A DNA stretch of 64,000 nucleotides, from the NCBI RefSeq assembly GCF_007556595.1, contig NZ_VJNB01000009.1, positions 48,787 to 112,786 of the forward strand, read 5' to 3'. Position numbers and translations under genes: made by a program. Every line of letters starts with the position of its first letter. Within the stretch, counting starts at the first letter, position 1. The stretch comes from Tepidimonas alkaliphilus (GTDB lineage Bacteria; Pseudomonadota; Gammaproteobacteria; Burkholderiales; Burkholderiaceae_C). Of this stretch, positions 1 through 64,000 are shown piece by piece. A model generated the notes under the pieces. The model did not search any database and was not told where the DNA came from. It saw nothing but the letters and a program-made list of their open reading frames with translations.

Positions 1-4
1 GTGA

Positions 5-1513
5 TCACGGTGAGTCGAGGGACGTGATCAACCCGCGAGACCAAAAACGAGGTAGGCGCCACTCGATGCATGGGGCTGAGCAGGTGTCTTGCGTCAACCA
101 TGGGTCTGCATGCATCAACTGCCAGCCCAAAACAGCTGAGGCTCCCCAGAAAACAACCAAAAGGAAAATGAATAAAAAAATTCTTTGGACGGAGCTTGTC
201 AAGATGTTGCCTTTAGCTAGATCGGCGTTGTATTCTGGGTGCGGAGGATGAGCAGTCGAGCTGGCGCTTAGCCACCAGCCTAGAATAATAGCCCCAAGAG
301 TCTGGGAAAAAGGCATGACATAGATGCCGTCAACAAGTGACTGAGCGGTTGCGGCCACAAGCGACAGCGTGGTTCCAGCGGCGGCGGCACGGACTTTGCG
401 ATCCACTTCGGCCAAAAGGAAGGTTGACTTGATTCGCTCCCATCCTTTTTTGCTGGCGCAAAAAAGCAAAATAGTAAACATGAAAGTAAAAGGGGTTCCC
501 CACTCAGCCAACAGTTGCAATGGTAAATTGTGTGGGTGAGCTCCATAAGGTTGTTTCAGAGTTGCGAAACCCATTGGCCCTAGGCCCAGCCATGGGTTTT
601 GCAGCCACATGTGCATGGCTGCGGACCATAAATCGATGCGACCTGATGTTGAAACAGTCATACGCGTGGCCAGACTGTTAGACACCTCCAAGTGAAGAGC
701 ACGGGGGAGCCACTCGCTTAGAAGAATCTGCATTCCAAAGCCGGCTAAACCTAAAACTCCAATCCATCGTGCGACCTGTCTCAAAGAGCCGCCCAGAAGC
801 CAACCCGCGACGATGCTGATGGTCAAAGCCATCCAAGTGCCGCGCGTGCCTGACATCCATCCGAGCCAACACCAAATTGTTAGGAGTGTAATTACAAAAT
901 ATCTTGTCATTGAAGAAAGATTTCGGTAAAGCAGGATGGAGGCAGTGATAGGGACAGTGAATGTGACAACGTGGCCAAAGTGCCGTGGATTGGAGAAGCC
1001 CGTCAGCAAAACCCATGGGTCGAGAGGGTGGGAGTTCCAAAGCGCAGCGATCCAAGAGACTGAAGTTTGAGTCGATAGAATTGCGATTAAAGCCGCAAGC
1101 ATTACCCAGGCGGCTCGATCGAAAGCTTCTTTGAATCGGGAGCGCACCCAGGTGACGATCCAGGCGACCGCCAGCAAACCGACAAAAGTAGCCCACTCCG
1201 TCCAGTTCCACAGCCCCAGAGGGGAAGCCCAGCAAATGGCGGCGCCGAAGAGGACGACAGCGGCGAGCAAAGCGGCGGTAGCGTTCGATATTGGCAAGCG
1301 AAACCAAGCCAGCCATGGCGCCAATCCAAGTGCAGCCAACATAAGCCACAGCTGGCCAAGGCGCTGTTGATCGTGCCAAATCAGATTGGTAAATGAATGA
1401 GTTGGCGCAACAATAATCCAGCTTGCTGTTGCTGAAACAAAGACTAGAGAGGTGGTTTGCAAAACGAGAGGCAGGCTTTTAGCAATAGAATAGTGGATTT
1501 TAAACTTCGACAT
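5..1513 (-). CDS. tfpO: O-antigen ligase/Wzy family protein, probable pilin oligosaccharyltransferase
   Basis: A 502-residue polytopic inner-membrane protein with about a dozen hydrophobic segments and a large periplasmic loop, the layout of the Wzy/WaaL/PglL family. A short motif HPHNLPLQ (about residues 330-337) matches the conserved His-containing loop of this family, which transfers lipid-linked glycans to an acceptor. The gene lies directly downstream of the pilin gene on the same strand, as tfpO/pilO does next to pilA in Pseudomonas, so the acceptor is inferred to be the pilin. Base composition is clearly more AT-rich than the rest of the window, which suggests horizontal acquisition. 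O-antigen polymerase or ligase is the alternative, since family members are hard to tell apart from sequence. Confidence 0.75.
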   Translation of the reverse strand: MSKFKIHYSIAKSLPLVLQTTSLVFVSATASWIIVAPTHSFTNLIWHDQQRLGQLWLMLAALGLAPWLAWFRLPISNATAALLAAVVLFGAAICWASPLGLWNWTEWATFVGLLAVAWIVTWVRSRFKEAFDRAAWVMLAALIAILSTQTSVSWIAALWNSHPLDPWVLLTGFSNPRHFGHVVTFTVPITASILLYRNLSSMTRYFVITLLTIWCWLGWMSGTRGTWMALTISIVAGWLLGGSLRQVARWIGVLGLAGFGMQILLSEWLPRALHLEVSNSLATRMTVSTSGRIDLWSAAMHMWLQNPWLGLGPMGFATLKQPYGAHPHNLPLQLLAEWGTPFTFMFTILLFCASKKGWERIKSTFLLAEVDRKVRAAAAGTTLSLVAATAQSLVDGIYVMPFSQTLGAIILGWWLSASSTAHPPHPEYNADLAKGNILTSSVQRIFLFIFLLVVFWGASAVLGWQLMHADPWLTQDTCSAPCIEWRLPRFWSRGLITSLDSP

Positions 1514-1582
1514 GCTATGTTATTTTTCAACCCTATCAACCTTGTTTTAGGATAGGGCTCCCTGAGCGAGAGTTAAGGTGAC

Positions 1583-1608
1583 AAAAAGGCTGCCTGCCGG
1601 CAGCCTTT
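1583..1608 (-). terminator. Rho-independent terminator after pilA
   Basis: On the minus strand, a perfect stem (GGCTGCC/GGCAGCC extended by AAA/TTT) with a 4-nt loop is followed by a run of five T. It lies 12 nt past the pilin stop codon and before tfpO. It would make pilin mRNA mostly monocistronic and leave tfpO to read-through or its own promoter. Confidence 0.85.
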
Positions 1609-1620
1609 GATTTAGTTAGA

Positions 1621-2064
1621 TTAGGTTCCAGCCGTGCATCCAGCCGGGTAATAGCTGTCTTTCCATCCCGTCGGACGGTTGGCAACGGTGCAGCTCCAGA
1701 CCCCATTAGCGTCGCGACCGAGGCGAATCTGAGCCCCATTGACGCGAGGGTTGGAGTTGCGCAGCTGACACTGAAGCGCGTTGGCGGCTGCCCCATTGGT
1801 CGGCGCGTTCACCGTCAAAGTGCAGCGCTCAGTCGGCGACGTCAGCCCCATGTTTGCTAAATTGAAGTAGCTGTTATCTCGACCTTCATTGACGCCAACT
1901 TCATAGTTGGTTCGAGCGCCCGAAATTTCGGATAGGCCTGCTGCGACCTGGCTGCGCGCCACGTAATCCTGATAGGCAGGGACGGCAATCGCCGCCAGAA
2001 TGCCGATGATCGCCACGACGATCATCAGCTCGATGAGCGTGAAGCCCTGTTGGACACGTTTCAT
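1621..2064 (-). CDS. pilA: Type IV major pilin (PilA/PilE family)
   Basis: A 147-residue prepilin. The leader MKRVQQG ends at the PilD cleavage site (G7|F8), followed by the canonical hydrophobic assembly helix with Glu at mature position 5 (FTLIEL) and the AVPAYQDY segment. Four cysteines (81, 99, 125, 143) fit two disulfides. C125-C143 would close the C-terminal D-region loop, leaving only a TAGT tail. A strong ribosome site (AAAGGAGG) lies 8 nt before the ATG. The protein should be exported, processed by PilD and polymerised into pili for twitching, attachment or DNA uptake. The terminal Thr recalls the C-terminal Ser that TfpO glycosylates in some Pseudomonas pilins, an inference supported by the adjacent tfpO. 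Confidence 0.95.
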
Positions 2065-2125
2065 GAATTAAAACCTCCTTTGAGAAGATCTTTACCCCGC
2101 CGACGTGACGAGGTCGGAAACACCT

Positions 2126-2142
2126 TAGCAGCTTTCATGCCA
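2126..2142 (-). promoter_or_regulatory. Sigma-54 (RpoN) promoter of pilA
   Basis: The minus strand reads TGGCATGAAAGCTGCTA, which has the invariant GG and GC separated by ten bases and matches the consensus TGGCACG-N4-TTGCW closely. The predicted start is near 2116, about 50 nt before the pilA ATG. RpoN-dependent pilin transcription with the activator PilR is established in Pseudomonas; neither rpoN nor pilR is in the window. Confidence 0.75.
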
Positions 2143-2200
2143 GTGGCTGGCGTGGCTTCGACCCTTGGGAGCTTCCAGGCGACCGGGCGATTCGCCCTAG

Positions 2201-2218
2201 CGTCAAGCCAGCTTGACG
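2201..2218 (-). repeat. Inverted repeat downstream of hepT
   Basis: A perfect 7-bp inverted repeat, CGTCAAG-CCAG-CTTGACG, lies 13 nt beyond the hepT stop codon. It lacks a T-run on the minus strand, so it is either a weak 3' stabilising hairpin or an upstream binding site for pilA control. The function is not determined. Confidence 0.4.
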
Positions 2219-2231
2219 TGAAGGCTTAACG

Positions 2232-2771
2232 TTAAATTTTGATGTTCAACGTTGGTGGCAATCGGTCCCTCGGCACGCCCAGGCGCCGGTGCGCATCCTC
2301 ACGCAGGCGGTCGTAGGTGTGCAGAAGCAACCGCGCGGCCTCCTGGGCCAGCTGCAGATCCTGCGCGAAGGTCTCGGCGTCGGTCTGGTACTCGTGCACC
2401 AGCCGGTTGCGCAGGTTGCGCGCCGCGACCCACTCCTCCGCGGAGTCCAGCACGCCCAGCCGTTCCGCGCGGCGCAGGTTTTCGATCATGCTGGCGGGCC
2501 GTTCCGACAGGGCCGCCAGCCAGCGCGGCAGCAGCTTGTCGCCGATCGTGTCCTGCATGCGACCGAAGCGCGAGACGAACGCCTCCAGCCGCTCGGCGTC
2601 CTCCGGGCGGGATTCCAGCGCCCGCACCCAGTCGGCATCGGGCTCGCCCGCGCCGAACATCCGCTGCAAGCTCCAGCGCAAGTGGACACCCTCGCGGTGC
2701 ACGATGTCGAGCGTAGCCAGAAACCGCTCCAGCGGCGTGGGCGGCGCGATGCGCTCAGCCGGGGTTGTCAT
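2232..2771 (-). CDS. hepT: HEPN-domain toxin, HepT-like
   Basis: A 179-residue, mostly helical protein. The motif RNRLVHEY (R121, H126, Y128) is the RX4HXY signature of HepT HEPN ribonucleases of type VII toxin-antitoxin modules. In characterised systems the Tyr of this motif is AMPylated by the partner MntA, which silences the RNase. The start codon overlaps the stop of the upstream mntA-like gene in an ATGA, so the two are translationally coupled. It is slightly longer than typical HepT (about 140 residues) because of N- and C-terminal extensions. It ends the three-gene minus-strand cassette that begins with the AAA/nuclease gene. Confidence 0.85.
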   Translation of the reverse strand: MTTPAERIAPPTPLERFLATLDIVHREGVHLRWSLQRMFGAGEPDADWVRALESRPEDAERLEAFVSRFGRMQDTIGDKLLPRWLAALSERPASMIENLRRAERLGVLDSAEEWVAARNLRNRLVHEYQTDAETFAQDLQLAQEAARLLLHTYDRLREDAHRRLGVPRDRLPPTLNIKI

Positions 2772-3067
2772 ACGGCGATGCCGGTGTGCTGGGCCACCCG
2801 CACGATGGGAGTGGCGGGGGTGGTAGGGTCAACCACGAGGGCGTCGATGCGCTGGTCGCCCAGGCGCATTTGCAGGCGAGCGACCAGCCGGTGGGTGCGC
2901 GCGGCGCGGTCCGGCAGCGGCTCGGGGCACTCGATCAGCAGGTCGATGTCGCCGCCGCGCGCCGCATCGTCGGTGCGCGAGCCAAACAGCCGCACCCGCG
3001 CCTGCGGGCCGAAAAGCTCGCGCACGGTGTCGCGGATGACGGCGCGTTCCGTCTCGCTCAGCCGCAT
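2768..3067 (-). CDS. mntA: MntA-like minimal nucleotidyltransferase (antitoxin)
   Basis: A 99-residue nucleotidyltransferase. The motif GS(29-30)-x9-D40-x-D42 is the catalytic signature of the pol-beta/MNT fold, with a further acidic residue in the RIDALVV strand. In type VII modules MntA adds AMP groups to HepT and neutralises it. I chose the ATG at 3067 (MRLSETE) because GGGAGG lies just upstream; a GTG at 3079 would add four residues. The 5' end overlaps the 3' end of the AAA/nuclease gene by 10 bases, and the stop overlaps the hepT start. Confidence 0.85.
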   Translation of the reverse strand: MRLSETERAVIRDTVRELFGPQARVRLFGSRTDDAARGGDIDLLIECPEPLPDRAARTHRLVARLQMRLGDQRIDALVVDPTTPATPIVRVAQHTGIAV

Positions 3068-4689
3068 GCCACCTCCCACCCCACGATCTGCCGCCGCGCG
3101 CGGCTGAACTCCACGCCCAGCTCGATCACTTCCGTGATGCCCGGCGCGCCGCGGTGCTTGGCGGCGTAGTCGCGGGCCTTGAGCTGGCGCATCGCCTCGC
3201 CGGTGGGGGCGTCACCATCGATGACCTTGAACTCGATCACCCAGGCACGATTGGCATGGCGGATGACAAGGTCGCACTGGCCCGGGTTGGAGACTTCCTC
3301 CGGCACGATGTCGAGCCCGAGGCTGGCCAGATGGCTGTAGAAGACGCTGGCGTAATAGCCCTCATACTGGGCGATGGGGTTGGCGCGCACCCAATCGTGC
3401 GGGATGCTGGCGTAGAGCCGCTCGAAGTGCGCGCGCAGGCCATCGGTGTCGGCTTGCAGCAGCATCTGATAAAGCGCGCGCGGCTGCAGCAGCTGGCGCT
3501 GCTCGGCTGGATACCAGCCAAAATAGAGCAACGCGCGATTGAGCGCGCCGCGCACTTCGCGATTGGGCACGCCGAGTTCATAGCTCAGCAGCCCGCCGCA
3601 GTTTTCCACGCGCTGGATCGTCAGGTAGCCGGTCTGCCACAGCATCGCCTCCACGGCGATGTCGTCCACATCGAAGGCCGACAGCAAATCCTCTTCCGCG
3701 AGCATGCGCTCCAGCCGCGGCGTGAAAAAACCCTTGCCGCGCAGCCACTGCACCAGAAAGGTCGGCGTGCCGGTCTCAAACCAGTGCGCGCGAAACTGCC
3801 GCTCCGCCAGCAGCAACAGCACGTCAAACGGGTTGTAAACGCTCACCGGGCCCCAGCGGTAGCCGTTATACCAGCGCCGGATCTCCTCCCGATCCAGCGG
3901 CTGGCCCTCTTGCTCGGCAGCCTCCAGCTCCGGCGCAAACACCGTGTCGATGTCCTCATCGGTGTAGCCGCAGATCGTGCCGTATTCGGGCGACAGCGTG
4001 ATGTCGCGCAGGTTGTTGAGCCCTGAGAAGATCGAGACCTTGCTGAATTTGGACACCCCCGTCAGCAGCACAAAGCGCAGGTCGGCGTCTCTTCCCTTGA
4101 TGACGCTGTAGAGGTTGCGCAAGCCCTCGCGCATGGCGCGGGCGATCTCAGGCGCTTCGAGGTTGTCGAGGATGGGCTTGTCGTATTCATCGACCAGCAC
4201 CACGGCTTGGCGCTGGTGCTGCTCAGCGGCGCGGCTGATGAGCTCGGCGAAGCTGCCGGGGATGTCGTCAGGGTCTTCCAACGCCACGCCCAGGCGCTGC
4301 GCCTGCTCGCGCAGCTGGCGGCGGATGTGGCGGTCAAGCTCGTCGCGCTTTTCCAGACGGCCTTCGGCAAAGCTTAAGCGAATCACGGGGTGGGGCTTGG
4401 CCCAGTCCCAGTGGTCGGCAAGGAAGAGCTTGTCGCGCGGCGCCGTGCCGTCCGATCCGTCGTGTGCGTCGAACAGCTGCCGCTTGCCTTCGAAGGCGCA
4501 GGCGATGGTGTCCAGCAGCAGGCTCTTGCCGAAGCGGCGCGGGCGGGAGAGAAAGTAGAACTTACCGCTGTCCACCAAGCGCGCGACGAGCGGCGTCTTG
4601 TCCACGTAGTAGTAGCCGCCCTCGCGGATGTCGCGCAGGGTCTGGATGCCGATCGGCAGTTTGCGGCGCAGCGTGGGCAGGGAGCTCAT
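3058..4689 (-). CDS. AAA-ATPase-like / PD-(D/E)XK nuclease family protein
   Basis: A 543-residue protein with the AAA-ATPase_like plus PDDEXK_9 (formerly DUF1703) architecture. N-terminal features are a P-loop-type FGKSLLLD (about 53-60), a Walker B stretch VVLVDEYDKPIL (163-174; D167, E168) and a downstream TGVSKFSK sensor-like strand. The C-terminal domain carries a nuclease core with an Asp in QCDLVI and an ExK in WVIEFKV. The family is widespread and strain-variable, and its biological role is not established; a defence or mobile-element role is often suspected. The ATG follows a non-coding gap shared with the divergent folE. The overlap with mntA and hepT suggests co-expression. Confidence 0.85.
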   Translation of the reverse strand: MSSLPTLRRKLPIGIQTLRDIREGGYYYVDKTPLVARLVDSGKFYFLSRPRRFGKSLLLDTIACAFEGKRQLFDAHDGSDGTAPRDKLFLADHWDWAKPHPVIRLSFAEGRLEKRDELDRHIRRQLREQAQRLGVALEDPDDIPGSFAELISRAAEQHQRQAVVLVDEYDKPILDNLEAPEIARAMREGLRNLYSVIKGRDADLRFVLLTGVSKFSKVSIFSGLNNLRDITLSPEYGTICGYTDEDIDTVFAPELEAAEQEGQPLDREEIRRWYNGYRWGPVSVYNPFDVLLLLAERQFRAHWFETGTPTFLVQWLRGKGFFTPRLERMLAEEDLLSAFDVDDIAVEAMLWQTGYLTIQRVENCGGLLSYELGVPNREVRGALNRALLYFGWYPAEQRQLLQPRALYQMLLQADTDGLRAHFERLYASIPHDWVRANPIAQYEGYYASVFYSHLASLGLDIVPEEVSNPGQCDLVIRHANRAWVIEFKVIDGDAPTGEAMRQLKARDYAAKHRGAPGITEVIELGVEFSRARRQIVGWEVACG

Positions 4690-4748
4690 GTTTAAGATGG
4701 TAGCGCGGATCCCCGCAAGGTTGGCGTGGCGGGCGCTTCGGTGCTAGC

Positions 4749-5495
4749 ATGCGTTCCATGCTGATGCCTCACCCTGATGCCATGACTGCCCGCGCAAACA
4801 GCGAAGAGGAGGGCGTGCCGGTTTCGGTGCGGATCCGGGAGCGGCTGCGCGCTGCGCGCAAGCGTTTCCACGCCAATGACAACATCGCTGATTTCATTCA
4901 GCCCGGCGAGCTGGAGGAGTTGCTCGATGAGGTGACCGAAAAAATGCAGGCGGTGCTGGACAGCCTGGTGATCGACACCCGCAGCGACCACAACACCGAA
5001 GACACCGCCCGCCGGGTGGCCAAGATGTATATAAAAGAAGTGTTCGCGGGCCGCTACGTCAAGGCGCCGGCGATCACCGAATTTCCGAACGCAGAGCATC
5101 TAAACGAACTGATGATCGTCGGCCCGATCACCGTGCGCAGCGCCTGCAGTCATCATTTCTGTCCGGTGATTGGGCGGCTCTGGATCGGCGTGATGCCCAA
5201 TGAGCACACCAATGTGATTGGCTTGTCCAAATACGCCCGCCTGGCTGAATGGATCATGAGTCGCCCGCAAATCCAAGAAGAGGCGGTGGTGCAGCTGGCT
5301 GATCTCATCCAGGAAAAGACCCAGCCGGATGGTTTGGCCATCGTCATGGAGGCCACCCACTACTGTATGGCATGGCGCGGGGTAAAGGACATGGACAGCC
5401 GCATGATCAATTCGGTGATGCGCGGGGTGTTTTTGAAAGACGCCAATCTGCGGCGCGAATTTTTGTCGTTGTTGCCGCGCCAAGCGTCGGCCTGA
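4749..5495 (+). CDS. folE: GTP cyclohydrolase I
   Basis: Converts GTP to 7,8-dihydroneopterin triphosphate, the first step to tetrahydrofolate and other pterins, in the cytoplasm. The 248-residue protein has the FolE catalytic region CSHHFCPVIGRLWIG (C133, H135, H136) and the second zinc cysteine C206 in HYCMAWRG, followed by the conserved substrate-binding tail. The N-terminus has several Met codons within 35 nt (4749, 4758, 4764, 4782) and no clear ribosome site, so the exact start is uncertain; homology begins near VSVRIRERL (26-34). It is followed after 19 nt by a BLUF photoreceptor on the same strand. Confidence 0.95.
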   Translation: MRSMLMPHPDAMTARANSEEEGVPVSVRIRERLRAARKRFHANDNIADFIQPGELEELLDEVTEKMQAVLDSLVIDTRSDHNTEDTARRVAKMYIKEVFAGRYVKAPAITEFPNAEHLNELMIVGPITVRSACSHHFCPVIGRLWIGVMPNEHTNVIGLSKYARLAEWIMSRPQIQEEAVVQLADLIQEKTQPDGLAIVMEATHYCMAWRGVKDMDSRMINSVMRGVFLKDANLRREFLSLLPRQASA

Positions 5496-5514
5496 TCGGC
5501 AGAGGTGGCAGACG

Positions 5515-5940
5515 ATGCTGGTTCGCTTGCTCTATGTGAGCCGCGCTCGGCCGGGGCACACGGCGCAGGATATTGAGGATATCCTGCACGCGGCGCGTCA
5601 TCACAACCTGCACAATGGCATCACCGGCATTCTGTGCTACGGGGGTGGCATTTATCTGCAGGCGATTGAAGGCGGGCGCAACGCCGTCAACCGGCTTTAC
5701 CGCCAAATCATCGAAGACCCGCGCCACACCGACGTGGAGCTGCTGCTTTACGAAGAAATCACCGAGCGCCGCTTTGGCGGCTGGACGATGGGGCAGGTTA
5801 ATCTCTCTAAGCTCAACACGTCGATCGTGTTGAAATATTCGGAGCGTCCGGAATTTGACCCCTATCGGGTTTCGGGCAAGGTGTCGCTGGCCTTGCTGGA
5901 GGAGCTGATGGCCACCGCCAGCATCATTGGTCGGGCTTAA
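5515..5940 (+). CDS. BLUF-domain blue-light sensor protein
   Basis: A 141-residue stand-alone BLUF (blue light using FAD) protein. The photocycle residues line up with AppA spacing: Y7 in LLYVSR, H30-N31, Q49 in YLQAIEG, and W90/M92 in GGWTMG. After the roughly 95-residue domain is a short helical tail (100-141), as in PixD/BlrB-type short BLUF proteins that signal through partner interaction. It probably shares a transcript with folE (19-nt gap). Its partner is not apparent. Its stop codon TAA overlaps that of the convergent moeB-like gene in TTAA. Confidence 0.93.
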   Translation: MLVRLLYVSRARPGHTAQDIEDILHAARHHNLHNGITGILCYGGGIYLQAIEGGRNAVNRLYRQIIEDPRHTDVELLLYEEITERRFGGWTMGQVNLSKLNTSIVLKYSERPEFDPYRVSGKVSLALLEELMATASIIGRA

Positions 5941-6695
5941 GGTGCGGTTTGGGACGCGCAGACCGGACAATCGGGGCGGCGAGTCAGGCGAATTTCCTGA
6001 AACTGACTGCTGCGGCCATCCAACAGCAGCAGCCGCCCCATCAGGGTTTCGGGCAGACCAGCCATCAGCTTGATGGCCTCAGCGGCTTGCAGCGTGCCGA
6101 TGATGCCGACCAGCGGCGCGAACACGCCCATCGTGGCGCAGCGCACGTCCTCGGGTGGATGCTCCGGCGGAAAGAGGCAGGCGTAACAAGGGCTGTCGGG
6201 CATTCGCGGGTCAAAGACGGTGATTTGTCCGTCGAAGCGAATCGCCGCCCCTGAGACCAACGGCACACGATGGCGACGGCTGGCCCGGTTCAGCGCATGC
6301 CGGGTGGCAAAGTTGTCGCTGCAGTCCAGCACCACGCTGGCGCCAGGCAGCAACGCGTCCAGCCGAGCCTCGTCGGCCCGTTCGGCGTTGATCTCGACGC
6401 GCACATCGGGATTGAGCGCCTGCAAGGCGCTGCGCGCGGACTCCACTTTGAGCTGCCCGATCCGTGGCGTGGTGTGGGCAATTTGACGTTGCAGATTGGT
6501 GAGATCGACCACATCAGGATCGACCAGCGTGATGCGGCCTACGCCGGCGCTGGCCAAATACAGCGCCGCGGGCGAGCCGAGCCCTCCGGCGCCGACAATA
6601 ACGGCATGCGACGCCAACAAGCGTTGCTGCCCCTCGATGCCCAGCTCCTCAAGCAGGATATGGCGCGAATAGCGCAGCAATTGCTCGTCGGTCAT
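5937..6695 (-). CDS. moeB: HesA/MoeB/ThiF family adenylyltransferase
   Basis: A 252-residue E1-like enzyme that adenylates the C-terminal Gly-Gly of a sulfur-carrier protein (MoaD or ThiS) for molybdopterin or thiamine synthesis. It has the nucleotide-binding GAGGLGSP (35-42), the LVDPDVVDLTNLQRQ segment (57-71), and a structural zinc site with two CxxC pairs, C170/C173 and C243/C246. C186 in VRCATMG corresponds to the possible acyl-enzyme Cys. It follows ctpA by 18 nt and ends a gpmA-ctpA-moeB run on the minus strand. MoeB and ThiF cannot be separated on sequence alone; thiC in this window is far away. Confidence 0.9.
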   Translation of the reverse strand: MTDEQLLRYSRHILLEELGIEGQQRLLASHAVIVGAGGLGSPAALYLASAGVGRITLVDPDVVDLTNLQRQIAHTTPRIGQLKVESARSALQALNPDVRVEINAERADEARLDALLPGASVVLDCSDNFATRHALNRASRRHRVPLVSGAAIRFDGQITVFDPRMPDSPCYACLFPPEHPPEDVRCATMGVFAPLVGIIGTLQAAEAIKLMAGLPETLMGRLLLLDGRSSQFQEIRLTRRPDCPVCASQTAP

Positions 6696-6713
6696 CGGGG
6701 GCGCGGCGCAGGG

Positions 6714-8177
6714 TTAATTTTCCGCTTTGGCGGGGCGCTCCGTGGCGGTTTTGCTGACCACCACCGGCAAGCCTTTGAGTTGATTGAGCGCCTGTTGCAA
6801 CTGAAAATCCTTATCCGAGCCAAATTCCGGCAGCAGCCGCGCTCCCGGATTTTTGCGTTGCTCCTCTTCCAGCCGCTGGCGGGCTTGTTCACGTTCGCGT
6901 TCGCGCTGACGCAGCGCCTCGCGCTCGGCTTCGCTCAACGGGGTCTCATCGGGCCCCGCCAAGTGTTTGTCCAAATCGGCCTCGCGCGTGCGCAGCGCCG
7001 AAAACAGATTGCCTTCGGGCGTTTCGTCCACCCACACGTCTGGCACGATGCCTTTGGCCTGAATGGAGCGCCCGCTGGGGGTGTAGTAGCGCGCGGTGGT
7101 GAGCTTCAGCGCCGTATCCGGCCCCAAGGGCCGCACCGTCTGCACCGAGCCTTTGCCGAAGGTTTGGCTGCCCATGACGACGGCGCGCTTGTGATCCTGC
7201 AGCGCCCCGGCGACGATTTCGCTGGCGGAGGCCGAGCCCTCGTTGACCAGCACCACCAGCGGGATGCGCTTGAGCAGCCCTTGCGTGCTCGCGGTCAACC
7301 GCGCCACGGGATCGTTGCCGGGCCGGCGCAAATAATCGCGAGGCGTGGCGCGGTAGGTGGCTTTGCTTTCCTCCAGCTGGCCGTTGGTGGTGACAACCAC
7401 CGCGTTGTCGGGCAAGAACACCGCGGCCAAACCCACCGCCGCATCGAGCAAGCCGCCGGGGTCGTTGCGCAAATCGAGCACCAGGCCCTTGAGGTTGGGT
7501 TCGGCGCGCACGATTTCTTCGATCTTGCGGGCAAAGTCCTCCAGCGTACGCTCTTGGAACTGGGACACGCGCACCCAGGCGTAGCCAGGCTCCACCACCC
7601 GGGCGCGCACGCTGACGGTTTTGATCTCTTGCCGCGTGATGGTGACGCGGAAGGTGCGGTTTTCGTCGCGGCGGAAGATGGTCAAATCGACTTTGGTGTT
7701 GGGCTCGCCGCGCATGCGCTTGACGGCCTCGTTGATGGTCAGACCCTTGACCGCTGTGTCATCGATCTTGGTAATAAGGTCGCCGGCTTTGATTCCGGCG
7801 CGGAAGGCTGGCGAATCTTCGATCGGCGAGACCACCTTGACCAGGCCGTCTTCCATCGTGATTTCGATGCCGACGCCGACAAAGCGGCCTGAGGTGCCCT
7901 CCCGAAATTCCTTAAAGCTCTTGGCGTCAAAATATTGCGAATGCGGATCCAGCGCCGAGACCATGCCGGCAATGGCGTCGGTGATCAGCTTTTTGTCGTC
8001 CACGGGATCGACGTAATCGCTTTTGATCATCCCATAGACGGCAGCAAATTGTTGCAGTTCTTGCAGCGGCAGCGGCGCAAAGCTGGCCCGCGCCGTCGCT
8101 TGCAGCCCGACGGTGGTCAGGGCTCCAGCCAGAGCGCCCAGCGCCACCCAGCCCGCGATGTTCAATTTATGCCCCAT
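6714..8177 (-). CDS. ctpA: C-terminal processing peptidase, S41 family
   Basis: A 487-residue periplasmic serine protease that trims or degrades proteins from their C-termini. It starts with a basic/hydrophobic export signal (residues 1-30), then the S41 N-terminal helices, a PDZ domain (about 95-175) and the protease core. The catalytic Ser is in GSASASE (314-320) and the general-base Lys is K342 in FGKGSVQ. A charged, arginine/glutamate-rich stretch (about 415-450) near the C-terminus is probably coiled. It sits between gpmA and moeB on the same strand, with a 121-nt gap to gpmA. Confidence 0.95.
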   Translation of the reverse strand: MGHKLNIAGWVALGALAGALTTVGLQATARASFAPLPLQELQQFAAVYGMIKSDYVDPVDDKKLITDAIAGMVSALDPHSQYFDAKSFKEFREGTSGRFVGVGIEITMEDGLVKVVSPIEDSPAFRAGIKAGDLITKIDDTAVKGLTINEAVKRMRGEPNTKVDLTIFRRDENRTFRVTITRQEIKTVSVRARVVEPGYAWVRVSQFQERTLEDFARKIEEIVRAEPNLKGLVLDLRNDPGGLLDAAVGLAAVFLPDNAVVVTTNGQLEESKATYRATPRDYLRRPGNDPVARLTASTQGLLKRIPLVVLVNEGSASASEIVAGALQDHKRAVVMGSQTFGKGSVQTVRPLGPDTALKLTTARYYTPSGRSIQAKGIVPDVWVDETPEGNLFSALRTREADLDKHLAGPDETPLSEAEREALRQREREREQARQRLEEEQRKNPGARLLPEFGSDKDFQLQQALNQLKGLPVVVSKTATERPAKAEN

Positions 8178-8298
8178 GGCGTGTCCTGCATCCGAATGTC
8201 GGCACTATACACCTTGGACAAAAGCCCAGTGAGCCGGGTTCCGGTGGCATGCAGCTTCCTGGCTTGGGCTGCGCTTTCATGGGCGGCGTCTTGGGCGG

Positions 8299-9045
8299 CT
8301 AGCCGCTGACGCTGTGCTGGGCGAGGGTGGCCGCGGCGGCTTCCACCGCCGCTGCATCGCCAAGGTAGCGCCGCCCCAGCGGGCGCAGCGCATCGTCAAA
8401 TTCATAGACCAGCGGCACGCCGTTGGGGATGTTGAGCCCGACAATGTCGGTGTCCGAAATCCGATCCAGGTGCTTGATCAGCGCCCGGATCGAGTTGCCG
8501 TGCGCCACCACCAGCACGCGTTGGCCGGCGCGCACTGCCGGGGCGATGGTCTGTTCCCAATACGGCACCACGCGCGCTACGGTGTCTTTGAGGCATTCGG
8601 TCAGGGGGATTTGTTCGGGCTTGAGGTGCGCGTAGCGTCGGTCGTGACGCTCGCAGCGCGGGTCATCGGGTTGCAGGGCGGGCGGGGGCACGTCGTAGCT
8701 GCGCCGCCACAGCAGCACCTGCTGATCGCCGTATTGACGCGCCATTTCGGCTTTGTTGAGTCCTTGCAGCGCGCCGTAATGCCGCTCGTTGAGCCGCCAG
8801 TCCTTGACCACCGGCAGCCAGGTGCGGTCCATTTCGTCCAGCACGTGCCACAGCGTGTGGATGGCGCGCTTAAGCAGGCTGGTGTAGCACAGGTCAAAGT
8901 CCCAACCTTCGTCACGCAGCAAGCGGCCGGCCGCCACCGCCTGCGCGATGCCGGTGGGGGTGAGATCCACATCCGTCCAGCCGGTGAAGCGGTTTTCGAG
9001 GTTCCAGGTGGATTCGCCGTGGCGGATAAGAACGAGCTGATGCAT
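8299..9045 (-). CDS. gpmA: 2,3-bisphosphoglycerate-dependent phosphoglycerate mutase
   Basis: Interconverts 3- and 2-phosphoglycerate in glycolysis and gluconeogenesis. The 248-residue protein begins [15 protein letters not shown], with phosphohistidine H9 in RHGE; the second histidine lies in [15 protein letters not shown] and the mutase insert KPEQIPLTE is present. Full length for the cofactor-dependent family. I chose the ATG at 9045 because the upstream in-frame codons have no family similarity. It is first in a minus-strand gpmA-ctpA-moeB arrangement common in betaproteobacteria. Confidence 0.96.
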
Positions 9046-9125
9046 GGTTGGGTACGCTGGGCTGGGGCTTGGGCGGGTCGTCGGCAGCCCGCACAAGAAA
9101 AGAGAAAAGAGGGATAAACGTCAAC

Positions 9126-9135
9126 ATTCTAGAAT
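9126..9135. repeat. Perfect palindrome in the gpmA/rhodanese divergent region
   Basis: ATTCTAGAAT is a perfect 10-base palindrome in the 162-nt region between the divergent gpmA and the rhodanese gene, next to a TTGACG hexamer on the minus strand (9119-9124). It may be an operator or merely part of a -10 element (TAGAAT on either strand). No partner site is visible. Confidence 0.25.
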
Positions 9136-9207
9136 ATCGCCCCAGTTCAAACAGGCCGGTCGCCGCTGGGCGGCTGGCGGGCCATCCGTAAACGAGGTGC
9201 TCGAATC

Positions 9208-9621
9208 GTGCTGGAATTCTTGGCGGACAACTGGGTGTTGGTCGCGGTGGCGCTGGGCTCGGGCTTGATGTTGCTGTGGCCCGCGCTGACGGGCGGATTG
9301 GCCGCCGGCGTCAACCCCACGCAGGCGGTGCAGATGATCAACCGCGACAAGGCCGTGGTGATCGACGTTTGCACGCCGGCGGAATTTGCCGCCGGGCATG
9401 TGGCCGGCGCGCGCAATGTGCCGCTGGATGAGCTGGCGACGCGCTTGCCGCAGGTGGTCAAGAACAAGGCCACGCCGCTGGTGCTGGTGTGCGCCTCGGG
9501 CGTGCGCTCGCGCCGGGCGGCGGCGATCGCCAAAAAGCTCGGCTACGACAAGGCGGTCTCGCTGGCGGGCGGCTTGGCGGCTTGGCGAGCCGCGAGCCTG
9601 CCGGTGCAAACCGGCGGCTAG
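9208..9621 (+). CDS. Membrane-anchored rhodanese-like protein
   Basis: A 137-residue protein with one N-terminal transmembrane helix (about 8-30) and a single rhodanese domain. The active-site loop is CASGVRSR, with catalytic Cys95, so it probably carries persulfide sulfur or performs thiol chemistry at the membrane. The start is GTG. It precedes grxC by 78 nt and continues into secB-gpsA on the same strand, a rhodanese-grxC-secB-gpsA order often found in betaproteobacteria. The physiological substrate is unknown. Confidence 0.88.
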   Translation: MLEFLADNWVLVAVALGSGLMLLWPALTGGLAAGVNPTQAVQMINRDKAVVIDVCTPAEFAAGHVAGARNVPLDELATRLPQVVKNKATPLVLVCASGVRSRRAAAIAKKLGYDKAVSLAGGLAAWRAASLPVQTGG

Positions 9622-9699
9622 GAGCTTCAGCGGCGGCTCGGGGACTCGGCGGCCCAGCGGGGCTGCGAGGTCGAAGGCTTTCATGTCAACGCGGTCAAC

Positions 9700-9969
9700 A
9701 TGGCTCACGTCAAGATCTACAGCAGCGATTTTTGCCCCTATTGCCATCGCGCCAAGGCGTTGCTGCGCGCACGCGGGGTGACCGAATGGGAAGAGATCAA
9801 GGTCGATGGCCGGCCTGAGGTGCGGCAAGAAATGGCGCGACTGGCGGGCCGCAGCACCGTGCCGCAAATCTTCATCAACGGTCAGCACGTGGGGGGCTGC
9901 GACGACCTGCACGCGCTGGATGCGCGCGGCGGGCTGGAGCCGCTGTTGCGCGGCCCTTCGCCTGCCTGA
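9700..9969 (+). CDS. grxC: Glutaredoxin 3
   Basis: An 89-residue dithiol glutaredoxin using glutathione to reduce disulfides and glutathionylated proteins in the cytoplasm. It has the active site C12-P-Y-C15, the cis-Pro motif STVPQIF and the glutathione-binding GGCDD near the C-terminus. Length and motif spacing are typical of GrxC. It lies between the rhodanese gene and secB on the same strand. Confidence 0.95.
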   Translation: MAHVKIYSSDFCPYCHRAKALLRARGVTEWEEIKVDGRPEVRQEMARLAGRSTVPQIFINGQHVGGCDDLHALDARGGLEPLLRGPSPA

Positions 9970-10066
9970 GGACGCGCGGGGCAAGGGCCAAGCGCTGCCA
10001 TAATCGGCGCTCCATCCATCAAGCCCGCCGGTCACGCGCCGGCCTTTGTCCATCAGCGAGCCCGAC

Positions 10067-10537
10067 ATGGCAGACGAAACCCAACAACCGACCCCCGTGT
10101 TCCAGATCCAGCGCATCTATCTGAAAGAAGCCTCGCTGGAGCAGCCCAACTCGCCGGCCATCTTTCTGGAAACCCAGCAGCCCAGCGTGGATGTGCAGCT
10201 GGGCGTCGAAGCCCAATCGGTGGCCGAAGGCATTTTCGAAGTGACGGTGGTGGCCACGGTGCACACCAAGATCGGCGAGCGCACCGTTTTTTTGGTCGAG
10301 GCCAAGCAGGCCGGCATTTTTGAGATCCGCCACATTCCGCAAGAGGTGCTGCAGCAGGTGGTGGGCATCCAGTGCCCGCAGATCGTGTACCCCTACTTGC
10401 GCGCCAACATGGCCGATCTGATCGTGCGCGCGGGCTTTCCGCCGGTGCATTTGGCGGAGCTCAACTTCCAGGCTATGTACGAGCAGCAGATGGCCCAGCG
10501 GCAGGCTGAAGCGGCGGCCAACGGCCAGGCGGCGTAA
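10067..10537 (+). CDS. secB: Protein-export chaperone SecB
   Basis: A 156-residue cytosolic chaperone that keeps preproteins unfolded and hands them to SecA. It has the SecB core [17 protein letters not shown] and the conserved [10 protein letters not shown] segment (about 110-119), with the flexible Gln/Ala-rich tail. The ATG at 10067 (MADETQQP) is preferred over an in-frame TTG at 10046, since SecB proteins normally begin close to this position. gpsA follows after 21 nt, the usual secB-gpsA pair. Confidence 0.96.
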
Positions 10538-10558
10538 TCGAGAGCCGATCCACTGAAA

Positions 10559-11584
10559 ATGCGGGTCACCATCCTGGGGGCGGGAGCTTGGGGCACCGCG
10601 CTGGCGGTGGTCACCGCGCAAGGCGGGCACCAGGTGCGCCTGTGGGCGCGCGACCCAGCGCAAGCCGAGGCGATGGCCCGCACCCGCGTCAACGCGCGCT
10701 ACCTGCCGGGCGTGGCTTTGCCTGCTCAGCTTGAGGTCGCTGGCGGTGAGCTGGCCGCGCTGATGCCGTGGCTGGACGATGCCGATTTGGTGGTGGTCGG
10801 CACCCCCGTGGCGGCGCTGCGCGGCTGGTTGGCGCAGCTGGCGCAGACCTTGCCGGCGCGTGGCCGCGCGCACGTGCCCGTGGTGTGGCTGTGCAAGGGA
10901 TTCGAGCGGCCCCGGCAAGCAGACGCGCAGGGTCTGCTCGGCCACGAAGTGGCGCAAGCCGTGGCCCCGGCATTGCGCACCGGCGTGTTCAGCGGCCCCA
11001 GTTTTGCCCGTGAGGTGGCCCAGGGATTGCCTGCGGCGCTGGTGGCCGCCAGTCGCGAACCGGCGGTGCGCGCCGCCATGATCGAGGCGTTTCACGGCCC
11101 GGTTTTGCGCGTTTACGCCAACGACGACGTGGTCGGGGTTGAGGTTGGCGGAGCGGTCAAAAATGTGCTGGCGATCGCCACCGGCCTGTGCGACGGCCTG
11201 CACCTGGGGCACAACGCGCGGGCGGCTTTGATCACCCGCGGCCTGGCCGAAATGACCCGGCTGGGCGTGGCGCTGGGGGCCCGTGCGGAGACGTTCATGG
11301 GCTTGAGCGGGCTGGGCGACCTGGTGTTGACCGCCACCGGCGATTTGAGCCGCAACCGCCAGGTGGGCCTTCGCTTGGCTCAAGGGTGGGCGCCGCAGCA
11401 GGCGCTGCAATCGCTCGGACACGTCGCAGAAGGGGTCTATAGCGCGCATACGGTGGCCCGGCGCGCGCGCGCTTTGGGCGTGGAGATGCCGATCACGCAA
11501 GCGGTGGTAGCCTTGCTGGACGGCCAACTGGACCCACGCGCAGCGGTCGATCGGCTGATGGGGCGCGACCCCAAGCCCGAGTAA
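10559..11584 (+). CDS. gpsA: Glycerol-3-phosphate dehydrogenase [NAD(P)+]
   Basis: Makes sn-glycerol 3-phosphate from dihydroxyacetone phosphate for phospholipid synthesis. The 341-residue protein has the N-terminal Rossmann motif [10 protein letters not shown] (8-17), [13 protein letters not shown], and the catalytic-domain [13 protein letters not shown] with its conserved Lys. It lies 21 nt after secB and ends the plus-strand run. The next genes, panC-panB, are convergent. Confidence 0.96.
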
Positions 11585-11621
11585 ACCGGCGTGCCCTATA
11601 GCCCCAAGGGTTCGGTTAGCC

Positions 11622-12497
<876 letters not shown>

Positions 12498-12526
12498 CTA
12501 GCAGCGCTGCGCCAGTCAGCCAAGGG

Positions 12527-13402
12527 CTACCAAGCGTGCAGCGTATTGTCGGGGAAGGTGCCGTTTTTGACCGCGGCCACATACGCAGCCATGGCGTCGC
12601 GCACGCTGGCGGCGCCTTCCATGAAGTTGCGCACGAAGCGCGGCGTGCGACCCAGGTGCAAGCCGAGCATGTCGTGCATCACCAGCACCTGGCCGGCGGT
12701 GCCGTTGCCGCTGCCGATGCCGATCGTGTGGCAGCGCGGCAGCTGGCGCGTGATTTCGGCAGCTAGCGCTGCCGGCACCATCTCCAGCACCAGCATGGTG
12801 GCGCCGGCGTCTTGCAGCTCCAGCGCGTCGCGGCGCAGCCGTTCGGCCTCGGCGTCGCTGCGGCCCTGCACGCGGTAGCCGCCCAGCGCGTGCACGGTTT
12901 GCGGCGTCAGCCCCAGGTGCGCGCACACCGGGATGCCGCGCTCGACCAGAAAGCGCACCGTCTCCACCGTCCAGCCGCCGCCTTCCAGCTTGACCATGTG
13001 CGCGCCAGCCTGCATCAGCGCGGCGGCGCTGCGCATGGCCTCTTCCCGGGAGGTTTGGTAGCTGCCAAACGGCAGGTCGCCAATGATCCACACCGTGCCC
13101 TGCACGCGGCGCACACCGCGCACCACGCACTCGGTGTGGTAGCACATCTCCTGCAACGTCACGCCGACGGTGCTGGGGCGGCCCTGGCAGACCATGCCGA
13201 GCGAGTCGCCCACCAGCAGGCAGTCCACGCCGGCGGCGTCGGCCACGGCGGCAAACGTCGCGTCGTAGGCGGTCAGCATGGCGATTTTCTCGCCGCGCTC
13301 GCGCATTTCTTGCAGACGGGGCAAGCTCACCGGCTTGCGCGGCGGCAGCGGCGCCGCTGCCGGCAGCGTGCCATAAGGGGTGCGAATGGAAGGGTCGGTC
13401 AT
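12527..13402 (-). CDS. panB: 3-methyl-2-oxobutanoate hydroxymethyltransferase
   Basis: Transfers a hydroxymethyl group from methylene-tetrahydrofolate to 2-oxoisovalerate to make ketopantoate. The 291-residue TIM-barrel enzyme shows [10 protein letters not shown], the metal-site LVGDSLGMV and AHLGLTPQ, and the C-terminal KNGTFP segment. It heads the panB-panC pair and is divergent from nadC. The 181-nt spacer between them must hold both promoters, but I cannot pick convincing -35/-10 pairs there. Confidence 0.95.
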
Positions 13403-13583
13403 GGCAGCGCGGGGGTGCGCGGCTTTTGAGCCGCAGGCGCTAGTCTAGAACATCCGGATGCCGCAGGGTTGGCCGACGGGGCGGCCACTCATGGCCCAGC
13501 CGGCGTAGTATGCTTTTGGCTTTGCTATGCCGCTTGTTTCGACGGTCGTGGGGTGCGAGCGCGTCCGCGCCCAGCCATCTTAG

Positions 13584-14498
13584 ATGGATGCTTTGGTCAA
13601 ATCCGAGTTTCGCCGCCGGCCTGATCCCCTGAGCCTGCAGCCGCCGCTGCCCGATGTGGCGCGGCAGGCTGAGGCCGACGCGGCGCGCGCGCTGGCGGAG
13701 GACGTCGGGCCCGGCGACCTGACCGCGGCGCTGGCGCCGCCAGGGCGGCGCCTTCGCGCGCGCGTCATCGCGCGCGAAGGCGCCGTGGTGTGCGGGCGGC
13801 CGTGGGTGGAGGCGGCGCTGCGGGCGCTGGACGCCGGCGCGCGCTGGGACTGGCGCGTCGACGAGGGCGGCCGCGTGGAGCCGGGCGCCACCGTGTTCGA
13901 GGTCGAGGCCGAGGCGCGCGCGCTGCTGAGCGCCGAGCGCACGATGCTGAATTTCCTGCAGACGCTGTCGGCCGTGGCCACCGCCACGCGCCGCTACGTC
14001 GATGCCGTGGCCGGCACGCGCGCGCGCATCTGCGACACGCGCAAGACGCTGCCGGGGCTGCGCGTGGCGCAGAAGTACGCGGTGCGCATGGGCGGTGGGC
14101 TCAACCACCGCATGGGGCTGCACGACGCCATCCTGATCAAGGAAAACCACATCGCCGCCGCCGGCGGCGTGGCCGAGGCGCTGCGGCGCGCGCAGCGGCT
14201 GGCGCCGCAGGCGCTGTTCGTGCAGATCGAGGTCGAGACGCTGGCGCAGCTCGACGAGGCGCTGGACGCCGGCGCGCGCCTGATCCTGCTGGACAACATG
14301 GAGCTGCCGACGCTGCGCGAGGCGGTGCGGCGCAACGACGCCCACCCCGGCGGCGGGGCGGTGCTGGAGATCTCCGGCGGCGTGACGCTGGCCAACGTGC
14401 GGGCGCTCGCGGAGACCGGCGTGGACCGCATCTCGGTGGGGGCGCTGACGAAGGACATCCAGGCCGTGGACCTGTCGATGCGCCTGCTGCCGCCGTGA
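13584..14498 (+). CDS. nadC: Nicotinate-nucleotide pyrophosphorylase (quinolinate phosphoribosyltransferase)
   Basis: Converts quinolinate and PRPP to nicotinate mononucleotide in de novo NAD synthesis. The 304-residue protein contains RICDTRKTLPGLR, the GGGLNHRMGLHDAILIKENH substrate loop and the C-terminal ISGGVTLANV and SVGALTKD motifs. It precedes nadA by 15 nt on the same strand. nadB (L-aspartate oxidase) is not adjacent here. Confidence 0.96.
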   Translation: MDALVKSEFRRRPDPLSLQPPLPDVARQAEADAARALAEDVGPGDLTAALAPPGRRLRARVIAREGAVVCGRPWVEAALRALDAGARWDWRVDEGGRVEPGATVFEVEAEARALLSAERTMLNFLQTLSAVATATRRYVDAVAGTRARICDTRKTLPGLRVAQKYAVRMGGGLNHRMGLHDAILIKENHIAAAGGVAEALRRAQRLAPQALFVQIEVETLAQLDEALDAGARLILLDNMELPTLREAVRRNDAHPGGGAVLEISGGVTLANVRALAETGVDRISVGALTKDIQAVDLSMRLLPP

Positions 14499-14513
14499 AG
14501 GACGAGCGACGAG

Positions 14514-15611
14514 ATGGAACACGTGATCGAGGTGGAGGTCGAGCAGCCGGCGTGCACCACGCGCCACGCGTGGGCGCGGGTGCCGGACGAGCCGTCCCCG
14601 GCCGAGCGGCAGGCGCTCAAGGCCCGCATCGCCGAGCTGCTGCGCGCGCGCGACGCCGTGCTGGTGGCGCACTACTACGTGCACCCGGACCTGCAGGATC
14701 TGGCCGAGGCCACCGGCGGGCTGGTCAGCGACAGCCTGGAGATGGCGCGCTTCGGCCGCGACCATCCGGCCCGCACGCTGGTGGTGGCCGGCGTGCGCTT
14801 CATGGGCGAGACGGCCAAGATCCTCTCGCCCGACAAGACGGTGCTGATGCCCGATCTGGACGCGACCTGTTCGCTCGACATCGGCTGCCCGCCCGACGAC
14901 TTCGCGGCCTTCCGCGCCGAGCACCCCGACCGCACGGTGGTGGTCTATGCCAACACCAGCGCCGCCGTGAAGGCGCAGGCCGACTGGGTGGTGACCTCCA
15001 GCTGCGCGCTGGACATCGTCGGTGCGCTGCGCGACGCCGGGCACCGCATCCTGTGGGCGCCGGACAAGCACCTGGGCGGCTACATCCAGCGCGAGACCGG
15101 CGCCGACATGGTGCTGTGGCGCGGCTCCTGCGTCGTGCACGACGAGTTCAAGGCGTTCGAGCTGGAGGCGCTGCGGCGCGAATACCCCGAGGCCAAGGTG
15201 CTGGTGCACCCGGAAAGCCCGGCGGCGGTGGTGGCGCAGGCCGACGTGGTCGGCTCGACCTCGCAGATCCTGCAGGCCGCGGCCAACCTGCCGGCCAGGG
15301 TGTTCATCGTCGCTACCGACAGCGGGCTGATGCACCAGCTGCGCCAGCGCCATCCGGACAAGCTGTTCCTGGAGGCCCCCACGGCCGGTAACGGCGCCAC
15401 CTGCAAGAGCTGCGCGCACTGCCCGTGGATGGCGATGAACGGCCTGCGCGGCGTGCTGGAGGTGCTGGAGACGGGGCTCAACGAGATCCACGTGGCGCCG
15501 GAGCTGATCCCGCGCGCGCGGCTGCCGATCGAGCGGATGCTGGCCTTCACCGCGGCGCGCAAGCGCGGCGAGCCGCCCGGTGCGCTGGTGCCGGGGCTGG
15601 GCGCGGTCTGA
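14514..15611 (+). CDS. nadA: Quinolinate synthase A
   Basis: Condenses iminoaspartate with dihydroxyacetone phosphate to quinolinate using an oxygen-sensitive [4Fe-4S] cluster. In this 365-residue protein the three ligands align with the E. coli enzyme (C113/C200/C297) at a constant offset: C119 in DATCS, C206 in WRGSC and C303 in AHCPWM, the last within the CxxCxxC motif. VAHYYVHP and SDSLEMAR are also typical. It is in an operon with nadC. Confidence 0.96.
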
Positions 15612-15731
15612 ACCTCAGCTGGCCGTTGGCGGTTCAACCCTTGCTTGAACAGGGTTAAGGCGGCCCTTGAGTGTTGCGCTGCCGGCAACCAAGCCTAGCA
15701 TGCCGTCTCCAACACGTCGAAAGGGCATGCC

Positions 15732-18409
<2,678 letters not shown>

Positions 18410-18614
18410 ACGACGGACATTGTAGTGCCGGCGTGGGGATGCGACGAGCTTGGGACGAGCTTGGGGTCTCGTCATGATTTCAAGATTTGAAAATAACGTC
18501 GCTGATATGAAAAGAGCGGGTGGCGTCTGGAATGGCTTGCGCGCATGGTGCGAACAGGGTTCTCACGATAAGAAATAGGATATCTAAAAGATTAATTTTT
18601 ATAGCGTTTTTTGA

Positions 18615-18665
18615 GTCTTGTATAAGACACAAGATATCTGTTCTGTCTTATAGAAGACTTATACT
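18615..18665 (+). promoter_or_regulatory. aceA promoter region with two palindromic operators
   Basis: Two imperfect palindromes of the form GTCTT-N4-AAGAC occur 30 bp apart: site A 18615-18628 (GTCTTGTATAAGAC) and site B 18645-18658 (GTCTTATAGAAGAC). Site B is immediately followed by a good -10 hexamer TATACT (18660-18665) with no convincing -35. The predicted start near 18672 leaves a leader of about 70 nt. Site B reappears, inverted and 13/14 identical, before the DUF3579 gene at 50690. The surrounding 18430-18660 stretch is AT-rich compared with its neighbours. The cognate regulator is not identified. Confidence 0.55.
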
Positions 18666-18742
18666 GTGACCCAGCAGGCGGCGCTTTCGCCAGCCGCAGC
18701 CGCCGGTTTCACGATCCCATCCGAAGTTGAAGGAGTCTTGGC

Positions 18743-20062
<1,320 letters not shown>

Positions 20063-20122
20063 GCCACACAATTGCCGCGCACCCCGGATGGGGGCGCGGC
20101 GCGGCCCGAACCGCCGTCCCGT

Positions 20123-20152
20123 GCAGCCCGGCTGCGGGCTGCGCGGGCTTTT
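20123..20152 (+). terminator. Probable terminator after aceA
   Basis: A perfect 8-bp stem GCAGCCCG/CGGGCTGC with a 4-nt loop, followed shortly by CGGGCTTTT, which can pair alternatively with the first arm (AGCCCG) so that the T-run directly follows the stem. It lies 60 nt after the aceA stop. The T-run is only four bases, so efficiency is uncertain. Confidence 0.5.
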
Positions 20153-20197
20153 CGCTTGGGGCGGACGCAGCGCCGCCAAGGCGGCGCCGGATCGGGT

Positions 20198-20779
20198 TTA
20201 GACGATGCGACAAGCTTCGTCGAAGCTCAGACGCGGCCCGCGCGGGTAAAGACCCGCGGGGTCGCCGTAGCCGAGGTTGCACAGAAAGTTGGTGCGCACT
20301 GTGGTGCCGGCCCAAAAGGCCGCATCGACCGCGGCGGCGTCAAAGCCGCTCATCGGCCCGCAGTCCAGCCCCAGCGCGCGCGCCGCCAAGATAAAGTAGC
20401 CGCCCTGCAGGCTGGCGTTGCGCAGCGCGGTGGCGGCGATGAGCTCCGGGTTGCCCTCAAACCAGCTGCGCGCTTGCGGGTTGTGCGGAAACAGCCGCGG
20501 CAGCTGCTCGTAAAACGCCATGTCCATGCCGAGGATGGCTGTCACCGGAGCCGCTTCGGTTTGGGCGCGGTTGCCTTCGCTGAGGCAAGGCAGCAAACGC
20601 GCCTTGGCCTCGGGGCTGGTGACAAAGATGATCCGCGCAGGGCAGCAGTTCGCCGACGTCGGCCCCCATTTCATCCAATCGTAGAGCTGCCGCAGCAGGG
20701 CTTCAGGCACAGGGCGTGGCTGCCATGCGTGGTAGGTGCGGGCGCGGTCAAACAACTGTTCAGTGGTGAGGCTAGCCAT
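20198..20779 (-). CDS. rutE: Nitroreductase family protein, RutE-like malonic semialdehyde reductase
   Basis: A 193-residue FMN-dependent nitroreductase-fold protein. The pattern [25 protein letters not shown] and [10 protein letters not shown] is that of the RutE/YdfG-replacing subgroup, which reduces malonic semialdehyde to 3-hydroxypropionate in pyrimidine degradation or detoxifies related aldehydes. No other rut genes are nearby, so a general reductase role is possible. It is divergent from thrS. Confidence 0.85.
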
Positions 20780-20845
20780 CGCGTGACGAACCTTTTTGTG
20801 GCCAACACGGTTGCGTTGAGGCGGCTGACGTCGGGCGGCCGCGAA

Positions 20846-20928
20846 AACCAGCTTCCTATTCTGTGCGAAAATCCGCCAAGCTGGTTGAAAGTTAAGCAGC
20901 GCGGTTCCTCAAGGCAGCCGCGCTTTTT
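20846..20928 (+). promoter_or_regulatory. thrS leader with hairpin and intrinsic terminator
   Basis: Two structures lie in the 170-nt leader. AACCAGCTT (20846-20854) pairs perfectly with AAGCTGGTT (20878-20886), a 9-bp stem. Then AGCGCGG/CCGCGCT (20898-20904, 20918-20924) forms a 7-bp stem followed by five T (20924-20928). The second looks like a Rho-independent terminator 21 nt before the thrS ATG. Since no plus-strand gene precedes it closely, it probably acts as an attenuator of thrS and the genes behind it. Confidence 0.6.
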
Positions 20929-20949
20929 GTTGTCGCTGCAATCAAACCT

Positions 20950-22881
20950 ATGCCGGTCATTCACATCACGCTCCCCGATGGCGCCCAGCGTTCTTTCGAC
21001 GGCCCGGTGACCGTGGGCGAGATTGCCGCAGCCATCGGGCCGGGGCTGGCCAAAGCGGCGGTGGCCGGCAAGATCCAGCTCGACGGCGAGGCGGCGCCCC
21101 GCGCGGTGGACCTGAGCCATGTCGTCGAGCGCGACGCGCGCGTCTGGATCCTGACGCCGAAGGATCCGGAAGGGCTGGAGGTGGTGCGCCACTCCACCGC
21201 GCACTTGCTGGCCTACGCCGTCAAGGAGCTGTTTCCCGACGCGCAGGTGACGATCGGGCCGGTGATCGAGGACGGCTTTTACTACGACTTCAGCTACAAG
21301 CGCCCCTTTACGCCGGAGGATCTGGCGGCGATCGAGAAGAAGATGGCGGAGCTCGCCGCGCGCGACGAGCCGGTGCAGCGCCGCGTGCTGCCGCGCGACG
21401 AGGCGGTGGCGCACTTCCGCGCGATGGGCGAGCACTACAAAGCCGAGATCATCGAAAGCATCCCCGAAGGCGAGGAAATCAGTCTCTATCGCGAGGGCGC
21501 GTTCGAGGATCTGTGCCGCGGCCCGCACGTGCCCTCCACCGGCAAGCTCAAGCACTTCAAGCTGATGAAGGTGGCCGGCGCTTACTGGCGCGGCGACCCC
21601 CGCAACGAGCAGCTGCAGCGCATCTACGGCACCGCCTGGGCCAGCAAGGAGGACCTGCAAGCCTACCTGCACCGGCTGGAGGAAGCCGAGCGGCGCGACC
21701 ACCGCAAGCTCGGCAAGGAACTCGATCTGTTTCACCTCGACGAGCACGCGCCGGGCCTGGTGTTCTGGCATCCCAAGGGCTGGACGCTGTGGCAGCAGGT
21801 CGAGCAATACATGCGACAGGTCTATCGCGACAACGGCTATCTGGAGGTCAAGGGCCCGCAGATCCTGGACAAGGCGCTGTGGGAGAAGACCGGCCACTGG
21901 GACAAGTACCGGGACCACATGTTCATCACCGAGAGCGAGAAGCGCGACTACGCGATCAAGCCGATGAACTGTCCCGGCCACATCCTGATCTTCAAGCAGG
22001 GCGTCAAGAGCTACCGCGATCTGCCGCTGCGCTACGGCGAGTTCGGCCAGTGCCACCGCAACGAGCCCAGCGGCGGCCTACACGGCATCATGCGCGTGCG
22101 CGGCTTCACGCAGGACGACGGGCACATCTTCTGCACCGAGGATCAGATCCTGGCGGAGTGCGGGGCGTTTACGCGGTTGCTGAAAAAGGTGTATGCCGAC
22201 TTTGGCTTTACCGAGATCCTCTACAAGGTCTCGACGCGGCCGGCGGCGCGCATCGGCTCGGACGAGCTGTGGGACAAGGCCGAGGCAGCCCTGATGCAGA
22301 GCCTGCGCGACTCTGGATGCGACTTTACCATCTCGCCGGGCGAGGGGGCGTTCTACGGCCCCAAGATCGAGTACACGCTGAAGGACGCCATCGGCCGTGA
22401 GTGGCAGTGCGGCACGATCCAGGTGGACTTCAACCTGGCCGAGCGGCTCGACGCCGAATATGTGGCGGAGGACGGCAGCCGGCGTCGGCCGGTGATCCTG
22501 CACCGCGCCATCGTCGGCAGCCTGGAGCGATTCATTGGCATTCTGATCGAGCAGTATGCCGGAGCGTTGCCGGTGTGGCTGGCGCCCACGCAGGCCGTGG
22601 TGCTCAACATCACCGACGCCCAGGCGGACTACTGTGGCGAAATCGCCAAGGCTTTGCGCGCGCACGGCTTTCGCGTCGAGCTTGATCTTGCCAGCGACAA
22701 GATCACCTATAAAATCCGCAAGCACGCGCTGCAAAAGGCGCCTTACATCCTGGTCGTGGGCGACAAGGAAAAGGCCACAGGCAGCGTGGCCGTGCGGGCG
22801 CGCGGCAATCTTGACCTTGGGGTCATGCCGCTGCAGCAGTTTGTGGAGCGCCTGCGCGAGGATGTCGCTTGTAAACGTTGA
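20950..22881 (+). CDS. thrS: Threonyl-tRNA synthetase
   Basis: Class II synthetase that charges tRNA-Thr and edits Ser-tRNA-Thr. The 643-residue protein has the N-terminal TGS domain (1-62), the second-additional-domain editing region with [11 protein letters not shown], the catalytic core with zinc-site [10 protein letters not shown] and motif 2 ([15 protein letters not shown]), motif 3, and the C-terminal anticodon-binding domain. Full length for the family. It heads thrS-infC and precedes the infC start by 15 nt. Confidence 0.97.
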
Positions 22882-22896
22882 CGAAGGAAAGTCGCC

Positions 22897-23505
22897 ATCG
22901 CTACGCCCCGTCCCAGTTCGTTTCGAGATCGCCGCCAGCGCGAAGAGCGGCAGCATCGTCTGAACCGTGAAATCACCGCCCCCGAGGTGCGCCTGACCGG
23001 GCCGGATGGCCAGCAGATTGGCATCGTGCCGCTGCAAGAGGCGCTTCGCATGGCCGGCGAGCTCGACGTGGATTTGGTTGAGATCGCCCCGATGGCCAAT
23101 CCGCCGGTGTGTCGGCTGATCGATTACGGCAAATTCAAATACGCCGAGCAAAAAAAAGCTGCCGAAGCCAAGGCCAAGCAAAAGGTCATCGAGGTCAAGG
23201 AAGTCAAGTTCCGGCCCGCCACCGACGAGGGCGACTACCAGGTCAAGCTGCGCAACATCCGTCGCTTTCTGGATGACGGCGATAAATGCAAGGTGACGAT
23301 GCGCTTCCGCGGGCGCGAGATCACGCACCAAGAGCTCGGTTTGGCCCTGCTGGAGCGCATCCGCCAGGATTTGGGCGACACCATTGTGGTCGAGCAGTTT
23401 CCCAAGCTCGAAGGCAAGCAGATGATCATGATGATCGCGCCGGCGCGCAAAAAAGGCGGCGGCGCGCCCAAGGCTGAAGCCCCTAAAGCCAGCATCACGG
23501 CTTGA
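22897..23505 (+). CDS. infC: Translation initiation factor IF-3
   Basis: Binds the 30S subunit, prevents early 50S joining and proofreads start codons. The conserved N-terminus [14 protein letters not shown] is encoded upstream of the first ATG/GTG/TTG option (GTG 22987 would cut into it). The reading frame extends back to an ATC at 22897, preceded by AAGGAAA, giving a 202-residue protein (translated from initiator Met, then ATPRPSS). IF-3 genes are known to start with rare codons (AUU in E. coli) so that IF-3 represses its own translation. The C-terminal domain and Lys-rich tail are intact. Confidence 0.93.
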
Positions 23506-23557
23506 TGCGCCGTTGGGGCGGCGCGGGACACTTCGCTGCGCGTGCCGTTGCGCACGA

Positions 23558-24541
23558 TTACACGCCCCACGCAGCCACTGAACCGCTCGAAAGCAGCGCG
23601 GCATAGCGCCCTTTGCCGACCACGGCCAGCGCCAGCACCGCTTGCGGGCGACTCGTGCGCTCGCGTGCGCTTCTCAATGGCGCTTGCCACGCCGCTTTGC
23701 GTTCTCCGCTTTGCAGGCTCCAAAGGGCGACCTCGCCGTAAGCGCTGCCGGTGACCAGCCGGCGGCCATCGGCGGTGAAGGTCAGGGTTGTGAAGCCTGC
23801 TCGCTTGGGCCCAATGGGTGGCGCGGCAGGCTCCCCGTCGCGCAAGTGCCACAGCCGCACCGGCCCGATGCCGGGCGCGGCGGCCAGCATCCGCTCGTCG
23901 GGCGACAGCGCCAAGGCGCGGATCGGTGCGCCCAGCGCCCAGCGATGGCGCACGGAGCCGTCGGTCAGATCCCAGACGCGCACCAGCCCATCGTCGCTGC
24001 CGGTCACGCCCAGCCGGCCGTCCGCGGTAAGCGCCACGCAGCCGACCGCCGCGTTTTGCGGGATGGGGGTCGGCCGTCCCTGCCTTGGCGGCGGCAGATA
24101 CCAGGCCAACATGCCCTGCGTGCCGATGAGCAGGTGCTCGGCGTTGGCGGTCAGCGCCACCGCGCGAATCGGGCTGCCCATCTCCCAAGGGCCCACGTGG
24201 CGCTGACGCCCAGGTTGCCACAGGTGCAACCGCCGACCCGCGGCGGTGGCCAGCCAGGAGCCGTCGGGCGCAGCAGCGCAGGCGCGCACTGCGGCGGTTT
24301 CAGGGTGATCGGGCATGTCATGCGTGAAGCGCGCCAGTTCGCGTCGGGCGCGCCAATCCCACAGCGTCGCTTCGCCTTGCAGCGTGCCAACCAGCACCCG
24401 CTCGCCCTGCACGAAAAAGCAGCCGCACTGCGCCCCCGGGGCTGCCACCGGAAACAGCGCCGGTGCGGCCTCGGCACAGTGGCCCGCCAACGCCAGCGGG
24501 ACGGCCAGCAGCGCGCGGCGAGGCAGAAGGACGTGTGTCAT
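23558..24541 (-). CDS. Exported WD40/beta-propeller repeat protein
   Basis: A 327-residue protein with at least five WD40-like blades, recognisable by VRVWDLTDG, VRLWHLRDG, VALWSLQSG, LHLWQPG and ATLWDWRA. The N-terminus MTHVLLPRRALLAVPLALA resembles a Tat-type signal (RR followed by a hydrophobic stretch), so it is probably periplasmic. Molecular partners are unknown. It is inserted in reverse orientation between infC and rpmI, genes normally contiguous. I chose the ATG at 24541 because it begins the signal peptide; longer in-frame starts read through the rpmI leader. Confidence 0.75.
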   Translation of the reverse strand: MTHVLLPRRALLAVPLALAGHCAEAAPALFPVAAPGAQCGCFFVQGERVLVGTLQGEATLWDWRARRELARFTHDMPDHPETAAVRACAAAPDGSWLATAAGRRLHLWQPGRQRHVGPWEMGSPIRAVALTANAEHLLIGTQGMLAWYLPPPRQGRPTPIPQNAAVGCVALTADGRLGVTGSDDGLVRVWDLTDGSVRHRWALGAPIRALALSPDERMLAAAPGIGPVRLWHLRDGEPAAPPIGPKRAGFTTLTFTADGRRLVTGSAYGEVALWSLQSGERKAAWQAPLRSARERTSRPQAVLALAVVGKGRYAALLSSGSVAAWGV

Positions 24542-24552
24542 GAGAGGGAGTG

Positions 24553-24558
24553 TATAAT
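24553..24558 (+). promoter_or_regulatory. Candidate -10 element for rpmI-rplT
   Basis: A perfect TATAAT sits just upstream of the WD40 gene start and 124 nt before rpmI. No good -35 lies 16-18 nt upstream. A promoter here would restore rpmI-rplT expression uncoupled from infC by the inverted WD40 gene. The leader of about 115 nt could also hold an L20-binding autoregulatory structure, which is known in other bacteria but not shown here. Confidence 0.45.
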
Positions 24559-24681
24559 GTGGGGCTTTCCATAGAAGCGACTGGCAGGGCCAGGCTCGAA
24601 TCAAGACTGTGCACGGTGGGCAGCCGCGCGCAGCGCCCTGCGGTGGCAATCATCCTTGACTTGATTCGCGAGGAAGCCATC

Positions 24682-24885
24682 ATGCCCAAAATGAAGACCA
24701 AAAGCGGGGCGAAAAAGCGGTTTCGCGTGCGTCCCGGCGGCACCGTCAAGCGCGCGCAGGCGTTCAAGCGCCACATCCTGACCAAAAAATCCACCAAGAC
24801 CAAGCGTCAATTGCGCGGTCCGGCCAATGTGCACGAGCGCGATTTGGGTCATATCGCCCAAATGATGCCGTATGCCGGCTTGTGA
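24682..24885 (+). CDS. rpmI: 50S ribosomal protein bL35
   Basis: A 67-residue, very basic protein beginning [14 protein letters not shown] and ending MMPYAGL, the complete bL35 pattern. The ATG at 24682 is preceded by GAGGAAG. rplT follows after 36 nt. Upstream is the divergent WD40 gene rather than infC. Confidence 0.97.
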
Positions 24886-24921
24886 GCGGCAGCGCGACAC
24901 TGTTGAACGAAGGAGCTAAAC

Positions 24922-25293
24922 ATGCCTCGCGTAAAACGTGGTGTGACGGCGCGCGCCCGTCACAAGAAAGTGTTGGCGCTGGCCAAAGGCTTCCGTGGCC
25001 GTCGTAAGAATGTCTTCCGCGTCGCCAAGCAGGCGGTGATGAAGGCGCAGCAATACGCCTATCGTGATCGCCGCGCTCGCAAGCGCGACTTTCGCCGTCT
25101 GTGGATTGCGCGCATCAACGCCGCTGCGCGCGAGCTGGGCTTGACCTACAGCCAGTTTGCCCACGGGCTGCGCAAAGCGGCCATCGGCATCGACCGCAAA
25201 ATGCTGGCTGATCTGGCCGTGCGCGACCAGGCGGCGTTTGCCGCCATCGTCGAGCGCGCCAAAGCCAGTTTGGCGCCGGCGGCGGCTGGGTGA
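24922..25293 (+). CDS. rplT: 50S ribosomal protein bL20
   Basis: A 123-residue rRNA-binding protein needed early in 50S assembly. It begins [18 protein letters not shown], with the long basic N-terminal helix and the globular domain ([18 protein letters not shown]). GAAGGAG lies before the ATG. It follows rpmI on the same strand and is separated from pheS by a strong hairpin. Confidence 0.97.
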
Positions 25294-25338
25294 ATTCACG
25301 CGATGCGGTGCGCAGCCAAAAGCACCGCCGGTGTTTCG

Positions 25339-25372
25339 AAAGGCCAGCAGCCGGGCGCGCTGCTGGCCTTTT
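25339..25372 (+). terminator. Intrinsic terminator/attenuator between rplT and pheS
   Basis: AAAGGCCAGCAG (25339-25350) and CTGCTGGCCTTT (25360-25371) form a perfect 12-bp stem with a 9-nt loop, ending in TTTT. It lies 45 nt after rplT and 49 nt before the pheS ATG, so it either ends rpmI-rplT transcription or attenuates pheST. Confidence 0.85.
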
Positions 25373-25421
25373 GTGTTGAGGTCACCTCGGCGTGGCCTGT
25401 GTTCTTCCGATGGATCCCGGC

Positions 25422-26492
25422 ATGAACGACCTCGACTCGCTGGTGCAGGCGGCGCGCGCGCAGTTCGCGCAGGCCGCCACGCCGCAGGAACTGGACAACG
25501 CCAAGGCCCGCTTCCTGGGCAAGCAGGGGCTGCTGACCGAGCGCATGAAGGCGCTGGCGCAACTGGCGCCCGAGATGCGCAGGGCCGCCGGCACCGCCAT
25601 CAACGAGGCCAAGCAGGCCATCGAAGCGGCGCTGCAGGCGCGCCGCGCCGAGCTGGCCGAGGCCGAGCTGCAGCGCCAGCTGGCCGCCGAGGCGCTGGAC
25701 GTGACGCTGCCGGGCCGCCAGCGCGGCCAGGGCGGGCTGCACCCGGTGAGCCTGACGCTGGAGCGCATCGAGGCGATCTTCGGCTCGATGGGCTTCGAGG
25801 TCGCCGACGGACCGGAGATCGAGACCGACTGGTTCAACTTCACCGCGCTCAACACCCCGGCGGACCACCCGGCGCGCTCGATGCACGACACCTTCTACGT
25901 CGAAGGCGGCACGCCCGAGGCGCCGCTGCTGCTGCGTACGCACACCAGCCCGATGCAGATCCGCCACGCGGTGCAGCACGTCAAGCGCGCGCGCGCCGCG
26001 GCTGGCGACGACGGGGCGGGGCTGTTCGCCGGCGAGATGCCGGAAATCCGCGTCATCGCCCCGGGGCGCACCTACCGCGTGGACAGCGACGCCACGCACT
26101 CGCCCATGTTCCACCAGTGCGAGGGGCTGTGGATCGGCCGCGACGTCAGCTTCAAGGACCTGAAGGTGGTCTTCACGGCGTTCTGCCGCGCGTTCTTCGA
26201 GACCGATGACCTGAAGCTGCGCTTCCGGCCGAGCTTCTTCCCGTTCACCGAGCCCAGCGCCGAGATCGACATCCAGTTTGCCGGCGGCCCACTGGCCGGG
26301 CGCTGGCTGGAGGTGGCCGGCTCCGGCCAGGTGCACCCCAACGTGGTGCGCAACATGGGGCTGGATCCGGAGCACTACATCGGCTTTGCGTTCGGCATCG
26401 GGCCGGACCGCCTGACGATGCTGCGCTACGGCGTCAGCGACCTGCGCCAGTTCTTCGAGGGCGACCTGCGCTTCCTGGCGCAGTTCCGCTGA
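25422..26492 (+). CDS. pheS: Phenylalanyl-tRNA synthetase alpha subunit
   Basis: Catalytic subunit of the alpha2-beta2 class II enzyme. The 356-residue protein has an N-terminal coiled coil (1-90, tRNA contact), [10 protein letters not shown], the motif 2 region with [10 protein letters not shown], and motif 3 [17 protein letters not shown] chose the ATG at 25422 (MNDLDSLV) because homology starts there; an in-frame GTG at 25392 adds ten unrelated residues. pheT follows after 33 nt. Confidence 0.96.
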
Positions 26493-26525
26493 AGCGTCCC
26501 GCACCCGACGACGACCGAGGTCACG

Positions 26526-28946
26526 ATGCAGTTTCCCGAATCCTGGCTGCGAAGCTTCTGCAACCCAGCATTGGACAGCGACCAGCTGGCCGAGCTGCTG
26601 ACCATGGCCGGCCTCGAGGTGGAGGAGGTGCGCCCGGTGGCGCCGCCGTTTTCCCGCGTGGTGGTGGCCGAGATCCTCAGCGCCGAGCCGCACCCCAACG
26701 CCGACCGGCTGCGCGTCTGCCGCGTGGACGCGGGGCAGGGCGAGCCGTTGCAGATCGTCTGCGGCGCGCCGAACGCGCGCGCCGGCATCCGCGTGCCGTG
26801 CGCGCTGGTGGGCGCGGTGCTGCCCCCGGGCGCCGACGGCAAGCCGCTGGAGATCCGCGTCGGCAAGCTGCGCGGGGTGGAAAGCCACGGCATGCTGTGC
26901 TCGGCGCGCGAGCTGGGCCTGTCGGACGACCACGGCGGGCTGCTGGAACTCGCCGCCGATGCGCCGGTCGGGCGCGATCTGCGCGAGGCGCTGGCGCTGG
27001 ACGACCGCATCTTCACGCTCAAGCTCACGCCCAACCTCGCGCATTGCCTGAGCGTCCACGGCGTGGCGCGCGAGGTGGCGGCGCTGACCGGTGCGCCGCT
27101 GCACGCCCCGGCCATCGCGCCGGTTGAGCCGCGCCACGGCGAGGTGCTGCCGGTGCGCATCGACGCGCCGGACCTGTGCGGGCGCTTCACCGGCCGCGTG
27201 ATCCGCGGTATCGACCCCGCGGCCAGGACCCCCGACTGGATGGTGCAGCGCCTGGCGCGCTGCGGCCAGCGCAGCATCTCGGCGCTGGTGGACATCTCCA
27301 ACTACGTGATGTTCGAGCTGGGCCGCCCGTCGCACATCTTCGATCTGGACCGGATCCACGGCGGCCTGCAGGTGCGCTGGGCTCGGGCGGGCGAGACGCT
27401 GGAGCTGCTCAACGGCCAGACCGTGACGCTGGACGAGACGGTGGGCGTCATCGCCGACGAGCGCGGCGTGGAGTCGCTCGCCGGCATCATGGGCGGGCAG
27501 GCCACGGCGGTGTCGGACGCCACGCGCCACGTCTATGTGGAGGCGGCGTTCTGGTGGCCGCACGCGATCGCGGGCCGCGCGCGCCGCTTCAACTTCAGCA
27601 CCGAGGCCGGGCACCGCTTCGAGCGCGGGGTCGATCCGAGCACGACGCGCGAGCACGTGGAGCGCATCACGCAGCTGATCCTGGAGATCTGTGGTGGCGA
27701 GCCCGGCCCGATCGACGACCACGTCGTCAACCTGCCGCAGCCGCAGCCGGTGACGCTGCGCGTGGCGCGCGCGGCCAAGGTGATCGGCATGCCGCTGACG
27801 CAGGCGCAATGCGCCGAGCCGCTGCGCCGCCTGGGGCTGCAGGTGGCCGAGGGCGACGGCGTGCTGACGGTGACGCCGCCGCCGTACCGCTTCGACCTCC
27901 AGATCGAGGAGGATCTGATTGAGGAGGTGGCGCGCGTCATCGGCTACGACCGCCTGCCGGATGCGCCGCCGCTGGCCCCGGTGCTGCCGCGCGTGCGGCC
28001 GGAAGGGCGCCGCTCGCCGTTTGCGCTGCGGCGCCAGCTCGCGGCGCTGGGGTACCAGGAGACGATCAACTTCAGCTTCGTCGAGGAGCGCTGGGAGCGT
28101 GATTACGCGGGCAACGACGCGCCGATCCGGCTGCTGAACCCGATCGCCAGCCACTTAAGCGTGATGCGCTCCAGCCTGATCGGCAGCCTGCTGGCGGTGC
28201 TGCGCCACAACGTGGATCGGCGCGCCTCTCGTGTGCGGGTGTTCGAGATCGGCCGCGTGTTCCGCCGCGACCCCGCGGTGCCGGACGGCGACACGACGGT
28301 GGCCGGCATCGATCAGCCGCTGCACGTCGCGGGGCTGGCGTGGGGCGATGCGTGGCCGCTGCAGTGGGGCGAGCGCGCCCGGGCCGTCGATTTCTACGAC
28401 GTCAAGGGCGATGTGGAGGCGCTGCTGGCGCCGCGCGTGGCCACCTTCGAGCCGGCGACGCACCCGGCGCTGCATCCGGGCCGCTGCGCGCGCATCGTGC
28501 TGGACGGGCGCGCGATTGGCGTGATCGGCGAGCTGCACCCGCGCTGGCGCCAGGCCGAGGGCTGGACGCAGGCGCCGGTGCTGTTCGAGCTCGACCTCGA
28601 GGCGGTGCTGCCGCGGCCGCTGCCGCAGGCGCAGCCGGTGGGCCGCCACCAGCCGGTGCAGCGCGACCTGGCGGTGGTGGTGCGCGAGCAGGTGACGCAC
28701 GCCGAGCTGATGGCCGCCATCGAGGCGGCGCGCCAGCCGTGGCTGCGCGCGGCGGTGCTGTTCGACGTCTTCCGCCCGAAGACGGGCTCGACCCCTTCGG
28801 GCCTGAGCGAGGGCGAGAAGAGCCTGGCGGTGCGGCTGACGTTGGAGCGTGATGAGGCCACGCTGACCGACGCCGAGATCGACGCCGCGGTGGCGGCGGT
28901 GCTGCAGTCGCTGCAGGCGCGGCTGGGGGCGCGGCTGCGCGCCTGA
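26526..28946 (+). CDS. pheT: Phenylalanyl-tRNA synthetase beta subunit
   Basis: An 806-residue subunit with the N-terminal EMAP-II-like tRNA-binding domain (about 40-150; [13 protein letters not shown]), the B3/B4 editing domain, the B5 domain, a catalytic-like core, and a C-terminal FDX-ACB anticodon-binding domain starting near [14 protein letters not shown]. Full length. It is co-transcribed with pheS and followed by ihfA after 41 nt. Confidence 0.97.
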
Positions 28947-28987
28947 AAAGGCGGCAACCAAGGCGCGCCAGCTGCTACGATAGGCGC

Positions 28988-29359
28988 ATGGCGACCCGAC
29001 GCACCCCCCGCGCCGCTGCCGAAGCGGCGGACGAGCGACCGACGCTGACCAAGGCCGAGCTGGCCGCGGCGCTGCACGAGCGCATCGGCTTCAACAAGCG
29101 TGAGTCCAAGGAGCTGGTGGATGCCTTCTTCGCCCTTGTTGCCGAACGGCTGATCGCTGGCGAAGAGGTGCGCATCGCTGGTTTTGGCCAATTTGGCGTG
29201 CGCGACAAGTCGCCGCGGCCAGGGCGCAACCCCCGCACCGGCGAGCTGGTGCCGATCGCCGCGCGCCGGGTGGTGACGTTTCACGCCAGTCCTAAGCTCA
29301 AGGAAGCGTTGCAGGGCGGCGCGAGCCAGCGCGGCGAAATCCCGCTGGGGAATGAATGA
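28988..29359 (+). CDS. ihfA: Integration host factor alpha subunit
   Basis: A small DNA-bending protein of the HU/IHF family, heterodimerising with IhfB. The 123-residue protein has [37 protein letters not shown] and the DNA-intercalating arm [11 protein letters not shown]. An Ala/Arg-rich N-terminal extension (1-18) and C-terminal tail exceed the roughly 100 residues of E. coli IHF-alpha. The last 62 nt overlap the 3' end of the convergent transporter gene. Confidence 0.94.
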
Positions 29360-30212
29360 TCCCGCTGGCCAGCGCGACGCCCACCAGAATCACCGCGCCG
29401 CAGACCAGCATCCACGGGGTGATCGGCTCGCCCAGCAGCAGCGCCCCGTAGGCCAGCGCAAAGACCGGGATCAAGAACGTCACCGTCAGCGTGCGCGCCG
29501 GCCCCGCCGCTTCAATCAAGCGGAAATACAGCACGTAAGCCAGTCCGGTGCACAAAACCCCCGCTGCGGCGGCGGCGCCCCAAGCTGAAAGGCTGCCGAC
29601 CGTGCCGGAGGGCCACCCCATCCACGCGGGCCACGCCAGCCCGATTGCCGCCCCGAGCAAGCTGCCTGCCGCGGTGGCCAAGGCGGGCACGCCCGCCAAA
29701 TACCGCTTGGTGTAGCTGGCCGCCACGGCATACAGCAGCGTGGCGCCCAAGCAAGCGATCACGGCCCAGCCGGTGCCGCCCGAGTGAAAATCAGCTTTGT
29801 CCCACGACAGCATGGCCACGCCGGCCAAGCCCAGCGCCAGGCCCACGGCGCGCCCGCGCTCAGGCCGCTCGCCCAGCCACGCCCACGCCACCAGCGCGCC
29901 AAACAGCGGGGTGGTGGCGTTAAGAATGGCTGCCAGCCCGGTGCTGATCGACAGCACCGCGTAGGCAAACAACCCAAAGGGAATCCCGGCGTTGAGCAGC
30001 CCCAGCGCGAGGATGCGCCCCGCGTGGCGGCGCAGTGCCGCGCCCTGACCCGCAAGCGCCACCATCGGCAGCAGCACCGCGCTGGCCACGGCCACCCGAA
30101 GCCACGCCGTGGCTACCGGCCCGAATTCCAGCGCCGCTTGACGGGTGAACAAAAACGACGCTCCCCACAAAGCGGCGAGCAAAACGAATTCGGCGGCCAG
30201 ACGCAACGTCAT
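29298..30212 (-). CDS. EamA/DMT-superfamily transporter
   Basis: A 304-residue inner-membrane protein with ten predicted helices in two EamA repeats (residues about 8-140 and 150-285). [14 protein letters not shown] at the start and [11 protein letters not shown] and [10 protein letters not shown] near the repeat ends are typical. Such carriers export metabolites or amino acids; the substrate is not predictable. Its 3' end overlaps ihfA by 62 nt on the other strand. Confidence 0.88.
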
Positions 30213-30332
30213 GGGGGCAAGGGGATGGTGGCGGGCGGCTCCTACGCAGCGTAAGCCGCATCAGCATCATAGGCCCCTCTACAATGACGGCCTGTCACCG
30301 ATCTGCCACCCGCTGGGGGCTTGCCTGCGACC

Positions 30333-31727
30333 ATGAACCGCGCGCTGTCTTTTCCCGCCCAAGCGTTCAAAGCCTACGACATCCGCGGCGTCGTGCCGGA
30401 GGTGATCGACGCGGCGTTCGCGCGCGCGCTGGGGCGGGCGTTCGGCGCACGCGCGGCGGCGCTGGGCGAGCGCACCGTGGCGGTGGGGCGCGACGGGCGG
30501 CTGTCCAGCCCGATGCTGGCCGAGGCGCTGATCGAGGGGCTGTTGGACGCTGGCGTGGACGTGCTCGACCTTGGCATGGTGACCACGCCCATGCTCTACT
30601 TTGCGGCGGCCACGCACTGCCGCAGCGGCATCCAGGTCACCGGCAGCCACAACCCCAAGCACCACAACGGCTTCAAGATGGTGTTGGCCGGGCGCGCGAT
30701 CCACGGCGAGGAGATCCAGGCGCTGCGCGCGGCGATGGAAAGCGGTGCGGCGGCGGCGCCCGTGCGCGGGCGGGTGCAGCGGCTGGCCATCCAGCCCGAA
30801 TACATCGCGCGCATCGCCGGCGACGTGCGGCTGGCGCGGCCGCTCAAGCTCGTCATCGATTGCGGCAACGGCGTCACCGGCGCCAGCGCCCCCGACCTCT
30901 TCCGGGCGCTGGGCTGCGACGTCACGGTCCTGTATGGCGAAGTCGATGGCGAGTTCCCGAACCACCATCCGGATCCGTCCAAGCCGGAAAACCTGCGCGA
31001 CCTGATCGCTGCTCTGCAGCGCACCGGCGCCGATCTGGGGTTTGCGTTCGATGGCGACGGCGACCGGCTCGGCGTCGTCACCCCCAGCGGGCAGAACATC
31101 TTTCCCGACCGGCAGCTGATGCTGTTCGCGCAGGACGTGCTGCGGCGCGTGCCGGGCGGCACCATCGTCTTCGACGTCAAGTGCAGCCAGCGGCTGGCGC
31201 CGGCGATCCGCGCCGCCGGCGGCGTGCCGCTGATGCACAAGACCGGCCACAGCCTGATCAAGGCCAAGATGCGCGAGGTCGGCGCGCCACTGGGCGGCGA
31301 GATGAGCGGGCACATCTTCTTCCAGGAGCGCTGGTATGGCTTCGACGACGGCAGTTACGCCGGCGCGCGGCTGCTGGAAATCCTGAGCCGCCACCCCGAC
31401 CCCGGCGCGGTGCTGGAGGCGCTGCCGACCAGCCACGCCACGCCCGAGCTCAACGTCGCCTGCGCCGAGGGCGAGCCGCACCGGCTGGTGGCCGAGCTGC
31501 AGCGCATGGCCCGCTTCGACCCGCCGGCCGAGGTCAGCACCGTCGACGGCCTGCGGGTGGACTGGCCGGATGGCTTTGGGCTGATCCGGGCCTCCAATAC
31601 GACGCCGGTGCTGGTGCTGCGCTTCGAGGGGCACACGCCCGAGGCGCTGGCGCGCATCAAAGCCGAGATGATGGCGCTGCTGCGCCGCGTCAAGCCCGAC
31701 GCCGAGATCGGCGCGGCGGCGCATTGA
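30333..31727 (+). CDS. algC: Phosphomannomutase/phosphoglucomutase
   Basis: Interconverts hexose 1- and 6-phosphates for LPS and exopolysaccharide precursors. The 464-residue alpha-D-phosphohexomutase has the phosphoserine loop TGSHNPKHHNG (S105), the metal loop D240-G-D-G-D-R245 and the sugar-binding GEMSGH. The ATG at 30333 is preferred to an in-frame TTG at 30321. It is followed by two glycosyltransferase genes on the same strand, consistent with cell-surface carbohydrate synthesis. Confidence 0.94.
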   Translation: MNRALSFPAQAFKAYDIRGVVPEVIDAAFARALGRAFGARAAALGERTVAVGRDGRLSSPMLAEALIEGLLDAGVDVLDLGMVTTPMLYFAAATHCRSGIQVTGSHNPKHHNGFKMVLAGRAIHGEEIQALRAAMESGAAAAPVRGRVQRLAIQPEYIARIAGDVRLARPLKLVIDCGNGVTGASAPDLFRALGCDVTVLYGEVDGEFPNHHPDPSKPENLRDLIAALQRTGADLGFAFDGDGDRLGVVTPSGQNIFPDRQLMLFAQDVLRRVPGGTIVFDVKCSQRLAPAIRAAGGVPLMHKTGHSLIKAKMREVGAPLGGEMSGHIFFQERWYGFDDGSYAGARLLEILSRHPDPGAVLEALPTSHATPELNVACAEGEPHRLVAELQRMARFDPPAEVSTVDGLRVDWPDGFGLIRASNTTPVLVLRFEGHTPEALARIKAEMMALLRRVKPDAEIGAAAH

Positions 31728-31737
31728 CGCGGCGCCC

Positions 31738-32835
31738 GTGTGGAAAGCCGCCGTGGCCGACGCCGTCCCCGCCACCCTCACCCCGGATCCCGACCCGGAG
31801 GTCATCGTCTTCAACCTCAAGCGGCGCTACACCGGGGTGTCGGCCACCGTCAACGCGCTGGTGCCGATCCAGGCGCGCCAGTGGCGGCTGGCCTACTGCG
31901 GCACGCCGCTGCCGCACGGCATGCCGGGCCTGACGCTGCGGCAGGCCATCGCCCTGTCGCGCCGACCGCCAGCGGGGCGGCCGTTCCGCATCTGGCACGT
32001 GCGCCGCGACCACGAGATGGCCGCGGGCCTGTGGGCGCGCGACGTGCTGCGGTTGCCGGTGCGGCTGGTGTTCACCTCGGCGGCGCAGCACCGGCACGGC
32101 TGGTTTCCGCGCTGGCTGATCAGCCGCATGGACGCCGTGATCGCCACCACGCCGAAGGCGGCCCGCTTCGTGCCCAACACCACGGCGGTGGTGCCGCACG
32201 GCATCGACCTGGCGCGCTTCGCACCGCCGCCGGACAAGCTGGCGGCCTGGGCCGACAGCGGCCTGCCGGGGCGCGTCGGCGTCGGCGTGTTCGGGCGCGT
32301 CCGGCCGGACAAGGGCACCGACGTGTTTGTCGATGCGATGATCGCCGCGCTGCCGCACCTGCCGGACGTGACGGCGGTGATCGCGGGCCGCGCGATGCCG
32401 CAGCATGAGGCCTACCAGCGCGCGCTGCAGGCGCGCATCGACGCGGCGGGCCTCGCGGATCGCATCCGCTTCCTCGGCGAGGTGCCGGCGGCCGAGGTGC
32501 ACCGCTGGTACCAGCGCTGCCTCGTCTGCGTGGCCTGCCCGCGCTACGAGCCGTTTGGCCTGACGCCGTTTGAGGCGGCGGCGTGCGGCTGCGCCGTGGT
32601 GTGCTCGCGCACCGGGGCGTTCGAGCAACTGGTGCAGCCCGGCGTCAACGGCGCGCTGGTGGACACCGGCGACGCCGCAGGGCTGGCCGCGGCGCTGCGG
32701 CAGGTGCTGATCGATCCGCAGGCTGCGGTGCGGATGGGGCAGGCCGCGCGCGCGCGGGTGGCGGAGCACTTCTCGCTCGAGCGCGAGGCGGCCGGCATCG
32801 GGGCGGTGTATGCGCGGCTGTTCAACGCCGGCTGA
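31738..32835 (+). CDS. Glycosyltransferase family 4, LPS-type
   Basis: A 365-residue GT-B fold glycosyltransferase. It has VVPHGIDLARF after the linker, GRVRPDKGTDVF at the start of the C-terminal domain, and the nucleotide-sugar-binding region PRYEPFGLTPFEAAACGCAVV with its E-x7-E motif. The start is GTG, 10 nt after the phosphomutase gene, and the 3' end overlaps waaA by 26 nt. The position next to waaA suggests a role in the LPS inner core. The sugar is unknown. Confidence 0.88.
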   Translation: MWKAAVADAVPATLTPDPDPEVIVFNLKRRYTGVSATVNALVPIQARQWRLAYCGTPLPHGMPGLTLRQAIALSRRPPAGRPFRIWHVRRDHEMAAGLWARDVLRLPVRLVFTSAAQHRHGWFPRWLISRMDAVIATTPKAARFVPNTTAVVPHGIDLARFAPPPDKLAAWADSGLPGRVGVGVFGRVRPDKGTDVFVDAMIAALPHLPDVTAVIAGRAMPQHEAYQRALQARIDAAGLADRIRFLGEVPAAEVHRWYQRCLVCVACPRYEPFGLTPFEAAACGCAVVCSRTGAFEQLVQPGVNGALVDTGDAAGLAAALRQVLIDPQAAVRMGQAARARVAEHFSLEREAAGIGAVYARLFNAG

Positions 32836-34207
32836 GCTGACGTCCGGCGAGCGCGCGGCGCTGCGCCTCTACGGTGCGGCAATGACGCTGCTGCGGCCGC
32901 TGCTGCGCGCCAAGCTGCGGCGCCGCGGCCGCGCCGAGCCGGGCTACCTCCACGCGGTGGAGGAACGCTTCGGCCACTACGACGGCGCGCCTTCCGGCGG
33001 CTGGCTGTGGGTGCATGCGGTGTCGCTGGGTGAAACGCGCGCCGCCGCGCTGTGGGTGCGGGTGCTGCAGCAGCGCCGCCCAGACCTGCGCATCCTGTGG
33101 ACGCACGGCACGGCCACCGGCCGCGCTGAAGGGCAGCGCCATCTGCGCCCGCAGGACGCGCAGGCATGGCTGCCGTGGGACGACCCGGTTTCGGTGCGGC
33201 GCTTCCTCGCGCACTGGCAGCCGCGGCTGGGCGTGCTGATGGAAACCGAGGTCTGGCCGGCGCTGGTGCAGGGCTGCCGTGCCGCCGGGGTGCCGCTGTG
33301 GCTGGTCAACGCGCGGCTCAACGCCGTCTCGCTGCGGCGCGCGCAGCGGCTGCGCCTGCTGGCCGGCCCGGCCTACCGCGGGCTTGGCGGCGTGCTGGCG
33401 CAGACCGAGGATGACGCGGCGCGGCTGCGTGCGCTCGGCGCGCCGGTGCGCGCCGTCACCGGCAACGTCAAGTTCGACCTGCCATGGCAGCCCGAGCCTT
33501 GGGCGGCGGCGCGGCGCTGGCGCGACGCCTGGCGCGCGTTCACGGGCCGCCCGGTGCTGGCGCTGGCCAGCAGCCGCGAGGGGGAGGAGGCTGCGTGGCT
33601 GGCGGCGTGGCGGCGCGCCGCGCCGGCGTGGCCACAACCCAGGCCGCTGTGGCTGATCGTGCCGCGCCATCCACAGCGCTTCGACGAGGTGCACGCGCGG
33701 CTGGCGCAGGCCGGCCTGCGGGTGCTGCGGCGCAGCCGCTTGGGCCCGTGGGAGGGGGAGGCGCGCTGGCCTGCCGAGGCGGCGCAGGCCGACGTGCTGC
33801 TGGGCGACAGCGTCGGCGAGATGGCGGGCTACTACGCGCTGGCGGATCTCGCGCTGATCGGCGGCAGCTTCGCGCCGCTGGGAGGGCAGAACCTGATCGA
33901 GGCGGCGGCGTGCGCCTGTCCCGTTGTGCTCGGTCCGCACACGTTCAATTTCGCCGAGGCGGCGCAGGCGGCGCTGGAGGAGGGCGCGGCGCGGCGCGCC
34001 GAGGACTTCGACGCGGCGCTGCACGTGGCGCGGGGGTGGCTGGCCGACCCCGCCGCCTTGCAGGCGGCGCGTGAGGCCGCGCGCACCCTACTGCGCCGCC
34101 ACGGCGGGGCATCAGCCCGCACGGTGGCGGCGGTGCTCGACGCCTGGGATGCGATAGCAGCGCCGGCTGGGGTCAGCGCGCCTGCAGCAGCGCCTCAATC
34201 GGCTTGA
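32810..34207 (+). CDS. waaA: 3-deoxy-D-manno-octulosonic acid (Kdo) transferase
   Basis: Adds Kdo to lipid A at the inner membrane. The 465-residue protein has RRGRAEPGYLHAVEERFGHY, LWVHAVSLGETRAA with a likely catalytic Glu (in the GE pair), METEVWPALV, GNVKFDLP, and the C-terminal GGSFAPLGGQNLIEAA. The start at 32810 overlaps the upstream glycosyltransferase gene. A later ATG at 32882 would remove part of the N-terminal membrane-associated helix (ALRLYGAAMTLL), so the longer form is preferred. The 3' end overlaps tolC by 35 nt. Confidence 0.92.
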   Translation: MRGCSTPAELTSGERAALRLYGAAMTLLRPLLRAKLRRRGRAEPGYLHAVEERFGHYDGAPSGGWLWVHAVSLGETRAAALWVRVLQQRRPDLRILWTHGTATGRAEGQRHLRPQDAQAWLPWDDPVSVRRFLAHWQPRLGVLMETEVWPALVQGCRAAGVPLWLVNARLNAVSLRRAQRLRLLAGPAYRGLGGVLAQTEDDAARLRALGAPVRAVTGNVKFDLPWQPEPWAAARRWRDAWRAFTGRPVLALASSREGEEAAWLAAWRRAAPAWPQPRPLWLIVPRHPQRFDEVHARLAQAGLRVLRRSRLGPWEGEARWPAEAAQADVLLGDSVGEMAGYYALADLALIGGSFAPLGGQNLIEAAACACPVVLGPHTFNFAEAAQAALEEGAARRAEDFDAALHVARGWLADPAALQAAREAARTLLRRHGGASARTVAAVLDAWDAIAAPAGVSAPAAAPQSA

Positions 34208-35525
34208 CGTCGTCGGCGCTGAGCACGCCGGCGGCCTGCTTTAGGCGCAGGCCGCCGACCAGCACGTCGTAGCGCGCCTTGGCCAGCTGGGCTTTGGTCT
34301 GGAACAGCTGGCTCTGGGCGTTGAGCACGTCGATGTTGATGCGCACGCCAACCTGGTAGCCGAGCTGGTTGGCCTCCAGCGCCAGCTGGCTGGACGCCTC
34401 CGCCGCCTCCAGCGCCCGCACCTGGCCCAAGCCCGACTGCACGCCGAAAAACGCCGCGCGCGTGCCCTGCGCGATGTTGCGCGTGATGGCGTCCAAGTCG
34501 TTGCGGGCTTTGTCCTCCAACGCAACCGCTTCCTTGATGCGGTTTTCCAGCGCCCCCCCGGTGTAGAGCGGCAGGTTGAACTGCACGCCGACGCTGGCCA
34601 CATGGTTGCGCACGTAGGGGAACGGCGGCTGCTGGGCGGGGTTGCGGCTCCACTGGTATTGCGCCACCGCATCCAGCGTCGGGCCCTTGGCGGCTTGCGC
34701 CTTGCGCACCTCCAGCCGCGCCACGTCCAGCTGCGCCTGGGCGGCGCGCACCGCGGGGTGCTCGGCGCTGGCGCGCTGCACCCATGCCTGCACGTCGTCT
34801 GGGGTTGGAGCCGGCAGCGCCGCGCCGGCCTTCAGCGGCCACGGGTCGGTGCCGCTGCGGCCGACCAGCTGGTCCAGCGCCAGCCGCTTGACGCGCAGGT
34901 CGTTCTCCGCGGCCACCTCCTGCGCCAGCACGAGGTCGTAGCGCGCCTGCGCCTCGCGCGTGTCGGTGATGGTGGCGGTGCCGACCTCGAAGTTGCGCTT
35001 GGCGGCGGCAAGCTGCTGCTCGACCGCGGCTTTCTGCGCCCGCACAAAGGTCAGTGTATCTTGCGCGCCCAGCACGTCGAAGTAGGCTTGCGCCACGCGC
35101 ACCACCAGCTCCTGCTCCGCCAGCTGGAGCTGCGCCTGCGCGGCCTGCAACGCGCGCTCGGCCTGTTCCACTTCCAGCTGATTGCCCGGGCGATACAGCG
35201 GATGGCTGACCCCGAGCTTGACGCTTTGGCTGTTGAAGCTGTCGTCCAGCCCCGGCACGGAGCTGTCGCGTCGGTTGAGGAAGGCATCGGCGGACAAACC
35301 GACCGTAGGCCGCACGCGGCTCAACGCTTGTTCGGCTTTGGCCCGGTTGGCTTCGAATTGAGCTTGGGCCGCCAGGTAGGCGGCGTCGTATTGGCGTGCG
35401 GCGTCCAGCAGGGTCTGCAAGCTTTGTGCCTGAGCGCTGGCCAGCCAACAACCGCTGGCCAACAGGGCCGCCGCCACTTGGCGCAATGCGGCAGACGGGA
35501 TCAACGAGCGGGCCGTGGTTCGCAT
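34173..35525 (-). CDS. tolC: TolC family outer-membrane efflux protein
   Basis: A 450-residue outer-membrane channel protein. A signal peptide ends at AQA|QS (about 34), then two repeats of long helices and beta strands typical of TolC, with YQVGVRINIDVLNAQSQLF near the end. It would partner with RND, ABC or type I secretion systems, none of which is adjacent. The ATG at 35523-35525 is chosen because the export signal starts there. It is last in a minus-strand run suhB-mutS-pcm-rhodanese-tolC. Confidence 0.94.
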   Translation of the reverse strand: MRTTARSLIPSAALRQVAAALLASGCWLASAQAQSLQTLLDAARQYDAAYLAAQAQFEANRAKAEQALSRVRPTVGLSADAFLNRRDSSVPGLDDSFNSQSVKLGVSHPLYRPGNQLEVEQAERALQAAQAQLQLAEQELVVRVAQAYFDVLGAQDTLTFVRAQKAAVEQQLAAAKRNFEVGTATITDTREAQARYDLVLAQEVAAENDLRVKRLALDQLVGRSGTDPWPLKAGAALPAPTPDDVQAWVQRASAEHPAVRAAQAQLDVARLEVRKAQAAKGPTLDAVAQYQWSRNPAQQPPFPYVRNHVASVGVQFNLPLYTGGALENRIKEAVALEDKARNDLDAITRNIAQGTRAAFFGVQSGLGQVRALEAAEASSQLALEANQLGYQVGVRINIDVLNAQSQLFQTKAQLAKARYDVLVGGLRLKQAAGVLSADDVKPIEALLQAR

Positions 35526-35620
35526 GGCGTGGTTCCCTGGGTGGTCAGATACATAGGGGAGTATAAAGCGCCGTCGGTCTGTCTGCACGCCAGTCCCGGC
35601 ACAGCCCTGTGGCGTCCAGC

Positions 35621-35971
35621 TCAATATTGCGGCACACTGGGGTCGCGCTCCAGAGCCCAAGCGTGGATGCCGCCGGCGATGTTGACGACGTCCTCGTAAC
35701 CTTGCCGGTGCAGGAAGTAAGCCACCTGGGCGCTGCGGCCGCCGTGGTGGCACAGACAGGCGATCGGGCGGTCGCGCGGGATCTCGTGCAGCCGCGCCGG
35801 GATCGAGGCCATCGGCATGTGCTTGAGCTCGAAGCCCTGCGGCTGCACGCTGGCGGTGGCAAATTCCCACGGCTCGCGCACGTCGAGCACGATGGGCGTG
35901 ACGCCCGGAGCATGCCGGGCGCAGTCCTGCAGCCACTGATCGAGCTGGGCGGGGCGGATGTGGGGCACCAT
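35621..35971 (-). CDS. Rhodanese-like domain protein
   Basis: A 116-residue single-domain cytoplasmic rhodanese with VLDVREPWEF (DVREP motif) and the active-site loop CHHGGRS containing the catalytic Cys. It resembles the small GlpE/PspE-type sulfurtransferases. It lies 12 nt after the pcm-like gene and about 95 nt before tolC, in the same transcription direction. Confidence 0.9.
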   Translation of the reverse strand: MVPHIRPAQLDQWLQDCARHAPGVTPIVLDVREPWEFATASVQPQGFELKHMPMASIPARLHEIPRDRPIACLCHHGGRSAQVAYFLHRQGYEDVVNIAGGIHAWALERDPSVPQY

Positions 35972-35983
35972 CGACGTGGCCTT

Positions 35984-36676
35984 TCAGAAGCGGAAGCGCG
36001 CCGGCTCGGGGAAGTTGCGCAGGCGCGGCACGACGATGTCCCACGGCTGCTCGCTGTGGTAGCTGGCCTCGCCGGCGCGAGTGACCACGGTGGCGCGCAT
36101 GACGACCTCGTCGCCGACGAAGGCCAGCAGGCGCCCGCCGACGCGCAGCAGCTCGAGCAGGTCCGCGGGCACCTCGGCCACGCCGCCCGACAGCACGATG
36201 GCGTCGTACGGCGCCTCGTCGACGCAGGCGGCGAAGCGCGCCGCGGCGGCGTCGGCGGTCTTGACCTTGACGTTGGTGGCGCCGGCACGTGCGAGGTTGG
36301 CGCGCGCCATGTCCGCCAGGCGCGGGTTGATCTCCAGCGTCAGCACCTGGCGGGCCAGCCGGCCCATCAGCGCAGCCATGTAGCCGGAGCCGGCGCCGAT
36401 CTCCAGCACGTTGTCGGTAGGCTGCAGGTCGAGTTCCTGCAGCGCGCGCGCCTCGACCTTGGGCGGCAGCATGCATTCACCCTCCACCGCCGGGCGCGAC
36501 AGCGGGATCTCCAGATCCGACAGCGCCAGCGCCCGATAGGCTTCGGGCACGAAATCCTCGCGCTTGACCTCGGCCAGCAGCGCCAGCACCCGCGCGTCGA
36601 GCACCTCCCATGGGCGGATCTGCTGCTCGATCATGTTGAAGCGAGCTCGCTCGAAGTCGAACGCGGTTGCGCTCAT
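35984..36676 (-). CDS. pcm: Protein-L-isoaspartate O-methyltransferase family protein
   Basis: A 230-residue SAM-dependent methyltransferase of the PIMT family, which repairs isoaspartyl damage. The SAM-binding motif VLEIGAGSGYMAA and LEINPRLADMARANL follow a PIMT-like N-terminal region. Canonical PIMT has the substrate motif (V/I)S..., here replaced by RPAVEGECMLPP, so this belongs to the divergent subgroup often found next to rhodanese and tolC genes, and its true substrate is uncertain. Confidence 0.82.
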   Translation of the reverse strand: MSATAFDFERARFNMIEQQIRPWEVLDARVLALLAEVKREDFVPEAYRALALSDLEIPLSRPAVEGECMLPPKVEARALQELDLQPTDNVLEIGAGSGYMAALMGRLARQVLTLEINPRLADMARANLARAGATNVKVKTADAAAARFAACVDEAPYDAIVLSGGVAEVPADLLELLRVGGRLLAFVGDEVVMRATVVTRAGEASYHSEQPWDIVVPRLRNFPEPARFRF

Positions 36677-36718
36677 CGAATACTCCTGCCTGTATCTAAG
36701 TTGCCTCCAAACGACATT

Positions 36719-39424
36719 CTAGCGAAGCCGTGTTGCCGCCTCGTTGCTGGCCGTCAGCAGCGCGCGCAGGTGGTAGAGCTCCTCCAGCGCCTGCCGAGGG
36801 CTGAGCGCATCGGGGTCGAGCTCGGCCAGCCGCTGCAATACCGGGTGTTCTTCGATCGCTGGGGCTTGAGGCGGGGGCGGCGGCTCGGCGGGCGCTGCGA
36901 ACAGATCCAGCTGCGGCTGCGCCGCTGCGCCAGCCTGCTCCAGCTGCGCCAGCAGCTGGCGCGCGTGCTGCACCACCGGCGCGGGCACCCCGGCCAGCCG
37001 CGCCACCTGCACGCCGTAGCTGCGGCTGGCGGGCCCCGGCTCCAGCCGGTGCAGGAAGACGATGTCGCGCCCCTTACCCTCCACCGCGCTGACGTGCAGG
37101 TTGACGGCGCCGGGGCAGCGCGCCGGCAGCTGCGTCAGCTCGAAGTAGTGCGTGGCAAACAGCGTGAAGGCGCGCACGCGGTCGTGCAGGTGCGTGGCGA
37201 TGGCGCTGGCCAGCGCCAGCCCGTCGTAGGTGGAGGTGCCGCGGCCGATCTCGTCCATCAGCACCAGGCTGTGCTCGCTGGCGCCGTGCAGGATCTGCGC
37301 CGCCTCGGTCATCTCCAGCATGAAGGTGGACTGCGCGTTGGCCAGGTCGTCGGCGGCGCCGATGCGGGTGTGGATGGCGTCGATCGGCCCCAGGCGGCAG
37401 GCGTCCGCCGGCACGTGGCTGCCGATGCTGGCCAGCAGGACGATCAGCGCCACCTGGCGCATGTAGGTGGACTTGCCGCCCATGTTGGGGCCGGTGATGA
37501 TCTGCAGGCGCGTGCGCGCGTCCAGCAGCGTGTCGTTGGGGATGAAGGGGCCGGCGCCGGTTTCCTGCAGCCGCGCTTCCACCACCGGGTGGCGCCCGGC
37601 GCGGATCTCGATGCCGGGCTGGGCGCTGAAGGTCGGCGCGCACCAGTTCAGCGTCAGTGAGCGCTCGGCCAGCGCCCCCAGCGCATCCAACGTCGCCAGC
37701 GCCCGCGCCAGCGCGGTCAGCGCCGGCACGAACGGCTGCAGGTCCTCCAGCAGCCGCTCGTACAGCCACCGCTCGCGCGCCAATGCCCGCTCCTGGGCGC
37801 TGAGGGCCTTGTCCTCGAACGCCTTGAGCTCGGGCGTGATGAAGCGCTCGGCGTTCTTCAGCGTCTGGCGGCGGCGGTAGTCGGCCGGCACCTTGTCGAG
37901 CTGGCCTTGCGTGACCTCGATGTAGAAGCCGTGCACGCGGTTGTACTGCACGCGCAGGTTGGCGATCCCGGTGCGCGCGCGCTCGCGGGCTTCCAGATCG
38001 AGCAGGAACTGGTCGGCGCCGGACTGGATGGCGCGCAGCTCGTCCAGCTCGGCGTCGAAGCCCGGCGCGATGACGCCGCCGTCGCGGATTTGTGCCGCCG
38101 GCTGCGGCAGCAGCGCGCGCGCCAGCAGCGCCGGCAGCTCCTGCGGCGCCTGCAGCGCCGGCTGCAGTTCCTCCAGCAGCGGCGCCTGCTCAAGCGGCCA
38201 GCCCTGCATGTCGGCGGCCAGCTGCGCGGCGCGCTGCAGCGTCGGCACGAGGGCGGCCAGCTCGCGCGGGCGCACCTGCTTGAGCGCCACGCGCGCGGCC
38301 AGCCGCTCTACGTCGGCCAGCCCGCGCAGCGCGCCGCGCAGCGTCTCGGGGCCGAGCGCGCGCAGCACACCGACCGCCTGCAGCCGCGCCTGCGCCGGGG
38401 CACGGTCGCGCGGCGGCTCCAGCAGCCAGCGGCGCAGCAGCCGGCTGCCCATCGCGGTGGCGCAGGTGTCCAGCAGCGACAGCAGGGTCGGCGCCGGCTC
38501 GCCGCGCAGCGTCTGCGTCAGCTCCAGGTTGCGCCGCGTGGCCGGCGGCAGGTCGATCCACTGTTGCGGCCGCACCACGCGCAGCGTGCGCACGTGGGCA
38601 AGCCGCTGGCCCAGCGCGTGCTCGCCGTAGTCGAGCAGCGCCGCGGCGGCGGCGTGCGCGGCGGGCAGTTCCTGCGCGCCCCAGCCCGCGAGGCTGGCAA
38701 CCTGCAGCTGCTCGCACAGGCGGCGCTGGCCCAGCGCGGCATCGAAGTGCCAGGCCGGCCGCAGCGTCAGCGCCGCGCGGGCGCCGCCGCTGCCGAGGCC
38801 ATCCAGCCAGCCGCGCAGCTGCGCCTCCAGCGGCGCGGGCAGCTCGGCGCTGGCCAGCACTTCCTGCGGCGCCAGCCGCGCCAGCCAGCCGCGCAGCTCG
38901 TTCCAGGCGCATTCGGCCAGGTGCAGCGTGCCCTCGGTGACGGCCAGCCACGCCAGCCCGCAGTGCTCGCGCGCGCCGCGGTGCAGCGCCAGCAGCACGG
39001 CGTCGGCCTTGTCGGTGAGCAGCTCGGCGTCGGTGAGCGTGCCGGGCGTGACGATGCGCACCACCTGGCGCTCCACCGGCCCCTTGGCGCTGGCCACGTC
39101 GCCGACCTGCTCGCAGATCGCCACCGACTCGCCGAGCCGCACCAGCCGCGCCAGGTAGCTCTCCACCGAGTGCACCGGCACGCCAGCCATCGGGATCGGC
39201 GCGCCGGCCGACTGGCCGCGCGTGGTCAGCGTGATGTCCAGCAGCCGCGCCGCCTTGTGCGCGTCGTCGTAAAACAGCTCGTAGAAATCCCCCATGCGGT
39301 AGAACACCAGCGTGTGGGGGTGCTGCGCCTTGATGCGCAGGTACTGCTGCATCATCGGCGTGTGCGCCTCAAGCGGCGCCTGCGGGGCCCCACCCGGGGC
39401 CGCCGGCGCGGGGGGCGTGCTCAT
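36719..39424 (-). CDS. mutS: DNA mismatch repair protein MutS
   Basis: Recognises mismatches and starts MutL-dependent repair. The 901-residue protein has the mismatch-reading F-Y-E motif (F47-Y48-E49 in GDFYELF), connector, core and clamp domains, the Walker [13 protein letters not shown], the Walker [16 protein letters not shown] and the C-terminal dimerisation region. A Pro/Ala-rich N-terminal extension of about 20 residues precedes the usual start. It follows suhB by 7 nt. Confidence 0.97.
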
Positions 39425-39431
39425 CGCGGCC

Positions 39432-40325
39432 TCACCAGGGCGCGTCGCCGTCGGCGGCCGGCGCGGGGGCCGCCGGGGTCGGGGCGGGGGCGGGCGCCAC
39501 CGTTGGGGTCGGGGCGGCGTAGCGGCTGTACTTGCCGAGCACGCCGACCAGCTGACCGTAGATGCGCGGGTTGGCCGCCAGGCACTCGCGCGTCTCGAGG
39601 AAGTCGGCCTCGCCGCTGAAGTTGCCGACCAGCCCGCCGGCTTCCATCACCAGCAGCGCGCCGGCGGCCACGTCCCACGGCGACAGGCCCATCTCGAAGA
39701 AGCCGTCGGCAAAGCCCGCGGCGACGTAGGCCAGATCGAGCGCCGCCGAGCCGGGGCGGCGCACGCCGGCCACGCGCGGCAGCATGTCGGCGAACAGCTT
39801 CAGGTAAGTGTCGTAGGCGTCGCCGGGGCGGAACGGAAAGCCGGTGCTGAGCAGGCAGTCGCTCAGCCGCGTGCGCCTGGCCACGCGGATGCGGCGCTCG
39901 TTGAGGTAGGCGCCGCGGCCGCGGCTAGCGGTGAACAGGTCGTTGCGCGTCGGGTCGTAGATGACCGCCTGCTCGAGCCGCCCGTCCACCATCAGCGCGA
40001 TGCTGACGCAATAGACGGGAAAGCCGTGGATGAAGTTGGTGGTGCCGTCCAGCGGGTCGATGATCCAGACGTGGCCCTTGCCGCGGCCCTTGCCGTCGCG
40101 GCGGCCCGATTCCTCGGCCCAGATGCCGTGGTCCGGGTAGGCGGTGAGCAGCGTGTCGATGATGGCCGCCTCGGCGGCGTGGTCCACCTCGGTGACGAAG
40201 TCGTTGGCCTGCTTGGTGCCGACGCGCAGCGTCTCCACGTCCAGCGAGGCGCGGTTGATGATCGCGCCGGCGGCGCGGGCGGCCTTGACGGCCACGTTGA
40301 GCATGGGGTGGAGGTGGACGGTCAT
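39432..40325 (-). CDS. suhB: Inositol-1-monophosphatase family protein SuhB
   Basis: A magnesium-dependent phosphatase that in bacteria also binds the NusA/rRNA antitermination complex. The 297-residue protein has WAEESGR, the metal site [12 protein letters not shown], and the second motif [12 protein letters not shown]. The C-terminus carries a low-complexity Pro/Ala/Thr tail (about 272-297) not typical of the family. I chose the ATG at 40325 ([10 protein letters not shown]) because homology starts there. It begins the suhB-mutS-pcm-rhodanese-tolC run and is divergent from trmJ. Confidence 0.93.
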
Positions 40326-40441
40326 CGGGCGTGGGCAAGGAACGAGCATCAACCCCGCGCGATGGCGGGCGCGTGCGGGCGGCGGCAGCGCCACCCTTTT
40401 GATGGACAATCTTCGATTCTATCGCGTCCACGCGTCGACCC

Positions 40442-41197
40442 ATGCGGACCCGCTTCGTGCTCGTTGAGACCAGCCACGCCGGCAACGTCGGCGCGGTGGC
40501 CCGTGCGCTGAAGGTCATGGGCTTTGACGATTGGGTGCTGGTGCGCCCGCGCTGGCCGGACGCGCTGCAGCGACCCGAGGCGGTGGAGCGCGCCAGCGGG
40601 GCAGCCGACTGGCTCGCGCGTGCGCGCGTGGCGGCGACGCTGGACGAGGCGCTGGAGGGCATCAGCCACGTCTGCGCCACGGCGATGACGCCGCGCGACT
40701 TTGGCCCGCCGGTGGCCGCCCCGCGCGAGTATCTGGCGGCGCTGGCGCCACGCATGCGATCGGGGGGCGAACAAGGGGTGGCGTTTGTGTTCGGGCCGGA
40801 GCGCTACGGGCTGGCCAACGCCGACGTGCACCGCAGCCACGTTTGCCTGCGCATCCCCACCGCGGCGGACTACGGCTCGCTGAACCTGGCGGCGGCGGTG
40901 CAGCTGATCGCCTACGAGTGGCGGCTGGCGCTGGGCGGCTTCGGGCCTGAAGCCGCGGGGGCGGCGCGCGGCCCGGCGCGCGAGCCGCCGGCGGACGCGC
41001 CGGCCGTCAGCGGCCTGCTGGAGCACTGGCGCGAGGCGTTGCTGGCGGTGGGCTACCTGGATCCGGCCAGCCCGAAAAAGCTGATGGCGCGGCTGCGCCT
41101 GCTGGTGCAGCGCGCCGCCCCCACCGCCAGCGAAGTCCACATCCTGCGCGGGGTGGCGCGCGCCATCTTGGCGATGGCGCGCCGCGCCAGCCGCTAA
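40442..41197 (+). CDS. trmJ: tRNA (cytidine/uridine-2'-O-)-methyltransferase TrmJ
   Basis: A SPOUT-family enzyme that methylates the ribose at position 32 of tRNAs. The 251-residue protein has [20 protein letters not shown] at the N-terminus and the knot motifs [14 protein letters not shown] and [13 protein letters not shown]. The C-terminal extension (about 170-251) with HILRGVAR is also TrmJ-like. It is 11 nt upstream of cysE on the same strand and divergent from suhB, an order common in betaproteobacteria. Confidence 0.94.
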
Positions 41198-41208
41198 ACT
41201 GCGGCGTC

Positions 41209-41991
41209 ATGCCCAGGGGTTTGCTGCGCGATTTGCGCGACGACATCGATGCCATCTTGCAGCGCGATCCGGCGGCGCGCTCGCGCTGGGAGGTGCTGAC
41301 CTGCTACCCCGGCTTGCACGCCATCTGGCTGCACCGGCTGGCGCACGCGCTGTGGCGGCGCGGCTGGAAGTGGCTGGCGCGCTGGCTGTCGCACTGGAAC
41401 CGCTGGCTGACCGGCATCGAGATCCACCCCGGCGCGCGCATCGGTCGGCGCGTCTTCATCGACCACGGCATGGGGGTGGTGATCGGCGAGACCGCCGAGG
41501 TTGGCGACGACTGCACCATCTACCACGGCGTCACGCTGGGCGGCACCTCGCTCTACAAGGGCGCTAAGCGCCACCCGACCCTGGGTCGAGGGGTGATCGT
41601 CGGCGCCGGGGCCAAGATCTTGGGCGGCTTCGAGGTCGGCGACGGCGCCAAGGTCGGCAGCAACGCCGTCGTCACCAAGCCGGTGCCGGCTGGGGCCACC
41701 GCGGTCGGCAACCCGGCGCGCATCATCGTCGCCGACGCTGACGCCCGCCGCGAGGAGGCCGCCGCGCGCATGGGCTTTTCGGCCTATGGCGTGACGCAAA
41801 ATGACGATCCCCTCAGCCAGGCGCTGCGCGGCCTGATCGACAACGCCGCCAGCCACGAGCATCAGATCGCGCTGCTGTGGCAAGCCATCGAAAAACTGGC
41901 CTCTGCGCAAGATGCGCCATGTCTACCGCCCGATGCGGCGCGCACCGAGCATTTCGAGGCGCAGCGGCTCAGCCAGCTGGTGGGCAAGTAG
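41209..41991 (+). CDS. cysE: Serine O-acetyltransferase
   Basis: Makes O-acetylserine for cysteine synthesis. The 260-residue protein has the N-terminal helical domain, then a left-handed beta-helix with hexapeptide repeats ([18 protein letters not shown] and on). The catalytic [11 protein letters not shown]is/Asp region and [11 protein letters not shown] are present. The C-terminal tail overlaps the convergent mog gene by 23 nt. It is probably co-transcribed with trmJ. Confidence 0.96.
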
Positions 41992-42583
41992 GCTTGGGAC
42001 GCTGCGCCGACTTGGGACGAAACGCGGCGCAGACGGCCTCATCGGTTTCGAGATAGGGGCCGCCGATCAGGTCGATGCAATACGGCACCGCAGCAAAAAT
42101 GCCGTGCACCAGCACACGACCCTCGGCGTCTTTGAGGCCCTCCAGCGTCTCGGCGATCGACTTGGGCTGCCCGGGCAGGTTCAGGATCAGGCTGCGGCCT
42201 CGGATGACGCCGACCTGGCGCGACAAGATGGCGGTGGGCACGAAGCGCAGGCTGATTTGGCGCATTTGCTCGCCAAAGCCCGGCAGCTCGCGGTCGGCCA
42301 CCGCCAGCGTCGCCTCCGGCGTGACGTCGCGCGGCGCCGGGCCGGTGCCGCCGGTGGTCAGGATCAGGCTGCAGCCGGCCCGGTCGGCCAGCTCGATCAG
42401 CGTGGCGCTGATCACCTCGCGCTCGTCCGGGATCAAGCGCTCGACGAAGGTGATGGGGTTCCTGAGCGCCCGCGCGAGCCAGTCGCGCAGCGCCGGCAAC
42501 CCCTTGTCCTCGTAAACGCCTTGGCTCGCGCGGTCGCTGATGGAGACAATGCCGATGGTGACAGGATCGCACGCGGAGTTCAT
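41969..42583 (-). CDS. mog: Molybdopterin adenylyltransferase
   Basis: Adenylates molybdopterin before molybdenum insertion. The 204-residue protein has [19 protein letters not shown], the substrate-binding [17 protein letters not shown] and [12 protein letters not shown] of MogA. I chose the ATG at 42583 because GGAGG lies 8 nt upstream; an in-frame ATG 6 nt earlier is too close to that site. darP lies upstream on the same strand with a 23-nt gap. Confidence 0.93.
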
Positions 42584-42606
42584 GCTCATCGCCTCCGTGG
42601 AGGGAT

Positions 42607-43248
42607 TCACGTTATCGGGAAGGGTGCGGCTGCGTCGGCAGCCCGCTGTTGCAGCACCTGTTGCAAGTGACGCAAGAGCTCGCGGCGCGCGCGTGAGGTC
42701 GCGGCCCCCGTGGGCTCGCTTGCGGCGCTGGCCGCGGCGTCTTTGCGGGCTTGGCGAATCAGTGTTCGCAAGCGCTGCCAATCGGCCTGCGGCTCTAGGT
42801 CGCGCCAAGCCAGCAGGGCATCGTCGTCGTCCAGCAGGCGCGTGCACCAGCTCTGCGCCAGCCGCTGCCGGGCCGCGTCTTCGGCGCGCGGGGCATGCGG
42901 TTGCGCCAGCGCCGCTTCAATGGCGGCGATCTGGGCATCATCCAAGCTGCGCATCAGCCGGCCCACGTATTGCAGCTGACGCCGCCGGGCCTCGAAATCG
43001 CCCAGGCGCCGCGCTTCCTCCAGCGCTTGCAGCAACGCCTCTTGCAGCGCCAAGGTGCGCAGCACAGCCGCGGGCAGCTCCAGCAGCCGCTGCCCGAGCT
43101 GCTGCACGTAGGCGCTTTGTTTTTTGCGATCGGTTTTGCTGATGTCCACGTCGCCTTTGGCGGCGCGACGCCAGTGGGCGTCTTCGGCGCTGCCGTAAGC
43201 GACGAATTGCCCGCGCACAAAATACCCCTTGGGCGGCTTGCGTGCCAT
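42607..43248 (-). CDS. darP: Ribosome-associated protein DarP (YjgA, DUF615)
   Basis: A 213-residue helical protein of the DUF615/YjgA family, which assists late 50S subunit assembly in E. coli. Recognisable segments are DISKTDRKKQSAYVQQLGQ, the RRRQLQYVGRLMR box, and a charged C-terminus. The ATG at 43248 starts at MARKPPKGYFVRG. It is divergent from pmbA (22-nt gap), the usual yjgA-pmbA arrangement in proteobacteria. Confidence 0.92.
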   Translation of the reverse strand: MARKPPKGYFVRGQFVAYGSAEDAHWRRAAKGDVDISKTDRKKQSAYVQQLGQRLLELPAAVLRTLALQEALLQALEEARRLGDFEARRRQLQYVGRLMRSLDDAQIAAIEAALAQPHAPRAEDAARQRLAQSWCTRLLDDDDALLAWRDLEPQADWQRLRTLIRQARKDAAASAASEPTGAATSRARRELLRHLQQVLQQRAADAAAPFPIT

Positions 43249-43270
43249 GGCCGCTATCATAGCTTTCAGC

Positions 43271-44692
43271 ATGAGTGCAACCCATCGAACCACGTCGCGC
43301 CGTGCCGCCGGTGACGCAGGGCGGCAGGGCTTTCAATATTCGACCGCGCAGCTGGAGGAGCTGGCCGATCTGGCGCTGAAGCACGCGCGTGCGCTCGGCG
43401 TGGCCGACGCCGCCGTCGAGGTGTCGGAAGGCTGCGGTCTGAGCGTGTCGGTGCGCCGCGGCGCGCTGGAAAACGTCGAGCGCAACCGTGACAAGGCGTT
43501 GCTGATCACGGTGTATGCGGGGCAGCGGCGCGGCCACGCTTCGACGTCGGACTTCTCGCCGCAGGCGGTGCGCCAGACCGTGCGCGCCGCCTGGGACCTT
43601 GCGCGCTACACCGCCGAGGATCCGGCTGCCGGGCTGCCGGAGGAGACCGACGTCGCCCACGACTACCCCGACCTCGACCTGTTCCATCCTTGGCCGATCG
43701 ACGCCGAGCAGGCCGCCGAGATCGCGCTGCGCTGCGAGGCGGCGGCGTTCGCGGTCAGCCCCCGCATCACCAACAGCGAGGGCGCGGCGGTGTCGGCGCA
43801 GCAGTCGCACTTCTGGGCCGAGCACATGCGCGGCGGCGAGCGGCGCCGTCAGGGGATCTTTTACGGCGGCTACGCCAGCTCGCGCCACAGCCTGTCGGTG
43901 GCGCCGATCGCCGGCAAGGGCGACGGCATGCAGCGCGACCACTGGTTCAGCTCGCAGCGCAACCCTGCGGAGCTGGCCAGCCCCGAGGCGGTGGGCCGCT
44001 ACGCCGCCGAGCGCGCGCTGGCGCGCCTGAAGCCGCGCAAGATCGCCACCACCGAGTGCCCGGTGCTGTTCGAGGCGCCGCTGGCGGCCGGGCTGCTGGG
44101 CGCCTTCGTGCAGGCCGTCAGCGGCGGGGCGCTGTATCGGCGCACCAGCTTCCTGCTCGACAGCCTGGGGCGGCAGGTGTTTCCGGCGCACGTGGACATC
44201 TTCGAGGATCCGCACATCCTCGGCGCCAAGGGCAGCGCGCCGTTCGATGACGAGGGCGTGCGCACGGTGGCGCGACCGGTGGTCTCGGGTGGCTGCGTCA
44301 AGGGGTATTTCCTTAGCACCTATTCGGCGCGCAAGCTCGGCCTGCGCACCACCGGGCACGCCGGCGGCTCGCACAACCTGCTGATGACCAGCCGCCTGAC
44401 GCAGCCGCAGGACGACCTGCCGGCGATGTTGCGCAAGCTGGGGCGGGGCCTGTTCGTCACCGAGCTGATGGGGCAGGGCGTCAACCTCGTCACCGGCGAC
44501 TACTCGCGCGGCGCGGCCGGCTTCTGGGTCGAGGACGGCGTCATCGCCTACCCGGTGCAGGAGATCACGATCGCCGGCAACCTGGCCGAGATGTTCAAGG
44601 GGATCGTGGCCATTGGCGCCGACGTCTACAACCTCGGCGCCAAGAACGTCGGCTCGGTGCTGATCGAACGCATGAAGGTGGCGGGCAGCTGA
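43271..44692 (+). CDS. pmbA: Metalloprotease subunit PmbA/TldE
   Basis: Partner of TldD in a cytoplasmic heterodimeric protease that unwinds and cuts peptides, first known from microcin B17 maturation. The 473-residue protein has the U62-family regions ITNSEGAAVSAQQ, FDDEGVRTVARPVVSGG and FVTELMGQGVNLVTGDYSRGAAGFWVE (split here across the domain). Like other PmbA it lacks the HExxxH zinc motif of TldD. The ATG at 43271 is the first with family homology downstream. Confidence 0.94.
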   Translation: MSATHRTTSRRAAGDAGRQGFQYSTAQLEELADLALKHARALGVADAAVEVSEGCGLSVSVRRGALENVERNRDKALLITVYAGQRRGHASTSDFSPQAVRQTVRAAWDLARYTAEDPAAGLPEETDVAHDYPDLDLFHPWPIDAEQAAEIALRCEAAAFAVSPRITNSEGAAVSAQQSHFWAEHMRGGERRRQGIFYGGYASSRHSLSVAPIAGKGDGMQRDHWFSSQRNPAELASPEAVGRYAAERALARLKPRKIATTECPVLFEAPLAAGLLGAFVQAVSGGALYRRTSFLLDSLGRQVFPAHVDIFEDPHILGAKGSAPFDDEGVRTVARPVVSGGCVKGYFLSTYSARKLGLRTTGHAGGSHNLLMTSRLTQPQDDLPAMLRKLGRGLFVTELMGQGVNLVTGDYSRGAAGFWVEDGVIAYPVQEITIAGNLAEMFKGIVAIGADVYNLGAKNVGSVLIERMKVAGS

Positions 44693-44706
44693 GGCCTCGG
44701 CGCGGC

Positions 44707-45531
44707 TCAGTCCAGCGGCTGCGCTTGTACGCGCAGCGCGTCGCCCAGCAACCGCAGCGCGACCGCGCCGACGGCTGCGGGGTCGCCGCTGGTCAGCAGC
44801 GCAAGGTCGGAAGCCGCTGGCCCGGGGGGCGCAAGCAGGTTCAGCGCCTGCAGCCGACGCTGCAGCTCGCGCGCCACCGCGGGGGCGGGATCCAGCACCT
44901 CCACGCCGGGGCCGGCCACGCGCTCGATCACCGGGCGCAGGAACGGGTAGTGCGTGCAGCCGAGCACCAGCACGTCGGCGCCGGCCTGCACCAGCGGGTG
45001 CACGTGCTCGGCCACCGCGGCCTCGGTGGCGGGGCCGTCGAGCTCGCCGCGCTCGACCCGCTCCACCCAACCCGGGCAGGCGCGCGCCAGCACGCGCACG
45101 CCGGCGGCGTGGCGCTCGATCAGGCGCGCCAGGCCGGGGCTGGCCACGGTGTTGCGGGTGGCCAGCACGCCGACGACGCCACGGCGCGTGCGCTGCGCGG
45201 CGGGCTTGACGGCCGGCTCGATGGCCACGATCGGCCAGCCGGGGTGGCGTGCGCGCAGCGCCTCGATCGACAGCCCGGTGACGGTGTTGCAGGCCACCAC
45301 CGCGGCCTTGCAGCCGTGCGCGCGCAGGCGCTCAAGCGCATGCTCGGCGCGCACCTGCACAAAAGCGATGGGTTTATCGCCATACGGCGCGTGCGCCGAG
45401 TCGGCCAGGTAAAGCAGCCGCTCAGCGGGCAGCAAGCCGTGCACCGCGCGCAGCACCGACAGACCGCCAATGCCGGAATCGAACACGCCGACCGGGGCGA
45501 TCGCGGCGCTGGCGCGCTCCTCGAGGGTCAT
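44707..45531 (-). CDS. murI: Glutamate racemase
   Basis: Supplies D-glutamate for peptidoglycan. The 274-residue protein has GVFDSGIGGLSVLRAV, and the catalytic cysteines C81 in VVACNT and C192 in LGCTHYPF. It has normal length for the family. It lies downstream of the yqeY-like gene with a 19-nt gap on the same strand, so rpsU-yqeY-murI could form one unit. Confidence 0.96.
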   Translation of the reverse strand: MTLEERASAAIAPVGVFDSGIGGLSVLRAVHGLLPAERLLYLADSAHAPYGDKPIAFVQVRAEHALERLRAHGCKAAVVACNTVTGLSIEALRARHPGWPIVAIEPAVKPAAQRTRRGVVGVLATRNTVASPGLARLIERHAAGVRVLARACPGWVERVERGELDGPATEAAVAEHVHPLVQAGADVLVLGCTHYPFLRPVIERVAGPGVEVLDPAPAVARELQRRLQALNLLAPPGPAASDLALLTSGDPAAVGAVALRLLGDALRVQAQPLD

Positions 45532-45550
45532 GCACAGCGTGGAAGGAGGA

Positions 45551-46015
45551 TCAGCCAGCCAGCGCGGCCTTGACAGCAGCGGAGACTTGCGCCATGTCGG
45601 CCTTGCCGGCGAGTTCCGCCTTGGCCGCGGCCATCACCTTGCCCATGTCGGCGGCGGTTGGCGCGCGTCCTAGCTCCGAGGCAACGCGCTGCACCAGCGC
45701 CTGCACCGCAGCGGCGATCGCCGCCGCGTCCAGGCGCTGCGGCAGGTAGGTTTGCAGCACCTCGGCTTCGGCGCGTTCTTTGGCGGCCAGATCATCGCGC
45801 CCCGCTTGTTCGAATGCGGCGATCGAATCCCGGCGCTGCTTCAGCAACCGATCCACCACCGCGATGACGCCGGCGTCGTCCAGCGCCACGCGATCATCGA
45901 CTTCCTTTTGCTTGATCGCCGCCAGCAGCAGGCGGATGGCGCCCAAGCGCGCGCTATCTTTGGCGCGCATCGCCGCCTTCATGTCGTCTTGGATGCGTTC
46001 TTTGAGGGTCGCCAT
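45551..46015 (-). CDS. GatB/YqeY domain protein
   Basis: A 154-residue protein of the YqeY family, related to the tail domain of the GatB tRNA amidotransferase subunit. It starts MATLKERIQDDMKAAMRAKD and contains ETYLPQ-like LQTYLPQRLD and the MGKVMAAAKAEL helix. Its role is unclear, but YqeY proteins typically follow rpsU, as here. The ATG at 46015 begins the conserved region. Confidence 0.93.
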   Translation of the reverse strand: MATLKERIQDDMKAAMRAKDSARLGAIRLLLAAIKQKEVDDRVALDDAGVIAVVDRLLKQRRDSIAAFEQAGRDDLAAKERAEAEVLQTYLPQRLDAAAIAAAVQALVQRVASELGRAPTAADMGKVMAAAKAELAGKADMAQVSAAVKAALAG

Positions 46016-46190
46016 CCGAGGTTCTAGGATTTTGCGCGCTTGCGGCTGGAGCACCAGCTGGTTTTGTGGGACAACTTGCCTGCTTCAGATGGCGGGGCGC
46101 AAGAAGGAAGCGCTACCCGCCAACGAACCCAACTTAGCCGGGCCGGCGCTTGCGTCAACCGCTCGCCGACTCGCAGGCGAGATCAACAGT

Positions 46191-46403
46191 TCAATACAAG
46201 CGCGGGGGCAACTGCATCGAGCGCACGCGCTTGAGGTGCCGCTTGATGGCCGCCGCGCGCTTGCGCTTGCGCTCGGCGGTCGGCTTTTCGTAAAACTCGC
46301 GCGCGCGCAGCTCGTTGAGCAGACCGAGTTTTTCGATCGTGCGCTTGAATCGCCGCAGCGCGACGTCAAACGGTTCGTTTTCTTTGACGCGAATGGTGGT
46401 CAT
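46191..46403 (-). CDS. rpsU: 30S ribosomal protein bS21
   Basis: A 70-residue, strongly basic protein with [21 protein letters not shown] at the N-terminus; bS21 sits near the anti-Shine-Dalgarno end of 16S rRNA. The Arg/Lys-rich C-terminus ends PPRLY. I chose the ATG at 46403 as the standard start. It heads an rpsU-yqeY transcript with a clear promoter upstream. The 175-nt gap to yqeY holds no further gene. Confidence 0.95.
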
Positions 46404-46467
46404 GGGCCTGGGGTTTCCAAAATCAGCGGACTGAAAGAAGCTCACGTCCTTGCTCGTAAAGCCTCCT

Positions 46468-46497
46468 ATTATAAGCTTGTAAGCTTGTCAGAGACAA
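46468..46497 (-). promoter_or_regulatory. Sigma-70 promoter of rpsU
   Basis: The minus strand has TTGTCT (46492-46497), an 18-bp spacer and a perfect TATAAT (46468-46473). The spacer contains the direct repeat ACAAGCTT-ACAAGCTT (46473-46488). The start of transcription would lie near 46461, about 58 nt before the ATG. Confidence 0.7.
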
Positions 46498-46563
46498 CCA
46501 GCCTTGCGCTGTTGGTCAGACCAAAGTGCCAGCACCGCTCACCACGGCAGAGGAGGAGCCCCG

Positions 46564-48048
46564 ATGTTTGAGTCCGCCGCCATCGGCCACCGCGTCGATC
46601 GCGCCACCTACAAGGCCCAAGTTCCCGCCTTGCGGGCGGCTTTGCTGCAGGCGCAATACGAGCTGCTGCAGCGCGCCGACCGCGCGGTCTGTATCCTGAT
46701 CAACGGTGTAGAGAGTGCCGGCCGCAGCGAGACGGTCAACACGCTCAACGCCTGGATGGACCCGCGCCACATCCGCACTGAGGCGTTCGACCCCATGACC
46801 GAGGAGGAGCGTCGCTGGCCGGAAATGTGGCGTTTTTGGCAGGTGCTGCCGCCCAAAGGCCACATCGGTATTTTGTTTGGCTCGTGGTACACCGATCCGA
46901 TTCATTGCCGCATCCACGGACGCGACGACCGCGACCGCTTCGCGCTGCGGCTGGAGCGCATCCGCCGCTTCGAGCGCATGCTGGTGGCCGAAGGGGTGGT
47001 GTTGGTCAAATTTTGGTTTCACCTGTCGAAGAAGGCGATGCGCGCGCGCTTCAAGGCGCTGGCGTCCGACCCGCGCACCGCCTGGCGGGTCGGCCCTCGC
47101 GAGAAAGCGCATCTCAAGCGGTATGACGCCTTCATCGCAGCCGCCGACGAAGCGCTGCGCCGCACCAGTTTGGGCGAAGCGCCGTGGATCGTGATCGACG
47201 GCAGCGATGATGCCTACCGGGAACTGACCGCCGGCCAGCACCTGCTGGCGGTGCTGCGCCACCACGCCAGCCCCGGCACGGTGACGGTGCCGGTGCCGCC
47301 GGCGGTGCTGGAGCCGCCGGCGCGGCCCTCGACGCTGCTGCAGGCGCTCGACTACACGCGCCGGCTGGACGGCGAGCGCTACGAGCGGCAGCTGGCGCGC
47401 TGGCAAGGCGAACTCAACGAGCTCAGCCGCCACCCGAGGATGCGCCAGCGCGCGCTGGTGGTGGTGTTCGAAGGCATGGACGCCGCCGGCAAGGGCAGCA
47501 CGATCCGGCGCCTGACGGCGGCGTGGGACGCGCGCTTCTACCGCGTGGTGCCGGTGGCGGCGCCGAGCGAGAACGAGCGCGCCCATCCCTACCTTTGGCG
47601 GTTTTGGCGCTACATTCCGCCGCACGGGCGCGCGGTGATCTTCGACCGCTCGTGGTATGGACGCGTGCTGGTGGAGCGGGTGGAGGGTTTCTGCAGCGAG
47701 GCCGACTGGATGCGCGCCTACGGCGAGATCAACGCCTACGAGGAGGAGCTGGCCGAGGCCGACGTCATCATCGTCAAGTTCTGGCTGGCCATCACGCCGG
47801 AGGAGCAGCTGCGCCGCTTCCGCGAGCGCGAGACCACGCCCTACAAGCAGCACAAGATCACGCCGGAGGACTGGCGCAACCGCGAGAAGTGGCCGCTGTA
47901 TGAGCGCGCGGTGGAGCAGATGGTGGACCGCACGTCCACACAGCTCGCTCCGTGGCACATCGTGGCCAGCGACGACAAGCGCTGGGCGCGCGTGGAGGTG
48001 CTGCGCACGCTGGCCAAGCGGCTGCGCCGGGCGCTGGACGGCGACTGA
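46564..48048 (+). CDS. pap: Polyphosphate:AMP phosphotransferase (tandem PPK2 domains)
   Basis: A 494-residue protein with two PPK2-type P-loop kinase domains, the class II PPK2 architecture that phosphorylates AMP to ADP from polyphosphate. Domain 2 (about 260-494) has an intact Walker A GMDAAGKGST (305-313) and the lid/Walker B FDRSWYGRVLVERVEG. Domain 1 (about 1-240) has a degenerate loop, GVESAGRSET, lacking the P-loop Lys, as usual for the non-catalytic half. An AGAGGAGGAG ribosome site precedes the ATG at 46564. It stands alone, divergent from rpsU. Confidence 0.92.
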   Translation: MFESAAIGHRVDRATYKAQVPALRAALLQAQYELLQRADRAVCILINGVESAGRSETVNTLNAWMDPRHIRTEAFDPMTEEERRWPEMWRFWQVLPPKGHIGILFGSWYTDPIHCRIHGRDDRDRFALRLERIRRFERMLVAEGVVLVKFWFHLSKKAMRARFKALASDPRTAWRVGPREKAHLKRYDAFIAAADEALRRTSLGEAPWIVIDGSDDAYRELTAGQHLLAVLRHHASPGTVTVPVPPAVLEPPARPSTLLQALDYTRRLDGERYERQLARWQGELNELSRHPRMRQRALVVVFEGMDAAGKGSTIRRLTAAWDARFYRVVPVAAPSENERAHPYLWRFWRYIPPHGRAVIFDRSWYGRVLVERVEGFCSEADWMRAYGEINAYEEELAEADVIIVKFWLAITPEEQLRRFRERETTPYKQHKITPEDWRNREKWPLYERAVEQMVDRTSTQLAPWHIVASDDKRWARVEVLRTLAKRLRRALDGD

Positions 48049-48073
48049 CGCGCGATGGCCGCCCGTCCGCCTC

Positions 48074-48397
48074 TCAGGCGGCCGGCGCCGCCTCGCCGAG
48101 CGGCGGCAAGCCGTGCCGCGCGCGGGCGCGCGCGCAGGCGTCGCTGCCTTCGGCGAACTCGCGGCACGGCGACGGGCGCCATTCGTAGATGCCGCAGGCC
48201 ACCTGCTGGCCCACCGTGCCGGTCAGCGCCACGCAGCGCGGCGGCCAGTGGTCGGTGCCGCGCATGCGCATGGTGGCGCCGGCCACCTCCACCGTCAGGC
48301 TGTCCGGCACGTGGCCGCCGCAGCCTTGCGTTTCATAAACCGAAAAATCGACACGAAACCAAGCGCAGCACGCGCCGCAGCGCAGGCACTCGCTCAT
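48074..48397 (-). CDS. YkgJ family cysteine-cluster protein
   Basis: A 107-residue protein with the CxxCGACC motif at the start (C4, C7, C10, C11) and further cysteines in PPRCVAL, ACGIYEWRPSPCREF, and SDACARA. The pattern fits a metal-binding (zinc or iron-sulfur) CxxCxxCC family of unknown function. It follows argF by 22 nt on the same strand and may be co-transcribed with argD-argF. Confidence 0.9.
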   Translation of the reverse strand: MSECLRCGACCAWFRVDFSVYETQGCGGHVPDSLTVEVAGATMRMRGTDHWPPRCVALTGTVGQQVACGIYEWRPSPCREFAEGSDACARARARHGLPPLGEAAPAA

Positions 48398-48419
48398 CCT
48401 TCCCCGAAAACCGCATGAC

Positions 48420-49376
48420 TCACAGCTTGCCCAGCAGCAGGTATTCCATCAACGCCTTTTGCACATGCATGCGGTTTTCCGCCTCGTCCCAGACGACGGA
48501 TTGCGGGCCGTCGATGACCTCGGCGTCCACTTCCTCGCCGCGGTGGGCGGGCAGGCAGTGCATGAACAGCGCCTCCGGCTTGGCCTGCGCCATCATCGCC
48601 GGCGTGACGCGCCAGGCGGCAAACGCCTTCTGGCGCGCTTCGTTCTCGGCCTCGAAGCCCATGCTGGTCCACACGTCGGTGGTGACGAGGTCGGCGCCGC
48701 GGCAGGCTTCCATCGGGTCGTCGAACACCTGCCAGAAGTCGCCGCGCGGCACGCCGGCTACGGCCGGGTTCACCTCGTAGCCGCGCGGCGTGCTGATGTG
48801 CACCCGAAAACCCAGGATCTGCGCCGCCTGCAGCCACGTGTGGGCCATGTTGTTGCCGTCGCCGACCCAGGCCACCGTGATGCCGCGCAGCGCGCCCGGA
48901 TCCAGCGTGCCGTCGGCGCGGCGACCACGGTGCTCCAGCCAGGTGAACAGATCCGCCAGGATCTGGCACGGGTGGAACTCGTTGGTCAGGCCGTTGATGA
49001 CCGGCACGCGCGAGTGCGCGGCGAAGCGCTCGATCTTGCTCTGCTCGAAGGTGCGGATCATCACCAGATCGACCATGCGGCTGATGACGCGCGCGGTGTC
49101 CTCGATCGGCTCGCTGCGGCCGAGCTGGCTGTCGCCGGTGGTCAGGTGCACCACCGAGCCGCCCATCTGGTACATGCCGGCCTCGAAGCTGACGCGCGTG
49201 CGCGTGCTGGCCTTCTCGAAGATCATCGCCAGCGTGCGGTCCACCAGCGGCTGGTAGCGCTCGTAGGTCTTGAACTTGTGCTTGATGAGGGCCGCGCGCT
49301 CGAACAGGTAGGCGTACTCGTCGGCCGTGAAGTCCTTGAACTGCAGGTAGTGGCGCAGCGTCGTCGGGGTGTTCAT
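48420..49376 (-). CDS. argF: Ornithine carbamoyltransferase
   Basis: Makes citrulline from ornithine and carbamoyl phosphate. The 318-residue protein has the carbamoyl-phosphate site S57-T-R-T60, the FHPCQILADL loop, and the ornithine-binding HCLPAHRGEEV. The start ATG at 49376 overlaps the argD stop in an ATGA, so the two arginine genes are translationally coupled. Confidence 0.97.
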   Translation of the reverse strand: MNTPTTLRHYLQFKDFTADEYAYLFERAALIKHKFKTYERYQPLVDRTLAMIFEKASTRTRVSFEAGMYQMGGSVVHLTTGDSQLGRSEPIEDTARVISRMVDLVMIRTFEQSKIERFAAHSRVPVINGLTNEFHPCQILADLFTWLEHRGRRADGTLDPGALRGITVAWVGDGNNMAHTWLQAAQILGFRVHISTPRGYEVNPAVAGVPRGDFWQVFDDPMEACRGADLVTTDVWTSMGFEAENEARQKAFAAWRVTPAMMAQAKPEALFMHCLPAHRGEEVDAEVIDGPQSVVWDEAENRMHVQKALMEYLLLGKL

Positions 49377-50578
49377 GCGGATGTCTCGTCGAGGAAGGCG
49401 CGCACCTGGGGCACCAGCTTGGCCACAATCTCGTCGGCCTCGGCGCGGCTGAGGATCAGCGGCGGCAGCAGGCGCACCACGCGCTCGGACGTCACCGAGA
49501 TCAGCAGCCCGGCCTTGGCGCAGCGCAGCACCAGTTCGCCGCACGGGCGGTCGAGCTCCACGCCGATCATCAGCCCCTTGCCGCGTACCTCGCGCACGCC
49601 GGGGACGTTCCTCAGCTCGGCCCACAGCTGCGTCAGCAGATGCTGCCCCTGCGTGGCGGCGTTGGCCAGCAGGCCCTCGTCCTCCATGATGCGGATGGTC
49701 TCCAGCCCGGCGCGCGTGGCCAGCGGGTTGCCACCAAAGGTGGTGCCGTGGTGGCCGGGCTGGAACAGTTCGGCGGCCTTCGGGCCGGCCACCACCGCGC
49801 CGATCGGCACGCCCGAGCCCAGCCCCTTGGCCAGCGGCATCACGTCGGGCCGGATGCCGGCCCACTGGTGCGCGAACCACTTGCCGGTGCGGCCCATGCC
49901 GCACTGCACCTCGTCGATCATCAGCAGCCAGTCGCGCTCGTCGCACAGCGCGCGCACGCCGGCGATGTAGTCGGGTTCCAGCGGGTGCACGCCGCCTTCG
50001 CCCTGGATGGCCTCGAAGAACACCGCCACGACGTTGGGGTTGCCGTCGGTGGCGCGCCTGAGCGCCTCCAGGTCGTTGATCGGCACGCGGATGAAGCCTT
50101 CCACCAGCGGCTCGAAGCCCGCTTGCACTTTGGGGTTGCCGGTGGCCGACAGCGTGGCGATCGAGCGGCCGTGAAAGGCCCGTTCATAGACGACGACCTC
50201 GGGTCGCGCGATGCCCTTGGCGTGGCCGAACTTGCGCGCCAGCTTCAGCGCCGCCTCATTGGCCTCCAGCCCGCTGGAGCAGAAGAACACCTTGGCAAGC
50301 CCCGAGCGCTCGCACAGCGCGGCCGCCAGCGGCTCGGTCCACGGGTGGTGGTAGTAATTGCTGACATGGATCAGCTGCGCCACCTGGTCCTGCAGCGCGC
50401 GCACCAGCCGTGGGTGCGCGTGGCCCAGCGTGTTGACGGCGATGCCGGCCAGCGCGTCCAGATATTCGCGCCCCTGGTCGTCCCAGACGCGGCAGCCGCG
50501 GCCGTACGTCAGCCGGATCGGCACGCGGCTGTAAGTGGACATCACATGGGGCTCGGGGATCAGGGCGTCGGTGTTCAT
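49373..50578 (-). CDS. argD: Acetylornithine aminotransferase
   Basis: A PLP enzyme converting N-acetylglutamate semialdehyde to N-acetylornithine; family members also transaminate succinyldiaminopimelate. The 401-residue protein has the cofactor-binding Asp in MIDEVQCGMGRTG (D222) and the Schiff-base Lys K251 in PLAKGLGSGVPIG. It is first in argD-argF-ykgJ on the minus strand and is divergent from the DUF3579 gene. Confidence 0.95.
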   Translation of the reverse strand: MNTDALIPEPHVMSTYSRVPIRLTYGRGCRVWDDQGREYLDALAGIAVNTLGHAHPRLVRALQDQVAQLIHVSNYYHHPWTEPLAAALCERSGLAKVFFCSSGLEANEAALKLARKFGHAKGIARPEVVVYERAFHGRSIATLSATGNPKVQAGFEPLVEGFIRVPINDLEALRRATDGNPNVVAVFFEAIQGEGGVHPLEPDYIAGVRALCDERDWLLMIDEVQCGMGRTGKWFAHQWAGIRPDVMPLAKGLGSGVPIGAVVAGPKAAELFQPGHHGTTFGGNPLATRAGLETIRIMEDEGLLANAATQGQHLLTQLWAELRNVPGVREVRGKGLMIGVELDRPCGELVLRCAKAGLLISVTSERVVRLLPPLILSRAEADEIVAKLVPQVRAFLDETSA

Positions 50579-50689
50579 GGCGAATTCTTCGAGCGTGCGC
50601 GGGCGCCGGTAGCCACCTCATTCTATCGACCCGCGAGCTCTGTTTTCTCGAGGCTTGCCGCCCGCGGTCTTGTTCCGGTTACGATCCCA

Positions 50690-50708
50690 GTCTTCTATAA
50701 GATAGAAT
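50690..50708 (+). promoter_or_regulatory. Promoter/operator of the DUF3579 gene
   Basis: GTCTTCTATAAGAT (50690-50703) matches the reverse complement of the aceA site B in 13 of 14 positions. It overlaps the first base of a -10 hexamer TAGAAT (50703-50708). No good -35 is present at the normal distance. As the ATG is at 50719, the transcript would have almost no leader. Confidence 0.5.
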
Positions 50709-50718
50709 ACTGCGCGAA

Positions 50719-51042
50719 ATGGATGCGCCCCCCGCCCAACATGTTTTTATCCAAGGGGTCACCCGCAGCGGGCGCATCTTCCGCCCCAGCGATTGGGCCG
50801 AGCGCTTGGCCGGCGTGCTCAGCCCCTTCCATCCGCAGGCTGCCAGCGGCCCCGACACGCACTTGCGCTACTCCCCCTGGGTGCAGCCGACGGTGGTGGC
50901 TGGAATCAAATGCGTGGTGGTGGATCGTGCGCTGCGCGACTTTGATGAGCGGGCGTGGGACTTTGTGATGGGCTTCGCGCGTGACAATGATTTGGTCATC
51001 ACCGAAGCCTGCCCAGTGCCTGAACCGCCCAATGCTGGCTGA
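50719..51042 (+). CDS. DUF3579 family protein
   Basis: A 107-residue cytoplasmic protein of the DUF3579 family, a betaproteobacterial family of unknown function. The recognisable segments are FIQGVTRSGRIFRPSDWAERL (residues 10-30, about 21 positions) and a YSPWVQPTVVAGIKCVVVD strand region. There is no ribosome site before the ATG at 50719, and the predicted promoter is so close that the mRNA is probably leaderless. It is divergent from argD and faces the converging rpsT. Confidence 0.88.
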   Translation: MDAPPAQHVFIQGVTRSGRIFRPSDWAERLAGVLSPFHPQAASGPDTHLRYSPWVQPTVVAGIKCVVVDRALRDFDERAWDFVMGFARDNDLVITEACPVPEPPNAG

Positions 51043-51138
51043 GCTTGCGTTGGCGCCTTTTCGTTCAAGCCGACCGTGAGAGCTCGGCGTCGAGGCTTGG
51101 CCGCCGGGCTGAGTCCGCCAACCGGCTAGACAAGGCAC

Positions 51139-51164
51139 AAAAAACGCCTCCTGGCGGAGGCGTT
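51139..51164 (-). terminator. Rho-independent terminator after rpsT
   Basis: On the minus strand the 9-bp stem AACGCCTCC/GGAGGCGTT with a 4-nt loop is followed by a run of six T. It lies about 108 nt beyond the rpsT stop codon. The region 51043-51271 contains nothing else I can support. Confidence 0.85.
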
Positions 51165-51271
51165 GCGATCCGTGCGCGAGCGGATCAGAACGATTGCTGG
51201 CAGCGCACCCGTTCCAAAGCGGACGGCGCGCGGTCGCGCCGATCCGGGCGGATCGCGCAAGGAAGCGTTTT

Positions 51272-51574
51272 TTAGGCTGCAGCGGGCGCAGCGGCCATGG
51301 CCTTGATCTTGGCCGACAGCCGGCTTTTGTCGCGCGCAGCTTTGTTCTTGTGGAAGATGCCCTTGTCGGCGATCGAGTCCACGATGGACTGCATCTGCGT
51401 GAACAGTGCGCTGGCTTGGGCTTTGTCGCCGGCGGCGATGGCCTTTTCGACCTTCTTGATCGCGGTGCGGTATTTGGAGCGCAGCGAGCTGTTGTGGGCG
51501 TTGAGCTTAATGTTTTGGCGGGCGCGCTTGCGTCCCGACTTCAGGCGCGGCGATTTGTTGGACTTGGTAGCCAT
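51272..51574 (-). CDS. rpsT: 30S ribosomal protein bS20
   Basis: A 100-residue basic helical 16S rRNA-binding protein: [18 protein letters not shown], then [13 protein letters not shown], and [18 protein letters not shown] near the C-terminus. I chose the ATG at 51574 (MATKSNKS); an upstream in-frame start at 51586 is unlike the family. It stands alone with its own terminator. Confidence 0.96.
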
Positions 51575-51843
51575 GGATGACCTCAAAGATCAACGGTTGG
51601 GAGGATGTTGCCAGCAAAACCCACAATTATAGAAGCAAGCATTGCTCGCGGGCTAGTCGAGCCCTGATGCTGTAGCGAGCAAGCTGCACGGTTGAGCTTG
51701 GTCAATGCCGCGTGGACACTCTAGGGCATACTTACGCGGGTCGCGTGCGCGACTCGGCCTCCTGCGGGATCTTCAACCCGCCGGGCACAAGCCCTCTCAC
51801 CCGTTCTCCGCGTTGTTTGTTGTTTTCCTCCGGTTGGTTGTTT

Positions 51844-52953
51844 ATGGCCCACGATGACGTTGTCGCCGCTGCGCAGACCATGCAGCCGATTCCCCCCGGG
51901 GCGCCTTTGCCGCACCGCAAAGTCATCCGAGGTTGGATCTCGCCGTTGGCCGAGCGCCGCACCGCTGGGGCTGTGGCCTTGTTGGCGTTGGACTGGGCGA
52001 TTTTTGCCGCGCTGATGGCCGGTACGGTGGCGTTTGAAGCTTGGTGGGCCAAGTTGCTGTGCGGCTTGGCCGCTGGCTTCATGATCGGGCGACTGTTCAT
52101 CATCGGGCACGACGCGTGCCATCAAAGCTACACCCCGCACCGCCGCCTCAACAAACTGTTGGGCCGCATCGCGATGATCCCATCGCTGACCCCCTACAGC
52201 CTGTGGGAAGTGGGGCACAACGTGGTGCACCACGGCTACACCAACCTGAAGGGGGTTGATTTTGTCTGGGCGCCGCTGACCAAGGAAGAATTCGACGCGT
52301 TGCCCCGCTGGCGCCAGTGGCTGGAGCGGCTCTACCGCAGCGGCTGGGCGCCAGGCCTTTATTACCTGATCGAGATGTGGTGGCTGCGCATGTTTTTCCC
52401 GCGCAAAGCCTACATGGGCGCGCGCCGGCCGGAGTTCATCTGGGATGGCGTGTTCGTGTTGGCGGTGGGGTTGGCATGGATTGGGGCCATGGTGGCCGCC
52501 GCGCTGTGGACGGGCCAGTCGGTGGCGCTGCAGGTGCTAACGGGTTTCGTCGTGCCCTTTTTGTTCTGGAACGCCATGATCGGGTTTGTGGTCTATGTGC
52601 ACCACACCCACCCGGCGGTGCAGTGGCATGCCGATAAGATTGCCTGGGCGAAAGCCGCGCCGTTTGTCTCCACCACGGTGCACTTGGAGTTTCCGCTGAA
52701 GATCGGCGCGCTGATGCACCACATCATGGAGCACACCGCCCACCACGTGGACATGAGCGTGCCGCTTTACAAGCTGAAAGAGGCGCAAAAAAAGCTGGAG
52801 GAGATGCTGCCCGGTCGCATCATCATCCAGCGCTTCAGCTGGCGTTGGTATTTTGATACAGCGCGCCGCTGCAAGTTGTATGACTTCACGCGCCGCTGCT
52901 GGACCGACTTTCAGGGGCGTCCGACGAGCGATCCGGCGCCCGCTTACGCTTGA
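51844..52953 (+). CDS. Membrane fatty-acid desaturase
   Basis: A 369-residue integral-membrane di-iron enzyme that inserts double bonds into fatty-acyl chains. Three histidine boxes are present: HDACH (89-93), HNVVHH (125-130) and HTAHH (297-301), spaced around four hydrophobic segments. The pattern resembles Delta-12/omega-3-type (FADS) desaturases. The regiospecificity cannot be read off the sequence. The ATG at 51844 gives a normal length. It has its own terminator. Confidence 0.92.
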   Translation: MAHDDVVAAAQTMQPIPPGAPLPHRKVIRGWISPLAERRTAGAVALLALDWAIFAALMAGTVAFEAWWAKLLCGLAAGFMIGRLFIIGHDACHQSYTPHRRLNKLLGRIAMIPSLTPYSLWEVGHNVVHHGYTNLKGVDFVWAPLTKEEFDALPRWRQWLERLYRSGWAPGLYYLIEMWWLRMFFPRKAYMGARRPEFIWDGVFVLAVGLAWIGAMVAAALWTGQSVALQVLTGFVVPFLFWNAMIGFVVYVHHTHPAVQWHADKIAWAKAAPFVSTTVHLEFPLKIGALMHHIMEHTAHHVDMSVPLYKLKEAQKKLEEMLPGRIIIQRFSWRWYFDTARRCKLYDFTRRCWTDFQGRPTSDPAPAYA

Positions 52954-52992
52954 CAGGGCGCCGATCTGTCGCAAGACGCGGCCCTGACCGCG

Positions 52993-53023
52993 CGGCTGTC
53001 CTGCGGGGCAGCCGTTATTTTTT
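52993..53023 (+). terminator. Rho-independent terminator after the desaturase gene
   Basis: A CGGCTG/CAGCCG stem, extended inward by CC/GG pairs over a TGC loop, is followed by GTTATTTTTT-type T-rich sequence (53015-53023). It lies 40 nt after the desaturase stop and 36 nt before rhlE. Confidence 0.85.
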
Positions 53024-53058
53024 CGTGCGCTCGCTGCTGCAGTGCGACAATTCTGTTT

Positions 53059-54492
53059 ATGAGTGTGGACACCGAAACCGCTTGCCAGGCGTCGGCGTTT
53101 GCCAGCCTCGGGCTGGCGGAGCCGCTGATGCGCGCCATCGCCGAAATCGGCTACACCGCCATGACGCCGATTCAGGCGCAGGCCATCCCGGTGGTGCTGC
53201 AAGGCCGGGATGTGATGGGGGCCGCGCAGACCGGCACCGGCAAAACGGCGGCGTTTTCGCTGCCGCTGTTGCAACGCCTGCTGCCGCACGCCAACACATC
53301 GGCCTCGCCGGCGCGTCACCCGGTGCGCGCCCTGGTGCTGCTGCCCACGCGCGAGCTGGCCGACCAAGTCGCGCAGCAGATCCGCCGCTACGCCGCCTAC
53401 ACCCCGTTGCGCTGCGCGGTGGTGTTTGGCGGCGTGGACATCAAGCCGCAGATCGAGGCGTTGCGCCAGGGGGTGGAGATCCTGGTGGCCACGCCGGGCC
53501 GCTTGCTCGATCATATCGAGGCGCGCTCGGTGCTGCTGAACCACGTGGAGTATGTGGTGCTGGATGAGGCCGACCGCATGCTCGACATCGGCTTCTTGCC
53601 GGACTTGCAGCGCATCCTGGCCTACCTGCCGCGGCAGCGCACGACCTTGTTGTTTTCCGCCACCTTCTCGCCGGAGATCAAGCGGCTGGCGGCCAGCTAC
53701 TTGCGCGATCCGGTGGTCATCGAGGTGGCGCGCCCCAACACCACCGCCTCGACGGTGGAGCAGCGCTTTTTCCGCGTCGAAGAAGAGAACAAGCGGGCCG
53801 CGCTAAAGGCCCTGCTGCGCGAACACGGCATCCAGCAGGCCTTTGTGTTCGTCAACAGCAAGCTGGGCTGCGCACGTCTGGCGCGGGCGCTGGAGCGCGA
53901 CGGCCTGGCGGTGGCCGCGCTGCACGGCGACAAGAGCCAGGAGGAGCGTCTCAAGGCGCTGGAGGCGTTCAAGCAGGGGCAGGTGCAGTTGCTGGTTTGC
54001 ACCGACGTGGCCGCGCGCGGGCTTGATATCAAGGATGTGCCAGCGGTGTTCAACGTCGATGTGCCGTTCAACGCCGAAGATTACGTGCACCGCATTGGGC
54101 GCACCGGTCGCGCCGGCGCCAGCGGACGGGCCTTCACCTTGGTGACGGAGCAAGATGGGCGCTTGCTGGCCGCCGTGGAAAAGCTGATCGGCCGCAAGGT
54201 GGAGCTGGAGCCGGCGCCGCTGGCCGAGGCGCGTCCAGAGCGCGCAAAACGCAGCCGGGAGACGGCCCGCTCGTCGCCGCCCGCCGCGTCGGTTCAAGGT
54301 CAGGCGGCCGCTGCCCAGCTCCAATCGACCGATCCCCTGGTCGATCAGCCGTATGAGCCGTCGCTGCCGCCCGATGTGCTGCCGGAATGGGAGCGGCAAG
54401 CCCGCAGCGCCCCTCCCAAAGGGTTGTCGGCCTACATCCGGCCTAAACGCAAGGTGCCGGCGTTGCTGCGCGCGCCGCAGCAAGGGGCTTAA
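53059..54492 (+). CDS. rhlE: DEAD-box RNA helicase RhlE-type
   Basis: An ATP-dependent RNA helicase acting in ribosome maturation or mRNA decay. The 477-residue protein has the Q-motif region, motif I AQTGTGKT (56-63), PTRELADQ, motif II VLDEADRMLD, SAT in FSATFSPE, and motif VI HRIGRTGRAGA, followed by a basic, low-complexity C-terminal tail (about 380-477). The stop overlaps the convergent apaH stop by 4 nt. Confidence 0.92.
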   Translation: MSVDTETACQASAFASLGLAEPLMRAIAEIGYTAMTPIQAQAIPVVLQGRDVMGAAQTGTGKTAAFSLPLLQRLLPHANTSASPARHPVRALVLLPTRELADQVAQQIRRYAAYTPLRCAVVFGGVDIKPQIEALRQGVEILVATPGRLLDHIEARSVLLNHVEYVVLDEADRMLDIGFLPDLQRILAYLPRQRTTLLFSATFSPEIKRLAASYLRDPVVIEVARPNTTASTVEQRFFRVEEENKRAALKALLREHGIQQAFVFVNSKLGCARLARALERDGLAVAALHGDKSQEERLKALEAFKQGQVQLLVCTDVAARGLDIKDVPAVFNVDVPFNAEDYVHRIGRTGRAGASGRAFTLVTEQDGRLLAAVEKLIGRKVELEPAPLAEARPERAKRSRETARSSPPAASVQGQAAAAQLQSTDPLVDQPYEPSLPPDVLPEWERQARSAPPKGLSAYIRPKRKVPALLRAPQQGA

Positions 54493-55340
54493 GCCCGTCC
54501 GGGTTTTTGCGCTTGGGCGCAGGGAATTCGAATGACCTCCACCGCGCGCGCGTCGAGCGCCTCCATCCCGTCGGGCAAGCGCGCGGCGCTAAGCTGGCCG
54601 CCCCAGACGCAACCGCTGTCCAGCGCCAGCAGGTCGGCGCGCTGCAGCGGCCCGAGCGTGGACCAGTGGCCGAACGCGATCGGCACGCCGGCGCTGCGCC
54701 GGGCCGGCGCGTCGAACCACGGCACATGGCCGGGCGGGGCGCCGTCGCGGCCGTCCTTGGTGTCGAACTCCATCACGCCGTCGGGCGTGCAGTAGCGCAG
54801 CCGCGTCAGCGCGTTGACGATCACGCGCAGCCGCGCCTCGCCCTGTAGCCGGTCGTCCCAAGCCGCCGGCTCGTTGCCGTACATGCGGTGCAGCCAGGCG
54901 TCGCGCGCCGGGCTGCGCAGCACCGCCTCCACTTCCGCGGCCAGCGCCAGCGTCTGCGCTGCGTCCCACGCCGGCAGCACGCCGGCGTGCACCAGCAGCC
55001 AGCCGCGCTCGCGCAGCGCCAGCGGGCGGCGCGCCAGCCAGTCCAGCAGTGCGCCGCGGTCGGGGGCGGACAGGATCGCTTCCAGCGTGTCGCTGCGGTG
55101 GGCAGGGCGTGCTCCAGCGGCCACCGCCAGCAGGTGCAGGTCGTGGTTGCCCAGCAGCGTCTCGGCGGCGCCGTCCAGCCGCATCAAGCGACGCAGCACG
55201 GCCAGCGAGTGCGGCCCGCGGTTGACCAAGTCGCCCAGCACGATGAAGCGGTCGCGGCTGGGCGAGTAGCCCACCTCGGCCAGCAGGCGCTGCAGCGCCT
55301 CGTCGCATCCCTGCACGTCGCCGATCAGGTACAGTGCCAT
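54489..55340 (-). CDS. apaH: Bis(5'-nucleosyl)-tetraphosphatase, symmetrical
   Basis: Hydrolyses Ap4A to two ADP and can remove Np4 caps from RNA. The 283-residue metallophosphatase has GDVQGC (8-13), VLGDLVNRGPHS, LGNHDLHLLA and the second metal-site FGHWSTLG. I chose the ATG at 55340 (MALYLIGD). It is divergent from the CNNM/CorC gene with only 11 nt between start codons. Confidence 0.95.
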   Translation of the reverse strand: MALYLIGDVQGCDEALQRLLAEVGYSPSRDRFIVLGDLVNRGPHSLAVLRRLMRLDGAAETLLGNHDLHLLAVAAGARPAHRSDTLEAILSAPDRGALLDWLARRPLALRERGWLLVHAGVLPAWDAAQTLALAAEVEAVLRSPARDAWLHRMYGNEPAAWDDRLQGEARLRVIVNALTRLRYCTPDGVMEFDTKDGRDGAPPGHVPWFDAPARRSAGVPIAFGHWSTLGPLQRADLLALDSGCVWGGQLSAARLPDGMEALDARAVEVIRIPCAQAQKPGRA

Positions 55341-55351
55341 CACCTGCGATT

Positions 55352-56692
55352 ATGGACGTGCTGATCATCTTGCTGCTGACGCTGCTCAGCGGCCTGTTTT
55401 CGATGACGGAGATCGCGGTGGTGTCCAGCCGCCGCGTGCGGCTGGAGGCGCTGGCCGGCGGCGGTGACCGCGGCGCGCGCGCGGCGCTGTGGCTGCAGGA
55501 CAACCCGACGCTGTTCTTCTCCACGATCCAGATGGGCAACACCACGGTGGCGCTGCTCAACGGCATCGTCGGCGAGGGGGCGTTTGGCGCGGATTTGGCC
55601 GATGGTTTGCGAGCGCTTGGGCTGCCGCACGGCGTGGCGCAGGCGCTGGCCACCACGCTGGTGGTGGCCGGCGTCACTTACGTCACCATCGTGATCGGCG
55701 AGCTGGTGGCCAAGCGCATCGGCCAAAGCGCGCCCGAGGCGATCGCGCGCTGGATGGCGCAGCCGCTGCTGGCGCTGGCCACGGTGGCCAAGCCGGCGGT
55801 GGCGCTGCTGGCGGCTTCCACCAACGCGATCCTGCGGCTGCTGGGCATTCCGCCGCTGCCGCGGCACGACGTGACGGTGGATGAGATTCAGGCGCAGCTG
55901 GCGCACGGCGTGCGCAGCGGCGTCATCGAGCGCGACGAACATCGCATGGTGCGCAACGTGCTGGCGCTGGACGAGCGCCAGCTCGGCAGCCTGATGGTGC
56001 CGCGCGCCGAGATCGACTGGCTCGACGCCGGCCTGCCGCTGGCGCAGGCGCTGGCGCATGCGCGCCACGGCGGCCACTCGTGGTACCCGGTGTGCCGCGG
56101 CGGGCTGGACGACGTGCTGGGCGTCATCCACCTGTCGCACCTGATCGCGCTGGACGAAGCTGGCGGGCGCGAGCAAGACTGGGCGCGCGACGCCCAGCCG
56201 GCGGTGTTCGTGCCTGAAACCCTTAGCGGGCTGGACTTGCTGGAGCAGTTTCGCGCGCGGGTGATGCGCATGGTGCTGGTGGTGGACGAATACGGCGAGG
56301 TGCAAGGACTGCTGACGCCGCTGGATCTGCTGGAGGCCATCACCGGCGAGCTCTCCAGCGACGAGCCGCACGATGCGTGGGCGACGCCCCAGCCGGATGG
56401 CTCGTGGCTGCTGGACGGCAGCATGCCGGCGCACGAATTCAAGACCCGGTTGGAGATCGGCGCGCTACCCCACGAAGGGCGCGACCTTTACGTGACCCTA
56501 GCGGGGTTGATGCAGACGGTCGCCGGCAGCCTGCTCAAGCCCGGTGATGAGGTGGAGGTGGCCGGCTGGCGGCTTACGGTGCTGTCGATGCAGGGCCGCC
56601 GGATCGACCGCGTGCGCGCCGAGCGCTGGCTCCCCGCAGCGGACGCCCCCCTGTCAGGGCCTGATCCCGGTGGGCATACAGCCAGTCCTTGA
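55352..56692 (+). CDS. CNNM/CorC family transporter (hemolysin-like, CBS domains)
   Basis: A 446-residue membrane protein with an N-terminal DUF21/CNNM domain of about four helices (1-190), a pair of CBS domains (about 200-330) including MRMVLVVDEYGEVQGLLTP, and a C-terminal CorC_HlyC domain (about 350-430). Homologues are implicated in magnesium or cobalt efflux or sensing. The last 119 nt overlap cbbR on the opposite strand. The ATG at 55352 begins at the first helix. Confidence 0.9.
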   Translation: MDVLIILLLTLLSGLFSMTEIAVVSSRRVRLEALAGGGDRGARAALWLQDNPTLFFSTIQMGNTTVALLNGIVGEGAFGADLADGLRALGLPHGVAQALATTLVVAGVTYVTIVIGELVAKRIGQSAPEAIARWMAQPLLALATVAKPAVALLAASTNAILRLLGIPPLPRHDVTVDEIQAQLAHGVRSGVIERDEHRMVRNVLALDERQLGSLMVPRAEIDWLDAGLPLAQALAHARHGGHSWYPVCRGGLDDVLGVIHLSHLIALDEAGGREQDWARDAQPAVFVPETLSGLDLLEQFRARVMRMVLVVDEYGEVQGLLTPLDLLEAITGELSSDEPHDAWATPQPDGSWLLDGSMPAHEFKTRLEIGALPHEGRDLYVTLAGLMQTVAGSLLKPGDEVEVAGWRLTVLSMQGRRIDRVRAERWLPAADAPLSGPDPGGHTASP

Positions 56693-57557
56693 ACGCCGCC
56701 GCTGCAGGGGACAGCCGCTTGCCGCGCGGGTACACCACGTGCCACTGGCGCAGCAGGGGAAAGCCCTGCACGTCCAGCTGCACCAGCTCGCCCAGCGCCA
56801 GCTCCGCGCCCACCGTGTGCGCCGACAGCACCGCCAGCCCCAGCCCGCCGGCCACGGTCTGCTTGATCGCCTCGTTGCTGCCGACCTCCAGCCGCGCGCG
56901 CAGCGGCACCCCCAGCGCGTCGAAGAAGCGCTGCATCGTGGCGCGCGTGCCGCTGCCCGGCTCACGTAGGATGAACGGCTCGCCGCCGAGCCGGCGCGGG
57001 TCGATGGCGCGCTCGTGCGCCAGCGGGTGCCCCGGCGGGGCCACCAGCACCAGCGGGTTGTCGGCAAACGGCTCGCACACCACGTCCCAATCCTGAGGCG
57101 GCTGGCCGAGGATGTAGAGATCGTCTTGGTTGGTGGCCAGCCGCTGCAGTAGGGTATCGCGGTTGCCCACCACCATGGCCACCTCGATGCCAGGGTGCGC
57201 GGCGGCAAAGCTGCCCAGCAGCTTGGGCACGACATATTTGACGGTGGTCAGAATCGCCAGCCGCACGCTGCCCTTTTCGATGCCCTGCAGCGCCGCAAGG
57301 TCTTCGGCCAGCCGGCGCAGCCGCTCTTCCACGTCGGCGGCGGCTTCCGCCAGCGCGTGGCCTGCGGCGGTGAGGTAGATGCGTCGCCCGATTTGCTCCA
57401 CCAGCGGCTGGCCCACCGTGTCGGCCAACTGCTTGACCTGCAGCGACAGCGTCGGCGGGGCCAGGTGCAGCGCCTCGGCCGCGCGCGCGAAGCTGCCGTG
57501 GCGCGCCACGGCGTGGAAGATGCGCAGTTGATGCAGCGTCAGGTGGCGCGGGTTCAT
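56574..57557 (-). CDS. cbbR: LysR-type regulator CbbR
   Basis: A 327-residue LysR-type regulator. The N-terminal helix-turn-helix (TLHQLRIFHAVARHGSFARAAEALHL, about 6-50) is followed by an effector-binding domain resembling CbbR (GNRDTLLQRLATNQDDLYILG). It is divergent from cbbL with 132 nt between the start codons, the classic position of the RubisCO operon regulator, so it likely responds to Calvin-cycle metabolites. The Arg/Gly-rich C-terminal tail (about 305-327) is not conserved and overlaps the CNNM gene. Confidence 0.92.
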   Translation of the reverse strand: MNPRHLTLHQLRIFHAVARHGSFARAAEALHLAPPTLSLQVKQLADTVGQPLVEQIGRRIYLTAAGHALAEAAADVEERLRRLAEDLAALQGIEKGSVRLAILTTVKYVVPKLLGSFAAAHPGIEVAMVVGNRDTLLQRLATNQDDLYILGQPPQDWDVVCEPFADNPLVLVAPPGHPLAHERAIDPRRLGGEPFILREPGSGTRATMQRFFDALGVPLRARLEVGSNEAIKQTVAGGLGLAVLSAHTVGAELALGELVQLDVQGFPLLRQWHVVYPRGKRLSPAAAAFKDWLYAHRDQALTGGRPLRGASARRARGRSGGPASTAP

Positions 57558-57568
57558 TGTTTTATTTT

Positions 57569-57626
57569 AGTAAAAGAAAGGCGTTAGAAGATTTTACTTT
57601 TCACGAAGCCATCGTAAGCCTACGAT
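57569..57626. promoter_or_regulatory. cbbR/cbbL control region
   Basis: Between the divergent starts are two inverted repeats: AGTAAAA (57569-57575) with TTTTACT (57592-57598), and ATCGTA-AGCC-TACGAT (57611-57626). Such elements suit LysR-type binding (T-N11-A half sites). A possible cbbL promoter is TTTTCA (57598-57603), a 17-bp spacer and TACGAT (57621-57626); it is only a moderate match and would need activation. Confidence 0.5.
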
Positions 57627-57689
57627 CCATGTCAGCCCCGCAACAACGGGTGTTCAAGCAACCGCCCACGAGATTCCCGAGGAGTGAGC

Positions 57690-59111
57690 ATGGCCGTCAA
57701 GACCTACAACGCCGGCGTCAAGGAATACCGCCAGACGTATTGGATGCCCGACTACACCCCGCTGGACACCGACCTGCTGGCGGTGTTCAAAATCGTGCCC
57801 CAGCCGGGCGTGGATCGCGAGGAGGCTGCCGCCGCGGTGGCTGCTGAATCGTCCACCGGCACCTGGACCACGGTGTGGACGGACTTGCTGACCGATCTGG
57901 ATTACTACAAAGGCCGTGCTTACCGCATCGAGGACGTGCCGGGCGACGACACCGCGTTTTACGCCTTCATCGCCTACCCGATTGACCTGTTCGAGGAAGG
58001 CTCGGTGGTCAACGTGTTCACCTCGCTGGTGGGCAACGTGTTTGGCTTTAAGGCGGTGCGCTCGCTGCGTCTGGAAGACGTGCGCTTCCCGATCGCTTAC
58101 GTCAAGACCTGCGGCGGCCCGCCGCACGGCATTCAGGTCGAGCGCGACTTGCTGAACAAATACGGCCGTCCGCTGCTGGGCTGCACGATCAAGCCCAAAC
58201 TCGGCCTGTCGGCCAAAAACTACGGGCGCGCGGTGTATGAGGCGCTGCGCGGCGGCCTGGATTTCACCAAGGACGACGAAAACGTCAACAGCCAGCCGTT
58301 CATGCGCTGGAAGCAGCGTTTTGACTTCGTCATGGAAGCGGTGCAGAAGGCCGAGCGCGAAACCGGCGAGCGCAAGGGCCACTACCTCAACGTGACCGCC
58401 CCGACGCCGGATGAGATGTTCAAGCGCGCGGAATACGCCAAAGAGATCGGCGCGCCGATCATCATGCACGACTATCTCACCGGCGGCTTCTGCGCCCACA
58501 CGGGTCTGGCCAACTGGTGCCGCGAAAACGGCGTGTTGCTGCACGTGCACCGTGCGATGCACGCCGTGATCGACCGCAACCCCTACCACGGCATCCACTT
58601 CCGCGTGCTGACCAAGGTGTTGCGCCTGATGGGCGGCGACCACCTGCACACCGGCACCGTGGTCGGCAAGCTGGAGGGCGACCGCCAGGCGACGCTGGGC
58701 TGGGTGGATCTGCTGCGCGAGTCGTTTGTGCCGGAGGATCGCAGCCGCGGCATCTTCTTCGACCAGGACTGGGGCTCGATGCCAGGGGCGTTTGCGGTGG
58801 CTTCCGGCGGCATTCACGTCTGGCACATGCCGGCGCTGCTGACCATTTTTGGCGACGACGCCGTGTTCCAGTTCGGCGGCGGCACGCTGGGCCATCCGTG
58901 GGGCAACGCCGCTGGCGCGCACGCCAACCGAGTGGCGCTGGAAGCCTGCGTGCAAGCGCGCAACGAAGGCCGCCAGCTCGAAAAAGAGGGCAAAGAAATT
59001 TTGACCGCCGCGGCGCAGCATTCGCCGGAGCTCAAGATCGCGATGGAGACCTGGAAGGAGATCAAGTTCGAATTCGACGTCGTGGACAAGCTCGACGTGC
59101 AGCACAAGTGA
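57690..59111 (+). CDS. cbbL: RubisCO large subunit, form IA (carboxysomal)
   Basis: Fixes CO2 on ribulose-1,5-bisphosphate. The 473-residue protein has the catalytic TIKPKLGLS (K168), the carbamylated Lys in [17 protein letters not shown] (K194; D196/E197 bind Mg), loop 6 [10 protein letters not shown] and the HVWHMPAL region. Followed by csoS genes and with a form IA-type sequence, it belongs inside a carboxysome. I chose the ATG at 57690 because GAGGAG lies 6 nt upstream; a GTG at 57684 is part of that site. cbbS follows after 40 nt. Confidence 0.98.
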
Positions 59112-59151
59112 TCGCCGCCCACCGAACCGACCTCGTTTCAGGAGACCCATC

Positions 59152-59472
59152 ATGCAAGCCTACAAACAGTCGCTCAAGCACGAAACCTTCTCGTATCTGC
59201 CGCAGATGACGCCGGAGCAGGTGCGTCGCCAGATCGCCTACGCGCTGGCGCAAGGCTGGAACCCGGCGGTGGAGCACACCGAGCGCGGCACCCCTGCCAA
59301 AGAAAGCTACTGGTACATGTGGAAACTGCCGATGTTTGGCGAGCAGTCGGTCGATGCGGTGCTGGCCGAGATCGAAGCTTGCCACCGCGAGTTTCCGAAC
59401 CACATGGTGCGCTTCGTCGCCTACGACAACTACGCGCAAAGCCAGGGGCTGACGTTCGTCGTCTATCGTTGA
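59152..59472 (+). CDS. cbbS: RubisCO small subunit
   Basis: A 106-residue small subunit capping the L8S8 holoenzyme, with [22 protein letters not shown] and the [15 protein letters not shown] segment. Its length and sequence fit form IA. It lies between cbbL and csoS2 in the operon; the carboxysomal holoenzyme binds the N-terminal repeats of CsoS2. Confidence 0.98.
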
Positions 59473-59558
59473 TGAGCCGCGGCGGCGCCTGAGGTTGGCC
59501 TCCACGTTGCGCCGCCGTTTTCAAACCGGACAGTTTGTTCTTCAAGAGGAGTCCCCTC

Positions 59559-61457
59559 ATGGACGGGACGGTGGTCAAGGCTGCCCTTTCGGGGCGGGAG
59601 CTGGCACGGCAACGACGCCAGGCGCTGGCGCAGCAGGGACGCGCGGCGTTGGCGACCTTGCGCAGTGCGATGGCGCGCGCCGCCACCTCGCCGCAGTCGC
59701 AAGGCTCGGGCGGCTGCGGCTGTGGCTGCGGCGGGCAAAATGGTTGCACGCGCGCCTCGGCTGACAGCGCGGACGGCGTGGCGCGAATGCTGGCGGCTGC
59801 CCAGGGCGAATCCTCGCTGCAAGCGCGTCCCGCTCAGCATGGGGACGACATGCCGCGCGTGGCAGTGCCGACGGGTCGGGCGCTGGCGCAAGCGCGCCGC
59901 GCGGCGCTGGCGCGCGAAGGCAAAGCGGGCCTGACCCGCGTGGCGCAGGCCACCCGTCTGGCCACCACGATGCCCGACCGGAATTGGCGCGAAGCGCTGC
60001 AAAAAGGCGCCACGGGGCGCCAGTTGGCGATGCAGCGGCGCACCCTGCTGGCTCTGACGGGGCGGGCTGGCCTGGCCGCCTCGACGCAGCCCGCCAGCAG
60101 CACCCGCCCGACCGGGCGCGTGCGCCCCCACGCGGCTGCGCTGCGCGAAGCCGCCCACACCGAAGAGGGGCACACCTTGTCTGGGCAAAAAGTCACCGGC
60201 ACGCAGGTCGAGCGCAGCCAAAAGGTCACCGGCATGGAGGCAGGTACCTGCCGCCACGTGACCGGCACCGAATACATCGGCCAAGAGCAGTTTGAAGCGT
60301 GGTGCGCCAGCAAGCCGCAGCCGGCTCCGGCGAAGGTCAACATCACGCACACCGAGCGCGGGCGCACGGTGACCGGCGCCCACCCTGGGCTCAACCCCAA
60401 GGTGACCGGCAACGAAACCGGCGCTTGCCGCGGCATCACCGGCACGCGCTACCTGGCGGCGGAAGACGTGTCGCTGTGCGAACAGATCGCGCCGCGCGCG
60501 CCGCACAAAGTCAGCGTGATGTCGTCGCGTGGCGACAACGAGATCACCGGCACTCCAGTGGGGCGCAGCCCCAAAGTGACCGGCAACGAAGCCGGCGCGC
60601 AGCGACTCATCTCGGGCACCCAGTATGCGCTGTCGGCGGGCGGCGCGGCGGGCGTGCGGGCCGGCACCGCCACCCGGCGTGCCGACCCGCCGGTGCGTCC
60701 TGCGGTAACCGATGGCGCGGCTGAACCCGTGGCGCAAACGCACGCGGAGGAAGCGCAACGCATGCCAGCGGGTTTTGCCTTGGCCACCGTCAGCGGTGAC
60801 AGCCCGGGGGCGGGCGGTGGCCGCATCACCGGTGACGAGCGCGGCGCCTGCGAGCCGGTCACCGGCACGCCTTACCTCGGGCCGGACAATCTAAGCGGCG
60901 GCTGCACCCTGAGCGGGCGGTGGCTGACCCGCTACCCCGAGTTGGCCGCCATCGACGCGCCGCCGCCGCCGCGCGACTTCAGCGTGCAACCGCCAGCGCG
61001 GCAGGCATGGGAGCGGCGCCAGCGCATCACGGGCAGCGGCGGCAGCGATGAAAGCGCGCTGCGCGTGACCGGGCCGGGTATGAAAGCCCAAGGTCTCATC
61101 ACCGGCACGCCGGAGTTTCGCCACGGCTCGACCTCGTCTGCGCCTTGGCTCGGGGCCATGGCCGGCGCAAGCGCCAGCGCGGCGGCGCAGCGCGTGACGG
61201 GCGAAGGCTCGGCCCCGCGTTCGGTGCGCATCACCGGCGATGCGTGGGGAAGCGAGCGGCGGGTCACGGGCACCGAAGGCGCTTCGGCCACGGTGCGCAA
61301 CCCCACGCAGCGCGGGCTGCCGCGGCCCATGGGGGCGCAAGCACGCCACCTGCGCGCGATCGAGCGCGAGGAGGTGCCGCTGAGCCCGATCACCGGCAGC
61401 AGCGGCAACACCCCGCGCGGCGCGGTGGTGACCGTTTCCGGCGGCGCCCGAGGTTGA
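59559..61457 (+). CDS. csoS2: Carboxysome assembly scaffold protein CsoS2
   Basis: An intrinsically disordered scaffold that links RubisCO to the shell. The 632-residue full-length product has three RubisCO-binding N-repeats: SGRELARQRRQAL (11-23), TGRALAQARRAAL and TGRQLAMQRRTLL. A middle region has three M-repeats with paired VTG/ITG blocks (KVTGTQVERSQKVTGMEAG, TVTGAHPGLNPKVTGNETG, EITGTPVGRSPKVTGNEAG). The C-terminal region has PGMKAQGLITGTPEFRH and ends ITGSSGNTPRGA...SGGARG. It is shorter than Halothiobacillus CsoS2 (about 869 residues, more M-repeats). A Cys cluster (C53, C55, C57, C63) lies after the first N-repeat. The ATG at 59559 has AAGAGGAG upstream. Confidence 0.96.
   Translation: MDGTVVKAALSGRELARQRRQALAQQGRAALATLRSAMARAATSPQSQGSGGCGCGCGGQNGCTRASADSADGVARMLAAAQGESSLQARPAQHGDDMPRVAVPTGRALAQARRAALAREGKAGLTRVAQATRLATTMPDRNWREALQKGATGRQLAMQRRTLLALTGRAGLAASTQPASSTRPTGRVRPHAAALREAAHTEEGHTLSGQKVTGTQVERSQKVTGMEAGTCRHVTGTEYIGQEQFEAWCASKPQPAPAKVNITHTERGRTVTGAHPGLNPKVTGNETGACRGITGTRYLAAEDVSLCEQIAPRAPHKVSVMSSRGDNEITGTPVGRSPKVTGNEAGAQRLISGTQYALSAGGAAGVRAGTATRRADPPVRPAVTDGAAEPVAQTHAEEAQRMPAGFALATVSGDSPGAGGGRITGDERGACEPVTGTPYLGPDNLSGGCTLSGRWLTRYPELAAIDAPPPPRDFSVQPPARQAWERRQRITGSGGSDESALRVTGPGMKAQGLITGTPEFRHGSTSSAPWLGAMAGASASAAAQRVTGEGSAPRSVRITGDAWGSERRVTGTEGASATVRNPTQRGLPRPMGAQARHLRAIEREEVPLSPITGSSGNTPRGAVVTVSGGARG
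60770..60822 (+). promoter_or_regulatory. Candidate programmed -1 ribosomal frameshift element in csoS2
   Basis: The heptamer G-GGT-TTT (60770-60776) is in the X-XXY-YYZ phase relative to the csoS2 frame (codons 404-406). After a 5-nt spacer (60777-60781), GGCCACCG (60782-60789) pairs perfectly with CGGTGGCC (60815-60822). After a -1 slip the ribosome reads TGC CTT GGC CAC CGT CAG CGG and stops at TGA (60797-60799), giving a product of about 413 residues that lacks the C-terminal domain. csoS2 of Halothiobacillus is known to use -1 frameshifting for its short isoform. Confidence 0.7.
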
Positions 61458-61516
61458 GAGGCCAAGGCTTGATGAGGACGGCGCGAAACCGCCCCTGATT
61501 GCAAGAGATCGCCACC

Positions 61517-63073
61517 ATGGACACGCGCAAACGTCAGCTCGCCCTGCAGCGCGCCGCTCGCGCCACGCTGCCGCGCCACGGCCTGCAAATGGCTGGCGTG
61601 CGCGCGGAGCCCGCGGCGTCCCAGCCGCTGCCGAATCCGGCTTGCGCACCGGGGGCGGGGCGTAGCTGTCGGCATGCGCTGACCGATGTGGCACTCAACG
61701 CCGCGCTGCACAGTTACGAGCAGACGGTCAGGGGACGTTTTGAGTCGATTGAGGACGTGCTGCGCACGCTGTCCGCCTGGCAACACGAACGTGATTTTGT
61801 GGAGCGCGCGCAGGCGCTGGCGCGGCAGCGGTTGGATTTTGAGTGGCCCCTGGCGGCACTGGACAGCGCTTGGGTGGCGGGTGTGGACATGGCCGCGCTG
61901 CACGCCCACGCGATGTTCGAAACGATCCGCCGCTGCGTGACCTTGGCGCCGCAGGACGGCGCGGCGTGGCGCGATCGCCTGCCGGTGCAGGCCGAGACGC
62001 TGCGCGCTTGCGGCGTTCATACGTTGGATGTGAGCCCCTGCGCCGACGGTCGCTTGCAGGGCGTGCTGCCGTTCGTGCTGCGCACCGCCCCCAGCGACCA
62101 CGTGGTGGTCAAAGCCTATGCTGGCGCGCTGTTTGACATCGAGCTCGACGCGCAAGATTGGACGCAGCGCGAGCTGGAGCGCCTCACCGGCTTGATCGAT
62201 GGCGGCGAGCGGCTCGACTACCTCAAAGTCGCGATCTATCACTTTAGCTCGTCGCACCCCGAGCACGAGGGTTGCGCCGCGCACGGCAGCCACGATGCGC
62301 GTGCGGTGGCCGCTGCCATGGAGCGCTTGCACGGGCTGCGCGCGGCCATCGACAACACCTTTGGGGCGGGAGCGGCGCCTCTGGTGATGCTGATCGGGGT
62401 GGACACCGACTTGGACGCCATCCGCATCCACCTGCCGGATGCCCGCGGTCAGCTGCATGCCGACCGTTTCCTCGACGCGGCCACGCTCTACCGCGAAACG
62501 CTTGGGCTGGATGCGGCCGCGGCGCGACGCCGCCTGCATGAGGCCGTGGCGGCCCATGTGCGCGAGCTAGGTGGCGTGCTGTCGCGCGCGCCGGGCGACG
62601 ACGGTTTGGCTCGACTGGCGGCCCTGTGGCTGGAGGCCAACCTGTCGCAAATCGAATATGTCATCGAGCATCACAACGGCCGCTATGCCGTCATCGGGCA
62701 CGATGAGCACTTTGTTTGCGTCGGTGACGCCCTGCCGCCGCTGCAGTTGCGCAACCAGTATTACCACGCCCATCTCGACACGGTGGAGGAGGGCAGCGCC
62801 GATCTGGATGTGGGCGTCAAGATTTTTACCGGGCTCAATCTGCGGCGCGGGCTGGCGCTGCCGGTGCTGGTGCACTTTACCTATTCGTCGCGCGTGCCGG
62901 GCGCGCGCGAGCGCGCGGTGGCGCGCGGCCAGCGTGTGCTGGCGGCGATTCGGGCGCGCTACCGCCAGTGGGACGAGCGCGGCTTGTTGCACGGTCGTGT
63001 CGCGGTCAGCGATCGCTACGGGCGCGAGACGGTCGCCCTGATCGAAGAGCCGCTGGCGGATGTGGGGCATTAA
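61517..63073 (+). CDS. csoSCA: Carboxysomal carbonic anhydrase CsoSCA
   Basis: A beta-class carbonic anhydrase that turns bicarbonate into CO2 inside the carboxysome. The 518-residue protein has zinc ligands C175 (SPCADGR, with the Asp-Arg dyad D177/R179), H242 (YHFSSS) and C253 (EGCAAHG), almost the same numbering as in Halothiobacillus (C173/H242/C253). The N-terminal basic segment (1-50) is likely the flexible shell/RubisCO contact, and the C-terminal half is a degenerate repeat of the catalytic domain. The ATG at 61517 is preferred to an in-frame TTG at 61499. Confidence 0.95.
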   Translation: MDTRKRQLALQRAARATLPRHGLQMAGVRAEPAASQPLPNPACAPGAGRSCRHALTDVALNAALHSYEQTVRGRFESIEDVLRTLSAWQHERDFVERAQALARQRLDFEWPLAALDSAWVAGVDMAALHAHAMFETIRRCVTLAPQDGAAWRDRLPVQAETLRACGVHTLDVSPCADGRLQGVLPFVLRTAPSDHVVVKAYAGALFDIELDAQDWTQRELERLTGLIDGGERLDYLKVAIYHFSSSHPEHEGCAAHGSHDARAVAAAMERLHGLRAAIDNTFGAGAAPLVMLIGVDTDLDAIRIHLPDARGQLHADRFLDAATLYRETLGLDAAAARRRLHEAVAAHVRELGGVLSRAPGDDGLARLAALWLEANLSQIEYVIEHHNGRYAVIGHDEHFVCVGDALPPLQLRNQYYHAHLDTVEEGSADLDVGVKIFTGLNLRRGLALPVLVHFTYSSRVPGARERAVARGQRVLAAIRARYRQWDERGLLHGRVAVSDRYGRETVALIEEPLADVGH

Positions 63074-63101
63074 ACGGGCATGCATCCTAGGGAACCGAAC
63101 C

Positions 63102-63356
63102 ATGAAGATCATGCGCGTCGAAAAAACCCTGGTGTCCACCAACCGCATCGAAGCATTTGGGCATCGGCCGCTGTTGGTGGTGCAAGAAAAGGTCGGCGGC
63201 TCGCGCAGCGTTGCGGTCGATGCGGTCGGCTGCGTGCCGGGCGACTGGGTCATCTGCGTGGGCTCATCCGCGGCGCGTGAGGCCGCCGGGTCGAAGGACT
63301 TTCCGTCCGACCTGACCATCGTCGGCATCATCGACCACTGGAATCCGGAAGGGTGA
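63102..63356 (+). CDS. csoS4A: Carboxysome shell vertex protein CsoS4A
   Basis: An 84-residue pentameric vertex (BMC-P/EutN-CcmL) protein closing shell corners. It has MRVEKTLVSTNRI, PLLVVQEKVGG and VPGDWVICVGSSAARE, then IVGIIDHW. The ATG at 63102 follows GGGAACC-type sequence with a weak ribosome site. It lies 28 nt after csoSCA, and csoS4B starts 6 nt later. Confidence 0.96.
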   Translation: MKIMRVEKTLVSTNRIEAFGHRPLLVVQEKVGGSRSVAVDAVGCVPGDWVICVGSSAAREAAGSKDFPSDLTIVGIIDHWNPEG

Positions 63357-63362
63357 GCGGCG

Positions 63363-63671
63363 ATGGACATCGTGCGGGTGGTCGGCGAGCTGGTTTGCAC
63401 GCGTCGCGTGCCGGGGTTGGGCAGCGCTTCGCTGCGCGTGGTGCGCAGCGCCCAAGGGGTGGTTTCGGTGGCCACCGACCCGGTCGGGGCGCCGGTGGGG
63501 CGCTGGGTGTTTGCCACCACTGGCAGCGCGGCGCGCCTGGCCATGCCGGACAAGACCTGCATGACCGATTTGACGATCTGCGGAATCATCGACCACTGGG
63601 ACGAAGACGTCCCGGCGGCGACAACGGAGCATCGAGCCACGGGCGTAGGGTCCGGGGCGAGCAAGGGGTGA
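63363..63671 (+). CDS. csoS4B: Carboxysome shell vertex protein CsoS4B
   Basis: A 102-residue paralogue of CsoS4A (BMC-P family): DIVRVVGELVCTRRVPGL, RWVFATTGSAARLAM and TICGIIDHWDED. It has a 15-20-residue C-terminal extension beyond the domain (PAATTEHRATGVGSG...). The two paralogues form the pentameric vertices that seal the shell. It is followed after 51 nt by csoS1. Confidence 0.95.
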   Translation: MDIVRVVGELVCTRRVPGLGSASLRVVRSAQGVVSVATDPVGAPVGRWVFATTGSAARLAMPDKTCMTDLTICGIIDHWDEDVPAATTEHRATGVGSGASKG

Positions 63672-63722
63672 GCCGATCGGCTCAGGTGTTTGAAAGCAAA
63701 TGTGACCACGAGGAGTAAAGCA

Positions 63723-64000
63723 ATGGCGAACACGACGGGTATTGCCCTGGGCATGATCGAGACGCGCGGACTGGTGCCGGCGATCGAGGCGGCCGACGCG
63801 ATGACCAAGGCGGCGGAGGTGCGGCTGATTGGGCGGCAGTTCGTGGGCGGCGGTTATGTGACGGTGATGGTGCGCGGCGAGACCGGCGCGGTCAACGCGG
63901 CGGTGCGGGCCGGGGCCGATGCGTGCGAGCGCGTGGGCGATGGCCTGGTGGCGGCGCACATCATCGCGCGCGTGCACAGCGAGGTGGAGGGCATCCTGCC
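63723..64000 (+). CDS. csoS1: Carboxysome shell protein CsoS1 (partial, cut by window end)
   Basis: The first 92 codons of a BMC-H hexameric shell protein, of about 98 expected. It has IALGMIETRGLVPAIEAADAM, VRLIGRQFVGGGYVTVMV and GDGLVAAHIIARVHSEVE, nearly the whole BMC domain. It forms the flat hexagonal facets with small pores for bicarbonate and metabolites. A GAGGAG ribosome site precedes the ATG. More csoS1 copies probably follow outside the window. Confidence 0.96.
   Translation, partial: MANTTGIALGMIETRGLVPAIEAADAMTKAAEVRLIGRQFVGGGYVTVMVRGETGAVNAAVRAGADACERVGDGLVAAHIIARVHSEVEGIL

Follow-up and report, generated by a model that had tools for sequence, protein, structure and literature searches.

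Does the csoS2 gene of Tepidimonas, a member of the Burkholderiales by NCBI taxonomy, encode a short scaffold protein through −1 ribosomal frameshifting, and if so, is its slip site the one known from Halothiobacillus? The gene lies in a 64,000-nucleotide stretch of DNA (the window), where Pfam identifies cbbL, cbbS, csoS2, and csoSCA as neighbours, the four genes of a cso operon. Its product aligns with the H. neapolitanus-type CsoS2B chains 8b12 and 9ly8. The element at 60770–60822 is real and under selection, and comparison of the gene with its relatives makes it very probable that it programs −1 frameshifting that gives a CsoS2A-like short form.

A candidate slip site in csoS2

The heptamer G GGT TTT is read within the codons GCG GGT TTT and has the form X XXY YYZ in the zero-frame phase. 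It is followed, after a 5-nt spacer, by the 8-bp stem GGCCACCG/CGGTGGCC at 60782–60789/60815–60822, and the phase, spacer, and stem agree letter for letter with those given in an earlier sequence-only reading of this DNA. That reading had also proposed a −1-frame TGA and a product of about 413 residues, and both were confirmed: 406 zero-frame residues followed by seven from the −1 frame (CLGHRQR) lead up to the TGA at 60797–60799 (Table 1). The predicted short product keeps the N-repeats and M1–M3 and, as had been claimed, lacks the C-terminal domain, such that the gene would specify two isoforms. Predicted marker peptides are MPAGFCLGHR and QDAGFCVGHR for the short form and the ...GFALATVSGDSPG... 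region for the long form.

Table 1. Features of Tepidimonas csoS2 and of the predicted frameshift element (positions in the window)
Feature	Coordinates	Strand	Remarks
csoS2	59559..61457	+	full-length 632 aa, CsoS2B-like; ORF, Pfam CsoS2_M 258 bits
N-type repeat 1 (GRELARQRRQALAQQGRAAL)	59592..59651	+	from translation
N-type repeat 2 (GRALAQARRAALAREGKAGL)	59874..59933	+	from translation
N-type repeat 3 (GRQLAMQRRTLLALTGRAGL)	60015..60074	+	from translation
M-repeat 1	60162..60293	+	best match MR1 of seven-repeat relatives (pairwise scores, L010 and L012)
M-repeat 2	60333..60467	+	best match MR4, close to MR2 in L012
M-repeat 3	60504..60632	+	best match MR5 (pairwise scores)
Last repeat (GDSPGAGGG...TGTPYLGPDN)	60768..60893	+	homologue of the repeat following MR7 in relatives
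Slippery heptamer G GGT TTT, zero-frame phase	60770..60776	+	kept in 5/7 Tepidimonas csoS2
5-nt spacer	60777..60781	+	two positions variable among five species
Helix H1, 5' arm (GGCCACC)	60782..60788	+	pairs with 60816-60822; 7/7 pairs in all five species
Helix H2, 5' arm (GTCA)	60789..60792	+	pairs with 60797-60800
−1-frame TGA	60797..60799	+	within the 3' arm of H2 (60797-60800); 5/5 species
Helix H3, 5' arm (GCCCG)	60802..60806	+	pairs with 60811-60815
Helix H1, 3' arm (GGTGGCC)	60816..60822	+	RNAalifold consensus
Predicted −1 frameshift product, 413 aa	59559..60799	+	ends ...RMPAGF-CLGHRQR; −1-frame translation
C-terminal domain	60894..61454	+	not part of the short form as predicted; aligned with CsoS2B chains 8b12 and 8yvc

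The repeats were assigned in two ways. N-type repeats 1–3 were identified with what we take to be the N-type repeat motif, and the others were scored pairwise against two relatives with seven M-repeats (L010 and L012). M-repeat 2 scored 131 with MR4 in L010, and 120 with MR4 versus 117 with MR2 in L012. The last repeat scored 164 with the repeat after MR7 in L010 versus 48–78 with the remaining L010 repeats, and no repeat scored best with MR6 or MR7 of either relative. Whether the short product keeps all M-repeats, as the sequence-only reading had it, hinges on naming: M1–M3 are retained, and the repeat removed by the truncation falls under the last part of the Pfam CsoS2_M model (371–425, matching 60738–60905), yet corresponds to the repeat that adjoins the C-terminal domain.

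What we infer is the slippage itself, how often it happens, and what the short form does. On GCG GGT TTT, ribosomes that meet the RNA structure predicted 5 nt downstream would shift back one base to GGG TTT, add the −1-frame tail, and stop at the TGA, giving a CsoS2A-like protein beside the full-length one. The heptamer G_GGU_UUU is among the most shifty on mammalian ribosomes, as described in the available text of PMC5009743. For E. coli, the consulted part of PMC4066793 lists R_RR.U_UU.Y as shifty exceptions and H_HH.U_UU.Y as the top class; G_GG.U_UU.U falls outside this top class, which counts against the frameshift reading. By analogy with H. neapolitanus, the short form would retain the Rubisco-binding N-region and three M-repeats without the shell-stitching C-terminal region, and may favour larger shells. 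The proportion of the two forms may influence how carboxysomes assemble, as the sequence-only reading suggested. Two M-repeats suffice for encapsulation in H. neapolitanus (PMC11481516, in the part consulted), and the three M-repeats of the predicted short form thus make its uptake likely.

Position relative to the Halothiobacillus-type site

We surveyed 130 csoS2 genes, of which 7 come from the genus, 10 from the family, 43 from the order, and 70 from the class. Left out were L024 (a repeat protein under the Pfam cut-off that is not CsoS2), G1018, and the duplicate loci L001, L009, L017–L020, and L025–L043; L114 and L129 are without their C-terminal end. A Halothiobacillus-type site, C CCA AAR at PK.[TS]GD in M-repeat 6, was found in 27 of the 130 genes. 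Its −1 tail is three codons long in 26 of these and four in L068, which was counted as canonical by its heptamer and is without a stem. Four further genes (L100, L114, L139, and L143) carry C CCA AAR with a 2–3-codon tail outside the M6 zone and were excluded from this count. The canonical site aligns to P566-K567 of the H. neapolitanus CsoS2B chain 9ly8. H. neapolitanus CsoS2A has 570 residues, three of them from the −1 frame (PMC5009743, available text), and we therefore equate the C CCA AAR site with the H. neapolitanus site, since the alignment fits these numbers.

Tepidimonas does not have C CCA AAR in M-repeat 6 with three −1 codons. Its heptamer is G GGT TTT versus C CCA AAR, it lies before the last repeat versus in M6, and seven −1 codons follow versus three. 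Because M6 and M7 have no counterpart in Tepidimonas CsoS2, the two sites are non-homologous; the Tepidimonas motif immediately precedes the next repeat, and its predicted product would thus be CsoS2A-like but made from a non-homologous site. The location of this predicted slip site is new in that it differs from the known M-repeat 6 site. The literature searched, seen in part and with the primary 2016 study outside its reach, makes no mention of a csoS2 slip site other than that in the sixth M-repeat. Frameshifting was predicted by that 2016 study in 79 of 162 csoS2-bearing species, as reported in the accessible portion of PMC5009743.

Outside the genus, an in-phase G GGT TTT occurs in 6 of 123 csoS2 genes (L057, L068, L091, L094, L121, and L127). 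None of the six has the AGFALATVSG context, and a −1 stop within 12 codons is present solely in L091 and L127. In L127, a single genome, A AAT TTT and G GGT TTT lie 11 codons apart within csoS2 codons 441–455, each with a one-codon −1 tail.

A tree was built from 29 of the 130 loci and has several long branches; of the other loci, 17 were outside the chosen set and 84 did not match the motif anchors by which the pieces were cut. In these 29 rows, a group of short CsoS2 proteins comprising Tepidimonas, genus g73, and L008 (SH-aLRT 93) is placed among the canonical-site genes, a position consistent with the old site having been lost and a new one gained. The M-repeat 6 slip site would have disappeared when M6 and M7 did, and the Tepidimonas lineage would have acquired a new one bordering the next repeat and built on another heptamer (G GGT TTT instead of C CCA AAR). 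It is unlikely, if not negligibly so, that the site is instead an inherited Halothiobacillus-type slip site whose sequence and position have drifted. Both sites have the −1 TGA in a [TS]GD motif (GGT GAC) inside the stem, and both remove the C-terminal region, as such an origin would have it; heptamer, repeat, and stop distance all differ, however, nothing in Tepidimonas CsoS2 corresponds to the carrier repeat MR6, and no slip site was found in the three genes of genus g73 or in L008, which have a similar short repeat layout. The element is likely a functional, independently evolved −1 frameshift site.

Conservation within Tepidimonas

csoS2 is present in 7 of 11 genomes of the genus. The heptamer, TGA, and stem are intact in the window and in L003, L004, L005, and L006. 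L007 (79% identity) has C GGA TTT, its stem is broken, and its −1 frame has no stop nearby; all three parts are missing in the distant L008. The earlier expectation of conservation among relatives above codon level thus holds for five of the seven Tepidimonas genes but not for L007 and L008. Synonymous breakage of the heptamer and stem, the outcome named beforehand as a refutation, does occur in L007, where the near stop is gone as well, and in L008. The divergence of L007 at the element is ordinary codon divergence, and both loss of the site and branching before its gain are compatible with the data.

Among the five motif-bearing genes, the heptamer and TGA are each kept in 5/5 and the pairing in 80/80 pair cells. 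We resampled codon columns by drawing each codon from columns elsewhere in the gene that have the same window codon; with five species and a TTT donor pool of two columns, the 5/5 heptamer, the 5/5 stop, and the 80/80 pair cells were each reached in 0 of 20,000 draws (mean 58–63 pair cells). All three GGT columns at the element are conserved versus none of seven elsewhere in the gene. In the preset region of codons 404–421, the 17 residue-invariant codons show 26 synonymous pairwise differences among the five species versus 66 expected (P 0.0005). The result is weaker when the region is taken as the minimum of a scan along the whole gene, which 60 of 500 shuffles reached with five species and 8 of 500 with four. 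With L007 included, the region has 13 variable codons versus 13.5 expected, and compared with L007 it is conserved like the gene (6–8 of 17–18 codons the same; gene 0.52–0.59). In the 67-nt alignment eight columns vary: two in the spacer, two in the H3 loop, two downstream, and two that produce pairs of the G-U type, and no pair is broken.

Another RNA-level role for the stretch, for example in pausing on or processing of the cso mRNA through its structure, or as an overlapping signal, would constrain it without any frameshift. Structure alone would account for much of the synonymous constraint, the five species share a consensus fold, and the frameshift product is a prediction; nonetheless we regard this explanation as quite unlikely, as it leaves unexplained both the conservation of the heptamer, with the two GGT codons from which the −1 TGA and the slip site arise, and the joint absence of the three parts in L007.

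Chance with local codon bias is a still less probable source of the pattern, as is a recent gene-conversion tract among the species; we consider either very improbable. The gene is GC-rich, and in synonymous shuffles of the window csoS2 an in-phase X XXY YYZ (Y = A/T) alone arose about one time in five (408 of 2000 with codons permuted and 358 of 2000 with the codon usage of five window genes), which together with the five-species gene-wide scan speaks for chance. Requiring a −1 stop within 10 codons lowered these counts to 119/2000 and 69/2000, and the further addition of a Watson-Crick stem of at least 8 bp left 0/2000 and 1/2000; the resampling with same-codon donors likewise argues against chance. 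A conversion tract would need to have its ends near the borders of the element, since the flanking codons on both sides diverge more. Frameshifting at a selected element accommodates these results best.

A second stretch of low synonymous divergence, 17 codons long, starts 95 alignment columns before codon 404 in the region of M-repeat 3 and stays low with L007 included.

Predicted RNA structure

The stem had been described as closing a 25-nt loop. There are indeed 25 nt between its arms, but they are not predicted to form an open loop: the RNAalifold consensus of the five species is a three-way junction with two further hairpins. The simple 8-bp hairpin with an open loop was rejected, as the junction is 10.6–13.0 kcal/mol more stable in the same 50 nt in all five species. 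Of the 16 junction pairs, none is broken in the five species and two vary to the G-U type, both by one-sided changes in H3 that preserve pairing; compensatory two-sided changes were not found among these five species. Five of the 21 RNAalifold pairs tie the heptamer or spacer to downstream bases.

The junction begins after a 5-nt spacer, within the 5–9 nt at which a stable structure is expected, but its folding energy is ordinary for the composition and longer sequences have a competing fold. For sequences of 60, 50, 84, and 131 nt, respectively, 28, 19, 85, and 81 of 200 shuffles of like composition fold as well. With 50 nt all five species have the junction as their minimum, and with 60 nt downstream a fold involving the next repeat is the minimum in four of five at 37 °C and in four of five at 55 °C. 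A covariance model, for which 150 candidates were scored per genome, gave 98–100 bits in the five motif genes, 53 in L007, and 24 for the next best match in the 11 genus genomes. No Rfam family matched the csoS2 element at the gathering threshold; the sole match in the window is a TPP riboswitch elsewhere (18300–18415, minus strand, 69 bits).

Two other arrangements were considered. An H-type pseudoknot (60794–60799/60826–60831), judged by eye on the alignment, is not supported, as one of its six pairs fails in three of the five species and it competes with H2. An internal Shine-Dalgarno stimulator or internal start was rejected for lack of conservation among the genus genes. Internal initiation that makes a C-terminal fragment, with the structure serving initiation, is accordingly scarcely credible: the window does contain a GGAGG (60746–60750) and an in-frame ATG (60762–60764), but the ATG is present in only three of seven genus genes (L002, L004, and L007) and the GGAGG is unconserved.

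Comparison with known frameshift systems

In dnaX of E. coli a −1 shift likewise yields a shorter protein beside the full one, with stimulation by an upstream Shine-Dalgarno sequence, whereas no Shine-Dalgarno sequence is conserved at the Tepidimonas site. The dnaX heptamer is A AAA AAG versus G GGT TTT in Tepidimonas (PMC5009743, available text). IS911 uses a three-way junction as stimulator, according to the same text, and a branched RNA is likewise predicted after the Tepidimonas heptamer; IS911 is a transposable element, however, and its gene is unrelated to csoS2.

The nearest parallel is csoS2 of H. neapolitanus, where a −1 shift in the same gene also depends on a heptamer, a downstream RNA structure, and an early TGA (PMC5009743, PMC11365436, PMC12918739, and PMC11481516, each in the part consulted). 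The short isoform without the C-terminal domain described there is a prediction for Tepidimonas. The folds differ, with a consensus three-way junction in Tepidimonas versus one stem in the consensus of canonical-site relatives. Cyanobium and Prochlorococcus csoS2 belong to the same scaffold family and are reported, in the consulted part of PMC12918739, to have a single form. The short scaffold of H. neapolitanus was described as inessential (PMC11365436, in the part seen). If the assignment is correct, a non-canonical slip site under strong selection that gives the same kind of truncation would be evidence from nature for the importance of the short form. Genes of similar short layout with the switch (five Tepidimonas) and without it (L007, L008, and genus g73) would then form a comparative system, useful for asking how shell size is governed by the ratio of the isoforms, and the elements could serve as compact natural frameshift parts for carboxysome engineering.

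Other candidate slip sites in csoS2

Four genes from four families in other orders of the class (L097, L099, L100, and L107) have A AAT TTT with a hairpin directly after the heptamer and, three codons further, a TGA, immediately ahead of the QPG.GG repeat. Codon agreement at this site is 7–8/8 or 10–11/11 versus 0.39–0.55 across the gene. As in Tepidimonas, the motif stands before the last repeat, and it is likely a third type of frameshift site. At codons ~525–560 these genes share A AAT TTT TGC CRG GCT GAA with nearly invariant codons.

A further heptamer, A AAA AAR, stands where M-repeat 4 starts in eight genes of the same order (L045, L046, L047, L048, L064, L069, L070, and L072) and is followed by a −1 tail of exactly 26 residues. 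The tail has the consensus S.ERW..GERHPTG......RR and then a stop. Comparison of the two subgroups of carriers shows stronger conservation in the −1 frame than in the zero frame (BLOSUM62 79.7 vs 32.5), and zero-frame third positions are the least variable in this region, which suggests that the tail may be dual coding. A search of one carrier family found csoS2 in 64 of 117 genomes. Among its best 30 loci 27 were new (L158–L184), and 25 of these have A AAA AAG with a similar 26-residue tail; this is not a family-wide rate, as the loci are the best-scoring ones and come mostly from one genus.

Considered jointly, the sites in M-repeat 6 (C CCA AAR), before the last repeat (G GGT TTT and A AAT TTT), and in M-repeat 4 (A AAA AAR) incline us to a wider reading, which we hold with modest confidence. 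Frameshift truncation of csoS2 would have been invented at least four times, with lineages that lose one switch re-evolving another, and the 26-residue tail would be under selection of its own. Such re-evolution after loss would imply that the ratio of short to long scaffold is an essential design parameter of alpha-carboxysomes.

In M-repeat 4 of L064, L069, and L070, the zero-frame VSG and GDE motifs are largely lost and the −1-frame peptide is kept. The csoS2 of L172 (G1231) contains one in-frame TAG; we retained this locus and took its reading from a single open piece.
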